Position numbers and translations under genes: made by a program
Shown here: piece after piece, positions 1 through 64,000 of the stretch
Layout of the letters: the number at the start of each line of letters is the position of its first letter
Position numbering within the stretch: position 1 is the first letter of the stretch
Source of the DNA: Nannochloris sp. 'desiccata'
Lineage: Eukaryota > Chlorophyta > Trebouxiophyceae > Chlorellales > Chlorellaceae
Assembly: GCA_019044685.2 (NCBI GenBank)
Contig: JAGTXX020000003.1
Span: 310,001-374,000 of the forward strand
Direction of reading: 5' to 3'
Length of the DNA: 64,000 nucleotides
Notes under the pieces: generated by a model
The model's database searches: none
Told to the model about the DNA's origin: nothing
What the model saw: the letters and a program-made list of their open reading frames with translations, nothing else

Positions 1-192
1 CATAATGGGAGAGATAAGCACACTTTGACGGGAAGCGATGGTGCTCTGGAGGTAATGATACACGTGGGGCAGAACAAGGAAGTGATCAAAATGGCTGCTG
101 AATCTATGTTGGGATGCAGCAAGAAATTTGGGTTGTGCAGCCTAAACTCTCTGGTTACAATGGTCGAAAGTAATATAGAAATTTTGGAATAG
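1..192 (+). CDS. Open frame entering from the window edge (possible 3' end of a gene)
   Basis: Frame 1 is open from the first base to a TAG at 190-192, giving 63 codons with no recognisable domain. It could be the last exon of a gene that starts outside the window, or a chance open frame. Nothing in the peptide (for example the segment VMIHVGQNKEV) matches a family I know. It converges on the small minus-strand ORF that ends at 196. Confidence 0.2.
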   Translation, partial: HNGRDKHTLTGSDGALEVMIHVGQNKEVIKMAAESMLGCSKKFGLCSLNSLVTMVESNIEILE

Positions 193-195
193 CTG

Positions 196-381
196 CTATT
201 CTTTGGGATTCATCTGCCCACAGGCGTTCTGCGAGGCTCGAAGAAACGCCGAAAAAGAGGGCTTGGTAAAAGTCTTTCGTTTGGCAAGCAGAGACTCGAT
301 TCGTAAATTTGATAATTCTTTGATCAGCGCGTAGAATTGATAGCTCAAGGGGCGGTGCCCATCTTTGTTGCCCACCAGCAT
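196..381 (-). CDS. Small hypothetical protein, 61 aa
   Basis: An ATG-initiated minus-strand ORF of 61 residues ends in TAG. It is basic, with the run LLAKRKTFTKPS, and has no membrane segment or cysteine motif. I do not recognise a family. It lies upstream of and divergent from the phosphatase gene at 511, with 129 bp between the two starts. It may be a real microprotein or simply an open frame in the spacer. Confidence 0.22.
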   Translation of the reverse strand: MLVGNKDGHRPLSYQFYALIKELSNLRIESLLAKRKTFTKPSFSAFLRASQNACGQMNPKE

Positions 382-510
382 AAAATTTACTTTAGGGAAA
401 TTCCCTACTTGACCTCCTTCGTCCTAGGTCCACGCAGCCATCTAATCACTCTTTAATTTATCTCCTGAAGCGAATTTACCCCGCATGCTGCCTCTCTTCG
501 AGCTGATTTA

Positions 511-1743
511 ATGCTCGGTTTGATTAAAGTTTTTCAAAAAACGACGTGCATGGCATTCCGTTCCTCTCCTTCCTCTCTTCTCTCTCACACTAAGGCCGTA
601 TCCGAATCTACCATTAGACCTTCATCCGCGCTGCAACTATTTAAAAGGCGCTTTGAAGTTATGCCTGCAGGACCTTGGGGTAGCCTTCATTCGTTTCTAA
701 TTAGAACCATGACGACCCGCCCTCTCGCTGTCGCTGTTGGAGCCACCACAGTAGGTACAGGCATCTGGATGGCGAATGCACAACAACTGAGTTTCGGAAG
801 GAATAGGGTTGCACATTGTGCTTCATCTGGACTTTCGTCTACTCCCCACTCGCGCTCGGTGGTAACAAATGTCAGTAACAACAAAGCTCCAGCGACCGCC
901 CCATCTGCTTCTACTGGCAATAATAACAGCACCTCCTCCTCGAAATTATCAAATAATGTTATTGTGCTGTTAGCGGGGTCATATATGATTCCTCACCCAG
1001 CAAAAGTAGACAAAGGCGGCGAAGACGCTTGGTTTATTTGTGAGACAGGTCGGTGCATGGGCGTCGCTGATGGTGTTGGTGGCTGGGCTGAAATTGGAAT
1101 TGACCCGGGGCTCTATAGCAGAGAATTAATGGCCCATGCCAAAGTAAAAGCATTAGAAACCGAGCCAGGATCAGATATGCCACAGGAGATCCTTGAATAT
1201 GCCCATAAGAAAACATTGGCCAGAGGGTCGTCTACTGCCTGTGTTCTATGTGTCGATCAAGGGGTACTTCACGCAAGTAATTTAGGTGATTCTGGATTTT
1301 TAGTAGTAAGACAAGGTGAATTGGCGTTTATGTCCCCGCAGCAACAACACGAATTTAATTTCCCGTATCAATTGGGCAGTGCCGATTCGATGGCTGATCT
1401 GCCATCAGCTGCACAAAGATTCTCAATTGAAGTCGAGATTGGAGATATAGTGGTGGCTGCAACAGATGGTGTGTTTGATAATGTCTATCCTGATGAAGCT
1501 GCCGCGATGGTGTCTGTAGCGAAGAAAAATGGAGATTCTCCGGAGATTGCTGCGACATTGTTGGCGCAATTTGCAAGAACGAGAGCGGCAGACCCGACGC
1601 ACTTATCGCCCTTTGCATATGGAGCTCAGCAACTGGGGTATAAATTCTTTGGTGGAAAGATGGATGATATCACGGTGGTTTGTGCGTATATAGAGAATAG
1701 TACTGGCAATGCTGCGCCAATTGTCACCATTGCTGAGGAGTAA
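511..1743 (+). CDS. PP2C-type serine/threonine phosphatase, PTC7/PPTC7-like
   Basis: Single-exon gene of 410 aa. The C-terminal part, about residues 150-405, is a compact PP2C domain of the PTC7/PPTC7 type. GGEDAW (about 169-174) and VADGVGGW (185-192) carry metal-binding aspartates. NLGDSG (257-262), AATDGVFDN (about 315-323) and the late KMDDITVV (384-391) complete the usual metal-site pattern. PTC7 enzymes are metal-dependent phosphatases, mitochondrial in yeast and animals, linked to coenzyme Q and metabolic control. The first 140 residues are basic, Ser/Thr-rich and of low complexity, as expected for an organelle presequence plus linker. They do not say mitochondrion or plastid. A GKMDD end close to the C terminus is typical of this subfamily. 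The first ATG of the frame was used; later Met codons (residues 14, 51 and 67) are alternatives. Confidence 0.85.
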   Translation: MLGLIKVFQKTTCMAFRSSPSSLLSHTKAVSESTIRPSSALQLFKRRFEVMPAGPWGSLHSFLIRTMTTRPLAVAVGATTVGTGIWMANAQQLSFGRNRVAHCASSGLSSTPHSRSVVTNVSNNKAPATAPSASTGNNNSTSSSKLSNNVIVLLAGSYMIPHPAKVDKGGEDAWFICETGRCMGVADGVGGWAEIGIDPGLYSRELMAHAKVKALETEPGSDMPQEILEYAHKKTLARGSSTACVLCVDQGVLHASNLGDSGFLVVRQGELAFMSPQQQHEFNFPYQLGSADSMADLPSAAQRFSIEVEIGDIVVAATDGVFDNVYPDEAAAMVSVAKKNGDSPEIAATLLAQFARTRAADPTHLSPFAYGAQQLGYKFFGGKMDDITVVCAYIENSTGNAAPIVTIAEE

Positions 1744-2323
1744 ATCTAAAAAATAAATAAAAAAATCTGTGGTGGCGGGATGGATAAAGAATGGAATCAA
1801 TTCTGTAGGAGAACTGTTGGGCAATTTTTGTAATTATGTAGACTATGGATACATGTAAACAGTGACTTTCGAGTAGGTAACCTAGCTATGGCAGTTAGTC
1901 TCAAAGTAGAAGTAGTGGTGTGGGTATATCTAGATAGGTGTACCACCAAAACTTGGAAGATTTTGGATGATGATCAACTTGGGCAACCCTAAAGACGACG
2001 AGCCCCAAGCTGATGCTCCGAGCTGCTCTTTAGACATCGCCAGCTTCTTCAAAAATTCGTAAACAAACGCACATTGTTGTTGCATTTATTTCTAAGTTTG
2101 ATTTAAATCTAATTTCGTGTTCCGGGCTGGATTATTAGCTCTCTGCTGTCTGAAATTGCAATTCCATCAAGGGATAAATCTCGTTTTAACTCATCTATAT
2201 TTTGGAGTAATAAAGCACCAATAAACTCTAGATTATTGAAACAGTGCTCTCAGACCACTAACGCAAGATTTGAGATTGTCTCTAAAGAGCATTATCTGAT
2301 CACCGAAAACAGTTTGACAGAAA
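1744..2323. other. Intergenic, no gene seen
   Basis: This is 580 bp of AT-rich spacer between the phosphatase stop and the first exon of the ketoacyl-ACP synthase. It would hold the phosphatase 3' UTR (TGTAA occurs near 1829 and 1856) and the promoter of the next gene. No RNA gene or repeat was recognised. Confidence 0.5.
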
Positions 2324-4046
2324 ATGTTAGCGCAGCAGTTGGTCCGCCCTCAGCAGGTGGTGCTGGATCATCGACGTCACGGACTTAGCAGCAAACATGC
2401 ATATAGCATTACAGGTACGCAAATGCGCTTTGCATGCTACTATAAACAAGCTCGAAACTCTATGTTCTAATCACTGATTAAGCCACCTGTCCTTGCAAAA
2501 TCTCATTCTTCTCTTGTTTCTCCTCCCTTTTCCAGGAATAAACGTAATAGTAGGTCCCGTCTATTACAGAACAGCCCCATCGCATCGCATGAGCGTCCAA
2601 GTCTCTGCTTCGGCAAACGCCGACGCCCGCCCTCAGTTTGGTAAAGGAGCAGAAAAGCGTGTTGTCATTACAGGCATGGGTGTAGTAAGCAGCTTGGGAC
2701 ACGATCCTGATGAAATGTATGATAATTTACTTGCTGGAAAGAGTGGAATCAGCCTCATAGAAGGATTTGATGCATGTAAGTAGTCTGTTTTCACCGTCAA
2801 TGAGGTGCACACGACTCTTTAATATCTATTTTTCCACAACAACACGTCTTCTTTTAATTTGTTTTTTAAATCCCATTACTAAACCTTTTCACTTCGTACT
2901 CTGAATTCTCTTTATACAGCTGATTGGTCTACCAGAATTGGAGGTGAAATCAAATCTTTAGACTGCGATGGCTATGTCGTGAAAAAATGGGAGAAGAGAA
3001 TTGATAACGTGATGAAATATCTCCAAGTAGCAGGTAAAAAAGCACTTGAGAACTCTGGATTACCTTGGCAAGGCCCTGAAATTAATCAACTTGACAAAAC
3101 ACAAGCTGGAATACTGATTGGCACAGCAATGGGGGGTATGCAAACGTTTGCTACGGCCGTGGAGGCACTTGAAACTTCAGGATATCGCAAAATGAACCCA
3201 TTTTGCATCCCAATGGCAATATCCAACATGGGAGGAGCTATGTTAGCCATGGATCTTGGGTTTATGGGTCCTAATTACTCGATATCTACTGCATGCGCTA
3301 CTGGAAATTACTGTATCATGGCAGCTGCAAACCACATCCGAAGGGGGGAAGCTTCCTTGATGCTTGCTGGAGGGGCTGATGCTGCGATCATCCCTTCAGG
3401 AATTGGCGGATTTATTGCCTGCAAGGCATTAAGTAAACGGAATGATGATCCTGAGGGTGCTTCCAGGCCTTGGGATAAAGGTAGAGATGGTTTTGTAATG
3501 GGCGAAGGCTGTGGCGTTGTCGTCCTTGAAGATTTGGAACACGCCAAAGCTCGTGGCGCCCCTATTCTTGCTGAATTTATCGGCGGCGCGTTTACATGTG
3601 ATGCTCACCATATGACAGAACCTCATCCTGAAGGTAGAGGGGTTATTGCTTGTATTGAAAAAGCAGTAGCTCATGCGAATGTGACCCCGGAGGAGGTCGG
3701 GTATGTCAATGCTCACGGTACTTCTACCCCTGCTGGAGATATGGCAGAATACAGAGCCATTACCACAGCCCTTCCACACAAATCCTTGAAGATTAATTCC
3801 AGTAAGTCGATGATTGGACACTTACTCGGGGGTGCTAGTGCAGTTGAAGCAGTGGTCACGATTCAAGCATTACGACGGGGAAAGATTCATCCAAACATGA
3901 ACTTGGATGATCCAGAAGATGACGTGGATTTGAATGTCGTCGTGGGGAAAGAAGCGATTGATCATGATTTTAAAGTAGCGATGAGTAATTCTTTTGGATT
4001 TGGGGGGCACAACAGCAGTGTGCTCTTTGCAAAGTATGAAGAATAA
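2324..4046 (+). CDS. 3-oxoacyl-[acyl-carrier-protein] synthase, KAS I/FabF type
   Basis: Three exons: 2324-2414, 2536-2775 and 2920-4046, with GT-AG introns of 121 and 144 nt, giving 485 aa. The enzyme condenses malonyl-ACP with acyl-ACP in type II fatty acid synthesis. The catalytic Cys236 sits in STACATGN, and the two histidines are His376 (NAHGTST) and His411 (SKSMIGHLLGG). These form the C-H-H triad of KAS I/II. The terminal NSFGFGGHNSSVLF is the usual glycine-rich end. Sequence runs such as ISTACATGNYC and ASRPWDKGRDGFVMGEG read like plant plastid KAS I. The first exon and the start of the second supply about 68 residues rich in Arg/His/Ser before KRVVITGMG, which fits a transit peptide. 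The ATG of exon 1 was chosen because it splices in phase into the domain. A mitochondrial isozyme is the main alternative. Confidence 0.93.
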
Positions 4047-4586
4047 GGTGGAAAGTGTTATTTTTAATTTCTGAAATTTTTTTGCTGCGAGAGAAAAGAA
4101 AAAATGTGCTTCTTTAGTTTTTCTATCTTGGATCTTTTTCCTAATTGGTTGCAAACAGTGTTTTTACTTCCTTCTTTGTTTGCTGTTTAGTGTGTGAGTT
4201 CTTTTTCTTTGCTGATGTTGGTGCTGTTTTTTTCTTCCTTCTATTCATCTTTCAAACCATTTTTTTTTTGCTGAAAGAAAAGAAATGCTGCATCCTCTTT
4301 TTCGAAAGCAAATCTACTGTAACAATAAGGCAAAGGACAGCTCATGGTAGTTTCTGTTTATCTTCTAAAGAATTGAATGGTTTTTATTGCAGAACAGGGA
4401 CAACCACTTGGGCAGCGACGCTGGGCACAAGCCTAGCATGGGTGAGATAGCTAGTTTTCTGGCGAATTTCAAAGCCAGAACAATAATTCTTGAGTAGATT
4501 TAAATTTTCGAAGGTTCTTTCAATCAAGATTAATCCAATACTGCACGTTGTTGCGCGGAGCCTTGTTTGATCACACATCATTAAAT
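4047..4586. other. Intergenic, T-rich, no gene seen
   Basis: This is 540 bp with long T-runs (around 4078 and 4257-4269). It covers the 3' UTR of the KAS gene and the promoter of the PTAC14-like gene. An open frame here is low-complexity Phe/Leu-rich translation of T-runs and is not credible as a gene. Confidence 0.5.
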
Positions 4587-6219
4587 ATGGCAACAATTCA
4601 GCAGACGGGCGCGCGACCTCAGCGCAGCCTGCAGGCAAGCTCACGCTCGCAATTTTTATTGATGTATTCCATGTTCCGAACGGACCCACATGTTTGTTTC
4701 TCAATAAGTTACCTCTTGTTCCTCCCACCAGGTGCTCCCCTCTCGACGAGGTGCTCTTTCTCGTTGCAAAGCTGCCACCAACACCCCTTCCCCTGCCTCT
4801 AAGGTCTACCCAAAACGCTTGATCGAATGGCTATCAGTGCGTATCCTTTATCTTACTGCCAACTTCATGCATATTAAGAACATTAAATTTTAGAATACCA
4901 ACCTTTACGATTTTTTTCTCTCCGTCTTCTTCTCACAGGATAATGGTGCTCCGCAAGAAAAGGCAGAAATCCAAACTATTGTCAAAGAAGGCACTGAAAT
5001 TGATATTACAGTCGCTTCTCAACCAATATCCAAAGGGGATATTGCGCTTCATATCCCAGAAGATCTCGTGGTCACTTTAGATCGAATCTTTGATGGCGAT
5101 GGCCCATTAGCTGAACTCCTTACTACGAACAAGCTCTCTGAAATTGCTGTGCTTACTCTGTATCTAATGTATGAGAAGAAACGCGGTCCTGAAAGCTCGT
5201 GGTTCCCTTTAATCAAAGAATTGGATCGTATTGGAGGTAGAGGCCCTCAGGGCGCCAAATCTCCTTTGCTGTGGGATGCTGGCCAAGTCGAGGATTTGTT
5301 AGGAGGCAGCCCAATAGTAGCTCAAATTAAAGAACGTTTGAAAGGAATTCGTAAAGAATATGAAGAGTTAGATACTGTATGGTATCTTTCTGGTGCTTTA
5401 TTTAGTAATTACCCTTTTGAAGTACCCACAGAACAATTTTCGGTCGACAGATTTATTCAGGCGTTCACTGCAGTACAATCCTCGATTGTACATCTTCAAG
5501 GGGTGGCTCTGAGTAAACGCTTTGCACTCGTTCCAATGGGTCCGCCATTAATGCAGTATTCTTCTACCTGCAAGGCGTTATTACAGTATAACGCCGATAA
5601 TAAACAAGTTCAATTGGTTGCTGATCGAGCTTATGCAGTCGGTGAGCAGCTGCAAGCGTGGTGTGGCCCTCAACCAAACTCTCGCCTTCTACTTAATTAC
5701 GGCATTGTAGATGATAACAATCCCTATGATAAACTCCCGTTAGGCGTCGTTATCCCTTCTGATGACCCTCTCTACCGCGAAAAACGTAATAAGTTAGCAG
5801 AAAATGAACTTTCTACCCAACAGACATTTCAAATGACGAGAGGGACAGATACACCCTTACCAGAAAACGTGTTGCCGTATTTGAGATTAGTCTTTGCTAG
5901 TACAACGGAAGAATTAGCAGCGGTGAAATTTGGGAAAGAAGGAAAGCCGGTGAGCGATGCCAATGAAGCGAGAGTACTGGCTCAATTGGCGGGATATTTA
6001 CAAAAACGCTTGGCAGGATATAAGACCACCATTCAACAAGATGCATCAACGATTGCAAACCCGTGTTCTGGTGCGCGACAGACTGTTGCAGCGAGGTTAT
6101 TGAGGATAGAAAAGTATATTTTACAGGGGGCTTTGGAGCAGGTGATGGCCCAGCCGGGGGCAGCGCAGGCGATTGCAAAGGGTGCTGCAACTGGTAGTGG
6201 GGGTGTGAAATTTATTTAG
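4587..6219 (+). CDS. SET-domain protein with Rubisco-LSMT-type C terminus, PTAC14-like
   Basis: Three exons: 4587-4634, 4732-4836 and 4939-6219, giving 477 aa. Intron 1 uses a GC donor (CAG/GCAAGC) and intron 2 the donor GTGCGT; all junctions keep phase. The N terminus (MATIQQTGARPQRS, then Arg/Ala/Ser-rich) looks like a plastid transit peptide. RLIEWLSDNGAP opens the SET fold and the C-terminal third is the Rubisco-substrate-binding helical domain. Segments such as MGPPLMQYSSTCKALL, WCGPQPNSRLLLNYG and DDNNPYD match what I recall of plant PTAC14, a component of plastid RNA-polymerase-associated nucleoids. They match it better than the large-subunit methyltransferase. The SET N-H-x-C motif is absent at the place where it should lie, so methyltransferase activity is doubtful. 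The assignment is by family memory; an LSMT-like enzyme is the alternative. Confidence 0.82.
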
Positions 6220-6878
6220 ACTTGAGATTAGATGTAAAGCGGGCATTATTAGCATTGATTGAGTTGTTGTACACTTGTAATACCTATGTGATTTTAATTA
6301 AAAAGCAGAGAGAGTATTGATTAGTTGCAGCTTGTATCAAGGCAACTTACTTTACTACGCTTGAATCCTTGAGATAAAGTATCAAACGGATCGTACTTTT
6401 GTGTGGGTTGATATGGAGTGGTAAAATACTGCCCCTTTCTGTTTTATAGTAGCATGTTAAAATAGGCCTTAGGGATTTGAAGCAATCCCTAAAATACCCT
6501 TGCATGCTCGAACGGCTGAAGTAAATTTCTGAACGAAACGCACCTTTGACCTAGGGTACTATCATCGGCACAAAACCCCATCGGAAGCTGTTATAGAAGG
6601 CAGGGAGACCTCAAAAAGCACTGATGACAAGCTATAGCCTCTGGATCCGAGGCAGCGGAGGCCAATATCGCCAATTAATAGTACACTAAGCGGTCACTCA
6701 ATTCCACATTCCCCCTCCTGAACAGATTCTTTACTCTTACATTTGGCAGTGTATTACGAGCTAAAACCAGCTAAAAGCTGAGCTACCGCCAAAATCTCGG
6801 AGGGATAGTTATATTAGTGCAAATTGCGGAGTAGAAGCAAGAATGATAAAAATAGAATAAGGAAAGAGAGATAGAAGT
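6220..6878. other. Intergenic between convergent genes, no gene seen
   Basis: This is 659 bp between two converging genes. It should hold both 3' UTRs. TGTAA motifs on the plus strand occur near 6232 and 6275. No repeat or RNA gene was recognised. Confidence 0.45.
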
Positions 6879-7537
6879 TTAATTCCTGGCAGAACCTGCT
6901 GCTTCCATTTCAGCCAAGGCCTTTGCAACACTTCCAGCATCGTCTTCAACCAAAACACCTGCCTTCCAGCATCCCAACCTCTCACCCAGCTGCTTGTGCT
7001 TCTCACGCTCAGCATCTACGGCAGCACGATTGCCCTTCCAGCCGACGTGACGGGCAAGCGATTGGGTGCCCAGCATACGAGCTGCTTTAACGCGCATAAA
7101 TTGCTCATCATAGCGCTTTAGTTCAGGGTAATCAGTGATAATTTCACGCCATTTACCGACACCGTGCTTCTCAAGACCCTGCGGGATGGGGTGGCGGAAG
7201 GAAAGAGGTTTGAGACATGAGAACAGGTGGTTGGGTGTGCAGTATGGTAATTCAAAATATATACGTCAGACGACATGACTGATCCACCAATTTGGTTAAC
7301 AGTCTATAATAAAAAGGCACCTACCTTGTACAGAGCTTCCTTTTCAGGCTGACCCCATTTCTTGTCCTCTGTCAGCTGAATGATGATCTTCTTAGGTTTG
7401 AAAAAGTCTTGATTAATGGTGCCGTCCTCGTTGCACATGCCCTCTGGGCTAAACTGCTGGCGCATCTTTGCAGCCCATGCTGCCTTTTCTGCCATCATGT
7501 GTTCTGAAGAAGGGCCTGGACCGACTGCTGTAGCCAT
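6879..7537 (-). CDS. Small SANT/Myb-like domain protein, 170 aa
   Basis: Two exons on the minus strand, 7537-7325 and 7178-6879, joined in phase 0 across a 146-nt GT-AG intron. The segment KKWGQPEKEALYKGLEKHG, continued by VGKWREI and a third helix around RYDEQFMRVKAARMLG, has the spaced tryptophans of a single SANT/Myb repeat (about residues 57-110). The remaining N and C termini are hydrophilic, with no signal or membrane segment. A DNA- or chromatin-binding role is implied by the fold only. I do not know a named orthologue. The intron falls inside the first SANT helix, which supports the join because neither exon alone makes a domain. Confidence 0.75.
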
Positions 7538-8421
7538 TGTACAAATTTTGAAAAAAGTGATCTAAGTTGTTGAGATGTAAAAAATGGGATTGTTATTGCT
7601 CTTTGAGGAATTCTTGAAGTGCACGAGATTCGATGAATAAACTAAACAATAGCTGGAAATTTATGGATTTTGAATTAATATAAGTTCAACTTTTAAATTT
7701 TTGAGAAAAAAATCGGGCACAGCATGGCTGTTTGGAAACAGTGGGAAACACTCTTGGAAACTCTGGGAAACGGGCAAGATCCTCCTTAAGTTTGTTCTAT
7801 ATTATTTTAGTACTTCTGGGAAACACAGCGGACCCTTGGGAAACAGGCGATGCCCCCTCTCAGACCTTTTTCATGGCCGTGATCTTCACCGCCATTATCG
7901 AGACCAGACTTCCAACAATGTAATACCCTACGGCTTGATCTGCCACCCCAGAAGGTAGAGATATGATACATATCGCGATGTATCTCCCAGAGAAGGGTCT
8001 TTGGCTTCACAGGCCGATCTGCAACACCTTGCTCGGGCAGCCTTTGGCGCCTTTGCAACCTCTCTGCCCGCTCTCTGCAGCAGAATAATTAATTCATTTT
8101 TTAACCTGGCACCCTTGATATCAGGTATCGGAGCAGTTTGGAGAAAGTGAAGGGCTGCCGCCATACAGCCCCTTCTCTGCCCAGTGGGGGGCCTGCCCAC
8201 CTGCGGACCGGCCCCTGCAGCGAACAGCAATGCAGGAAAAAGTGAAGGGCAATAAATTAATTAATTATACTATTTAATATCCTTTTTTAAAGGAAACAGT
8301 TGCCAGGAAATGAAATTGAAAGTAAAACTATATGAAGTTCTTGGAATTATATAACTACACGAGCTACAAAGAGGGCAAGCCGTAACTAAAATTAAAAAAC
8401 AAAAAAGAGTTTGACGCCAAA
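7538..8421. other. Accessory spacer with repeat sequence, no gene seen
   Basis: This is 884 bp with no credible ORF. It holds copy A of the GGGAAAC-rich dispersed repeat (7728-7895) and then a GC-rich patch around 8000-8230 that is unlike the AT-rich spacers elsewhere. The patch could be a decayed element. AAAGTGAAGGGC occurs twice in it, near 8144 and 8240. Confidence 0.45.
7728..7895 (+). repeat. Dispersed GGGAAAC-rich repeat, copy A
   Basis: Shares a long, gapped match with 10808-10966. GGGAAACGGGC is followed by a GATCCTC block, then about 40 bp of diverged AT-rich DNA. After that come CTGGGAA(A)CACAGCGGACC, CTTGGGAAAC and GGCGATGCC, then TCAGACCTTTT, CATGGCCGTGAT and TTCACCGCCAT. Both copies are in the same orientation and lie either side of the ATPase gene at 8422-10619. 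The motif GGGAAAC occurs four times inside this copy. The nature of the repeat is unknown. Confidence 0.7.
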
Positions 8422-10619
8422 TCAAAACAGAACAAAGTATTTTTTGGGTTTACTCTTGGCTTTGTCAGCATCAATTTTCCTTTCAAGCAGTTCTCGTTTT
8501 GCAGCCCATACGTGGCTTGGAGATGGCAACGTCACCACTTCTTTCTCGCCGACACCATATACCTCCAAAGGCAGATCACGTGCCAGAGTAGAGTAGGGCC
8601 GCAACGCCAGCAAATTATACTTGACCATGGACAAAATAATCTCATCTCCACGTTCCTCATCTCCTTTTCCCAAATTCTTCGCGAGCTCGTTACGAAGCAC
8701 AGCATGATGCGGTGCTGTGGTAAGGCGCTGCAGCACCATCGCCCATTGATCTTCAAACCAGTCAGGGAGCTCATCGAGCTTTGGTATTACTTTTGGTTTA
8801 AAGCCTTGTTCAATTGCAGAACGTGAGTTTGCAACAACAATATCTAATGCATCTTTCCAACTTCCCAATTCCCTAGCTGCCCCAACACACTGCTTCAGCA
8901 TTCCAATATTCCCCCCACACCGCTCGTAAATGGCCTGCCACTGTTCTTCTGCCCCACCTGGCACCGCTATCGGTTCCGAAGGGTCGTTGATAATACCAGG
9001 CCATGTTACCACAGGAGCAGCAACCCCAGGAGCAGCGACAGAGAGAGGATCAATAGTAGCATCCACAGCAGTGCCATACACAAATTCCCGTGCTTCCTCT
9101 TCCGTCAGATCCCCGAGGACATGGATCCTGAAGTTGTTAGTAGCCACTCCCTCTGCAAAAGCATATTGAAATCAAAATTACTTTGATGGTACGGCAGTAT
9201 ATATATATTTCTTGTTTAAATTCATATATATATGAATTTAAACAAGAAATCACTTACTTCCTTTTATCCAGTTAGCTAGGAAATAATCTGAAGTGGCCAA
9301 GACCACGTGCACTAGGTTTGCCTCTTTTGAGATGGCAACTAAAAAGTCAAGCATTGCTTTTAGCTTTGGCTGGGAGGGACCCGGCTCCGTCCAGTCCATC
9401 AGGTTATTCGCTTCATCTGCAAGTGGAATATTTTAGGGATAAATTAATACAAGGAAAACACAGCATCAATTTGCTTTAAACAAGCGGTGAACAAAATCCA
9501 AAATTTTCCAACAACCGTACCTATTACTATCACAGGCTTTCTGGGAAGCGATGCAATAGATTTAAACAAAATCTCCAACTTTTTTATAGTCTCAGTCAAA
9601 TTTTCTTCGTCCATTTTAAACAATTTTGCCAACTCTCCCAAATTAAATGAGACGTTGCCTACTGGCGTCTTTACCCCAGCAACCATGGAAACTTGTTCAA
9701 GAATCCCTTGAACTAAATCTGGGAATTTGGACAAGTTTAATAGATTATCTTGGGAGGTAACTTCATCGACAAGCGCCTTGGAGATCGCTTCTGGCCCATT
9801 AACCCGTACTAGGCGGCTGTTGATGAAGATGACCGGAGGAGGATCCTGCCCCAGACCCAATTGATCAACCATCTCTTTCAAAAATCTCTGCAATGAATGA
9901 CAAGATAGAAAACTGTGAAAATACTTGCATTTTAATGAGTCTAGCAAAGTGGGTGCATCTCCAACTGCGAGAATTCTTCAAACATTTGCAAAATAGAAAA
10001 AGGCTGATCTTACCGACTTGCCACAGCTTGGAGGCCCAACCAACACAGTGATGACGCCGGGCATGCCCTTCAGGTTCTTGTTGAAGACCTTCTGCTCATT
10101 ACTCCTGTTGAAAAATGGACTCTCCGCTTTCCATTTACTACTTTTCCTTCTATCGTCACTACCGCCATCAGCATTACCGCTAAGAGAATAAAGTAAAGCA
10201 CCGGCACCTAAAACGCCTAGAGGCCCCAAGGTCAGTGCATGTTTAGAGAAGGAAGGGCGGAATTTCCAAGAGGAGAAAACGGAGGAGGAAGAAGAAGCAG
10301 AGCTAGATGCTCCTGTTGTTGACGGCGATGGAGGTTTGGGCGTGGCAGCAGGGGTAGCTTTGGCATCAGGAGGGAGCTCAGCCTTGTGTTGGTTTCGGAC
10401 AAACCCAGATATTTCATTAGTCTGTTTGGGAGAGAATAAGATGGGATGCAGTGTAGTTAGTTGCTGAGAGAAGGATGTAAAATAGATATTAGATTCAAGA
10501 TGTGTTTTAAAAATCTCTCAATGCAAATTTACCTGCTTCAGGTTTTGCTTTGAAGATGATACCCTTCTTTCTAACAATCCAATCGTTTTTTTGGCGCTTG
10601 CTCTTAAGCGGGGCAACAT
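8422..10619 (-). CDS. Archaeal-type P-loop ATPase (ATPase_2/AAA-like), organelle-targeted?
   Basis: Five exons on the minus strand: 10619-10533, 10421-10014, 9887-9521, 9416-9258 and 9152-8422. All have GT-AG introns and consistent phases, giving 583 aa. The Walker A motif is GPPSCGKS at about 158-165 (end of exon 2). Walker B is PVIVIDEANNLMDW, split across the exon 3/4 junction at about 283-296. LVHVVLATSDYF resembles sensor 1. After it come a GNIGMLKQC helix and a winged-helix-like C-terminal region with LPLEVYGV and a basic end. This order fits the ATPase_2 family (PF01637), common in archaea and scattered in eukaryotes; the cellular role is unknown. The N terminus is basic, then Ser/Pro-rich, then has a hydrophobic stretch (GPLGVLGAGALLYSL), suggesting an organelle membrane anchor. 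The gene lies between two copies of a dispersed repeat. Confidence 0.8.
9208..9249. repeat. Perfect 42-bp palindrome inside an intron
   Basis: The arm TTTCTTGTTTAAATTCATAT is followed by TA at the axis and the exact reverse complement. The two arms meet without a loop. The palindrome lies in intron 4 of the ATPase gene and stops 8 bp from the splice donor at 9257. The RNA could fold into a 19-20-bp hairpin beside the 5' splice site. Confidence 0.9.
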
Positions 10620-10807
10620 TCTTTGATGAAATCAGGATAAACTAAGGATCCAATTGATTAGCAAACAAAAATCTTATTAAGCATAATAATCTCTGCGGTA
10701 TTGACCATTATTTTTCATCATAAAAATAATCATTGCCAGGAAACGACAGGTTCGTGGTCTTCTGTCTCCCTCCGACCAAGTCTGCCAGCCTGGGCAGCGG
10801 CCGAGCC

Positions 10808-10966
10808 CAGAACTCTGGGAACAACTGGGAAACGGGCGGGATCCTCAATCTTTGTGATCTAAGTAAATCAAATACCTCTGGGAACACAGCGGACCCTTGG
10901 GAAACGGGCGATGCCCGCTCTCAGACCTTTTCCATGGCCGTGATTCTCACCACAATCTTCACCGCC
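10808..10966 (+). repeat. Dispersed GGGAAAC-rich repeat, copy B
   Basis: Second copy of the repeat described at 7728-7895, in the same orientation. Conserved blocks are GGGAAACGGGC, GATCCTCA, CTCTGGGAACACAGCGGACC, CTTGGGAAACGGGCGATGCC, CTCTCAGACCTTTTCCATGG and CTTCACCGCCAT. It differs from copy A by small indels and substitutions, so the duplication is not recent. Confidence 0.7.
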
Positions 10967-11222
10967 ATGAGGATCGAAATACATACCTTAAATATACATA
11001 TGGCTCTATTCAGCACAGCAGAAGATACAGACGAAGACAATGAAATATGAAAAGGGAATTTTCGCCAAAAGAAGGGCTATTTTCTTTTTTAATGGAGGCG
11101 ATTCAGGTGGATTAGAATCAGCACATGTGATCTGTCCAAGAAGTCGGCCACGTGGCAGCCAGCAGAATCCCCTGGATCAGAACCTTACCAGGAATCCAAC
11201 ATCAGTATCTCCCTTGGTCAGC

Positions 11223-11352
11223 GCGCTGAGCCTTCCATCTCTTTTTTGAGGTTTTTATAAACTTGCCTGGCCACCGCCACCGCCAAAGCGCTGAGCCTTC
11301 CATCTCTTTTTTGAGGTTTTTATAAACTTGCCTGGCCACCGCCACCGCCACC
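11223..11352 (+). repeat. Two tandem copies of a 65-bp unit
   Basis: The unit starting GCGCTGAGCCTTCCATCTC and containing TTTTTATAAACTTGCCTGG is followed at once by a second, near-identical copy with period 65. Each copy ends in a short CCACCG microrepeat, which may have seeded the duplication. It encodes no long ORF. Confidence 0.85.
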
Positions 11353-12401
11353 GCTGTCTCAAAGTAAACCTGCCAAGAACCACTAGATGATATGATGGTG
11401 CAGGATATCAGCTTATATGCGAAACAGCCATGCGCATTTTCGCAAAGTAATAAGTATAAAAAAGAAGAAGACCGGCAATTTTCACGATGATTTCCACGGG
11501 CACATGCACGGCCGCCAACACGGCCGCCTGTCCACGATGCAAAGCACGATGCTCTCCTGGCTGCATCAGAGATGCCATCTGAGGTCTGCTGGAGTGGCCA
11601 TTGGAAAAAAGATAAGTGAAAAGTGGCGCCATTGCTGAAGGCGGCGGTCGGCGGAAGGGGCGGCGGGAGGGCGGCAGCACCACCCTGGCAGCACCTTGAC
11701 CTTACCGCTCAGCGTCACTCCCCTCCTGCAGTCGCCCCAGGGTTCCAGCCTCACTGCTGTCGCTGATACAGACGCACCTGGCGAGCTGCCCTCCTTGAGC
11801 TCCAGCTGATTGATGTTTCTGGCTGATTGATCAAAATTCAACGATGCCGCCTGAAAAACCACGGCAGGCGCCTGTTGGTGCCGGAAATGGATATAAAGAT
11901 ATAAGCTCTATAAGATGCAGAGCATTGCGCTCCTCCTGACTCCTTCCCTCCTCGTCTGAGATCCCGTCGGCGGTGGTGATCAACATTTCTTTTCAAGCTT
12001 CGCTCCTGAACAGGCCCGAGCAGAAGGGCGCAAAATACTTGCGGGAAACGTGACCAACAGTATTTTTTGAGTATTTTCGATTAAATCCCTGTTTCCCAAT
12101 CGATGAAGTTACAAAAGGCTGGTGTTTCCCAGCGCACCATACCCCACAGCATGAAGCATCCTGCAAGGCCCGAGCGGAACCCTTGAAGGGCGGGCAGCTT
12201 GGTGATCCCTCGAGATCATGCAATACTAAGTTTGGCTTAACATCAAGTTGAAGTTCAAGCTTTCAAAGTTTGCGATTAGAGACAAAAGAATTCGAGCACA
12301 AAATGCTCTCGGATATCGCACTGTGAACACGTTTATGTATATTAAATCTTTTTAAAATAATCACGACGCTATGCAGAATTGTCTCTTTGAAATTTGAATA
12401 C

Positions 12402-12725
12402 TGTAGTGCTCCAAATGTTTGCGAACACTAATGTTTGCGAGCTTTTTGGGAAGAGCATTTAGCTGCTCCAAAATTTTGCGAGAAATTTTGATCCAGAAAC
12501 TCTCTAAATCCTAAATTTTGCGTATAAAATTTTCAAATGGTCTATTAAAAACGTGTTACAATTCATTACTATAACAACTTTGGAGTTCTTTTACTCCAAA
12601 GAAAATTTTTGGCTGCTCCTAATTTTTGCGAAGAAAATAGCCTGAAAAACTCCTATCCCCTAATGTTTGCGAGCTATTTTTTAAAACAATTAATTCAAAA
12701 CGCAAAAACATTTGGAGCACTACAG
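12402..12725. mobile_element. MITE with 20-bp terminal inverted repeats and TA target duplication
   Basis: The left end CTGTAGTGCTCCAAATGTTT has its exact reverse complement at the right end. It is flanked on both sides by TA (12400-12401 and 12726-12727), the target duplication of Tc1/mariner/pogo transposons. The 324-bp AT-rich interior has no ORF. It contains repeated sub-motifs: CTAATGTTTGCGAGCT near 12429 and 12661, and GCTGCTCC near 12471 and 12611. This gives it a two-fold internal pattern. It looks like a non-autonomous deletion derivative. No autonomous partner is in the window. It ends 29 bp before the TAD3 start codon, so it occupies that gene's promoter or 5' UTR. Confidence 0.85.
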
Positions 12726-12754
12726 TATATTCTTGCAAATCACATGCAGACCAG

Positions 12755-13972
12755 ATGATAGATTCCTCAAAGTTTAGAGACCCAATCCTCATTCCTGCCC
12801 ACGATAAGAATTCTCTTGAGCTCATCGATGTATATTGCTGCACAATCGATGCCAAATTATGCAGTGCCCTTGTAGGCAAGCTCTCAGCGTTGGCACCGCT
12901 CAGAAGCATCAAACATGCCAAGTGGATTAGAAAAAGAAAAGATCAGCCTAATAAACTCGACATTCTTGTACTCCCAGTCCATCAAGAAGACTCTCTAGAA
13001 GATGAGGATGCAGATGATTTAAATCCAGATTCAGTAATTCCAAGTCAAAGAACAATGGCAACAGAAACACCGACGTTTCACCAAGCTCCTTCTTTACTCC
13101 CCTCTGGTGAGCTTCCATTATCAGTCCTCCCTTCACCTCTAGCTTCTCTATTACAAGCTTTCACTCAAGGTGTTTTTATTGTACAAATTCCTCGGTACCC
13201 TCCACACACGAAAGAAGATCAACTTTCTTGGGGCAAGTACTGGCCCATCGGCATACAGCTCCCCACAAAAAGAATTCTCCGGGATAAAATACAGCTTTTT
13301 GATGAAGAAATAGATGAAATGAAACGTAATATGGAGATAGTATTGGGTATGATGGACACGCAGATGAAATCAGGGGGCGATTTGGAGCTGAACGCGTGTA
13401 TTATTGTTGATCCTAGTAGTAAGAAGACAGCAAGCAGGAGTGAAATTGATGGCGGCAAAGAGAAGGAGATATTTGAACGCAATGAAGCTAGTAATAGAAA
13501 AGAAGCTGATAGTATTATAGGTTCTGGTGTAAATGAAACTGGGATCCACCCGCTCCGGCATGCAGCTATGGTTGCGATTGAATCTGTCGCTACATGGCAA
13601 AAGAAAACGTGGTTTAGTAGTGATATTGATATCAATAACAAAATACAATCTGTCGAGGACGGCGACGACAGCGAAGAAGAAGAGGTGAAGCGGCGGCGAA
13701 TTACCTTGGAACTTAAAGAAGATCCTAATAGAATTGATCCACCAATAATAGATGAATCTACGCCGTATCTATGTACTGGGTATGATTGCTATCTGGTGCA
13801 CGAACCTTGCATAATGTGTGCAATGGCGCTCGTACATTCCCGGCTTAGACGAGTAATATTTTGTAAGAAGGATGAAAAGGGAGGTGCGTTGAGTGGATGT
13901 GGTTTTAAATTACATTCAAAGAGAACGCTAAATCATCATTATGTTGTCTATCATCTACCTTTAATCGAGTAG
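12755..13972 (+). CDS. TAD3: tRNA-specific adenosine deaminase, subunit TAD3/ADAT3
   Basis: Single-exon gene of 405 aa. The C-terminal deaminase fold carries HPLRHAAMVAIE at about 265-276, where the catalytic glutamate of the active subunit is replaced. The zinc motif HEPCIMCAMALVHSR at about 349-363 and GCGFKLHSKRTLNHHY near the end are also present. This is the pattern of TAD3/ADAT3. That protein is the non-catalytic partner of TAD2 in A34-to-I34 editing of tRNA anticodons. The N-terminal half is the TAD3-specific domain with a long acidic insert. A further charged insert of about 40 residues (KVKRRR-type basic and EEEE-type acidic) splits the deaminase core between the H-x-V and PCxxC elements. 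The ATG used is the first after a MITE that ends 29 bp upstream. Confidence 0.88.
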   Translation: MIDSSKFRDPILIPAHDKNSLELIDVYCCTIDAKLCSALVGKLSALAPLRSIKHAKWIRKRKDQPNKLDILVLPVHQEDSLEDEDADDLNPDSVIPSQRTMATETPTFHQAPSLLPSGELPLSVLPSPLASLLQAFTQGVFIVQIPRYPPHTKEDQLSWGKYWPIGIQLPTKRILRDKIQLFDEEIDEMKRNMEIVLGMMDTQMKSGGDLELNACIIVDPSSKKTASRSEIDGGKEKEIFERNEASNRKEADSIIGSGVNETGIHPLRHAAMVAIESVATWQKKTWFSSDIDINNKIQSVEDGDDSEEEEVKRRRITLELKEDPNRIDPPIIDESTPYLCTGYDCYLVHEPCIMCAMALVHSRLRRVIFCKKDEKGGALSGCGFKLHSKRTLNHHYVVYHLPLIE

Positions 13973-14174
13973 AATTTTTGAAATTGAAAATTGTGATTCG
14001 AAATTTTTAAGACACACAATTTACTTTTGAAAAATTGAGAGCTTCGGAACAGATTCATCACTGAATTTTTTTGCTTATCAAAGCTCTCTCTTCCCCTTCA
14101 AACCCAGTTGTTAAAGACATATATACGTGCACCCTCTCTCCTAGGTGTCGGACAATCACTACTAATAACCAGAA

Positions 14175-14453
14175 ATGTCTCAAACTGAAAATATCAAGGC
14201 AGCAGGCCTTTCTGAAGAACGAGGCTCTGAACCTGTTGCCCAAGGCGACCACGTTGCCTGGAAATGGGGTGCTGGTATGGCTGAAGGCCATGTATCTGAA
14301 CTTTCTGAATCGAAAATGGTGAAAGAAACTAAACCCGGTGTGAATGTTACCAGGAAAGGTGAACCTGACAACCCGGCGCTGTTTATTGAGAGAGACGGTG
14401 GCAATGATGTGGTCAAGAAGCAAAGTGAAGTTTATAAAATGCATGATGAATAA
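14175..14453 (+). CDS. Hva1/TUDOR-like DUF2945 protein, 92 aa
   Basis: A single-exon small protein. GDHVAWKWGAG, then EGHVSE, KETKPGVNVTRKGE, DNPALFIE and NDVVKKQSEV follow the order of the DUF2945 family (PF11160, hypervirulence-associated protein TUDOR domain). The family is a small beta-barrel of unknown biochemical role, found widely in bacteria, fungi and algae. The 24 residues before it are polar. An (AAT)8 microsatellite lies 14 bp after the stop, in the 3' UTR. Confidence 0.82.
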   Translation: MSQTENIKAAGLSEERGSEPVAQGDHVAWKWGAGMAEGHVSELSESKMVKETKPGVNVTRKGEPDNPALFIERDGGNDVVKKQSEVYKMHDE

Positions 14454-14466
14454 ACAAGGGTGAATA

Positions 14467-14490
14467 AATAATAATAATAATAATAATAAT
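14467..14490 (+). repeat. (AAT)8 microsatellite
   Basis: Eight perfect AAT units lie just downstream of the DUF2945 stop codon, presumably in its 3' UTR. Confidence 0.95.
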
Positions 14491-14694
14491 GGTTGGCGAT
14501 TTACACAATTTAAAGTAAAGCACAAGATGTGTGGAAAGAGCAATTTTCAGAAGAGGGAGTGGGGGGGAACATAAACATTAAGAGCTCAAGATAAATAAAA
14601 GCAGTAGAAAATGCAGAGCTTTTAGACGGAGTTAAGTATATATCTATAGACCTATAGGTAGTGGTCAAATGCAAGGTTTTTTTGTTGAGTTCCT

Positions 14695-15678
14695 TTAAGA
14701 GGAAGATCTTTCTGCCCACTCAAGCAGGAAGATTTCTCCAGCAGTGCGTCCAACGACACTGCCAAATTCGTCGACGTACCACCATTTGGAGACAAACTCC
14801 TTGGCGTACGCATTGAGACGCGTGGAAACGAATTCCTTTGCGTAGGGATTAAGCCTGGTAGGTACAAACTCTTTGGCATTAGGGTTCAATTTGAATTCAG
14901 ACGCCCTCTTTTCTTTCCCAGAATTAGAGCCGCCATAGCAGCTGCCACCAGCACCGTCTTTGTCGCCAGTTTTTTTCAGCTGGTCAACACGCACCAAGGC
15001 CGACTTCTTCGCAGCTTTAATTGCTACGGTGCCATTATTAATATTAAACGGCCCAAGAACTGAGCCATGGGCACTCAGGGGCGTAGCCCCACCAGGAGTG
15101 CCAACACTGCTGGCGTTGGACACAGAGCGGTCAAACTTGGCTAAAGCAGCCACGGTCTTGATTGGGCGAAGAGGAGGGGTGATGATATCCTCTTTTGCAT
15201 CTTTGGCGTTAATTTCAGCAGTTTTGGCCACATTGGAAGGCTCAACCAGACCAGTCTTCTGCTGCTCATCGAGCTCAGGCAGCAAGGTTGGGAGCTGCAA
15301 TGCCAAGTGGTTAAATGCCGGCATTTTTATTACGTCAGTATCTGCAGTGGCGGTAGGAGCAATAGAAGAGCTAAATGTGGAAACAACACATTTCTGCGCT
15401 GCTTTTGCTCCAATTGAGCTGTTGCCAATGGGCACCAGTTGGTTGACAACCATTTCGTCAAGTCCAACTGGTGACGTATCATCTACCAAATCCTCATCAA
15501 TAGCTTCTGCTATGTCCACAACATCATCTGTTGGTTCAGCCTCGAAATTCGTAACCTTTTTAGCCTCACGAGCTGCCATGGCCTTGTGGCGCAAAGATCG
15601 CACAAGTCTAAATACACCTCCAACGGCAACTGCAGCAAGAATTGAAGAATGCGTTTGAATATCAATATTATACGACAT
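14695..15678 (-). CDS. Novel protein with N-terminal membrane segment and three tandem PAM2-like motifs
   Basis: Single-exon ORF of 327 aa. Residues 13-25 (ILAAVAVGGVFRL) are a short hydrophobic stretch followed by basic residues, so a membrane anchor or an organelle signal is possible. The middle (40-250) is disordered, Ala/Ser/acidic. Residues 264-299 are three back-to-back 12-residue units: LNPNAKEFVPTR, LNPYAKEFVSTR and LNAYAKEFVSKW. Each resembles the PAM2 consensus (LNPNAKEFVP), the peptide that binds the MLLE domain of poly(A)-binding protein in ataxin-2, PAIP and plant CID proteins. The first unit, preceded by SEFK, is a near-perfect match and the next two drift from it. The C terminus (WWYVDEFGSVVG) is more hydrophobic. 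No other domain was recognised. Confidence 0.7.
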   Translation of the reverse strand: MSYNIDIQTHSSILAAVAVGGVFRLVRSLRHKAMAAREAKKVTNFEAEPTDDVVDIAEAIDEDLVDDTSPVGLDEMVVNQLVPIGNSSIGAKAAQKCVVSTFSSSIAPTATADTDVIKMPAFNHLALQLPTLLPELDEQQKTGLVEPSNVAKTAEINAKDAKEDIITPPLRPIKTVAALAKFDRSVSNASSVGTPGGATPLSAHGSVLGPFNINNGTVAIKAAKKSALVRVDQLKKTGDKDGAGGSCYGGSNSGKEKRASEFKLNPNAKEFVPTRLNPYAKEFVSTRLNAYAKEFVSKWWYVDEFGSVVGRTAGEIFLLEWAERSSS

Positions 15679-16928
15679 GTATAAAGGGTATCAGAGGGAC
15701 TCTGGCTGTAGTTATTGGCAAAAATACCCACTGCCCATCTATTAACAATGAGTACGGAAGTAGCAGCTGCAGCCCTGCCAGGACCGCCACCGCACATTCA
15801 ATTGCGTTATTATATGTTAGTGTACGACTTACCCACGCCGACAGCCAATAGCAATGGCTGTCCACAATGAGAACGTCTCATCGTAGTAAATCCTTGGCTC
15901 AAACTATAGGCCAAGCTCTCACCAATTGGTAATGAATTACCAATAAATAACTTTGTCAGTATTAAACCGCTGTAATAAAATCAGCATGCGTAACTTTAAC
16001 GCTAAATTAATATGGTGAGAAGGGCAGTTGCAGACTGCTTTTAACCAACCACCCCCCACTAGTCCATGTGTCTTTTCCAGTCCAGCTGGCAAAAAAAGGT
16101 GTCCTAGACGCTCAAAGTAGATGCAGAAGCGGCATGTAGCCGAGCAGTAATAGAAAGTACTATCACCTAAGCACGGGGGCCGCCAACTAGTCAGAATTTG
16201 CAGAGACTGAGAGGCTTTTCTGCTCCTGCCGCAACGACCGCTGCATCACAACGTTGACCAGCAAAAGTTGTTGCGCCAAAGCTAGTAGACAGGCTTTCAA
16301 TCATTCCATACCCAATTAGTGAATTTATTGCGTTATAATTGGGAAGCATGGCATCTCCCAAACCGGTGCAAAGCAATATTTCTGACACAGCACGAGCTCA
16401 TCGAAAGCTGTTGATGTCTAGCCAAAAAGCAGCCTTGGTCACTTCTTGATAGCTTTGATAAATCTTGCTAAATTATAGCGGTTATCAAGAGACTGATGAA
16501 AGTCTAAAAAGCTGAAGTTTCTATCCCAAGGCAAGCTCATGTTCAGGAATGAAGAACTTGGCAGCAGAGAAAGTCACAGCTACATACCTTTCAATCGATA
16601 AAATTAGTTCTCTTCTTGCATTAAATATATAGAATACCAGATTTATATCACTTGGGCAGCTCATTTGGCAAACAGCCTCAGCACAGAAGCTTTTCTGAGC
16701 AGGGTATGCTCCCGCACGCTGCGTGACGCTGGGTGCCCATGACAAATAAGCTAGCTTTTCTAGATTCAACTGTCAACTTCTCAAGTAATGTTACATGCAG
16801 CATATGAAATGCAGGACCAGTATCACTGAAGGGTCTCAAGGTCGCGCAGGTATTGTTACAAGATACAAATTAGTAGTTATGGTGTTTCTGGATAGTTGTC
16901 GTCTGTTAAAATTAGTCAGAATATATTG
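15679..16928. other. Intergenic, no gene seen
   Basis: This is 1.25 kb between two minus-strand genes. Short minus-strand frames (for example 16191-16388 and 16521-16769) show no domain or conserved composition and were not accepted. A small inverted repeat, ATTGGTAAT/ATTACCAAT, lies near 15923. Confidence 0.4.
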
Positions 16929-19415
16929 TTATTTAGTTCTATTCTGATAAGATGCGCACATCATCCTTAACTCTTCATGTTCTCTCTTCAATTGATGCAA
17001 CTCAGCAAAGAATACAGCATCGAAAGGAGCCAGCTCTCGTTTCAACACCTCTTCTCGTTCCAGCGCTGATGCCAACTCGGCTCGTGCAGACACCAGCTCA
17101 TTCACCACTATCTTAGGAGTCAACCCCTCAGCAACAAGCGCTAGTGCTTCATCACATGCAGAATGTTTTAATGCAGCTAGTTGTGCATCACGTTCTCGCA
17201 GGGCTCGCTCTAATTCCGCGATCTGGGCATTTATAATTTCATCTCTTGCAGCAGCATTCTCTTTTCCTCGCCTTTTTGCATCTCTAAGCTGACCTCTCAG
17301 GGCGCTAATCATAACCTGGGCATCTGCAGCTTCTCTTTGGGCTATACGAACTCGTTCATGATCCATTTCTGCGTCGTTCATAGCTGCTTCGAGCTCTTTT
17401 ACGCGTTCAGCAGCAAGTTTTGCTCTCTCGACTGCTTGCATGTATTTCGCACTACTGACACCGTTCTCGAGACCTTTTCGTGTCTTTTCTAGCGCAGATT
17501 TGAGTAAAGAAATGGTATCAAGTAGTTGTTGCTCTCTATCTGAGCCTCCAGAGAGACTGCTGCCTTTTTTTTTCGTTGCTATAATGTTGCTGCTGCTTTG
17601 ACGACGGTCTTGTTTTGCAAGATAAGGAGATGCCTGTGATTTATTATGTTCACAATTACTAGTTTGACCGAGCCCTTCTAACATAAACTGCAAACGTTGC
17701 TGAAGACGTTCTGCACGTGCTGTAGCTTGGTCTCTTTGTAGCTCTAAATCCAATATCTTTAAATCTCTTGCAACGCTGCCAGCGCTACTGCTGCCTCTCT
17801 CTACTACGCTAGAGATCTGCAGAGTGTTGCTTGACTCTGTGTACAGGGAGGGACAGTAACTTGACTTTTTGTTTCCATTTTTAACATCCAGAGAAACTGG
17901 CGCGGAGAAAGACGAATAAAAATCAGCAGCTGGACTTGTGCTATCGGCGCCGGTGGCGCAGTTGAAAATTGAAGTCTGCTGATGTTTGCCTCCTTGTGTT
18001 GCTGCTAAGTGCCGTTCCAACGCATCATATCTCTGCTGCAATGCTTCCATTTCTTCCATTATTTTTTGTACTACTGTACCAGGTACATTTTTCTTCCCAC
18101 CTGGTCCTCCATTGTATTTCAATTCTTGCTTTTCCAGTTTAGAGAGTAGATTGCGACCATTTGCTTGACTCTGTGCCAGCTCATTATTCAAGCGATTCAC
18201 TTGAGATTGCAACATTTCTTGTGCTTTTCTCGCAGTTTCTGTCTCTTTAGACTTTTCTTGCAGCTTATTTTGCAAGAATTCAATGCGTTTTTGCAATTTT
18301 TTACCTTCTTGCCACTGCTCCACAGCCACCTCACTCGGTTTTTTCATGTCTGCAAATTCTTTTTCTCGCTCTTTTGCAGCTTTTCGCAAAGTTGATATCT
18401 GAGAATTAGCTTCAGATGCATCTAATTCAGCATTCCTAAGCTGTATTTCAAGTTTGTTATACTTTTTCTGCATCTCTGCTGCCTGAGCCATCACAGCTTT
18501 TGGTGCCGCAGCAGACACCACTTTGGCTTCGAGGTTCTGCACTACTTCTTGTAAGCGAGCTATTTCTCTTCCTCGAGATTCTATTTGGCGACGTGCTTGA
18601 AGCAATTGCAATCGCAAGGTTGCTGAAGTAGGCGGGGGGGACGATTCTTCTCCTTTGGTGTATGCGTCTTCTTCATTGGGAGTTGCTTCAGTGGCAGCAA
18701 ACTCCTCTCGACCACTCCTGCTGGTGCTGCTAGTGATGTCGCTACTTTCACCCTCGATTTCACTGCTTTTGTGGTACATTAGTAATTTGAGTTCACCTGG
18801 ATGGCGCTTGCTTGGTTGCTCTTGGTATACGCTTTCTTCCTCCTCCAGGCTGGTTACGGAATTGGAATCTTCATTTTGGGAAGGAGAAGAAGAAGAGGGA
18901 GAGGAGGAAGAAAGTGAGGCAGCAAACGGGTCCGTTTTATCATCCTGGAGGGCCAACTCTTTGCCCCCCTCTTCATCAGCAAGTTCGTCGAGACTGCTGC
19001 TGCTGGCACTGTCTTCTTTCTTCTCCCGCTGCTGTCGTTGCTGCAGCTTAAGCTTTCCAAAATCTCTTTGAATTTCGATAATTTGAGACAATAAGTTCGT
19101 AAACTGCTGCTGAGCTTCTGCAGCTGACTGAGGTGAAGGTGGGCTGGCACCACCAGCAGTGGTGTTGGTAGTCTCAGTGGCCGCTGAGGTTGAGAATTGA
19201 ATATTTGAAAATAAATCCTGAAGTTCTCCTTCAAAAAGGGGGACTCCATGCGGTTCCCGGCCTTCTAAGAACGCAATAGCGGTTTCCAATTGAATATGCA
19301 GTTGGTGTAAGCCTTGGAGCTGTGTAGTAAGCTCGTCTTGTTCTGAAACTGACAGTTGCGGTTCAGCGCTGCGAAGAGGCGGTGGCGGCTCAACTGCCAA
19401 CCCAAGAGCTGGCAT
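16929..19415 (-). CDS. Coiled-coil protein, 828 aa, CEP290-like C-terminal tail
   Basis: Intronless ORF. The first 270 residues are disordered, Ser/Glu-rich, with short helices (TTQLQGLHQLHIQLE). Three coiled-coil blocks follow, at about 275-445, 545-590 and 630-815, with heptad-like Leu/Glu/Lys/Gln patterns and no globular domain. The tail LKRELAPFDAVFFAELHQLK (about 794-813) resembles the extreme C terminus of the ciliary transition-zone protein CEP290 as I remember it. CEP290 is about three times longer, and coiled coils match each other easily. A cytoskeletal or centriolar scaffold role is plausible but not shown. It is divergently arranged with the isomerase gene at 19827. Confidence 0.75.
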   Translation of the reverse strand: MPALGLAVEPPPPLRSAEPQLSVSEQDELTTQLQGLHQLHIQLETAIAFLEGREPHGVPLFEGELQDLFSNIQFSTSAATETTNTTAGGASPPSPQSAAEAQQQFTNLLSQIIEIQRDFGKLKLQQRQQREKKEDSASSSSLDELADEEGGKELALQDDKTDPFAASLSSSSPSSSSPSQNEDSNSVTSLEEEESVYQEQPSKRHPGELKLLMYHKSSEIEGESSDITSSTSRSGREEFAATEATPNEEDAYTKGEESSPPPTSATLRLQLLQARRQIESRGREIARLQEVVQNLEAKVVSAAAPKAVMAQAAEMQKKYNKLEIQLRNAELDASEANSQISTLRKAAKEREKEFADMKKPSEVAVEQWQEGKKLQKRIEFLQNKLQEKSKETETARKAQEMLQSQVNRLNNELAQSQANGRNLLSKLEKQELKYNGGPGGKKNVPGTVVQKIMEEMEALQQRYDALERHLAATQGGKHQQTSIFNCATGADSTSPAADFYSSFSAPVSLDVKNGNKKSSYCPSLYTESSNTLQISSVVERGSSSAGSVARDLKILDLELQRDQATARAERLQQRLQFMLEGLGQTSNCEHNKSQASPYLAKQDRRQSSSNIIATKKKGSSLSGGSDREQQLLDTISLLKSALEKTRKGLENGVSSAKYMQAVERAKLAAERVKELEAAMNDAEMDHERVRIAQREAADAQVMISALRGQLRDAKRRGKENAAARDEIINAQIAELERALRERDAQLAALKHSACDEALALVAEGLTPKIVVNELVSARAELASALEREEVLKRELAPFDAVFFAELHQLKREHEELRMMCASYQNRTK

Positions 19416-19826
19416 TTTTGAGAGCTTTTGGAAAGCAAGGCTGAAAATGAGGGTGTTCTGGAGCTGGCCCTATCCGAAATGTAGCTCTATCCACTCGACT
19501 CGCCAGATATCACTGAGAAATATACGGCTTTGAATCTGGCAAGGATTGAATTCCAAGATTCAAATGTCTCCTAGGATTTAGCCTCCACGCTTAAATAACA
19601 AGTTTACCCATCTTCCAATATTCCAACTTTACTGTTTAAATATCAACTTAATAACGACAGAAGTGAGAAACAGAGCGAAACGTTCGAAGTTTGACCTCGA
19701 AATTTAAAATTTTCTAGCAAGGCTACCAATTGCATGCCTGAATTAGCGTAATTGAGGCAGCTATGGGGCATTTACAGCAAACTAGAGATTATTTGAAATT
19801 AAATTACCGCCTATAAAGTTGCCAAA
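19416..19826. other. Divergent intergenic region, 411 bp
   Basis: Spacer between the heads of the coiled-coil gene (minus) and the isomerase gene (plus), so it must contain both promoters. It is AT-rich. No repeat or known element was recognised. Confidence 0.45.
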
Positions 19827-20950
19827 ATGGCTTCCTGTCCGCCTCAATCTTCGATGTTGAAGACACCCTTTTTGAACATAGAGCGAAAGGGCAGTTATGC
19901 AATTGTCACGCTTATACGCGAGCCTGTTAACACTATGAACATGTCCATGTGGGAACAGCTTAGCGAAACTCTCGATATGCTCGAGGCAAACCTTAAAATC
20001 AGAGGAGTGATATTCCAATCGGGTTTGCAACGCGACGTCTTCACAGCAGGCAACGATATTATGGAGCTGTATGCACCTAACACATCCCAGGAACGCTACA
20101 GGTGAGCTCTCGGAACTACCGATTCCGTGAACTTTAGAATTTTTATTCTTCATTGTGTCGCTCGACGGCGTGCCGCATTTTGAACAAATTAAATTAATTG
20201 CCTATCTCACCCCTCTTTCTTTTCCAATAACTTCTATTAACACCAACAGAAAATTTTGGTTGGTAAGCAATACATTCTTAGCCCGTCTCTACACCTCCCG
20301 TCTCGTCACCATCGCCGCCATCCGTGGCGCCTGCCCTGCAGGTGGATGCTGCCTCGCTCTCTGCTGCGACTACCGCATTATTACGGAGACTGGAAGTATC
20401 GGATTGAATGAAGTTGCATTAGGTATTAGCGTTCCGAAATACTGGGGATTGCTGATGCAGAGGATTGTAGGATCGGGCCCAGCTGAAAAGCTTCTTCAGT
20501 TTGCTGTCATGGCAACCCCCGACGAGGCCAAAGAGCTAAAGCTCGTAGATGATGTGGTGCCGAAATTGAAGCTGCAAGCAGCCGCAGAGGCGGCAATGCT
20601 CGAGTTATTGAAAGCGCCGGATGCAGGGAGAGCGGTACGTAGTAGTAATAGTGGTATTTAACCCTTACATAATTTACGAGTTATCTATTCGCTTTTGTGG
20701 AGCGGTTGATTTCACTACCTCTCACCTCGGTTCAAGTTCGCTCAAAACGCATTATAACTTTATCTGTTCTCTTTTTTGCTTGCAGCTGACGAAGTTTCTG
20801 ATGCGTGGTGAATTAGCAGAAGATTGGAAAGCATATCTTATTCCTGAATCTGAGTCTGCATGGAAACAGCTGAGCTCACCTGGTACTGTCGCCAAGCTCA
20901 AAGGGGTGATGGATCGGCTGTCGGGGAAGAAAGCTACTAGCAAACTTTAA
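19827..20950 (+). CDS. Delta3,Delta2-enoyl-CoA isomerase, peroxisomal (PTS1)
   Basis: Three exons, 19827-20101, 20250-20634 and 20786-20950, in phase, 274 aa. It is a crotonase-fold enzyme of the ECI1 group. FTAGNDIMEL (about 73-82) and the oxyanion-hole segment GACPAGGCCLAL (about 126-137) are present. GLNEVALGI carries the glutamate that aligns with the catalytic residue of ECI1. DEAKELKLVDDVVP is the usual late helix. The enzyme moves a double bond from position 3 to 2 so that unsaturated fatty acids can enter beta-oxidation. The protein ends in SKL, a canonical peroxisomal import signal (PTS1). There is no N-terminal presequence, so a peroxisomal location is favoured over mitochondrial. 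The last exon carries LTKFLMRG, also typical of the family. Confidence 0.9.
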
Positions 20951-21249
20951 GTTTTTAATTTTTTTGCTAAGCTTCTTACTATTAATGTGTCGTATGTGTG
21001 CATATGTAAACATCTAAAAAGGGCGCGCCATGTGTGGGTATGTTGGCGGTCTACAGTGAAAATTTTATTAGGGGAAAAGGTAGCAGAAAATGCGTAAAAA
21101 GCAAATACCGAAGTAGAGCGAGAAAAGAGCATACCACCACTATTTGACTAAAACAGGTTAGAAAGGAAAAAACAGAGCAGTCAAATGGGTAATAGGGGCA
21201 AGGATAAAAAAAATAAAGTAAAAAAATAGCAATACTAAAGACATTTAAT

Positions 21250-22775
21250 TTAACAAGTTTTTTTGAGATCTTTCAGGACAGCACATGCTGCCTCTTGTCC
21301 AGATATATAGGCGCCATGAACAGTCGCAGGGAACTTCACACTCGTATGCTCCCCAGCGAATCGAATACGCCCCCTTGCGACAGGTGCACCGACACCTTTA
21401 TGCACCTGGATAAATTCCATTCTGGGGGTCGTATACGAGTACGAACCACGCGAAAATGGATCTTTACCCCATTTCGTAACATAGGACTTGATCGGATTGG
21501 GTGCAGAAGGCCAGATTTTTCTTAAAACGGCCATTGCTTCAGAAATAACTTGAGTATCAGATTTCATCTCAAGTCCCTGGGCATACTTCGCGGCGTTAAA
21601 GCCGCATAAAACAGGTAATCCCCCAGCAGGTTCCAAGGAGAGCCATTCACCCCATGCGCCATTCCCTTTTCCGGAGACGTAATAGATGAATTCTTCCTTT
21701 GTACCCCAAAAAGCATTCTCAAAAATTAAAAAACATTTGTTTAAAATCCCAGACCCCATAGCGGCAATTGCATTCCGATTGATAGACGGTAATTGAGGTG
21801 TAAATTTCACTACATTTGCCTTTAGTACACCAATAGGTAGTGTCACAATCACGTGTTTCGCGGAAAAAGTAACGATTTTCCCGCCTTTATTTTTAGCTTT
21901 TACCACTACCGTCGCTGGATTTAGGTAGTTGATTTCAGCGACTTGGTAATTTAATTTCACTATATTACCTTTGGCTAGGTATCTAAATATATTTTGATAA
22001 CCTCCAAGGACGAGTTTATCGCCTCCAGGTAACGCGGAATCATCGTCATACCACAAAGAAAGATCAGAAATTGGGCCAACATACTCATGTTCTATATTAG
22101 TAATTAAACTATGTTTAAACGAGTTAAGCGCTGCCCCAGATAATTCTTTCTTTTTAATAAAGGCATCAACAGCAGATTGGAGTCCTGGATCGTTGTCTAG
22201 ATCGTAATCTGCGTCTCGTTGTTCATCAAGAAAGTTTTCAAACTGGCTCCACTGCGTTTCAAGAGCAGTTTCCTGTGCAAAAGTTAGAGGGGTGCCGTTG
22301 GAGTTGAAAATTTCGCCGTTGTTGTAGTTGGTCTTTTTAGAGGACAGAGCCACATTGGCTGTTTTGGCAAGAGGGACGAGAGGGTTTCCTGTGGTGCCGT
22401 GCACCCATGAAGCGCCGAGGTCAATAGAAATGAAGTTCCCTGCTGCGTTTTTTGGGTTGACAGTCCACGTACGGCCACCGACACGGTCTCGGGCTTCAAG
22501 CACAATAACATTGACGCCTTTTTCCTTTAATTTGGTAGCGGCAGCAAGGCCAGATGCACCCGCTCCGATGACAAGGACATCGGTGGCAGTTTCTGATTGA
22601 GCCGAGATTATTGGTAACAGGTTTGAAATCAGTATTAAAACTAGCTGAAGATTGAAGAGTGATTTGGACTGAGCCTGCAAGGACGAGGAATATTAATTAG
22701 TTAAATTAAATTCTGTTACGGATCACTTTAGAAGATTATCTTTGAAAGCTGTAGCGGAAGCTGGGAACATACCAT
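21250..22775 (-). CDS. Secreted FAD-dependent amine oxidase (polyamine oxidase-like)
   Basis: Two exons on the minus strand: 22775-22773, which is the ATG alone, and 22674-21250. They join in phase 0 across a 98-nt intron, giving 475 aa. The long ORF itself begins without an ATG right at an acceptor, so this join gives the only plausible start. Residues 2-27 (hydrophobic LQLVLILISNLLPIISA, then Gln/Ser) form a signal peptide. VLVIGAGASGLAAA is the ADP-binding Rossmann motif, EARDRVGGRTW follows it, and FAGEHTSVKFPATVHGAYIS is the C-terminal FAD-binding motif. These are the hallmarks of flavin amine oxidases. YSYTTPRMEF and LGASWVHG fit polyamine oxidases. The likely reaction is oxidation of spermine or spermidine with release of hydrogen peroxide outside the cell or in the secretory path. 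Substrate choice cannot be told from the sequence. Confidence 0.88.
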
Positions 22776-23053
22776 AATTGTTTCCGTGGTATCAATTTAA
22801 TTGAAAAGGGAGCATCTTCAGTTGCAATAACCTAATAATACAAACACGGTTTTAGCTCGACCTGGAATAAAATAAGGTGGTGATTTTTGAGTTGAAGGCT
22901 GTCTGTTCCTTAAAGATGTCATATTTACAACATTCACTTATTTAGAATATATCCATAAATTACCGCAGCCAGTCTATTAGCCCCAAGCACCTCCAGGTGG
23001 GCTATTCATAATATTAGTCGGCCTAACTGACACCCTCATTTAAACACATTGGT

Positions 23054-24499
23054 ATGGCGTTTTCAGACTCCAATAACCAGCTGACACCGCTTACGCGTGA
23101 AATAGCTACCCTTACTGCCACCCTCCAAAGAGAGAAGCATCGAAGGGCAGCTATAGCTTCGCACGCAAAAGAAGTTGAGCATCGAGCAGACACAGCTGAG
23201 ATGAAATTAAAGCAAGTGCAGTATGCGAATAAGAAATTGGAAGAAGAGCTTAACAGTTTTAAAGAAAACGAAGCTGAGAATAGGTGAGTGGACTTTTAAA
23301 TTATTCAACCGACAATATTGAACCATTGTTTATTTATCATTGGACGACAACGCCCCGGTGCTTCAAATTTTTATCAAGTTTTTTTCTTTTATATCAGAGC
23401 TTGTGATGAAGAGAATGCTAAGCTGAAAGCTCAAGTTGCTCAATTACGTGCCGATCTCATTGAAAATCAAGCTCGCCAACAAGAACTCCTTGAACTACAA
23501 GTTGATTCCATCAATGCTCCCAGTGCTGCCGCTGCACCAGCTGCTGTTCCGAGACCCTCTCCGTCTCTTGCCTCTACCAGCAACCATGACGTTGATACCG
23601 CGATGAAAGAGCTCAGCGCCATCATCCCTCAATACAGAGCTTCCATCCTCGCTTTGCAGGGCCGCATTGCCGTTCTAAATAAGCAACTGGAGCAGTTGAC
23701 GGCGGAGAGAGACCAACTGCAACGAGATGCCTCCACGTGGCGAGATGCAGCGGAACGCAATGAAGCCTGCTTTGCTGGAGTAGCAGCGAAGCTGCATACT
23801 CAAGAAGCAGATTCTCTTGCTTCTAAAACCTCTTCTCAGCAACGCACAGCCAGGCTAGAAAGTGAAATAAGTTTGTTAAAACAACAACATGCAACAGCCA
23901 AAAAGGAGTTGAAAGAAGCACGCTATGCAGCGCAGCAGGCTCAGCAGGCAGTAGATTCTCAACAGAAACTGTTGAATACGCAGTCAAATACCATTGCTAG
24001 GCTTGAAACGACTGTGAGAGAGCAGCAAGAGGATATCATTGCAGCTTTGGATCTTGTCTGTCACAAAACTGGTGGCGGTAATGGGGTTCCTCTTGCTGGA
24101 ACTAGTGGAACCGATATGAGTAAGAATATAAAGAAATGTGATATTGATGCCAGTTTAGATTTCCTCGACACCATAGGGGCTCCTGGTAAGCCAAAACAAA
24201 CAGCTAGAGCTAGAGCATCTGCTGGAGGAGGTGATGTTGAGGATTGGACCATTCCCGCTTCAACCGCTGGCGGTGGTGATATTGATGGTGAAGACGATCT
24301 ACAGACGTGGTTGCACAATCCTTCGTTTGATTCTATGGATGCTAAAAACAAGGCCAATAATGGGATGAAAGGGAACATGAAGATTCAACAGCAGCAACAA
24401 GCACCGCCAAGCAAAACTAAAAGTCATAATTCAGTCGAGATGCAAGATCTTGCTGCAGATATTTCAGCATTAAGGAATGCTTTACAGCGTGTTCTTTAG
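23054..24499 (+). CDS. Coiled-coil protein, 443 aa, unknown
   Basis: Two exons, 23054-23283 and 23398-24499, joined AG/A with a 114-nt intron inside a continuous heptad region (KENEAENR, then ACDEENAKLKAQVAQL). The coiled coil covers about 10-115 and 150-285, with an Ala/Pro/Ser linker at about 121-140. The C-terminal third is disordered, with DDLQTWLHNPSFDS and a final short helix (LAADISALRNALQRVL). No enzyme or binding domain was recognised. It lies head to head with the amine oxidase gene, 278 bp apart. Confidence 0.72.
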
Positions 24500-24680
24500 T
24501 TTGGATACATTTTGCATGACTTCACACACAACAAAATGTTTAGATTATGTACCTTATATCTACCAAATAATGCAAAACTTATTGTCTATAAAAAAACCGT
24601 AATTTCTAAATACAGGTCCGTACTTCTTTAAAAGTTGGTGGCCCCGGTACTTTTTTGAAAAGGCTACTTCAAAAACGTTT

Positions 24681-26075
24681 TTACTCTTCCTCTTCCCCCT
24701 TCTTGAATTTGAAATTCTTATCCCACGCACCTGGCACCAAGGAACTCGCCATCATCACAGGTGTAATATCCATATCTCTTTCTATAACACGCGATGCCCA
24801 AAACGTATGTAAAGCATCAATTCTTTCTTTCTTCCACTGAGAAGTGGAGGTCGTTGCAGCAACAGGGTTTACTTGAACTCCGAGAGTCGTTCCAAATTCT
24901 CGAAATGCGAGTCTATACCCTGCTGGTTCACTGAAATATCCATCTCGCCACAATTTATCGAGACTTTGGATAGATTGGGTGGCTATAAACCTCGCCCAGG
25001 CTTCTTCTTTCACTTTCTCTCCTTGCGCAGCCTCCCCTGCCCCGGTGCTGGAAGGCATAGTTACTCCACTTTTTGAGGGACTCGAATCAGAGGCCAGAGC
25101 CCAATGAGTAAGCCATAACGCTTCACCTAAATCAAGAGGATCCGAGGAGTGATATCTACGATATTTAATCTCCACCATCGATAAAAAATCTTCCTCCTCC
25201 TTCACCAACACATCTTCTTTTTCCTCGACACGGCCTCCTTCCCCTCCGACACCACCTTCCTTGTTCTTTCTTCCTCGAAAGGCAGCAGCGGTGTTTTGAA
25301 GCAGTCTAACTGTAATTAACCCATCAAACGGATCTAGATTCCCCTCAGAAGGGACCATAGGACGTTTCATATCAATAGAAATTTTCCAGTACATTTTTGG
25401 AACACCACCACCGCTGGTGCGGTACACAAAATGAGGATGTACCGCTTTGAGAAGCTCCACAGCCCAGTTGTTATATTTTGCGTCATTTCTTGCCAAGCTC
25501 ATACGATTTAATGCAAAAGCCCATCTGGTTATATAATGGTAATATTGACCATCGCCATCAGGATGTTCTTCAGGGTGTACCTTTCCAATTCGGAGACCTC
25601 CTTTCGTGGGGTGATCGTCACTTGCTCCTAAAAGACGAGGTTGGTGTGAGCTAGCGCCCACCCCTAAGCTTGATCCACCGCGTTGTCTACCAAGAATATT
25701 ATGTACATTCTTAATTAACGCGTCTGCTTGGTCTAGATAATGTGGTTTTCCAGTTAATTCTGCGAGAGAGATGAAATTGACTACACCAAAAGCATCAGTC
25801 CAGAGGTATCGACTTTTATTTTCACGATAAGGCCCCGGTTGCCAATTTTCTTTGGTGTGTTTTTGAGGGTCGTAAGGGCCATATACATAGGTCATTAAAC
25901 CTTCAGCACCGGAGAGACGGTCTTCTGGAGTGGTGAGAGATTTCAAAAAACTGGTGAGGCGAGCCATCGTTGTTGGGTATTTAGGGTATGTAATAAATTT
26001 GGATTTATGCGCCTGGAGTGCGGGTTGGAAGGTGTACTGGGTGCATATAGAGTATGTAATAATATGTGACAACAT
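24681..26075 (-). CDS. Six-hairpin glycosidase-like hypothetical protein
   Basis: Single-exon ORF of 464 aa. Repeated helix pairs with aromatic motifs (SRYLWTDAFGVVNF, DGQYYHYITRWAFALNRM, HSSDPLDLGEALWLTHWAL and AGYRLAFREFGTTLG) suggest an (alpha/alpha)6 barrel like those of six-hairpin glycosidases. I recall similar unannotated proteins in fungi and algae, but no characterised activity. A Glu/Lys-rich loop around residues 275-300 is an insertion. The first ATG gives a 36-residue leader. The second Met, in MARLTSFLKS at residue 37, may be the true start because the fold begins after it. No signal peptide is clear. Confidence 0.65.
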   Translation of the reverse strand: MLSHIITYSICTQYTFQPALQAHKSKFITYPKYPTTMARLTSFLKSLTTPEDRLSGAEGLMTYVYGPYDPQKHTKENWQPGPYRENKSRYLWTDAFGVVNFISLAELTGKPHYLDQADALIKNVHNILGRQRGGSSLGVGASSHQPRLLGASDDHPTKGGLRIGKVHPEEHPDGDGQYYHYITRWAFALNRMSLARNDAKYNNWAVELLKAVHPHFVYRTSGGGVPKMYWKISIDMKRPMVPSEGNLDPFDGLITVRLLQNTAAAFRGRKNKEGGVGGEGGRVEEKEDVLVKEEEDFLSMVEIKYRRYHSSDPLDLGEALWLTHWALASDSSPSKSGVTMPSSTGAGEAAQGEKVKEEAWARFIATQSIQSLDKLWRDGYFSEPAGYRLAFREFGTTLGVQVNPVAATTSTSQWKKERIDALHTFWASRVIERDMDITPVMMASSLVPGAWDKNFKFKKGEEEE

Positions 26076-26632
26076 TAAATAGAATTAATTATGGGGGTAA
26101 TGAGCGAAAACAAATTCTTCTGCGTCCAAAGTCTCTTTCAAAGTTTGCGCTGACGCGGCGTTGTGACGTAGAAAGCCCCAGGAAGAAGGTGCGAGGCACC
26201 CAAGAGCACTTAATATATGCTTCTATTAGCGTACCCAAGTCCGTCGCATAAATTCTAACTAACGATAGACGCTAGTAACGCTACTTTCACACAGCCAGTG
26301 CACCTTGTTGGCTATTTTTCTCTCCTTGGACTGCTATTTGTAAGCTTAATGGGACTGGAATGGCTGGAAAAGAGCAATCCATATATTGATTAGATCGAGA
26401 AAAGGGTGACCTTGAGGTGTGGCGAGCCGAGGAAATTGAAGTTTTCCTTTTTTTGCAGGAGACGGTCCATTGCCCTCTGCCGCCGGGACTTGCTAGCTTT
26501 CATTTTTATATACAAATTTTCATTTATTTATACTCTATGTTCATTCTAGTAAAATAAATTATTGTTCTCAATCTATATTCGTAAAAGAGAAATTAGAAAA
26601 AGAGATGTATCAATATACAGAGTAGAGATAGA
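26076..26632. other. Intergenic, no gene seen
   Basis: This is 557 bp between two minus-strand genes: the promoter of the six-hairpin gene and the 3' UTR of the ARF-GEF gene. It is AT-rich near the ARF-GEF stop. Confidence 0.45.
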
Positions 26633-29600
26633 TTAGCTCTGCTTGCATGCAGGAGGCGCTTCTTCCTCTTCAACTGCAGGTTGCTCTTCTACCAATGCAG
26701 GTGCAGGTGCTGGGTCGGTAGCAGCTGGCGCAACAGGTTGTAGAGCCACAGCTCCGTTCTCAACTGGTGAAGGTGCTGCAGCAGCGGGGTCGGTAGCAAC
26801 TGACGCTGCAGGCACAGCCACATCTCCTCCGCCTCCACGAAGGATCCCAGCAGCATTCAACATTCCAGGATTCAATCCGGAACTGATTCCTCCCACTTTA
26901 CTCCACGTCAAATCCCACAAACTTCTCTTTTCAGCACCACTGCTATTCTCAATCCACCCAGGCACCAATACTCCGCTACTTGCCAGCACCATTAATAAGT
27001 TCTTCACATTTTCTGGGACAGACTCCATAACTGCTTCCTGCTTAATATCCATACAGGAGTGTAAGGCAGTCAATGCATCACTCCATAAAGCGTAGAAATC
27101 TCTATCTGGTGCCATTAATGGCATGTATTGTAAGAGTACTTTGGTCAACATGTTGACTGCGAGGCAGACAGATTTCTCTAATCCAGGGCGGGTTTTGGCC
27201 GCTTTGGGACTGGCAGCTAGTTTTGCAAGGTCACTGACGAGTGGAATCAGCAGTTCTTTGGTTGTTTGGACCCATAACTCTGCTGGGAGATTGAGTGGAG
27301 CAGAAGCAATCAACGTTCTATGGAGAGCGGTGATGGAAGTATCTCGTAATTGCTTGACATCCTCTCTGCAGAGACCACGAGCCATGACACCGATAGAAGT
27401 AAGCCATAAATCAACCAACGCCTCATCAGATATACTTGCAGCACTGGTGATGCTGGTGGCACCATTAGTGGCAGCAACTAAAGAGGAAGAAGAAGAGGAA
27501 GAATTTGTTTTCTGTGCAGGGAGCCAAGTGAACAAGGCATCAGCACAATCCAAGAATCGTACTGCAGCTTCAGGATGTGATCCTTTATACCTATCAATTA
27601 ACTGCAAACAAGTTTCCAATAAAGGCATATATGATTCTGAAGACAAGGCACCGGGATCCCGACAGGCCATGCTGAGTGCTTCAAACGCAGCAGGGACAGC
27701 TTCAGGCCGGGCAGAGGTTAGTCTAATTAAAGCAGCAATCGTTCTCCAATCTGCTTCAGTGCGGATATAAGGGCCACTGCTCTTCACCAAGCCTAGCACA
27801 TCAGTGGCGATCCCCTCTGCCAAAGACCACGCGGCGCCTTGAGGTAAGCCTACTACAAGTTGTAAGGATGCCAGCAGCATCTCTGCTGTATCTTCTTTAT
27901 ATGGTAATAATCTTTGACACACTCGGAATAACCCAGCGACCGCACGTTCGACCAACGGCGTCGCTGGCTCAGCGCTTTCTGCACTCAAGCATGCTGCTAT
28001 ATATTCATGAACTAAAGGCCAAATAAGCGCAACTCTATCTCTATTGCGCAGTGTCAAGGTAATCAAAATTTCTAAAGCCAGTTCAGCAGTGTCTGAACTT
28101 TCACCTGTGCGTGCAGCAGCAACCACATTGCCACCCGCCCACATAGTTGCCTTGACTAGCTCCACCAAAGACTCTGCTGTCAGGAACTTTGAATCAGCAA
28201 TCAAGTCATCGACTCGGCAAACATCGGCAGAAGCCATTGCAGCAGCCATATATGCTTCTTCACGCGCTGTAGCTTCCTCCCCACCAGCTCCGTCAGTACC
28301 CTCGATCGAAATCAAAGAATTAATTGCTCTAGAAAATAAGGAACTAGACGCCTTTTTAGAGGGGGAAAGATTGGGAGCAGGTAACCTCCGACGTGCATCA
28401 TCAAGATCTTCACCATCAGCAGCGATAGCTGCAGCAGGGAGCAATCCTAGTTTATGTAATCGTACTATGCATTCCAATACGTACCGCCACCCGCCTCGTA
28501 AACTATCTCCGTACCTATTAGCTATATCAAACGTCGTCTCTACTGCAGCTCTGCCCTTTGCAGATTCTCCAAACACTAGTGCAGGTTTGGGAACATCTGC
28601 AGAGAGCGCAGCAGCGGTGTATTTCGCCAAAGTACTGAGCAATTGATCGCCAACATCGGGAAGGCCATGGTGAGTTGCTAAGCGAGCTGCTACAAGGAGA
28701 CCATTCATAGCACGACGAGCGATACCAGGGTCAGAAGATCCATCTAAAATAACAGAAACAGCTGCCAAAGTAGGTCCCCAAATCAACGCAAACATATCTC
28801 GTTCGATTCCAGCGTTAGATTGGGCGCCAAGAATCATTTGACCACGGGGGCGTTGTGCATCACGTGCCATCCTTTCCCAGAATACCAACTGTGCAGGTAA
28901 CTCTTCTGGAGCGCATTCTGATGAAATTTTAAGCTCGTCAGCAGAGATTGCAGAGTAAATATGCTGAAGTAGTTCTTTGGGCATTGGGGCACCGTCGTTG
29001 GTGTTGTCGTTAATACGATTAAAATCCTTTAAACTCATTTTCTTCTTATTCTGGGTATTATGCAAATCTGTGTTTAACATAATAACCGAAAAGGCAAGCA
29101 CGTATGCAGCGTCTGCGCTCTTTAAACCACCATTTGAATTTTGTTCATAATAGCGTTTTCCAAAAGTTTGCATGATTCTATCGATTTTTTGACCTTCTCC
29201 TGGAGGACGGAAAGCATCCATGAATAGACGGAGCGCAGTATCAAATTCTAATCCACTGAAATCGAAAGTCTCGCTGAATGCATCACGTACTTGGTCATAA
29301 AAGGTGTCCCTTTCTCCAAGAACCTCCCCAATACTGGGCTTTGCTAAACCAGGGCAACACCTCAAAAACCGTGCTACAGACCCAGGATCAAGCGTGGGAG
29401 GTAGTAAATGCAACGATTGACATAGCTGAAACCCTTTCTTAGCGTCTCTATTGAAATGTTCAGAGACCGACGTCAATCGACCTTTTAGCAATTTTTCTGT
29501 ACGAGCGATTTCTGCAGCTGTAGCATCAGGCCCATCTTGTACACTCAAAGAAGGGGCAATCCCTTGTGCGAGAGGGGTCCAGATATCTAAAAAGCCTTCA

Positions 29601-31730
29601 GGTTCTTTAGAGGCAGCAACAGCTGCAGCGGTCGCTGCATCATCCTCAGCAGCAGCAGTGCCACTCGCAAAACTATTATCTTTTCCCTCCTCTTCGTCTT
29701 CTAGAGAGACTAGGTTTTCACAACCAGCCCCTAAAGATGCTAAAATCGCCATGATCCCATCTAGAGAAAGCACATGCACAGTAGAAACAGGGCCATTCAC
29801 CGGAAAGGCGGCCTTTGAAAGCAAAGTGCAAATCTGTTCAAATAAGTTTGTTCGTTCAATTCTGCAATCTAAATTCAGGTACATATCTTTGACGAATCCA
29901 GGTTGACTGCAGAAATCAAGGACACCTTCCAATGCTATTTGCTGTGCCTCCACAGAGCCATTAGTACCTCTCCCTTCGGCCATTGGGAGGAGCAACAAAC
30001 TCAAAAGTGCTTCCAGCTGCAGTAGCAAATAGCGATTCAAATAAGCGTAGAGAGCCAATGCAACTTGACAGATGCCTGATAAACACGATAAACTCGCTCC
30101 CCTTGCAGCAGAAAACAATGCCTTGACCAGATCTTGCCTTAATAAAGCAATCAATGGTTCATGGGCTGCAATGGCGGTACCGCCAGCCTGCAAGGCTGCC
30201 AGTACCAGATCCAGACCATGTGCTGGTAATCCGGTATGTTGACGTGATGGAGGGGCAGATACGAAACTAATAACAAAGCTTAGTACTTCACATAAGGATT
30301 CGATACCGTACCCACCATCACCTCCATAGTCACTTTCCTGGCCGGCCATTTCAAAGGGAGAGACAGCACGTGCGGGTATGGGAGAGAGTAAGGAGACGAT
30401 TTCGTGGTGGGGAGGGACAGAAGGAACATCAGGAGAAGCTATAGTAGTAGTAAATTCTATTTCTTCCTCTTTCTTGACATCAATATTATTCTCGGTGGGA
30501 GCGGCAAGGAGAGGAACCGTGTTTCTTTCCTTTTCTTCTTCTTTTTCTCCTAGCAATGCTTCTGTCTCAGCTCCTTCCAATTTCAAAACTACGTTTGCTC
30601 CATTTTCGTCCACTTCCAACGCTGCTGCGATAAATTCCGTCTTCTCAGCTGTCTCTGCTTCATTGCCGTTGACAGACGCAGCAGGTGACACCATCAAGCG
30701 AGACCCCATATGCAATACAGAAGGGGTCACTTTCCCACTGACAGGCACATTGCTGCTCTGCATGCTTTCCACTCTAGAAAAGATACCAGAAACCAAATCT
30801 GCCATGGCTCTGCGGGACGCTTGCGTTAATAGCTCAGAAGTTTCCCGCCCCTTTTCAGTTTGGTAGTGGCCAATGCGATAACACGCTTGAAAAATATTGA
30901 TTAGATTATCGTGGGTGAGTAATCGACCTTGGGGCGATCGTACAGTAGCGACAAGAACATCAAGAATACGGCTGAGAACACATTCATCAAAGGCAGGGTA
31001 GGTTGCTTCGAATTTGCATTGAGTAACTGCCTCGGCGATTGAGTGAAGAGCCTCTGAGACGCCGCTTAAAGAGTCGCCTGGAGAGGTTAATTAATAAAAT
31101 ATACGGTCAATTTGTTAGAATAGTAAAGGGAAAGTGGGAGTAACGGTAGAGACATAGCCTACATCAATGCATTACTGATCAATCTAGAATTAAAAAGTAG
31201 AAGAATAAAGGATAAAACCTACCTAGCATATTGCTTTGAAGAATTTTGAGCACCGCCATGAGAGCAACATCTGTCACTGTGCCACTGGTCTCTGGAGACT
31301 TGATTACTTGTAGAAATGGGTTCAAATATTCCAAGGGTTCTACTTCTGACCAATCTGCGTGTAGATAATCAGGAATAAATAAGGTGTGAGCTACACAACT
31401 GCTAATGAATTCAACAAACAAGATTATTTAAATGAAAACTGCTCTTACGTTGCCAGGTAAAAAGCTTGCGGCGAAGATTCTTGAGATCTTCACTAAGAGG
31501 GTCTTCTAATTCATCATCCTGCAATAGAGCATGGCATATCAAAGGAGCTTAGCTGCCTGCTTTTCCTCAAATTTTATTTCAAGTGATCAAAGTGCGTATA
31601 CAATCGAGGCAATATTTACCTCATATCTGCTGCTCACAGGGGGCCAGCGGCTGCTAGAACGCATAGATGCCAGCACCCCAGCGACCTCTCCATTCAGGAG
31701 GAGCCCATTGTGGTGGCAACCTTGTCCCAT
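26633..31730 (-). CDS. Large ARF guanine-nucleotide exchange factor, GNOM/GBF1/Gea type
   Basis: Four exons on the minus strand: 31730-31620, 31518-31449, 31390-31223 and 31077-26633. All have GT-AG introns and consistent phases, giving 1597 aa. The N terminus (LLLNGEVAGVLASMRSSSRW, EDPLSEDLKNLRRKLF, EYLNPFLQVIKSPETSG) matches the DCB domain of plant GNOM-type GEFs. An HUS domain follows at about 280-420. The Sec7 domain lies at about 655-845. It contains FRPPGEGQKIDRIMQTFG, whose glutamate is the catalytic finger residue that expels GDP from ARF, and VIMLNTDLHNTQNKKKM. The C-terminal 700 residues are helical HDS repeats, ending in a Pro/Ala/Glu-rich tail. Such GEFs activate ARF1 at the Golgi or endosomes to start COPI coat assembly. 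Length and domain order are normal for the family. The ATG in exon 1 is preceded only by a non-ATG open frame. Confidence 0.92.
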
Positions 31731-32061
31731 TGCAAACTTAATTAAAACTGCTATCAGTATTTCCTGTTTCTCAAGGCAATAGGGCAAACATTTGGCTGAA
31801 AATATTCACAACTTTTGTACAATTACTTCTTTATTGTAAACAGAGCCCTCGTGAAAGCTAATTTCCTATACTTATTTCAATTTTGCAGTTGCATCAACTG
31901 TTGTTGCTGTGAAGCCACCACCAGCATGGCTAGGGCTCGGTCTCTATTTGTCATTACAATACACAACAACTACAAGAAGAAGAAGATACGTATGAAAACA
32001 AAGTAAAATACAGCAGTGAAATAGACAGACATCCTACATCAAACACACGTTTTTGCTTTTC
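31731..32061. other. Intergenic, no gene seen
   Basis: This is 331 bp between the ARF-GEF start and the Miro stop, both genes on the minus strand. TTACA near 31953 would give a TGTAA signal for the Miro transcript. Confidence 0.45.
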
Positions 32062-34257
32062 TCACCGACTACCGCTGCCACTGTGGTTATGCTGTCCCTT
32101 TCCTCCTTCGCTAAAAACAGTACTGCTACTACTACTCTCCCTTGCATGCACCCAACGGTAGGCAAAGTAGGCAGTCAAACCAGCTACAGTCCCTCCAGCT
32201 GCGATTAAGGCACCGCGTCGCAACATACTTCTGTATTTTTTAGTCGCCTTCAAGGAAGGGGTCTCTGGAATTGCACCGCTGTCCTCTGGCCTGATTGCTG
32301 CGTGTATTACAGTTTGATACACTGCCCGTAAGGGCCCCACGTCCATAGAAGAACGCGGGGAGGAGCCACTGGGCCCGGCTATTTGTGGGAAATTTACTGG
32401 GAAATTGATCCCTAGAGCGCTACAAGCACAGCCGACCTCAGCAACCTGCGTGGGCGACATTTGATCTTCATTTAAACACACCATCACACACGGAAGGCAA
32501 TCTCCAGATGCAGAGGCTATCGTAACCATTAATTCCAACACAGAACGGAATGATTCAGGTTGTGCGCCGTCAAAAATGAAGAGAGCAGCGTCACAGCGTT
32601 GTAAGTCTTCTTGCCTGGTGGGTCGTTCCAACAAGGCAGCCGCTTGCTCCTCTGTGACAGCTTTAAGAATCATAGTTGAGGTGGTGGTGATTGCCGCTGT
32701 AGTTTGCTGTGTAGTTGCAGAACGAGGAGAATTAGACGTCATAGTAGTGGTATCTGTTCTTGTTGTTGCTTTGATAGAAGAGCTTGAAGTAGCGGTAGTG
32801 GTGCTGTTATCATCAGAAGACGGTGACGGTGAGGGTGCACTAGGAGGTGGGATTGCCGCCACTGCTGCAGCCACTGCCCCGTGTACAGCTCCATGTGCGG
32901 GTTTCGCTTGAGTAATCAACCCTTCCAGTACTGGTTTTGTATCTACACCACGTGCTGCAAAGGCCAAACACTGATAGACACTACGCCGACTACTTTCCAC
33001 CCTGGCAATTTTTTCTTGTCGACGGGTTTTTGATATTGCCAGTAATTGATCAAGCGGTGCTGATTCAGGAAAGCCTAGATAAATAGCTCCAGCAAGCGCA
33101 GCTTGAGGATCATGTGCAGCTGTATACGCCCACATTGCTAAATATCCTTGTAAAGTTAAAAGACCCTGGTTTTTCGTCGTTTCTACCAAGAGACCTTCAT
33201 AGTGCGGCAGTGTTTTCCAAGGATCTTCTGGAGCAGTAGAAAACATATTCTCTCTTTCTTTAATCGACAGGGCGCCATCGTTATCCACATCGAATTTCTC
33301 AAATACACTTGTAAAGAACGCACGCCCTGAAGGGCTGAGTTCAACCACCTGATCAGAGGTGGCAGTGGGAGGCAGGGCACCTCGAGCAATAACGTCGGCT
33401 CGTAAATGCAATTTATTATCATAGCCAAATCGTCTTAATACAGTCCAGGTGGTTTCTAATCTTCCTCGCTCAATAAATAAAGCGTGCAAAAATAAAAAAC
33501 CTTTCAAAGTTAGGCCATTTCGTGCAATTCCTTCAGGGCACTTCTCAGAAACGACTTGTTTGACCCCAACAAGTTCTTCAGTTTGCAGCGGAGCATTGAA
33601 ACAGTGAACTTGGAAATTATTAAGTTCTGCATCGTCCAGAATGCCGTCTTGGTCGGTATCACAGAGCATAAAGATACGTTTTAATGCTCTTGCGCATAAA
33701 GGGCGCAGTTTCTGGGCTTCTGGTTCATAGAGAGGGGCCATTGGATGAATAACTGCTTTCAATGCATAATAAAACACTTCACCGACAAATTGAAGGTTTT
33801 TAGCAGAGCATTCCATACAGGTTTCAATTTGTGGGAAGGTTTTCACGATGGGGAGTACAGCTTGGTGTAAAGATTGGTCAGCAGGGCGGACATCGCTTTT
33901 GCAACCAACCAAGATTACTGGCACGGTGACTGCCATCTTACGGAGCTCTGGAAGCCAATGAGAGGATACTCTGCGTAATGTTTGAGGTTTATCCATGCTA
34001 AAGCAAAGGACAATAACACTCGCTTCACGGCATGCTGATTCTAAAGCTTGTTTGTCTTCTGGCCTCGAGCTGGTGTCTGTGATTACAACGGGAACGCCTT
34101 CTGGAGTTGTGTCTGCTGGGAGCCTCGCTGGAGGAAGCACAGGTGGTGGATGCTCGGGAAAAGTTTCTGTAGATGCTGCTGTAATTAATGATGTTTTTCC
34201 TACGCCTGAATCGCCAATAACTGCTATGTAGACAGTTTTAGGTTCAGGAGAGGACAT
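32062..34257 (-). CDS. Mitochondrial Rho GTPase (Miro)
   Basis: Single-exon gene of 731 aa. Domain order is N-terminal Ras-like GTPase (P-loop GDSGVGKT at 15-22, VGCKSD as the NKxD-type motif near 118), then two EF-hand modules. Their calcium loops are DTDQDGILDDAEL (about 200-212) and DVDNDGALSIKE (about 323-334). Then come a second GTPase-like domain and a C-terminal membrane anchor (IAAGGTVAGLTAYFAYRW). This is the layout of Miro, an outer mitochondrial membrane protein that controls mitochondrial movement and inheritance in response to calcium. In the second GTPase the P-loop is lost: AARGVDTKP stands where GPKxAGKS is expected. A Ser/Thr-rich insert separates its strands. Confidence 0.92.
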   Translation of the reverse strand: MSSPEPKTVYIAVIGDSGVGKTSLITAASTETFPEHPPPVLPPARLPADTTPEGVPVVITDTSSRPEDKQALESACREASVIVLCFSMDKPQTLRRVSSHWLPELRKMAVTVPVILVGCKSDVRPADQSLHQAVLPIVKTFPQIETCMECSAKNLQFVGEVFYYALKAVIHPMAPLYEPEAQKLRPLCARALKRIFMLCDTDQDGILDDAELNNFQVHCFNAPLQTEELVGVKQVVSEKCPEGIARNGLTLKGFLFLHALFIERGRLETTWTVLRRFGYDNKLHLRADVIARGALPPTATSDQVVELSPSGRAFFTSVFEKFDVDNDGALSIKERENMFSTAPEDPWKTLPHYEGLLVETTKNQGLLTLQGYLAMWAYTAAHDPQAALAGAIYLGFPESAPLDQLLAISKTRRQEKIARVESSRRSVYQCLAFAARGVDTKPVLEGLITQAKPAHGAVHGAVAAAVAAIPPPSAPSPSPSSDDNSTTTATSSSSIKATTRTDTTTMTSNSPRSATTQQTTAAITTTSTMILKAVTEEQAAALLERPTRQEDLQRCDAALFIFDGAQPESFRSVLELMVTIASASGDCLPCVMVCLNEDQMSPTQVAEVGCACSALGINFPVNFPQIAGPSGSSPRSSMDVGPLRAVYQTVIHAAIRPEDSGAIPETPSLKATKKYRSMLRRGALIAAGGTVAGLTAYFAYRWVHARESSSSSTVFSEGGKGQHNHSGSGSR

Positions 34258-34532
34258 AATGTGAAGTTGAGCACCCTGCCTGAGGGGTGGAAGGTGCTGC
34301 TTCGGATTAAATAAAAGTTAAATTATGTGACAAGGATGGTGTGGAAGCACGCTAAATAGAGTTTGAGGGTTTGAGCTTTCTAATAATAATTGCCAACCAA
34401 ACTTTTGTCGCCAACTTGATCAAGCTAAACCCAAGCGAGGCCGCGATTGTTGTTGAAAATATAATTAAGTATAAAATCTACAATTTGTTAATTTCAGTGA
34501 TCAGAGCATAAAGTGCCACGAAAATATCGAAA

Positions 34533-35063
34533 ATGTTTTTGCATTCAATCAGCAGAAATGCCGTTCGCTCCTTGGTTCCCAAGGTCGAGGCCGTAGTTTG
34601 CGCGACACAGCGTGCTAGTGCATCTTCTCTTGGAGGCATGAAGGGTGAGGGTGTTTCCGGTTCTTCTAGTTTTGAACGATAAGCCAACATTAATTCTGAA
34701 CTTTTTTGTTCATTTTTCTCTCGACACTGTAGGTTATAGTGACAAGGAGGCAGCTGAAGAGGCAGTATTCTTCCACAAAGAAGATGAGAAATTGTTGAAG
34801 AAGCTCCTGTCCAAGGTGCGTGCCCAGGCAGAGGTTCATGATCAGCATAGCGCCGCTGGTGCTCGTGCTGTTGAGCTGTCTTCCCTTAATGAAATTGTGG
34901 GCGACAAGCTCACTGATGCCCAGAAAGAAGGTAAGAAGACGTTTATTTCATGCATTTTATATTATTTTGAAGTTCTTTATATAAAATTTGACTCAACTTA
35001 ATCTCTTTTGCTTGCTTACCGCTTTTTGCAGCGCTCCTTGAATGGAAGCATGCGCACCATTGA
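34533..35063 (+). CDS. Mitochondrial F1F0-ATP synthase inhibitor IF1-like
   Basis: Three exons: 34533-34644, 34733-34930 and 35032-35063, with introns of 88 and 101 nt, phases consistent, 113 aa. The first exon gives a basic mitochondrial presequence (MFLHSISRNAVRSLVPK). Exon 2 opens with YSDKEAAEEAVFFHKEDEKLL, the inhibitory helix of IF1 (in animals the same region reads as a charged helix after a flexible start). A His-rich helix follows, and the last exon adds ALLEWKHAHH. IF1 blocks ATP hydrolysis by the reversed ATP synthase when the membrane potential falls. The three small exons make sense only when joined. It sits head to head with the Miro gene, 275 bp apart. Confidence 0.83.
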
Positions 35064-36627
35064 GGAGACAACTCTTTATTTCTTCTTTTCTAGATGAAGG
35101 TACACATATGAGGATCCTTTTTTTTTTAGTTCTCTAATTAGAGTAGAATAGTTATTAGAGTGTAAAGTTAAAATTAACAATACTTAGTAACAAGAGGTTG
35201 GGGAGCTCGGAGGGAGAAATGTTGTCAGCACCACGTCAGCAGCTATTTATAATCCAGGAATCTACACAAAAACAATTACCAAGTAAATGCCTATGTGATG
35301 CTTTTAAACGTACGTTTAATCAATCCACTCGAGCATGTAGAAGACTTCGGCAGTCGCCAGTTTTTGGCAGCAAAGGCGGTGATGATCACGGCTGCCAAAA
35401 TCATTATACAAACGGAATAGAAGACTCTGGTATATCTGAAACTGTGTTGATTAACCAATTTAAAGGATATTTAAAGTGAAAAAGTGGTATTACAGCCTAA
35501 AACAGCCTTTGAAAGGACTGAAAAAGTACAACACCAACTTTCGGCCGGAAAATGACCACGTCGTTAATTTTAGCTAGGCTTTCTGGCTAAATCGATCCTC
35601 AAAGAAGATGACCTCAAATTTTCAAAGATGGTAAAGTTGCCATTCTGATGGAAGGTACCTTGGCAGTTTACCACAGAATTTACAGTCCCGAAGCTACTGC
35701 CCCAACAGTGGCAGCAACGTATCTTGGCCAAAGTGTGTCTCATTGACCTGAAAATGGTTGCATTTGATCGCAAATGGCGTGTAGGGTAGGAATATGGACT
35801 CAAAATTGCAAAAATGCAAAGCAGGCACTCTACCACTGAGTTACAACCCCAAAGTTAGTGGAGTTGGGAGGAATCGAACCCCCGGCTTCCAGCAAGTTTG
35901 TATGTGAAAACGACTTGAAGGCAACGTGCTTTCCAACTCTACAGTTTTGTAAAAATGCAATTTGTATCAAAAGTCGAAATTTTCCTTATTCAGCGCTTCT
36001 CTGATCCAAATAACAAACAAATAACCACTATTTGAAGCATATCTATTTGTAGGGGTGGGTGGATCAAATGTACAAATCGCAAATAAGAAGTATCAGTCAA
36101 TCATCGAATAAAATCTTCACGTCTTATGTATTTCAAACCCTTTTAAGAGCGCAAATAGCACTCTTACGTGTTTAAATAGCATGAAATCATTTGAAACATC
36201 AAGATAACCCAATGAAACTCACATTTATTTAACGCCAACAAACCCCTATCAATGCCTCCGCCCGACTCCTCCCTTGCAACATATCGAAAGAGAAGGATGA
36301 AATGTACTATTATTAGTCATGGTCCTCGGATTGAATCAAATTGGAGTAAGGTATGAGCGGGAACCTTCACGCTGTATTTGACCAGAGGTGATCGAAACAA
36401 TTAACAATTAAAAAAAAAGTAGAAGAAGAAGAAAAATCCGACATGATCTTTATTGCTTTAATTTTATTGCGCATTACTATTTTACAGCTATCCACATTTA
36501 AACTAGTGAAATAGAAACAAAGAAAGGGCTTAGCAGTCAATTAATCTTGTAGACTAGTTTACATAAAGTTATATTTTGCTGTCCAGCTATGTTCCCGCTA
36601 AAATCTAAAATTTCCTGACGAATCATC
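35064..36627. other. Region without protein genes, holding a permuted tRNA
   Basis: This is 1.56 kb. Apart from the permuted tRNA-Ala at 35815-35894 I see no gene. A frame at 35198-35479 has no conserved features. The right part (36000-36600) is AT-rich and includes the presumed 3' UTR of the poly(A) polymerase gene (TTACA at about 36559, TGTAA on its strand). Confidence 0.45.
35815..35894 (-). tRNA. tRNA-Ala(UGC), permuted gene (3' half before 5' half)
   Basis: On the minus strand the 3' half (35894-35859, positions 38-73) comes first, then the 8-nt spacer CTAACTTT (35858-35851), then the 5' half (35850-35815, positions 1-37). Acceptor strands GGGGTTG and CAACTCC pair over 7 bp, including the G3-U70 pair that defines tRNA-Ala, with discriminator A73. 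The D arm is ACTC-AGTGGTA-GAGT. The anticodon stem is CCTGC/GCTGG with one U-U mismatch, and loop TTTGCAT gives anticodon UGC. The variable loop is AAGCC. The T arm is GGGGG-TTCGATT-CCTCC, with a perfect B box, GGTTCGATTCC. Outside the halves, UUUG (32-35) can pair with CAAA (35900-35897). This leaves 3-nt bulges CA^U and CU^U, a bulge-helix-bulge core that would cut exactly at 37/38. The mature RNA would be 72 nt plus CCA. No conventional 3' half follows the 5' half. Confidence 0.87.
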
Positions 36628-38771
36628 TTAAACCACTGCTTCTGCTGCGACAGTTTCCGTGGGTCCAGCTTCCCCACCAGCAGTCCAATCTACTAAATCT
36701 TCCCTCCTCTCCACAGCAGCAACCGCTTCAGCATCAGCTACAATACTCGCCCTTTTCGAAGGCCTCTCTTGTCCGTTTTCCGCCACCCCTCCGGCAGACC
36801 GTTTCTTCTTCTCTTCTTCACCACCATCTACAACACCACTGCCTTTAGCTGCTGTGGTATTCTTATTCCTCACCCATTCAGGTAGACTTCTCTGTAATAA
36901 GTGCCTCACAAATAAATCCATCCCTGGTTTTCTATCTGGCCAGTCTTTAACTTTATGTGCAAAATCATTCACAGCTGGAGTTAAATCCACTTTGCTTTGT
37001 GGAATGACCAAAGCTTGACCATACTGATACGTAGAAGCACGTTTTTTAGCCAACCCTATAAAATAAAAACATCGAGGACCACCGTTAATACTCGTGCCAT
37101 TGGCAGTGGTCTTTGTTTTTTCCAACGTGTCCTCCTCTGCCACGCTTTCTTCCACAGACGGCGGTTCAAATGCCTTTGGCCATGGTCGTACATCGACCAT
37201 ATTACCAGCAGATCTAATTAATAACCTCATACGTGAATGTACCCACCCCTCCCACAGCTCGAAATCTTCTTTATTAGCAGCGGTAACCTCGACCATTAAA
37301 TAGTGTTTAAAACCTTCGAAAATTGGTAATGGCTCAAATAAACGAGACCATTCTGTTGGGGATGGAGCAGTCGCCAGCAAGATTTCATCACACACAGTTT
37401 TGCCTACACGATTAGATTGATGAAATTAGGGAGAAATGAGGAAGAATCAGTTGATTAATAGATTTATTAATAGATTGATTGATTGATTCAACTATCCAAC
37501 CTTTGATGAAACCACGCACTAGGCGGAATTAAAGAAATTAATAAAATTAAAGAAAACAATTAAAGCAGAAAACATAATCTACATACCTCTCTTAAATTCG
37601 TCAGTCATCACTTGCAATGTACAATCAGATACATTATAACTCGAATTCATACATGGGTATGCCGGTGTAATAATAGGCATCAAATGGGACCTATCCCTAG
37701 GGTTTTCTCTAGGATCCCATATAGGCATATTCAACGAAGGATCTCTCTCTATCGGTCTCAACATAATAGGTGTTGGCCAGCTCCATTGTGCGTACAGCCA
37801 AAAGAACCGTGAAAGTAGCATTGAAGGAGCTGCATTTGGATATAATTTGCATGTATATGCTGCTAGAATAGCCCAGTTAACACCACCTAGGTACCCGGTA
37901 ACATTGCTATAGACGCCTCTTTTTTCCGCCCATAATTTGAGCGCCCTTAAAACAGTACGAAAATTCTCTACAGAGGGGACTTCTCTAAGAATCATATCTG
38001 TGACACGACATCCGTTTAGAGAACGGACGCTACGATCATCACAATGCCTTAATGTAGAAGTCGCTTGAATATCGAGGTTGTGGCGAACAACAGGAATGGC
38101 CAATTCAGCGTAGAGCAAATCGATAGAGATATCACTATATTTGAATTCAATGACTGGGACGTAAGCCCCAGTAACTGCGCGGAAAGCCTCAACACCCGGA
38201 GTCCTGGCTAGTACAGATTGCATCGTATGGGGCTCAGTGCCAAAGAAATCGCCTTCTCTTTTGGCATAACTGGGCCCTACACACAAGGTATCAATATCAG
38301 CTCCTGGTCCATGGACTCCTAGCCTGTACGAACCGAATGTGTAGATATTTGCGTTCGCGTCTTCTATAGGCTGGCCTTGTAGCTCAGCGACACCTTTGAT
38401 CCATTCTTTAACGATGCCATCAAGGCGGCCGAGGACTTCTTCACGGAGTTCTGCCTCAGTTTGAGATTCATATAGATTTTGAGATATTAGGAACTGGAGT
38501 AGGAGAAGTCGGGAGAGAGAAGTCTTAGTTATCGGACGTAAGGAAGGGAAGATAAACACATATATAGAGACGACGGGAAAGTGAAAATGTTTAATTTTAA
38601 TCTTTTATTGGTTGGATTTAATCAGAGGACGAGGATTACGGGTTTTTTCAGCGACATTTAAATTTATATTTTTGAAAGCCTTTGGATTACCTTTTCCAAG
38701 TCTTGTGATTGCCTCAGGTCTAGTTCTGAGGGACCTTGGAGCGAAATTGGCTCTATCGTAGACTTGACCAT
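36628..38771 (-). CDS. Nuclear poly(A) polymerase
   Basis: Three exons on the minus strand: 38771-38691, 38493-37587 and 37403-36628, phases 0 and 1, giving 587 aa. The first exon ([19 protein letters not shown], ending DLEK) supplies the classic PAP N terminus and joins to [10 protein letters not shown], so it replaces the false non-ATG start upstream of 38493. The nucleotidyltransferase core has [18 protein letters not shown] (about 77-94), with the first two catalytic aspartates, and SIDLLYAEL with the third. The central helical domain ([28 protein letters not shown]) and the C-terminal RNA-binding domain ([22 protein letters not shown]) follow. It adds poly(A) tails to cleaved pre-mRNA as part of the 3'-end machinery. 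The C-terminal tail is basic (KKKRSA, RPSKRAS) like a nuclear import signal. Confidence 0.94.
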
Positions 38772-39432
38772 CGCTTCAAAATGTGAGCAGACTATGATCC
38801 TATAATAATTGAGTGCTTTTTCTGCTGCAGTAAAGGTGCGTGTTCACGATTATAGAGCCTGCGCAGCACAAAGATCGAGTGCAAAATTGAATTTAATTTA
38901 TGTTTTTGTATATATTATAACTCTTAGCCCTTGAATCCACTCTATGTAAAATTATTCTCAGATGTAAAATAATATATTATGATTGTTATAGACGCAAATT
39001 ATTGGAGCAAGGAATGCCTTCATGAAAACTTAATTTCCCAGGCCGGCGCTTTGGCTGGCTTTGCAGCTGTGGACTCGGTCGCTGTTCCCCATCAATCCCT
39101 AATCGTCGAACCTTCGTAGCCCTTCTTTCTGCCAGAGAGACTATTGAGAGTCAGTTTCTTAAACTGGGTCTCGCTGCAAGGTTTTCTTGGCTAATTTGCT
39201 ACTCGCACGCATCCCAGCAGCATCTGCCCCAGCGTGGTCGTGTGCTGCCGGCGGTGGAGCCTTTTAATGTGGCGATTTTGAGAGTTTGTTTAGAAATCCC
39301 ATCAAACAATTACGTATAAAATGGATAAAACTCACCAGAAATAGTGGCAATAGCCTTTATAAGCTGGCTGTGCTGCTAGTTTTAAAAATCATCTTACCAA
39401 CATTTAACTTCAAAGAATAAATACTAATAATA
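38772..39432. other. Divergent intergenic region, 661 bp
   Basis: Spacer between the heads of the poly(A) polymerase gene (minus) and the RNA polymerase I large subunit gene (plus). It has mixed AT- and GC-rich stretches. No RNA gene or repeat was recognised. Both promoters must lie here. Confidence 0.45.
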
Positions 39433-42400
39433 ATGGCGCTATCTAACGCTCTACATACCAAAGAGATCACCACCGCCCAGGTGACGTCGGTCTCCTTTGG
39501 ATTCTTCTCAGAAGAAGAGGTGCGTGCATGCAAAAAGTCACATGGCTGGCTCATTACTATGCATCCCAATATAAATTTGCTCGAAATTGCATAGAATATA
39601 TTGATCCCGTATCCATGTTACTATTCAAAGCTCTGATTGAAATAATACCTGCAGGTTAAGAAGATTAGTGTCAAACAAATTGTCTCTCCCATCATTTTTG
39701 ACAACATGAAGAACCCCATTAAAGGAGGTCTTTATGATCCTGCTCTAGGTCCCATGGACACCAAAGAAAAGTAAGTAACTATGATGTATTCAACCTCTGA
39801 GATGCTACGCTATTTCCCTCTTTCTCTCCCTCTCTTCTGGAATGCCGCCGACACCGGCCGCCACCGCCGTCACTTTCTCGTAATCTTAACCAATTAATTA
39901 TTTTAACTTTTTTTTTTCTACAGATGCGCTACATGTAATCTCAATAGTTTTGAGTGTCCTGGCCATTTTGGGCACGTAGAGCTCTCTGTCCCGCTCTACA
40001 ACCCTCTCGTCTTTGTCACGCTCTATAAACTACTTCGTTGCACGTGCCTCCACTGCTTTAAATTCCGCATGGCAGGCGCTGAAGTCGAACGGTATAGACG
40101 GAAACTTGAGCTTCTATCTCAAGGACGGCTTCGAGAGGCTCAAGCGCTTGTTGTAGGGTCTTCTGCTGCTGCGAAACGGTCTGGCGGTGAGTTGATTGAT
40201 GATGCCATGGATCTGGATGACATAGAAGATAATACTGCTGAAGGTGAAAAATCTGGGAAATTTGCGTATGACTACAACGTATCTGCCTCTGTAAAACGTA
40301 GTGCAGCACGTGCTGCACGTGGTTTAGGCCCCAGAAGCCCTCAAATTTTAACCGCACAGACTCTCGAGGCTATGATCGAGACCATGGGCGATTTCTTTAA
40401 GCGACAGCCTAATGGAAAATGCCAAAATTGCAGTGCAAACAACCCTGGTATTAAACGTGAAGGGTTTAGTAAGCTATTTGCCATGCCTTTGCCTGCGAAA
40501 AAGCGTGCTGCAAATCAAGTCCAAGGCACGGAAATTCTAAGTGTGCTGCAAAGGATGGTTGATAGTGCAAATGGGGTAGCTGAAGTAGAAGCTGAGCTCG
40601 CTGCAGGTGTGAAAGCAAAAGAAGCTCAACGGAAGAAACGACAAAAGCAGAAGAAAGAAGAAGAAGAAGAAGAAGAAGAAGAAGAAATTTCTGATTTTGA
40701 GTATGAAGATGATAAGATGGACGTTGACGGCAAAAATGAAAAGGAAGTAGGTGGGGCTGCTGATGCCTCTGTTAAGAAGAACGAAGATTCCAGTTCAGAT
40801 GATAGTGATAGTGAGAGCGATGCTTCTGGAGCTGATAAAGATACCAGCATGAAGGCTAGTGGAAAACAACCTTCTGTTTCTGTGCTCTCTGGGGACACCC
40901 CTAAATATTTGACTCCGACTGAAGTAAGGGAGATTCTACGAAGAATGTGGGAACTAAATGAACCTATATTAGCGTACATATACCCTACAGATGTCGCACG
41001 AAGGCAACGCCGTCGTTCTCCAGCTGCAGCTGCAGCAGCAGCTGCTGGCAACAACGCTGCTCGAAGATCCCAAGGGTATCGAGATTTTTTTGTTCAGACG
41101 GTGCCAGTCGCTCCGAATAGATTTAGACCTGTTAACCGAGTTGGTGATATGGTGTACGAACATCCTCAGAATACTTTGCTTGTGAAGCTGATTAATGGCA
41201 ATTTGGATTTGGTTTCTGCTAGCAAAGGAGAAACAAATTTAACATCGCCCTCTGCCGCTGCCGCCGTCGCTGCAATGGCCAACGACCCTCAAGCGCAATT
41301 AGGACGTACCCTTCGTCTTTGGCTTGATCTTCAAAACTCAGTGAATGCGCTATTTGACTCTTCTGCTGCGGATGAAACACACGGTGTTTCTGGTATAAGG
41401 CAACAATTAGAAAAGAAGGAGGGGCTATTTAGGAAAAATATGATGGGTAAACGAGTTAATTTTGCCGCTCGATCAGTTATTTCCCCCGACGTCTACTTGA
41501 ACGGTGGAGAAATTGGCGTTCCCCCATATTTTGCATCACGTCTTTCGTTTCCTGAACGGGTAACCCCCTGGAATGTGGAAAGATTAAGAGAAGCTGTGTT
41601 GGCGGGACCTGGAAGAAACCCAGGAGCGGTTGCCGTTGAAGATGAACGAGGACGAATTGTGATGCTGCGTAAAGATAAGAAATCAAGAGAAGCTGTAGCG
41701 AAAACACTGTATAGTAATGCTGCAATGGCGTCTGCAGCAGCAGCTGGAACAACGCCTGCGGGCGGTGGCATCGGCATCGGTGTTGGTGTTGGTGAAACTA
41801 CCACCCCAAGTCCTCTTGGTGGTCCAGGTTCAGCACTACTAGGGACAGCAACAACTCCGGGAAGTAACAAAGGAGGTCCTCTTGCCGCTGCAGATCTCGC
41901 TACGGCTGCTGCAGCACAATTTGGTGGCGGTAAAGTTGTCTATAGGACAATGACTGACGGTGACTTCATGCTGACAAATAGGCAACCGACGCTGCATAAA
42001 CCGGGTATGATGGGACATCGAGCTCGTATTATGAGAGCTGAACGTACTATTCGCTTCCATTATGCGAATTGCTCTACTTTTAACGCGGATTTTGATGGCG
42101 ATGAAATTAACCTTCATCTACCACAAGATCATCTCGGACGTGCCGAAGGGTACGACATTGTCCACGCAGATCGACAGTTCTTTGTTCCCACTGATGGGAA
42201 ACCGCTCCGGGGTCTAATCCAAGATCACATTGTTGCTGGTACGTTGCTGACAATGAAGGATAGGTTTATGACCAGGGTCGAATATTGTCAATTAGTGTAC
42301 GAATGTGTCGCTATGGATTGTAGTGGAGGATGGGAAGTATGGCTTGAACCGCCTGCAATCTTAAAACCACGGCCCATGTGGACGGGGAAGCAAGTTTTCA

Positions 42401-45400
42401 CCGCTGTCCTCATGCACTACACTCGAGATCAATTACCGTTTACGATGGCAGCTGACAGTAAAGTGCCGTTGGAGATGTGGGGGAAGACCTCTGGAGAAGG
42501 TAAAATGCATATTTGGAGAAATCGCCTGGTCGCTGGCTGTGTAGATAAAGCAGCCTTTGGCAAATATGGATTGCTTCACATATTTCATGAGCTCTATGGA
42601 GCTGAGAGAACGTCTATTTTTACAGCTGCGTTATCCCGTCTTTTCACTGGATTTATTCAACATCATGGATTTACGTGTGGTATGTCTGATGTCCTGCTCA
42701 TTTCTCAAGCTGAAAATACGAGAAAGGAGCTACTCGAGACGGCAGATGTGCGAGCATTGGAGGCGGCTGCCCAGTTTACAGGTGTAAATGGCCCTCAAGA
42801 ACTCGTTTCTAAAGGTTCTTCGTTAGAAGACGCATTTTTAAGTAGAGAATCAAGTGTCAGAACCGCTTTAAGTGAACGTTTTAGATCAAACTCGGCAGAT
42901 ACAGGGCCTGCTTTAGATATGAAGGCTTCTGGAGCGATGCACCCACTGTCCTCAGAAGTTGTTAAAGCCTGTCTTCCTGCTGGTCAATTGAAGCCATTTA
43001 GGCATAATATGATGGCTTTAATGACTATTACTGGTGCTAAGGGGTCTGTAGTTAACTTTTCACAGATTTCGTGCTTATTAGGACAGCAAGAACTTGAAGG
43101 AAGGCGCGTGCCGAGGATGGCATCTGGTAAAACCTTGCCCTGTTTTGCTGCGTACGATTCTGGCGCTCGTTCTGGTGGCTTTGTCGGTGACAGATTCTTA
43201 ACTGGCTTGCGTCCACAAGAGTACTACTTCCATTGTATGGCTGGGAGAGAAGGTCTCGTCGATACAACTGTGAAAACAAGTCGGTCTGGGTATTTACAAC
43301 GCTGCCTCGTTAAAAATCTAGAACCATTACGAGTTGGGTATGATAGTACAGTTCGGGATGATTGTGATGGATCTGTCGTACAATTTCTGTACGGAGAAGA
43401 TGGTGCTGACCCTACCATGGTTGGATGCTTGCGTACTCTCCCTTTGCTGTTCTACAACATGCCTCAATTTGCCGTTCAAGTTGAAGCAGGTGCCGCTACC
43501 TCAGTCCCGAAACTACCTGGCCAGGAGAAAGAAGAAGAAGCCGCGCGTGATGCTGTAAAACGACGTGCAAAGGCATTGTTACATGGGAAAGTCTCTAAAG
43601 CTGAGAAAACACCTCCTGTGAATTCGTTGTTTTTCCAATCGACGATGGGCGTGTGCCCTGAAGGTTTCCAAGACGCCCTTACTGATGCGATCTTTGGTGG
43701 GTGCATGCTGCCTCCAAACCCTGAAGGAGTTGACGATGCGTATAAATCCACCATGCTATCGTCGAAAAAGAAGAAGAAATCGTCAAAGAGATCTGGATTT
43801 CCTTCTATAAAAGATGGGGAAGACGTAAAGGGCTCTTTCCAGTCTTTGAACGGCATGGATTTCCAAAAACTAATGCATGCGAAGTTTTATCGCAGCCAAG
43901 CAGCACCTGGCGAAGCTGTCGGCGTCGTTGCAGCACAGTCTGTAGGCGAGCCGTCCACTCAAATGACGTTGAATACCTTCCATATGGCAGGGCGTGGTGA
44001 AGCGAATGTGACTTTGGGTATTCCAAGACTTCGAGAAATTTTAATGACAGCAGCGGCGAAAATTAAAACTCCAGTTACGACGCTGCCTTTATTAGAAAAT
44101 TTAAAAGAAGATGATGCGAGAAAGCTGGCTGTGAGATTGAAACGTATTTATTTGGCTGAAGCGTTACGTGGGTTACGTGTTGCTGAGAATGTCGTCGCTC
44201 GGACTGCAGAGACGCAGTTTGGACGGGGAAGAACGTATACAGTTCGATTACAGTTCTTCCCCCCTTCTTTTTACCCTGCTGAGCTAAATATAACCTTTGA
44301 TGAGATTTCCAAGTGCTTTACTGAAGAGTTTGTGCCTAAATTGCAAGGCGCTGTCAAAATCGAGTTGAAAAAAGCGGCAGTGGGCGCAAAATTGTCGGCA
44401 GTCTCTTCTGCCAAAATTGGAGCGAACGAAGAAGGTGGTGCAGCTTTGACGTCTGAAGAAGCTGCTCCTCGTCGTAAAAAACGCAGTGAAAAGGATGATG
44501 ACGATGAAAATCGCGAGGAAAATGAAGAAAATGAGGAAGGAAAGTTGAGGTTCACTGGTGGGAGAGGCGAGCAAGCGACCTATGGTGCTGGAGATGAAGA
44601 AGATTTAGAGATCGAAAAAGAAGCACGTAGAGCAGCTGTAGCACGTACCGGAGACAATGATGATGAAGATGATGACGACATTGAATTAGAAGAAGGAGGA
44701 GGAGGCCCTGTCAGCGGCAGTGGTAGCAAGAAACCGGCTGCTGGCGGTGCCTCTGGTGGAGTTGAAGCTTCTGAAGAGATTGATGAAGCTGCATACGCGT
44801 GTGAAGTTGTTGTTACCGTCCCATTAGACGCCCCCAAACTCCTGATGCGTGAATTAGTTGAACGTGTCGCTGCTGGTACCGTAATGAGAGGAGTCAGCGG
44901 TATTACAAAATGCTATGTACTGGATGCGAGTAAAAATAGTACTGGAATTCAAGTAGTACAAACTGACGGGATTAATATCCACGGTTTATGGGAAAGCGCA
45001 GATTTAATTGACGTTGAAAAATTAACCACAAATAGTCCTGCGGCAATTCTTTCTACCTTGGGGGTTGAGGCGGCACGAGCTACCGTGGTCAAAGAAGTTT
45101 CTTCTGTCTTCGGTGCGTACGGTATTGCTGTTGATCCACGTCATTTATCGTTAATTGCTGATCATATGACACATATGGGTGGATATAGAGCATGCAATCG
45201 TATTGGCATTGAAGCGTCTACTTCACCTTTCTTAAAAATATCTTTCGAAACAGCCGCTTCGTTTTTGGTATCAGCTACCTTGCATGGGGATATTGATCCA
45301 TTGACGTCTCCTGCAGCGAGAATTGTGTTGGGAAGGCCTGTGGGAGTAGGAACTGGGTCGATGGAGTTGGTACAGACGTTAGATTCAGTTCCAGCGCCAT

Positions 45401-45414
45401 TAGCTGCTGCTTAG
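39433..45414 (+). CDS. RPA1: DNA-directed RNA polymerase I largest subunit (RPA190/RPA1)
   Basis: Three exons: 39433-39519, 39655-39770 and 39924-45414, in phase, giving 1897 aa. The first donor is GTGCGT. The N terminus has the clamp zinc site (CATCNLNSFECPGHFGH, then CTCLHCF). GLYDPALGPMDTKEKC is the usual start of the clamp. The active-site loop NADFDGDEINLHLPQ at about 788-802 binds the catalytic magnesium. GEAVGVVAAQSVGEPSTQMTL is the bridge-helix/trigger-loop region. The subunit makes pre-rRNA in the nucleolus together with RPA135. Pol I is favoured over II and III because there is no CTD heptad tail and because of the large acidic insert in the jaw region (about 1500-1600, EEEGG and DDEDDDD). 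A second Glu/Lys-rich insert at about 255-320 includes a run of 10 or more glutamates from a GAA repeat near 40653. Confidence 0.96.
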
Positions 45415-45541
45415 ATAGATTGCTAATGTAAAGGCTATATAGTCAAAGTTAAAGTCAGTCAGAAATTGTAGTACATAAGAAACAAGCCGGAAGGATAAAG
45501 AGGGATAAACGAAACGTAAAACGTATTATAAAAACAATCTT

Positions 45542-46387
45542 TCATTGTTGTCCAGGAGGCCCTGGTGTCGCAGGCGGCCGGCTTCCCGCTCCATGATCAG
45601 TTCCTGGAGCAGCCGGCCCTCTATGCGACCATGCTGAAATGTGCGGATCCGCATCCGCAAGATTTGTTTCTAGCACAGGCTCCGCAGCAGCAATAACATT
45701 CTTTGCTGCTAGTTTCTTTTGTTCCAATGCCCTCTCCGCATCGATTTCTTTTTTTCCAACGTCTTCTAAAATGGCCGATAAGAGCTTAATTTCCTCTTTT
45801 TTCGCTCGAAGAGTTGCTGCTCGTGCTGCTTTTGTAGGAGGAGCACCTTGGACAGTAGCACTGTAGAGTCCGAGAAACGAGAAATGTGGTTATATAAATG
45901 GAACTAGATAGAAAATGCAACAGAGAAAATTATAAAATAAAGTTAGAGAGACGTACTCTGAAGCTCCGTCGACAATGCCTTGCTGAGCACACATGATATC
46001 CAGTGTGTGTAGCTTATCTATGATACTATTATCGTCACAAATATCCTGGAAATCTACCTCGATAGACGAACGGGCTTGGAGAATGGTCTGTAGAAGAAAA
46101 TGAGGAAGATGTTATTGCCGCTCCGAAGATTATAGAAGAGCTCAATTAAATTATAAAAAGAATTATAAAGATGATCTCTTGCTTCAGTATATGCGTAAAT
46201 TATTTACCTGTCTATATGCGTCATATACTGTCTCAATAACAGGGTCTGGAAGAGGCCCTTCAGGAAAATATGCAAAGACATCATCTGGAGGAATTCCACG
46301 AAGAGCGTATTTCACTGATCGTTGGTATGCGTGCTCTAATTTTCGCATCCTTTGACCATGAGCTTTAGGAACGTCTGCTCCCACCAT
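45542..46387 (-). CDS. Kinetochore protein NNF1/PMF1-like (MIS12 complex)
   Basis: Three exons on the minus strand: 46387-46208, 46087-45957 and 45860-45542, phases 0 and 2, giving 209 aa. RMRKLEHAYQRSVKYAL, then DDVFAYFPEG and VIETVYDAYRQ, then SSIEVDFQDICDDNSIIDKL and LHTLDIM, follow the order of the Nnf1 family (PF03980). That family has a short helical head and a coiled coil. NNF1 pairs with MIS12 in the MIND complex that links centromeric chromatin to the NDC80 microtubule binder. The C-terminal 30 residues are Gly/Pro-rich and carry no domain. The family is weakly conserved in sequence, so this rests on the pattern and length. It sits head to head with the Rpt2 gene, 400 bp apart. Confidence 0.7.
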
Positions 46388-46787
46388 GCGCTCGATTCAA
46401 TATCCGTAGTTAAGAAAATAGTTACGAGGTGGTTGAAGTGGGGTAATTGTTCCGTGAGTTGAACACGGCCAGCGCAGGCTAGGATAACCAAGGGTGTATT
46501 CTATCGGGATGATTTAACTAGTTTAGAATTTATTGAGTGACTAAGGAAGACCGCACTTTTTAAAGGAGTTGAATTTTCGCCAAAAGGAAGGCAATTTTAG
46601 TGATCCTGGTTTTTCACTGTTCTTAAAGGCTGAACATTCTCCGAATTTTGCGAAAAGTATAATAAAGTATAGCATTGGCGAGCGAGGACGAGCCTGCGCG
46701 CTATAGTCCTTCGATCATCTTCTTTGTTGTCAAAACATTAGAGGTTTTTCCTGTATTTTTTGAGGAAGTTCTGATCACTAGCTCGTG
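46388..46787. other. Divergent intergenic region, 400 bp
   Basis: Spacer between the heads of the NNF1-like gene and the Rpt2 gene. No gene, RNA or clear repeat was recognised. Confidence 0.45.
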
Positions 46788-48412
46788 ATGGGACAAGGAC
46801 AGAGCTCTCCCGGTGGTGGAGGCGCTGGCGGTAAAGATGGCGAGGTACGCACCTGCGAGAGAGGATCTTTCTCCTCGTTTGTTGATCTCTTGAAGAATTT
46901 GAGCCACAATGGTTTTAAGACATGTTGTGCTCTCTTCAAGCATCCTTTATTTCATTTCGTTTAAAAGAACCCCATTCTTTCATTTTTGACCGGTGTTTAT
47001 CTTTCTAGCTTTAGAAACAATGCATCATCTCCATTGTTCCAAGGCATTCGCTCGTTCACTTTTTGATCAGAGCACTCACCTTGTCTTCCCTTGCTTCTAT
47101 CTCCTGAATTTTCTAAACCATCTCTTCATTCATTTATGTGCAGAAAAAGAAGAAGAAATTCGAGCCTCCACCCCCTCCTCCTCGCATCGGCAAAAAACAA
47201 CGCCGCCGTGGTGACGCCGCCCTCGGCACAAAACTACCCACCATCACCCCTACCGCCCGCTGCAAGCTCCGCCAACTCAAACTTGAACGCGTCAAAGATT
47301 GGCTCCTTATGGAAGAAGAGTTTGTCACCAATCAAGAACGTTTAAAGCCTCAGGAAGAACGTAATGAAGAGGAACGCTCCAAAGTTGACGAACTTCGTGG
47401 CAGCCCCTTAACAGTTGGAACCCTGGAGGAACTAATTGATGAAAACCACGCGATTGTATCCTCTCCCATGGGTCCTGAATACTACGTTGGTATCGTTTCC
47501 TTTGTAGATCGTTCCCAACTTGAACCTGGATGTAGTGTCCTTCTCCACAACCGCGGTTCACAAATTGTCGGCATCTTGGCAGATGACGCCGACCCGGCGG
47601 TAAATGTGATGAAGGTAGAGCATGCCCCTACAGAGACCTATGCAGATGTAGGCGGATTAGAATCACAAATCCAGGAGATTAAAGAAGCCGTAGAGTTACC
47701 TTTAACCCACCCTGAGTTGTATGAAGATATTGGTATCAAGCCACCTAAGGGAGTCATTTTGTACGGGGAACCAGGTACGGGAAAGACTTTACTGGCCAAA
47801 GCAGTGGCAAATTCTACTTCCGCAACATTTTTGCGTGTCGTAGGAAGTGAATTGATCCAAAAGTACCTTGGAGATGGACCGAAATTGGTTCGTGAGCTTT
47901 TCCGTATGGCAGGAGAAATGGCCCCCTCTATTGTTTTCATTGATGAGATCGATGCCGTAGGAACAAAAAGATATGATTCACAAAGTAGTGGTGAAAAGGA
48001 GATTCAACGTACTATGTTGGAGCTACTCAATCAATTAGATGGCTTCGATGCATTAACTGATGTCAAAGTTATCTTGGCCACCAATCGAATCGATTCACTC
48101 GATCCTGCGTTGATCCGTCCCGGACGTATTGATCGTAAGATTGAGTTTACTTTACCTGACCAGAAGACGAAACGTAGGATTTTCAATATCCATACCAGCA
48201 GAATGTCGCTCTCTGATGATGTGAATATCGAAGAGTTTGTCATGTCCAAAGATGATTTGTCCGGCGCGGATATCAAAGCAATGTGTACGGAGGCTGGATT
48301 ATTGGCTTTGAGGGAGAGGAGAATGTGTATCACACAGACTGATTTTAAAAAGGCGAAGGAGAAGGTACTTTATAGGAAGAAAGATAATGTACCTGAAGGA
48401 TTGTATATGTAA
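46788..48412 (+). CDS. RPT2: 26S proteasome regulatory ATPase subunit Rpt2
   Basis: Two exons, 46788-46844 and 47144-48412, phase 0, giving 441 aa. The first exon encodes [19 protein letters not shown], whose MGQ start is the N-myristoylation signal typical of Rpt2. [19 protein letters not shown] follows, as in other eukaryotes. The AAA+ core has Walker A GEPGTGKT at about 226-233 and Walker [10 protein letters not shown] at about 282-290. The arginine-finger region has [13 protein letters not shown], and the oligonucleotide-binding fold lies before the core. The C-terminal LYM is an HbYX-type end that docks into the 20S alpha ring and opens its gate. Length is normal for the family (about 440). 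The ATG of exon 1 was chosen because the large ORF alone lacks the glycine-2 signal. Confidence 0.97.
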
Positions 48413-48817
48413 AGAAAGTATCAATACTTTCAAGGGTCGTGGCGGGAAAGGTGAAGGCTAGTTTTAGTTTTATTTTGTATGTCTTTCACCTGTAGTCTAT
48501 CCTACACTTTCTATCTTTACCTTTATGCACCTAAAGCATGTAAAAGTCAATGAAAGTGAAAGAGGGAGCCTTTAAATAGTGGAAGGAAGTAGAATTTGGG
48601 AGGCCTTGAGAAGACGATGAGCCCAGCGTGGACGTCACAGCAAAATGAAACTTGAGAAGGTTTCACTACTCAACTTCGCATAGCGTGCATATAATTATCA
48701 CAAATAGATGAACAACGACCAGAACATAACATAACATAGCATAGCATAGCTAGATAACAAAATGATAAGATAGTTTATATATAAAGTTACTCTGAAGTTC
48801 TTTGCTAATTTCAAATT
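48413..48817. other. Intergenic with a short pentanucleotide repeat
   Basis: This is 405 bp between two plus-strand genes. It contains five units of CATAA/CATAG at 48725-48749. Otherwise it is AT-rich, with no gene seen. TGTAA lies near 48538, where the Rpt2 3' UTR would be. Confidence 0.5.
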
Positions 48818-51460
48818 ATGAAGCAACACCCGCTGGTCGAACATTGTTTGGAGGCCTTTGGTGAGTTCTCTACATCGTCTGTATATCTATCAGCACAGAA
48901 GAACGCTAACCTATTCCTTCAACCTAAAGATCCCCGATCAAAATTTGAAATTGATCTTGTCTGCAACTATTGCCCCCCGCGAATGATAATAAACTAAATT
49001 CGTGCACTTTTCCTTTCTGTAGGTTTTTCTGACACCACAGGAGAAGAGGCTCTCTATGACGCTTTCACAGAATGGTGCTGTTCCCGTAAAGTAAAGCCCA
49101 CTGCTGTCGCCGTCACTGACAATGAAGTCTCAGAATTTATAGGCTGGTTCTATGACCGCCAAGGTGAAGAAGCTTTTGAGAGTGAGGATGAGGAGGAACC
49201 ATATTTAGAATCCCAACCTCAGGATGATCTATACTTGAATTTAGAAAATGAAGATGAAGACGAAGAAGTTGACAACGAACACCTTTGCAATGAAGAAGAA
49301 GAAGACGAAGAAGAAGAATGGAAAAAAGAAGTTTTTTTAAAGCCTCCTGTAGCGAAGAAACAGAGACACACTTTGTTTCTAGACCTCGCTGATGACACCA
49401 CTGACGAGGAACACGAGGATTTAAATGGTGGGCATCAGGCTAATAAAGAGGAGGATATAGACTATATAGAATGCAGTAGCGATGAGGAAGACCTTGGTAG
49501 CCGGCATAGAACAAGTAATGGTATGGTTGGTGGTGGTGGTAGTGGTAGTGGTAGTGCTGGAAGGGAAAAGAGAACAGAAGCAACCCAAAATAGACATTCA
49601 AACGCTTCGTTAGGAGCTACAGAGAACAAGAAAACCAGCTCTCAAGTGAATTTGCAGCATCAAAGTGCCATGAATAAATTCTTGGTGCAGCTTCCGCCGC
49701 CTGCTGCTCGTTCCACTTCCCCTAAGAACAACGCCAAGGGGCAGCAACAAATAACTGCCTGGGCTGATAGAGCAGCGACAGCTGAAGAAGAAGCGTTAGA
49801 TGACCTAGATTTTGCCAATTTAATGGTTTTTGGCAATTCAGCCTTCCGACCCCGACAACGTGACATCATCCAAGCAGCCCTAACCGGCAAAGATACCTTT
49901 ATTCTGATGCCTACAGGCGGTGGAAAGTCCCTGTGTTATCAATTACCAGCGATACTAACACCCGGAGTGACTGTTGTGGTTACTCCCTTGCTCTCTTTAA
50001 TGCAAGATCAAGTGCAGGCGCTGTGTTCTTTGCCTGGGGGTGGGGTCCCAGCAACGTATATCTCTTCTCAACAAACCTCTGCCGAAGCGCATGCTGTGCA
50101 TGCTGAGCTATCTAAACCGCATCCTAGTATAAAGTTACTCTATGTCACTCCTGAGCAGTTAGTTCAAGGACAGCGGCTACGTGAGCGGTTGACTGCACTT
50201 CATGCGAGAGGTTTACTTTCTCGATTAGTCATCGATGAATGCCATTGTGTGAGTCAATGGGGCCACGATTTTAGAAAAGAGTACCAACAACTCGGTCGAG
50301 TTAAATCAGAAGCGTTCCCTACAGTGCCTGTGATGGCGCTTACTGCCACCGCTACTTCTAAAGTCGCACAAGATGTCTTATCTTCTCTGAAAATGCGATC
50401 TGCTGCCCAATTTAAAGTTTCATTCTTCCGTGATAACTTGACATTTAGAGTCCTTCCCAAGGACTATACAATGGATAAAGAAACGAAACTTTCTGGTTGG
50501 GAAACTCAACTTTTAGACTACATTACATCAAAAGAATCCAGTACAGGTATTACCTCAGGTATTGTGTACTGCCTCTCACGTGATGACGCAGAATCCACTG
50601 CTAATTTAATAAACAAAGAAACAGGCATCCCTGCTCGTCATTACCACGCTGGCATGACCCCAAAGCAACGAACAGAAGTCCAAAACGCATGGAGACAAGG
50701 GCAGGTCCGTGTCGTTGCTGCCACTATTGCCTTTGGTATGGGCATTGATCACGCGACTGTACGGTATGTCCTGCATGCGACGATGTCGAAAAGTTTAGAA
50801 GGATATTATCAAGAAGCTGGTCGTGCGGGCAGAGACGGTCAACCGGCAGAATGCATTCTGTTCCACGGAAAAAGAGATGTCCCTCGGTTGATGAATCTGA
50901 TGAGAAGGGGCAAGAAAAAAAAAGGAGCAGGCAGTTCTTTTCAAAGAGAGGTAGCACAGTTGAATGCAATGACCAGCTTCTGTGGAGAAGGGAAAGTGTG
51001 TCGGCATGCGCAGTTGTTGAGCTATTTTGGAGAGGAATGGGGGGGGAATAGAGGTTGTGGAGATAAATGCGATGTGTGTAGAAATGAAGTGGTACCGCTG
51101 AATAGCACAACTACCGCTGCTGGAAAGGAGAAGAAAGGGCGTAGTACCAACAAAACTACTGGAAATGGTGGTGGGAGGTCTAATGCAGGGCCTAGTGGAG
51201 TAACTGGGCGAGGGAAGCAACTCACTGCTGCAGCAGTTGCTGGTATACAGGATGGAAAAAGACGGAATGGTGGTGGTGCCTTTGAAAAAGTAGGAACTGT
51301 GCCCTTGGCAGCAGCGGCACCCCTGCCTATGTTTACTTCAGCTGCTGCTGCACTTAGAACCGGCCAAACAGAAGCTGCAAGTGCTCCTAGACAGCAACAA
51401 CAGCAGCAACAGAAAAATTCCATCATGTCGTACATGCAACGAACTCAACAAGACAAGTAA
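48818..51460 (+). CDS. RecQ-family DNA helicase
   Basis: Two exons, 48818-48860 and 49023-51460, joined G/GT, giving 826 aa. An N-terminal conserved helical region (VEHCLEAFGFSDTTGEEALY) precedes a long acidic, low-complexity stretch. The helicase core has PRQRDIIQAALTGKD (motif 0), Walker A TGGGKS at 312-317, and DECHCVSQWGHDFR, the RecQ motif II, from 419. AFGMGIDHATVRYVLHATM and YYQEAGRAGRDGQPAECI are motifs V and VI. A Cys cluster (CGEGKVCRHAQLL, CGDKCDVC) is the RecQ-C zinc site. The tail is basic and Gln/Ala-rich. RecQ enzymes are 3'-5' helicases that process recombination and stalled-fork intermediates. I cannot tell which plant RecQ class it belongs to. No WRN exonuclease or HRDC domain is seen. 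Confidence 0.93.
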
Positions 51461-52025
51461 GATTTCTTTATTCTGAGATTGGCTCTCTCTTCGAACAACT
51501 TTTAATAAATTGTGCATACAGTTACAGATCTTTGTTTGTTTGTTTTGTTTTTGATGTAATACTTTATAGCAGGTACTAGGGTCAGGTATAAGAAAGTGGA
51601 GGAAGAAAAAGCAGAGCACTTGTCAGAATAGGAACGGACAAAGGAAACATAGAAAAGGAAAACGTCACAGTCAAAAGAGCGGTGGGAGGAAGAAAGAAAG
51701 ATGTTGGTTTAGTTTTTTTTTTTGGTGCGTCAAATTGAATAGAATATTTTTTTTTGCAAAGACAACACAAAGTCCATCAAAGGAGAAATGAAAAACAAAA
51801 TAGAATTCTTTTTTTGTACGATACACTTCGAGGAGAATTATTTGGATGTAAAAGTAAGTGAAAGGGGTGAAATGGTAGGTAATGTAGGCCTTGGGGGAGG
51901 GATGGGAAATGAAAAAAGAAAACGAGCCGTCGGTAGAATCTTTTTTTTATTAATGGAGAGGCACCTTTTGGCCATTTTTTTCTTCTCATCAATGGAATAG
52001 AATAGAATAGAATCAAGCTAGGTTA
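51461..52025. other. Intergenic between convergent genes, purine-rich
   Basis: This is 565 bp of A/G- and T-run-rich spacer shared by two 3' UTRs. Short ORFs here are low-complexity. AGAAT is repeated three times just before the bromodomain gene stop, near 51998. No gene seen. Confidence 0.45.
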
Positions 52026-53541
52026 TTATTCATCCTCCATATCCCAATCATCATCGCTATCTCGCTCCATTTGGACATATTTGCCAGGAGCAGTTGCACC
52101 AACAGCGCCAGGCACGGGGGCTCTTCCAGTTTTCACCACGACCAGCTCATACAGCTTGGCAGCAGTAGGAGGAGTCACCTTTTCCAAATCCAAGGTCGCT
52201 TCACCATCGTCATCTATACCCATCTCCCCAGCTTCATTCAAAATGTCAACAACACCTTGCATGTTTGCTTCGAGAACTGTGGGATCGTGGAGAGCATCGA
52301 TCAAAGCTTGTTGCATCTCTTTAGTGAATACAGGTGCAGGAGTACCATAAGCTCCATAGGAATTAACAGATTTCGTGCGAGCGACACCCGGAGGACGGCC
52401 AGGACGACCACGGCCTCTTCCAGAGCCAAAGCCACCTCCACGAGGCGCACCTCCGTTTGATCTTGCAGGTTTTTTGGGAGGATTGCGGGAAATCTTGGGA
52501 GGAGGAGGACGGAGAGGACGAGGAGGTGTTGCAACAGCAAAGGGAGTTTTCCCCCAAGCAGCTAAAAAGGTATTTTCCAGCTTGACACCAACAAAGCCAT
52601 AATCGCTAGGGTATGCTTCTACATTAAACTTGTAGCAATTATCGCAAAGCAACAAGATATCGTTATAGACCTCTGCAGGACCACCGTATGCCCCAGTATT
52701 AAGCTTCTCGATGATTTTATCAAACCACATGGGCTCCTTGATCAACTTGGGGTAATTAGGGAGAATTGATACATTCGGAGGGTTGCGGAAGATGTAGGCA
52801 GCATCTTTATCCAAAACTGAGGGTGAGAGAAGGAAGCCGATGATAGATTTGCAGCGTTCGACCCAATCATCAGCATCTCCACCGACTGCAAGTTGGAAAA
52901 ATAAAAAAGACGGGGCAAGATGCCTATTGGTTTCAACTAGCTCTTTCAAGATAGAGAGAAAATAAGCAAACAGAAAAGTGCTACTAGTACTAAGGTTCCA
53001 TTTCTATAGGATGCAGTAAGACAAAGGACGCATATCGCCACTTACAGGTCGGTGCTGTAACCCCTGCGGCGGCGGCTTGAGTGTCGCCTACAGAATGAGA
53101 CCTCTTGGTTGAGACGGCTTGGTTAACCTGAACAAGGATGTTGAATAAAATTAACTGTCAATTCTACGGTTCAAATAAGCAGGATCTCACCAAGAAATAT
53201 TCAAATACAAAGGTTATAAGCCCTAAACTAAAAAATAAATGGCAAGACTGTTCATTGAACCCCACCTCAAGGACACTGTCGACACTGCGTTTGCTCCCAA
53301 TGGAGATACTCTTTAGAGGACCTTCCTCTGGAAGCTTTGCATGAAGCTCGCAGAGCAGAGCCTGCATTTTCAGCAAGTGGGACTCGTCGAGCATTCCAGC
53401 CTCCCACGCGTCTTTGGGCTTCAACACCGTGGGCTCGGTGGAGTCCGTAGCGCGAATTACTGTACCATTATCTAGGCGAAGTGCGAGCTTTCTAGGGTGC
53501 TTGACCACAGCGGGAACAGGAGCAGCAGCGATTTCAGCCAT
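52026..53541 (-). CDS. Bromodomain protein with NET-like C terminus (BET/GTE-like)
   Basis: Three exons on the minus strand: 53541-53266, 53127-53046 and 52885-52026, in phase, giving 405 aa. Residues 120-225 form a bromodomain. SILPNYPKLIKEPMWFDKI corresponds to the ZA loop. YNDILLLCDNCYKFN is helix B/BC, with the acetyl-lysine-contacting asparagine in CYKFN. A basic Gly/Arg/Pro stretch (GRGRGRPGRPPG) resembles an AT hook. The C-terminal segment ending ATLDLEKVTPPTAAKLYELV resembles the NET domain of BET proteins. The very end is acidic (DSDDDWDMEDE). The role is likely reading acetylated histones and recruiting transcription factors, as in plant GTE proteins with one bromodomain. The first 90 residues carry no known domain. 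Confidence 0.85.
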
Positions 53542-53931
53542 AATGATGAGCTGATGCTGAGGCCACAGGCCAGAGCGAGGGACAGCCGTGTGCTATTTTA
53601 CGCTCTAAAAATAAATATTGAAAAGGTATTTAGACAGGAGGGGCGAAGTTTGTGGAGATGCCAACTCCAGAAAAATTAAAAGAGGGCTAGCCTGGCATGG
53701 AGAGCACGGTTTTGAAGGCCTTCGAATTCGGCTCAATTTGGGCCGAAGCTTCGGCTGGCCTCAAGGAGCCTTCGCTGTAATAATGGGCTATAGTGCAGAA
53801 ACTTACAGAGTATATTATATACCGATTGAATACAACAGTGCACGTTCAATAAAACAAAAAAGAAGCCTAGAACAAGCCCAAAACTTACGAAAAACGCTGA
53901 AATAGTACAAAAACCACCACCACATTGCCGG
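53542..53931. other. Intergenic, no gene seen
   Basis: This is 390 bp between the bromodomain gene start and the G-patch gene stop, both on the minus strand. No repeat was recognised. Confidence 0.4.
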
Positions 53932-56444
53932 TCACCGCTCCGCACCCAACCCAAGCCCCTTTGCTCTCATTTTCACTTGCAATGGCTCCGATATACCGGT
54001 TCCTCCACGCCCTAATCCAGACCCTACACCAGCAAACCCCCATTTCGCTAATAACTTTGACCCGATGCCCGTAGTATGCGCTTCGAAATCTCCATACTCA
54101 CCGCTGACCCCTGGCGCTCCCGGTCCCGGTCCTGCTGGTGTTGCTCTTGCTGCTGTTCTTACTGGAGAAGCGACAGCGACGAAAGAATGAGAAGAATTTC
54201 CTCCTGTAGAGCTACCACGTTTCTTCCGTTTTGCTAATTCCTTCTGTGCGGTTTTCGAGAGCATCGGCTCAAGAGGCGACAAATCTGCTGCTGCTGTTGC
54301 TGCTGCTGCTTTTGTTGATTTGTTATCATTACCAACAGCACCAGCGGTGTTGAATACTTGAGCTCCGATACCTAACGCCATTCCTAACCCGAGTAATCGA
54401 CCAGAATTGGTAATACCTTCTGCAGCATCAGCTCCGCGAGAAGAATAAGAAAGAAGACCGGCAGCTTGGAGACGATCTTTTTGCTTCTTTCTTTTCTGCG
54501 TTTCTTTTCTGCATTTGCTTTTTGCAGCTGCAGCTGCTGCCTTCTCTGCAGTAAAGGTACCATCATCAATAGTAGATGCACCTAGCATTGGCCTGAAATA
54601 AAGATCACCTTCAACTCCATCACCATCAACAGCCTCTCCCCCATCCTCTTCGTCACCGTCACCGCTGCTGCTGCTTTCAGACAATGTGGTAGTACTTCCT
54701 CCTGTACGATCTTCAAATACAGGAAGAAGCAACGAAGGACCAGCACCTCCTTCAATATCAACATCTCCTTCTTCCTCTTCTAATATTTCTTCTGTGGCAC
54801 CTTTTTCTGGGTCATAAACTTCAAAAGTATCGTCATCTGGATTAATAGTGCCTCGAGAAACAAAGGCAACAGGCCTTAATTGCTTCTTTTTTAAAGATGT
54901 TGAAGCGTTATTATTGCCGAGTTCTTGACGTTTACGAGCGGCGCTTTTACTGCTACGAGGTCCTTTCTTCTTAAAATCTGCCCATCGCCCTTTCCCAGTT
55001 TTTATACCATCATCATGACCTCCTCCCTTGCCTGTACTATCAGCACCACCTACCCACAAACCTGGTATAGCAGCTGCATGAGTACCCCTACCCTTACCCC
55101 TACTACCATCACCAGTTCTAGCCAATTCAATTGCAGTATGGGTAGTCAGGAGTCTTCCAATTTCGAGCAAAGCATCTCCTTCCGGCAAGGCAGTCCGTGC
55201 CGTCATAACCACCATCACATTCCTTTTCTTTCCAGAGCCCTGCACCCCAGCCTTGCATCCATACAGATGAGCGAGTTTCTGTACTTGACGACATTCATGT
55301 TTCGGCATCGGGGGGAAAGCATGCATATCATGCTGCTCTTGAACAAAATTTTCTAATTGTTTATTTATTCCCGCTAGGTCAAAGCCTCGATCGACAGCAC
55401 GTCCAGCACGCTTTGACTCGATTTTTTCTCTACGTAACCTAGCTTTCTCACCAGGAGGGGATTTTCCACCGCTATTCCGACCTTTCTTTTTTCCATTCTT
55501 TCCCTTCTTGCCACCACCACCAGGGCCATAGCCTTGTTTTTCTCCGGAAATAAGCACCGGCGTCGGCCGCACCGCAACTGGGTATCGAATCGCAGTTGGC
55601 AGCTGTTCTAATTCATCTAATGTTAAGACGCCTTTGTTTTCTACACCCATTATCGTGTCATCTTCACTACCTACTCCTCTTTCTTCTTCTTCTTCCTCAT
55701 CGTCACCACCACTAAAACTAGAAAGACTGCCTGCATCGTCGTCTTTGCTATCTTCTCCCCCACTCCTGCTGCTCCTATCCAAACAACTGGAGCCGCTTTC
55801 TTCCTCTTCAGAAGACTCCTCAGACTCTTCATCTTCATCATAAAATCGACCAATTATGTCTTCAGGGGCACCTTCATCGCCAATTTCTACACCACCAAAG
55901 CGTCGTAACATTTCGAAATGGCGGCGACGGCCAGTTGAAGTTCCAAGAATGTGAGCTTCGTCCTCTGGAAAAGGCCCTCCCTCGTTACCATCATCGTCAC
56001 TGTCACTTCCTGCAGCAGCAGCAGTTGTGGCAGAAGCGCCTATATTTTGGAGGTAATCAAGCATATCTTCAGAGTCCATTTCTCCAGGTTCTAGAGGAAA
56101 TTCCTCATAGTCATCATCATCATTAGAAAAAAATGTTTGTTGTTGGCGGCGGTTTTGGCGGTGCTGTCGTTGGCCGGGTTTTCTATTTGACATTCCAGCG
56201 ACATTGCCGTGAGGAGTGACATTAATTCTGACGCCACCAATCCTGAGGTAGCCATCGTCATCATCACTGTCATCATTATTGCCAACCTGCAGAAGTATAA
56301 AAACAGATGTTAGCGAGACTGATGGTGGGGAGAGAAACATTCAGTTGAGAAATAATTAAATACTAAGACCTTGTTGGTTTCGCTTTGTACCTGATGTCGT
56401 GGTTGAGATTTTGGTCTATGACGTGAATTTCTTCCGCGGGCCAT
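53932..56444 (-). CDS. G-patch protein with R3H-like region, SQS1-like
   Basis: Two exons on the minus strand, 56444-56391 (MARGRNSRHRPKSQPRHQ) and 56286-53932, phase 0, giving 802 aa. The C-terminal G-patch starts at HTTGIGSKLLAKWGF and runs through GSGLGRGGTGISEPL to the last residues. HDMHAFPPMPKHECRQVQKL and AHLYGCKAGVQGSGKKRNV read like an R3H domain at about 345-390. The rest is disordered, acidic (DDDDYEEFP and several EEEE runs) or basic (KKGKNGKKKG). This order (acidic N part, R3H, terminal G-patch) fits SQS1-type proteins that stimulate the DEAH helicase Prp43 in splicing and ribosome maturation. It also fits the plant D111/G-patch proteins. The helicase partner is inference. Confidence 0.8.
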
Positions 56445-58103
56445 TGGGAGAGGAATACGGGAGAGTTGTCTCTTTAAAGCCCTTGTCAATTTGGTATAAT
56501 CTAGCACAATATAAACGACCGAAGGTTATGCACACATTGATCTGGCGCTTAGCGGCATTCCAGAAATGAGTGTAGATTGGAATAAAATAGCAGATGGGGA
56601 GACGAAGACATATTGTTCCGAAAAAACGTCTATTCTTAGAATAAATCTATTCTTCAAGTGACTTCAAGGAAAAGTTTTCCTACCGCGTTTTTTTGAAATT
56701 TCATATTTTGGTTTCTGGAGTTGCCGCTTTGTCTATTTCAGTGTTTAGAAAAGCTGTAGACATATATTGTCGCAATTTAAATACGCGTAAAGCAGGAATT
56801 GCCAGGCATCACCTATGTAAGAGACGATTGCATGCATTGATTAAAACTTGTGTCCCCTCCATGCCACCGATTGCACCTCTGCTGCTTCCACATGAACTAT
56901 ACACTATTATACCGTTTAAATTTTAATTTGCCGCTTATTTGCAGTTCGGTCACAAGATCTGAAGTGATCAGATTTCTGAATCCCTCTCTTCTCGTCCACA
57001 ACCTCTCTTAAGCTGGCACAGCCTTGATTGCCATGGCCAGTACATCTAAACAAAATGGTTGGAGGGCTGGTGAGTCGAATTCATTGCATTTGTTTTCATA
57101 ATCTAGATCACCATCTTCTTCAACAGATCAAGATCACATCTCTCTACTTCCATTATTTGCCAACTCAATGACCGTTTGCCCTTCTGTCCTGCAGATACGA
57201 GTTACGTGGCAGCTCTGTCCATTATGCGTCGTTTGGCTTCGCAGCCGAGTGGAATGCAAATAGAATATTCCTTTGGGACACAAACAATGCGGGTGCCTCC
57301 ATTCTCGATGATGACTGGGCCACCAATTATTATCATGACTGGGCCACCAAATATTATCGGAATGCGAATGCAGCAGCACCGCCTCCTGCGTTACCAGTTC
57401 CCGAAGTAGCTGCCTCGGTTGCTGCTGAGGGAACTGATGAGAACTGATGATCATGATTACTACCCTCGCCCAACTCGGATGGGTCGTCATGCAAACCTGA
57501 CTGCAAGTAGGTGAAAAGACAGTAGAAGTTGAAGTTAGTGAAGGGAACTGCGAGGTGATGGAGGTAAGTCGAAGATATTGGCACCCACCAACATTGGAAG
57601 CAATTGGACGGTTGTGGCTGTGTAGGCCCAGTTCAGGTGATTCTTAGGGGTGGCATGAGGTTAAACGATGCCTGCAAGTAATACGATTAAGGTTAAAGGT
57701 GACAAGGATGCATACTTGAGTCTACAATTTGAACTGAATTTTGAAGCAGACCAAGATCAGTTCACCTACCTGGCGATAAACAGAGGTTCTAAGGCCGATG
57801 TTTCACATATATTAATACATAAAGAACCAATACTGGGGACGGGTATAGCAAATTGGTGCTTAAACAGGGTTGCATTTAAGGATTTGGCCTGGCTACAAAA
57901 CCCGGCTATTTTTCCAGATTTCCAGCCAATTTTGGCTATTTTCTCCGGCTATTTTTCCGACTGATCTTGGTTCGCTGGCTATTTCTCTGTAGGTCCAATT
58001 GTGTGTAGTATTACATGTTTTTCTGTGCTCCCTCCATAAACAACCGCTTTCGCTGATGAGTTATAAATCTGAGATGATTACTTAAGTAAAAAAGCTTGAT
58101 TTC
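56445..58103. other. Accessory spacer with short repeats
   Basis: This is 1.66 kb with no firm gene. A possible two-exon microgene is listed separately at 57033-57409. The 57880-57990 stretch repeats GGCTATTTTT/GGCTATTTTC several times on the plus strand. A frame at 57668-57964 runs through it but shows no domain. Confidence 0.4.
57033..57409 (+). CDS. Possible two-exon small protein, 83 aa
   Basis: ATG GCC at 57033 begins MASTSKQNGWRA, followed by a good donor (GCTG/GTGAGT). Joining 57033-57069 to 57195-57409 keeps a frame of 83 codons. However, a second frame over the same bases is also open and looks as protein-like (for example AAEWNANRIFLWDTNN), and another acceptor at 57126 is possible. 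A 24-bp tandem duplication at 57311-57358 causes the repeated MTGPP. I do not recognise any product. Treat as a candidate only. Confidence 0.22.
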
Positions 58104-58307
58104 TCAAGCATCAAGCCCCCTACGCTCTTTCTCGTCCAACCAACACTCAAAAGCCTCTTGGTATGGAAAATTCTCCACGACATACGGCGAGGCTGCAAGC
58201 CGCATGCACGTATTTAAGTGCATTTCCTCCAAGCTGATCACCTCATCAGTGATTACTTGATCATGCTCGGGTTGCTGAACACTCTGAGGATTAGATGGAG
58301 TGCTCAT
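58104..58307 (-). CDS. Small hypothetical protein, 67 aa
   Basis: An ATG ORF on the minus strand: MSTPSNPQSVQQPEHD, then an acidic stretch, then MHLNTCMRLAASPYVVENF and QEAFECWLDEKERRGLDA. Its amphipathic C-terminal half has non-random composition and two cysteines 29 apart. No family was recognised. Its start lies 6 bp from the first ATG of the broken receptor-kinase frame on the other strand, so the two cannot both have ordinary promoters. This hints that the kinase copy is truncated at its 5' side. Confidence 0.35.
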   Translation of the reverse strand: MSTPSNPQSVQQPEHDQVITDEVISLEEMHLNTCMRLAASPYVVENFPYQEAFECWLDEKERRGLDA

Positions 58308-58312
58308 AGCCA

Positions 58313-60559
58313 ATGAATGGGTTCAAGTATGAATTGTCAACTGTGGCTGGCACCGAGTCCTGGATTTGGGTTAGTGTTGGCTAGAGTCATATTTGTGGCA
58401 TTAAAAAAGACGGAACAGCGTTGTGCTGGGGTGAACCCCCTTATGGCCAAAACTGCTGTACTGGTAATCCGATGCCCGTGGCTGGCGGCGGATCCTATAC
58501 ACAAATCAGCACTGGAGGTAATGGTGACACGTGTGGTATAAAATCAGATGGAACCGCATGGTGCTGGGGCTGGGTTTATGGAGAAAGCCCTATCCCAACA
58601 CTTGTAGCCGGGGGTGGTTCGTGGATACAGATCAGCGTAGGTAATGACCTAACATGCGGAATAAAGACAGATAAAACGGCGTGGTGCTGGGGTTATAACG
58701 GAGCAGGAGGTATAGGAGATGGAAGCACTTCAAGCAAGTCTATCCCAACTGTTGTAGACGGAGGCCTCAGTTCGTGGATACAGGTTAGTGCTGGTTTTGG
58801 CTTCGCTTGTGGCATTAAAACAACTGGAGAATTATTTTGTTGAGGAAGCAATCGATACGGAGTACTAGGAAACGGCTTAGGGAGTTGCTGTTCCTATAGC
58901 TATAGCGAGAATGTGTATTCTACGACGCCCCAATTGGTATCTGGAGGGCGTAAGTGGCTGCAGGTTGATACCGGTGAGAGTCTTTATGGACAAGGCTGTG
59001 CAGTGTGTGGCATTGCATCAGACTACAGTGGTTGGTGCTGGGGAGGAAACGGAAATGGTCAGTTAGGCGATGGAAGTTCAGGAAACTGGCGGAGTGTGCC
59101 AACTGCAATTTATGCCCCTCAAGTCACTTGGAGCGAGATTTCTGTAGGCTATACCAGCTCTTGTGGTATCACTTCAGCTAGCATGATAACATGTTGGGGC
59201 TCGAATGAATATGGAATTCTTGGCAGCGAGGGTCCAAGTACCAATATTCCGCGCTCAATTGCAGTTGAAGGCCCCTGGGGCCAAATCGAAGCTACCGCTA
59301 GTGCCGCGGAAGGATCCAGTCCACCAGTGGGAGCCATCGTAGGCGGAGTAATAGGCTGCCTTGCTGTTGTTGCTGCGATTGCTGCTGGTTTTATTATCTA
59401 TAAGAGACGTAAAGGTGTTGCAAATACCAACTCTTCAACAAGTATTAAGACTGACTTTGCAACCAAAAAACCCGCTACCCGCCCCGAAGACTCCATTGCC
59501 TTGTCGTCTCTCTCCACAATGAATTATTCTGCCGACCCTGTTCTTCAGTGGGTTGCAAGCCAGCCCCAGCAAAATTCAGGGGCCTCTCTGAGGTCTTCAA
59601 GCAGCAAATCAAGTATCCCAGATCATTTGAAGTCCTTGGAATTTGCTTGGCAAGATGCCCGGTTGCTGAAACCTTTAGGAATAGGCTCCTTTGGTAAAGT
59701 TTTTCTCGCTGGGCTTCCCCATTCTCCTGTAGCGATTAAATTATTGCTTGATGCGAAGTCGGTGGCAGAGGCCAGCAGGTCTGCTGCAGCCTCTGGTTTC
59801 AGCAGCCAAAATATGCTTTCAAGCAACGCTCCCTCGGTCGCTTCAACCGATGCTCTTATCAAGGAAGTCAGCGTCATGGCTCCTTTGCGCCACCCAAACG
59901 TGGCGCTTCTGGTTGGATACTGCATGAACCCTCCATGCGTAGCGTTGGAATACGCTTCCAGGGGCTCGCTCTTTGATGTTCTTCAAGCAGGCAACACTGA
60001 TGCAGCTATAAAAGCAGAGCTCACTTGGCAGCGCCGCCTTGCGATGGCTGCAGACGCAGCAGCTGGTATGCTGCATTTGCATACACGTGATCCTTCTATT
60101 TTACATCGTGATTTGAAGAGCCCCAATCTCCTGGTCTCTGGTGACTGGACTGTGAAAGTTTCTGATATGGGCTTAAGTAAATTGATGGACGAGGCCACGC
60201 AGGGTTCTCAAACAACGGCAGGGGGTGCAGCTAACCCCCGCTGGCTGGCAGCCGAGGTCCTCAGTGGTGATCGTCCAACTGCTGCCGCTGATGTTTATTC
60301 ATTTGGCATTGTTTTATGGGAGTTGTTAACATGGAAGCTTCCTTGGTTTGACACTCCGACTGTCTCGAACATCGTCGGAAATGTACAAAAGGGCTCAAGA
60401 CCGACGCTTCCCTCCAAGTCTGAGCTTCCTGGGCTGAATCCTAGCGACTCAATTGACGCCTACCTTACCCTGATGCAGCGGTGCTGGGCCCAAGATCCTG
60501 CAGCAAGGCCAGATTTCAATACTATTGCGGCGGAGCTGCGGACGATGCAAGGCATTTGA
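58313..60559 (+). pseudogene. RCC1-repeat receptor-like TKL kinase interrupted by two in-frame stops
   Basis: One reading frame carries six RCC1-like units with the pattern x-C-G-I ... C-W-G. The units include HICGIKKDGTALCWG, DTCGIKSDGTAWCWG, LTCGIKTDKTAWCWG and SSCGITSASMITCWG. A membrane segment follows (GAIVGGVIGCLAVVAAIAAG with IIYKRRK), then a TKL kinase with LGIGSFGKVFLAG, VAIKLL, HRDLKSPN, SDMGLSK (DMG in place of DFG) and SFGIVLWELLTWKLPW. The frame is broken by TAG at 58382 in unit 1, where other units have Y or another residue. It is broken again by TGA at 58841 exactly where the invariant Trp of unit 4 belongs. No signal peptide precedes unit 1. From 58844 the frame is open to the stop and the kinase motifs are intact, so the lesion is recent or the stops are bypassed. 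TGA ends other genes here, so it is not a sense codon in general. Confidence 0.75.
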
Positions 60560-61589
60560 AGATTTTTTTATTAATTATACGATATTATCTATTGAACAGA
60601 TGCATTAATTAAGCATCTCTTGTATACATATTTTGAAGTAGATTTAGTACCAATTTAACATAAATAATCATTGAACTGGAGGGGGTGGACGGCTTTGGGC
60701 GAGGGTGGCTTTTGGTTGACCCAAGCGGGGGCGGCCAGCGAGAAGCTCTTTCGGAGCCAGTTAACTCTGCGGGCTCCCAGTAGCAGTGCATTTTTATACA
60801 TTTATGCAAACAAAACCACAATGGCGGACACACTCGGAAGCCTGACAGGCTGCTGAGCTTTGAGTTGTTGAGCCAACTAAAGCTGAACAATTTGTTTGCT
60901 TTTCCTCAGGAAATAAATTTCGTCATCATAGTTAGTAAACTCTGTAGATTATGGATCTGTTTGATAGACTTTTGATGCTCTCTACTTCATTTTTCTGCGT
61001 AATTTGCTTTTGCGAACAATAAAAAAACGAAAAAAAGCTATTTTTCCTTCACGGCGACGGGCCGGCCAACTTCCTTTTTGGCAAAGCTGTTGTCTTGACA
61101 GAAGCCTTCTGCAAGAGAGAGCAGACATCTGGAGAGACTGGTAGATGTAAACTGCAGACACAGCCCGCTCCTTGTCCCGCCTTTTGTTCAAATGACCCCC
61201 CCTGCCGTCGGGAAGATCACAAATTTACTAAAGCCTTATGGTCTGGCAGGCCTGCCAAAGAGCGGTATTCACCTGTGAGAGAGTACGACGACTTGGAGAG
61301 GTTTTACAAAATCAACTACAACACGCATTACATCCACTATGCATCAAAAAAAGGAGAATATGCAAAATTATTCACTAAAAGTAGGCACCGGCAACCCCTT
61401 CCCGGTGGCAAAGCCGGCAACAGCCTGCACAAAGGCTGCTTCAAACTCTGCATTGGTCCCGCAATGGCTGCTCTCGCCTCCAATAAAGGTGACACCAACC
61501 CCTTTCGTACTCTCTCTGCAGCGCAACGCATATGCAACACCCTCCAAGAAACGCTTCATCGGCATGGGGCTCTTCCTGCTTGCAGGCCG
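60560..61589. other. Spacer between receptor kinase and recombinase, GC rising
   Basis: This is 1.03 kb. The left 100 bp is AT-rich. From about 60680 the base composition becomes mixed to GC-rich, as in the recombinase beside it. It probably includes the 3' flank of that element. I found no terminal repeat and no further gene. Confidence 0.4.
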
Positions 61590-64000
61590 TTAGCTAGCAC
61601 GGAAGCTGTCCATGAGCTCAACCACCTGTTGGTCCTGCCAACCATTAAAAAAGCTGCCCACTCTACTGAAGACCCGCTGCCACAAGCTCCAGGCCCTGAG
61701 TGCCTTCCCCTTCTCACCGCCGCTGAGTGCAGAGCCATCGCTGGCCATCGCTTGCTGTACTGCAGGCCAGCGAGCATGCAACGCTTGAAAGCTCGAGCTC
61801 TCAAGACTCTTAAGACTCATAAGCAAGCGAGAAAGACCACTGCCACCGAGCACGGCCGTCTCCTGCGCTGGCTCTCCAGCTGCAGCAACGCCTCCCGGAG
61901 CTGGAGCATACCCAGCAGGTGGCCATAGACCAGGGGGCACCAGCCCTCCATACCAAGGTCCTGGTGCTGCCATAGGACCCCTCTGCTGTAGCAACTGCTG
62001 TTGCAGCTCTATCACGTGCCTCTGTGACTGAATCAACTCCTCTCTCATCTCCGCCACCACCTTCAGCTGTTCCTCGCCGCTGCCCGACGCCTCTGCCATA
62101 CGCTGAGACGCCCTGGCTGGCATCTTCAACAGCGCATCGATAGCTTCAGTGTATGAAGATTTGACACAGCGAACGAAAGCAGCACCACACACCTTGGCAT
62201 CATCATCTGCAAAGGGGAGGTCGGCCGCCAAGAGGGGGCATGGGACGGGGAAGGAGCTGCCATCCATCATCGATTTTTGGAGGAGGAGTAACTCGGCCAA
62301 GGTGTGCTGACCATAATGAGCAAGCAGCACTTCCTTTGCAAAGCCTTGAAACTCGTCCAGGAGCGGGTGGTTCGCAGCTGCGGCCACCCAGCCGCCATTT
62401 TCATGGCCAGCAATTGCCCAAAATACTTGAAGGCGAAAAAGAGCCCAGTACGGCCCGTATTCAAAGACGTAAAACGGTAAATTTTGGAGGAGAACCCGCA
62501 TCATATGCTCTCTCGCGAGAAGGTAGTCTCTGGCTCCCTCCCACTCTACTCCATTGACAGCAATCCCCGCCGCCACATGCTCCCGCAGCTGCACCATCCA
62601 ATCCGGCACAAACAACTTGTAGACACCAGGGCACAGCTGGAGAGGGTCTATTGTAGAACGAGGTACAGAGTAGACCTCCCCAGGGGCAAAGCCAGCGCCT
62701 GCCTCAAGAGCTGGGAGTGAAGAGATAGAGGTTTTTGAAGCATACGAGCGCTGCATTTGATCACCTAATGACCAGCCCATCAAAGTGGCCGTTTGATACG
62801 AGCTGATGTCTTCAGAGAGCAACGTAGCAGCGAGGGTGTTCCTTCCAAGGTGCCCTACCACACTCTTTTTGAGCTCAGAATCTCTCAGCAACCCCCTCAA
62901 GGTGCTGGTGACATGTGCTATCTTGGCCTCCGTCGCCTTGCCCCTGGCAAGAAACCCATACTCCAGCCACTGCAGAGGCCTTGCTTCAGCTTCTACAGCA
63001 GGGTCTGACTGACGATACACACTAGCTGCGTGTGCAGCAGCCACTGAGCCATGCAACATGCAGGCGATGTGGGCAAGAATGTCCCGGCCCTGCGCCCAGC
63101 CATACAAAAAGTTGTAGCCCAAATCTACAAAGGCAAGGTGACCATGGGTGTCCAAGAGGGGGTCCTTGTGCTGCAACACAGCAAGGCCCTTCAGCAACGA
63201 GGTGCTGTCATGCTTCAATCGAGCACCCAAAGCAAAGCCTAGCAAGTGGCGGGTGGTACCGTCAACTTTTTGGTGAAGGTGAAGATTGAGACCAAAAAAC
63301 TTCAGGTGAGGCAGAATTTCGCTGCGGTTCCCTCTGGACATCAGGAAGCTCAACCCTGCCATCGATAAGAGAATAGCATCCAGCTGCCTTATAGGGGACA
63401 TCATAGCAATTGCTTGCACTTGCTTGAGCTCCGCCACTGTGATCAGCTTGGTCTGAGCACCCTTCTGCACGGCAGCCACACGTTTGCTGGGGGCAGCAAA
63501 CCCCTTCCATTTCTGAACCATCAACTTCCACGAGCTCCCTCCTGCATTGCACTTGTATTCAATGGCAGCCAAAGTGTCGTTTTTGTGCTTTGCTGTCAAT
63601 TCAGCCACAGGGCGCTGCCCACCCGGAATACCCAGCTGAATAGAAACGAGGCGAGCCAAACCACCTTGATACACAGTCAAGCTTCCGTGGGGATTGTGCA
63701 TCTTCCCACTGTCCACAGAGGATTGAATCAGCGCATCGACTTTCGCAGCAATCTCATCGTAGGGGAGGATGAGAGCAGCAGCAGGCACCACGCCGCCAAA
63801 GATCCTGTGGATGGCACCGAGGTAATTGCTTTTCGTGCTAGGCCTGAGCCTGGCAAACCACTCCGCAATCACTCTGTACACTAGATACCGGTGTAGAGGG
63901 AGGGTCAGGTCCTTGTACTGCTCGTACACAGCGAGCTCCAGCAAACCAGCCGCCGCCAACTCCTCCGGGGCAGCATCAAGGTTGACAAGAAACGCAGGGT
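61590..64000 (-). CDS. Crypton-like tyrosine recombinase, 5' end outside the window
   Basis: The minus-strand frame is open from the window edge to TAA at 61590, at least 803 residues. The ATG-like start at 63959 is a TTG, and the frame runs on upstream (PAFLVNLDAAPEEL). An N-terminal helical domain (RPSTKSNYLGAIHRIF) looks like a SAM-like core-binding domain. The catalytic part has MSRGNRSEILPHL (Arg I), GHLGRNTLAA (H-x-x-R) and MGWSLGDQMQRSYASK (candidate Tyr). AGFAPGEVYSVPRSTIDPLQ follows, in the pattern of the Ndc10/GCR1-type domain of fungal Cryptons. The C-terminal 250 residues are disordered and coiled-coil (MREELIQSQRHVIELQQQ), with a Gly/Pro-rich patch. The GC content is clearly higher than in neighbouring genes. 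It is likely a mobile element gene, or a domesticated one; the active residues are assigned by pattern only. Confidence 0.75.
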   Translation of the reverse strand, partial: PAFLVNLDAAPEELAAAGLLELAVYEQYKDLTLPLHRYLVYRVIAEWFARLRPSTKSNYLGAIHRIFGGVVPAAALILPYDEIAAKVDALIQSSVDSGKMHNPHGSLTVYQGGLARLVSIQLGIPGGQRPVAELTAKHKNDTLAAIEYKCNAGGSSWKLMVQKWKGFAAPSKRVAAVQKGAQTKLITVAELKQVQAIAMMSPIRQLDAILLSMAGLSFLMSRGNRSEILPHLKFFGLNLHLHQKVDGTTRHLLGFALGARLKHDSTSLLKGLAVLQHKDPLLDTHGHLAFVDLGYNFLYGWAQGRDILAHIACMLHGSVAAAHAASVYRQSDPAVEAEARPLQWLEYGFLARGKATEAKIAHVTSTLRGLLRDSELKKSVVGHLGRNTLAATLLSEDISSYQTATLMGWSLGDQMQRSYASKTSISSLPALEAGAGFAPGEVYSVPRSTIDPLQLCPGVYKLFVPDWMVQLREHVAAGIAVNGVEWEGARDYLLAREHMMRVLLQNLPFYVFEYGPYWALFRLQVFWAIAGHENGGWVAAAANHPLLDEFQGFAKEVLLAHYGQHTLAELLLLQKSMMDGSSFPVPCPLLAADLPFADDDAKVCGAAFVRCVKSSYTEAIDALLKMPARASQRMAEASGSGEEQLKVVAEMREELIQSQRHVIELQQQLLQQRGPMAAPGPWYGGLVPPGLWPPAGYAPAPGGVAAAGEPAQETAVLGGSGLSRLLMSLKSLESSSFQALHARWPAVQQAMASDGSALSGGEKGKALRAWSLWQRVFSRVGSFFNGWQDQQVVELMDSFRAS

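What the first reader, a model, noticed from the sequence alone, without database searches (positions are those of the whole stretch)
35815..35894. Permuted tRNA-Ala(UGC) gene with a bulge-helix-bulge junction
The two halves of one tRNA lie in reverse order on the minus strand, 3' half then 8-nt spacer then 5' half. Together they form every arm of a tRNA, including the alanine-specific G3-U70 pair and anticodon UGC. Sequence just outside the halves forms a 4-bp helix (UUUG with CAAA) with 3-nt bulges on both sides, placing the splice cuts at 37/38. Permuted tRNAs are known from Cyanidioschyzon and prasinophytes. One here would require circular pre-tRNA processing and helps place the organism. 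One U-U mismatch in the anticodon stem and a weak outer helix are the soft points.
Basis: partly seen in the sequence, partly recalled or inferred. Interest (0 to 1): 0.9.

Follow-up and report, generated by a model that had tools for sequence, protein, structure and literature searches.

The report
Permuted alanine tRNA gene, green alga
This is a transfer-RNA gene whose two halves lie in reverse order, so its RNA probably has to be made into a circle and recut to work; in this small green-algal genome most of the transfer-RNA genes found are built the same way, more than in any organism I found described.

Summary
Window 35894-35815 (minus strand) holds nt 38-73, an 8-nt spacer and nt 1-37 of a tRNA-Ala(UGC) with G3-U70. 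A canonical junction helix (nt 32-35 UUUG with CAAA) puts both cuts at 37/38. A covariance model built without this gene finds it at 60.4 bits (E 2e-18).

It is not a lone oddity. The 21.55-Mb, 18-contig source genome, green-algal by its LHC genes, yielded 28 permuted loci for 25 tRNA species, against 9 conventional nuclear species. The model sought 37/38 junctions only. Rejoined, 25 of 25 are called as the expected tRNA; in genomic order 0 of 25. TTTT follows nt 37 within 27 nt in 25 of 25 and lies in 0 of 25 spacers. Leader nucleotides -3 to -6 pair with nt 32-35 far above chance in that register alone (60/100 against 36, z 6.3). Two splicing-endonuclease genes are present.

Permuted tRNAs are a known kind (34 tabulated in 2014, at most 11 per genome). 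New here is the scale.

The parts
35859..35894 (-). 3' half of tRNA-Ala(UGC), nt 38-73: nt 38, anticodon-stem 3' strand, variable loop, T arm, acceptor 3' strand, A73; no CCA encoded
35851..35858 (-). 8-nt intervening sequence CTAACTTT joining nt 73 to nt 1; no TTTT
35815..35850 (-). 5' half, nt 1-37: acceptor 5' strand, D arm, anticodon-stem 5' strand, anticodon UGC, A37
35897..35900 (-). leader CAAA, 3' strand of the H helix (positions -6 to -3 before nt 38)
   Evidence: register test
35817..35820 (-). nt 32-35 UUUG, 5' strand of the H helix
35894..35896 (-). 3' bulge CU|U38 with the inferred 3' cut before nt 38
   Evidence: inference
35814..35816 (-). 5' bulge CA|U with the inferred 5' cut after nt 37
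   Evidence: inference
35870..35880 (-). B-box GGTTCGATTCC (T arm), upstream of the A-box
35833..35843 (-). A-box region (D arm), downstream of the B-box
35810..35814 (-). TTTTT, candidate RNA polymerase III terminator; a second TTTT at 35805-35802
35662..35684 (-). possible decayed extra 5' half (TGTAAATTCTGTGGTAAACTGCC); borderline
   Evidence: score 19, best of 100 shuffles 20, best of other genes' halves 17

Best explanation
A working circularly permuted (type II, junction 37/38) nuclear tRNA-Ala(UGC) gene. RNA polymerase III transcribes leader, 3' half, spacer, 5' half and a T-run as one RNA. The anticodon stem and the UUUG:CAAA helix form a bulge-helix-bulge that tRNA-splicing endonuclease cuts at both sides; ligation of nt 37 to nt 38 makes a circle. 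RNase P and tRNase Z then cut out the CTAACTTT spacer, and CCA is added. Shown here: the sequence anatomy, the junction helix, the terminator position, the shared architecture of 25 tRNA species and the presence of two endonuclease genes. Inferred: transcription, circularisation, maturation and charging.
For: Anatomy. Leave-one-out model 60.4 bits, E 2.1e-18. 24 further permuted species in the genome, 28 loci in all. 25/25 rejoined genes recognised with the expected anticodon, 0/25 in genomic order, 61/500 with mismatched halves. TTTT starts within 8/15/27 nt of nt 37 in 21/23/25 of 25, background 5.4/9.3/15.6%; none in 25 spacers. Leader:loop pairing 60/100 at register -3 (shuffled 36.3 +/- 3.7); the 32:-3 pair in 19/25. 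Acceptor stems 174/175, T stems 123/125, anticodon stems 122/125 pairs. Two PF01974 genes, 69.6 and 57.6 bits, without stops. No second Ala(UGC) found (5 of 10 other pattern places examined).
Against: No RNA data. U29-U41 mismatch in the anticodon stem (Cys-GCA has the same). Thermodynamic fold of the unmodified spliced RNA is not a full cloverleaf, z -1.26. Not every permuted gene has a good H helix: 6 of 25 lack the 32:-3 pair. The lack of T-runs in spacers is weak on its own (2.4 expected, chance of none 0.065). An upstream promoter element is only suggested, and its word (AATTTT) is absent from the 300 nt upstream of this gene. The D/anticodon-arm pattern of this gene matched 11 places against 1 for the reversed control; 5 of the 10 other places stay unexamined.
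Confidence: 0.93

Rival explanations
1. A shuffled, dead relic: the gene was rearranged and is no longer expressed, alanine GCA codons being read by another tRNA.
For: U-U mismatch in the anticodon stem; Ala(AGC), itself permuted, could read GCA through inosine (general knowledge); a possible decayed 5'-half copy lies nearby.
Against: Intact acceptor, D and T arms, terminator and junction helix; no other Ala(UGC) found in the searches made; the same architecture serves Trp, Cys, Tyr, Phe, Asn and Lys, for which the searches made showed no conventional gene.
Confidence: 0.04
2. A split tRNA: the halves are transcribed separately and joined in trans.
For: Halves are complete and a junction helix exists.
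Against: No TTTT in any of 25 spacers and a T-run after nt 37 in all 25; spacers as short as 5 nt leave no room for a promoter.
Confidence: 0.01
3. Two decayed conventional tRNA genes side by side, one having kept its 3' half and the next its 5' half.
For: The Rfam tRNA model reads the 5' half with downstream DNA as a weak conventional hit (19.8 bits).
Against: The halves complement each other in acceptor and anticodon stems, and 25/25 pairs give the right tRNA against 61/500 mismatched pairs recognised at all.
Confidence: 0.01
4. A two-piece tmRNA-like RNA.
For: Best Rfam hits are cyano_tmRNA and permuted tmRNA, 31.4 bits each.
Against: Below gathering scores (70 and 47), covering T arm and acceptor only; here there is a D arm with G18G19 and an anticodon arm, in a nuclear genome.
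Confidence: 0.005

Closest known systems
Circularly permuted tRNA genes of Ostreococcus, Micromonas and the Bigelowiella natans nucleomorph (Maruyama et al. 2010, seen through PMC3978253)
   Same: Green lineage, all but one tabulated junction at 37/38, hBH junction motif, spacers of 5-64 bp
   Different: Those genomes list 2-6 permuted genes each; Ala(UGC) is not among them. Here 25 species are permuted
Circularly permuted tRNA genes of Cyanidioschyzon merolae (Soma et al. 2007, seen through PMC3978253)
   Same: T-stretch after the 5' half, none in the spacer; circular RNA intermediate shown there; includes an Ala(TGC) with an 8-bp spacer
   Different: Its Ala(TGC) junction is 59/60 (type IV); junctions scatter over the cloverleaf; 11 of 43 genes are permuted
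Permuted tRNA genes of Auxenochlorella UTEX 250-A (PMC12636532, passages only)
   Same: Green alga in which tRNAscan-SE gave an incomplete set until permuted genes were detected
   Different: Number and sequences are in a supplement I could not read
Permuted tRNAs of Thermofilum pendens (PMC3978253)
   Same: Permuted halves with a splicing-endonuclease junction
   Different: Archaeal, junction 59/60, CCA encoded, two genes

Membership tests
Circularly permuted tRNA gene | 3' half upstream of 5' half, joined through a spacer at the acceptor ends | tested here: met
Circularly permuted tRNA gene | Halves together form a full tRNA with eukaryal consensus nucleotides | tested here: met
   (Ala, tgc); one U-U mismatch
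Circularly permuted tRNA gene | BHB-type motif at the junction | tested here: met
   UUUG:CAAA; register test over 25 genes z 6.3; outer helix absent, i.e. hBH form
Circularly permuted tRNA gene | One transcript: T-stretch after the 5' half, none in the spacer | tested here: met
   sequence only, no transcript seen
Circularly permuted tRNA gene | Upstream TATA-like promoter | tested here: inconclusive
   AATTTT peak 80-100 nt upstream in both gene classes, chosen after the fact; absent within 300 nt of this gene
Circularly permuted tRNA gene | Circular RNA intermediate and charged mature tRNA | not testable with these tools
   needs RNA
Circularly permuted tRNA gene | tRNA-splicing endonuclease present in the organism | tested here: met
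   two PF01974 genes
tmRNA (cyano_tmRNA, permuted tmRNA) | Rfam model over its gathering score | tested here: not met
   31.4 bits against 70 and 47
Conventional tRNA gene | 5' half before 3' half, found by a tRNA finder | tested here: not met
   ARAGORN 0 in the window; 0 of 25 in genomic order

The most novel reading that the evidence does not exclude
In this green alga circular permutation at 37/38 is the default architecture of nuclear tRNA genes (25 of the 34 species found), so that translation of most codons depends on circular pre-tRNAs, and RNA polymerase III initiates on tRNA genes from an upstream element regardless of the order of the A and B boxes.
Probability: 0.75. Interest if true: 0.88.

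Novelty: new member of a known kind. Interest (0 to 1): 0.78.

Why it matters
Permuted tRNA genes were known as a minority oddity (at most 11 per genome in the 2014 table, PMC3978253). A genome in which most tRNA genes found are permuted makes open questions directly testable: how such genes arise, whether the circle has a function, how polymerase III works with its internal promoter boxes reversed, and what selects junctions for the splicing endonuclease. It also warns that an ordinary tRNA search can miss most of a genome's tRNA genes: the Rfam tRNA search passed its cut-off for 10 loci only (63 of 825 candidates scored).

Tried and rejected
Naming the organism: one LHC product matches chains named Lhca3 or chlorophyll a-b binding protein best, another matches a chain named LHCI-2 first and then LHCII-type chains. 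These searches print no species, so no class is claimed and a secondarily green alga is not excluded. A pedinophyte paper (PMC12574857, passages) gave no match. The protein database was off.

RF04321 and RF02553 were bait for permuted architecture. RF02553 (YrlA, whose model has T arm, acceptor and D arm in this order) worked: 12 of its 12 matches are permuted loci by R1. RF04321 gave this gene, one hit (L032) close to two permuted Val genes, and six hits with nothing. An upstream word search gave mostly repeats. The AATTTT peak was found after looking at many words and is kept as a hint only.

Anticodon-stem registers: Gly-GCC and Leu-TAA were first mis-set and corrected; the register test was significant before (59/100, z 6.1) and after (60/100, z 6.3). 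The odds of the novel case were lowered from 0.80 to 0.75 on re-checking, because its promoter clause has no support at this gene. L092 (tRNA-like, odd anticodon) stays unresolved and is not counted.

Full report
What is there. On the minus strand of the window, 35894-35859 is nt 38-73 of a tRNA, 35858-35851 the spacer CTAACTTT, and 35850-35815 nt 1-37. The acceptor pairs 7 of 7 with G3-U70, the T stem 5 of 5, the D stem 4 of 4, the anticodon stem 4 of 5 (U29-U41). The anticodon is UGC. The next bases after nt 37 are TTTTT. Nt 32-35 (UUUG) face CAAA in the leader, with CU|U38 and CA|U as bulges: the hBH junction at 37/38. ARAGORN finds no tRNA in the window and Rfam none over gathering. The gene lies between a poly(A) polymerase gene (36628-38559, two reading frames) and a GTPase gene with EF-hand-associated domains, Miro-like by recall (32062-34257), both on the same strand.

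Chance. A covariance model of permuted tRNAs trained on ten other tRNAs of this genome (R2; five permuted, five conventional ones permuted in silico) scores the locus 60.4 bits, E 2.1e-18, with the only other window match at 14.8 bits. The model that includes it (R1) gives 75.3 bits. Against: the unmodified spliced RNA does not fold to the full cloverleaf, and 23 of 200 shuffles fold as well.

The genome. The window is part of G000:C3; G000 has 21,550,525 bases in 18 contigs. The Rfam tRNA model passed its cut-off for 10 loci, with six more at 17-24 bits (63 of 825 candidates were scored). Of those six, one overlaps this gene and five proved to be permuted tRNAs. Baits used afterwards: the exact GGTTCRANTCC places, of which 90 of 91 are covered by loci (C9:1062374 is not); D-arm patterns with up to 3 mismatches (9 of 9, 11 of 11, 11 of 18 and 11 of 18 places looked at); RF04321 and RF02553. 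R1 over the fetched loci (about 326 kb with overlaps) separates cleanly: permuted loci 39.3-76.7 bits, everything else 22.0 bits or less. L159-L163 were checked by ARAGORN only. R1 models junction 37/38, so permuted genes with other junctions would be missed.

Census. 28 permuted loci, 25 species: Ala-TGC, -CGC, -AGC; Arg-TCG, -ACG, -TCT; Asn-GTT; Cys-GCA; Glu-CTC; Gly-TCC, -GCC (two loci); Ile-AAT, -TAT; Leu-CAA, -TAA; Lys-CTT; Met-CAT; Phe-GAA; Ser-AGA, -GCT; Thr-TGT; Trp-CCA (three loci); Tyr-GTA; Val-AAC, -CAC. Six of them (Ala-TGC, Lys, Tyr, Arg-ACG, Arg-TCG, Cys) trained R1; 19 did not. Conventional nuclear species: Val-TAC, Gln-CTG, Met-CAT (initiator by recall), His, Pro-TGG, Pro-AGG, Ser-TGA, Ser-CGA (ARAGORN calls it Pro-CGG; I read Ser-CGA), Asp: nine, six of them called with an intron in the anticodon loop. 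Two conventional Ser-GCT genes of identical sequence look mitochondrial (by recall) and are not counted; nor are L092 and an ARAGORN Thr call that spans a Trp copy in L073. So 25 of 34 species are permuted. The census is incomplete: about ten usual anticodons (by recall) were found in neither form. The Rfam search favours conventional genes, though it missed the intron-bearing Pro-AGG. The D-arm patterns, which do not prefer one form, gave 11 permuted and 5 conventional species (read).

Function tests over the 25 species, one copy each. Rejoined halves: 25 of 25 called by ARAGORN with the expected anticodon; genomic order 0 of 25; mismatched halves 61 of 500. Stems: acceptor 174/175, T 123/125, anticodon 122/125, D 93/100 by a fixed-position rule; T8 25/25, A14 25/25, U33 24/25, TTC 54-56 25/25, A58 25/25; no CCA follows nt 73 in any. 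TTTT begins within 8, 15 and 27 nt of nt 37 in 21, 23 and 25 of 25 against 5.4, 9.3 and 15.6% of random window positions; no spacer holds TTTT, where 2.4 would be expected, P(0) 0.065 (the 27-nt and spacer counts repeated on the corrected set). Spacers are 5-55 nt, median 12. In conventional genes the T-run follows nt 73 instead (by eye). Junction: Watson-Crick pairs between nt 32-35 and the leader number 60 of 100 at register -3 against 36.3 +/- 3.7 when leaders are dealt among genes (p 0.00005); of the other eleven registers the best is z 2.2. The 32:-3 pair is Watson-Crick in 19 of 25; that this is the A-I pair of eukaryal splicing endonuclease is recalled, the review names such pairs without positions. 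Six genes lack it and several have only two or three H pairs, so the junction is often relaxed. This gene has all four.

Is it the only Ala-UGC? The gene's own DNA finds only itself and the Rfam list shows no conventional Ala. Its D-arm/anticodon-arm sequence with up to 3 mismatches matches 11 places, itself included, against 1 for the reversed control; five of the other ten were fetched and none is a tRNA by ARAGORN. Five were not examined and the excess is unexplained.

Mechanism. The review PMC3978253 (abstract, sections 5, 6 and 8 whole, part 1 of sections 4 and 10) describes the route tested in red and green algae: splicing at the BHB, a circular intermediate, removal of the spacer probably by RNase P and tRNase Z, CCA addition; it argues that reversed A and B boxes are unsuitable for TFIIIC. 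The junction, spacer, terminator and tRNA body that this route needs are present here. An AATTTT word peaks 80-100 nt upstream of permuted (9 of 23 occurrences within 300 nt) and conventional genes (3 of 7). This is a post hoc hint of a shared external promoter, and this gene lacks the word.

Origin. Among 136 comparisons of flanks with a gene's own halves, the best were a 3'-half copy upstream of Thr-TGT and a 5'-half copy 35 nt downstream of Glu-CTC (score 25 each, best of their shuffles 20), then a T-arm fragment upstream of conventional His (20 against 18) and a 5'-half-like stretch 130 nt downstream of this gene (19 against 20). They fit duplication models in the review, which reports an extra 5' half in O. 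lucimarinus Cys. Of the nine species permuted in prasinophytes in the review's table, six are permuted here, what chance would give when 25 of 34 are, so common descent is not shown.

Novelty. Searches of the held library led to 34 permuted genes tabulated in 2014, at most 11 in one genome; two more in a nucleomorph paper (PMC4494063, passages); and an uncounted set in Auxenochlorella (PMC12633428 and PMC12636532, passages; supplement not readable). PMC13353863 only cites the topic (passage). The other listed papers were seen as listings. I found no report of a genome with most tRNA genes permuted; subscription papers are mostly not held, and the organism's own paper, if any, could not be identified. 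The gene is a new member of a known kind; the scale is the surprise.

Noticed in passing
L064 (Thr-TGT), L108 (Glu-CTC), L007 (His), window 35662-35684: Decayed extra copies of tRNA halves beside permuted or conventional genes, possible traces of duplication; Thr and Glu stand out from shuffles, His is a T-arm fragment, the window one is borderline.
   Followed up: partly
C6 about 2.47-2.76 Mb and C13 (L146/L147, L005/L006): T-loop places, Gly-GCC and mitochondrial-like Ser-GCT genes recur on C13 at matching distances in reverse order to the end of C6: C13 looks like a second copy or haplotig of that end.
   Followed up: no
C15 about 183-1077 kb, C17 about 275-385 kb: Pattern and LHC matches on C15 mirror around about 630 kb, and those on C17 around about 330 kb with a copy on C9: large palindromes, real or from assembly.
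   Followed up: no
C8 321 kb, 551.5 kb, 552.6 kb (L072, L073): Three near-identical permuted Trp-CCA genes, two of them inverted to each other close to the contig end.
   Followed up: no
L017, L020, L080 about 85-120 nt upstream of permuted tRNAs; also L007, L044, L049, L053, L054, L063: A 34-nt repeat (CTCGAACCAGGGAGTTTAAAGTCATCACCAGGAC, up to 3 differences) upstream of Cys, Phe and Arg-TCT genes and at other fetched places, perhaps an element that inserts near tRNA genes.
   Followed up: partly
L145, L152 and six further places: An 18-nt match repeated eight times lies, in the two copies read, in what looks by eye like a Ty3-type retrotransposon RNase H region.
   Followed up: no
L092 (C5 about 482.8 kb): tRNA-like gene with good T arm and acceptor, a long interruption and no sensible anticodon; multi-intron gene or relic.
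   Followed up: partly
one search places on C2, C4, C5, C6, C8, C10, C11, C12: The D/anticodon-arm sequence of this gene has 10 other near matches against 1 for the reversed control; most share CTGCTTTGCA-like letters and the five fetched are not tRNAs.
   Followed up: partly
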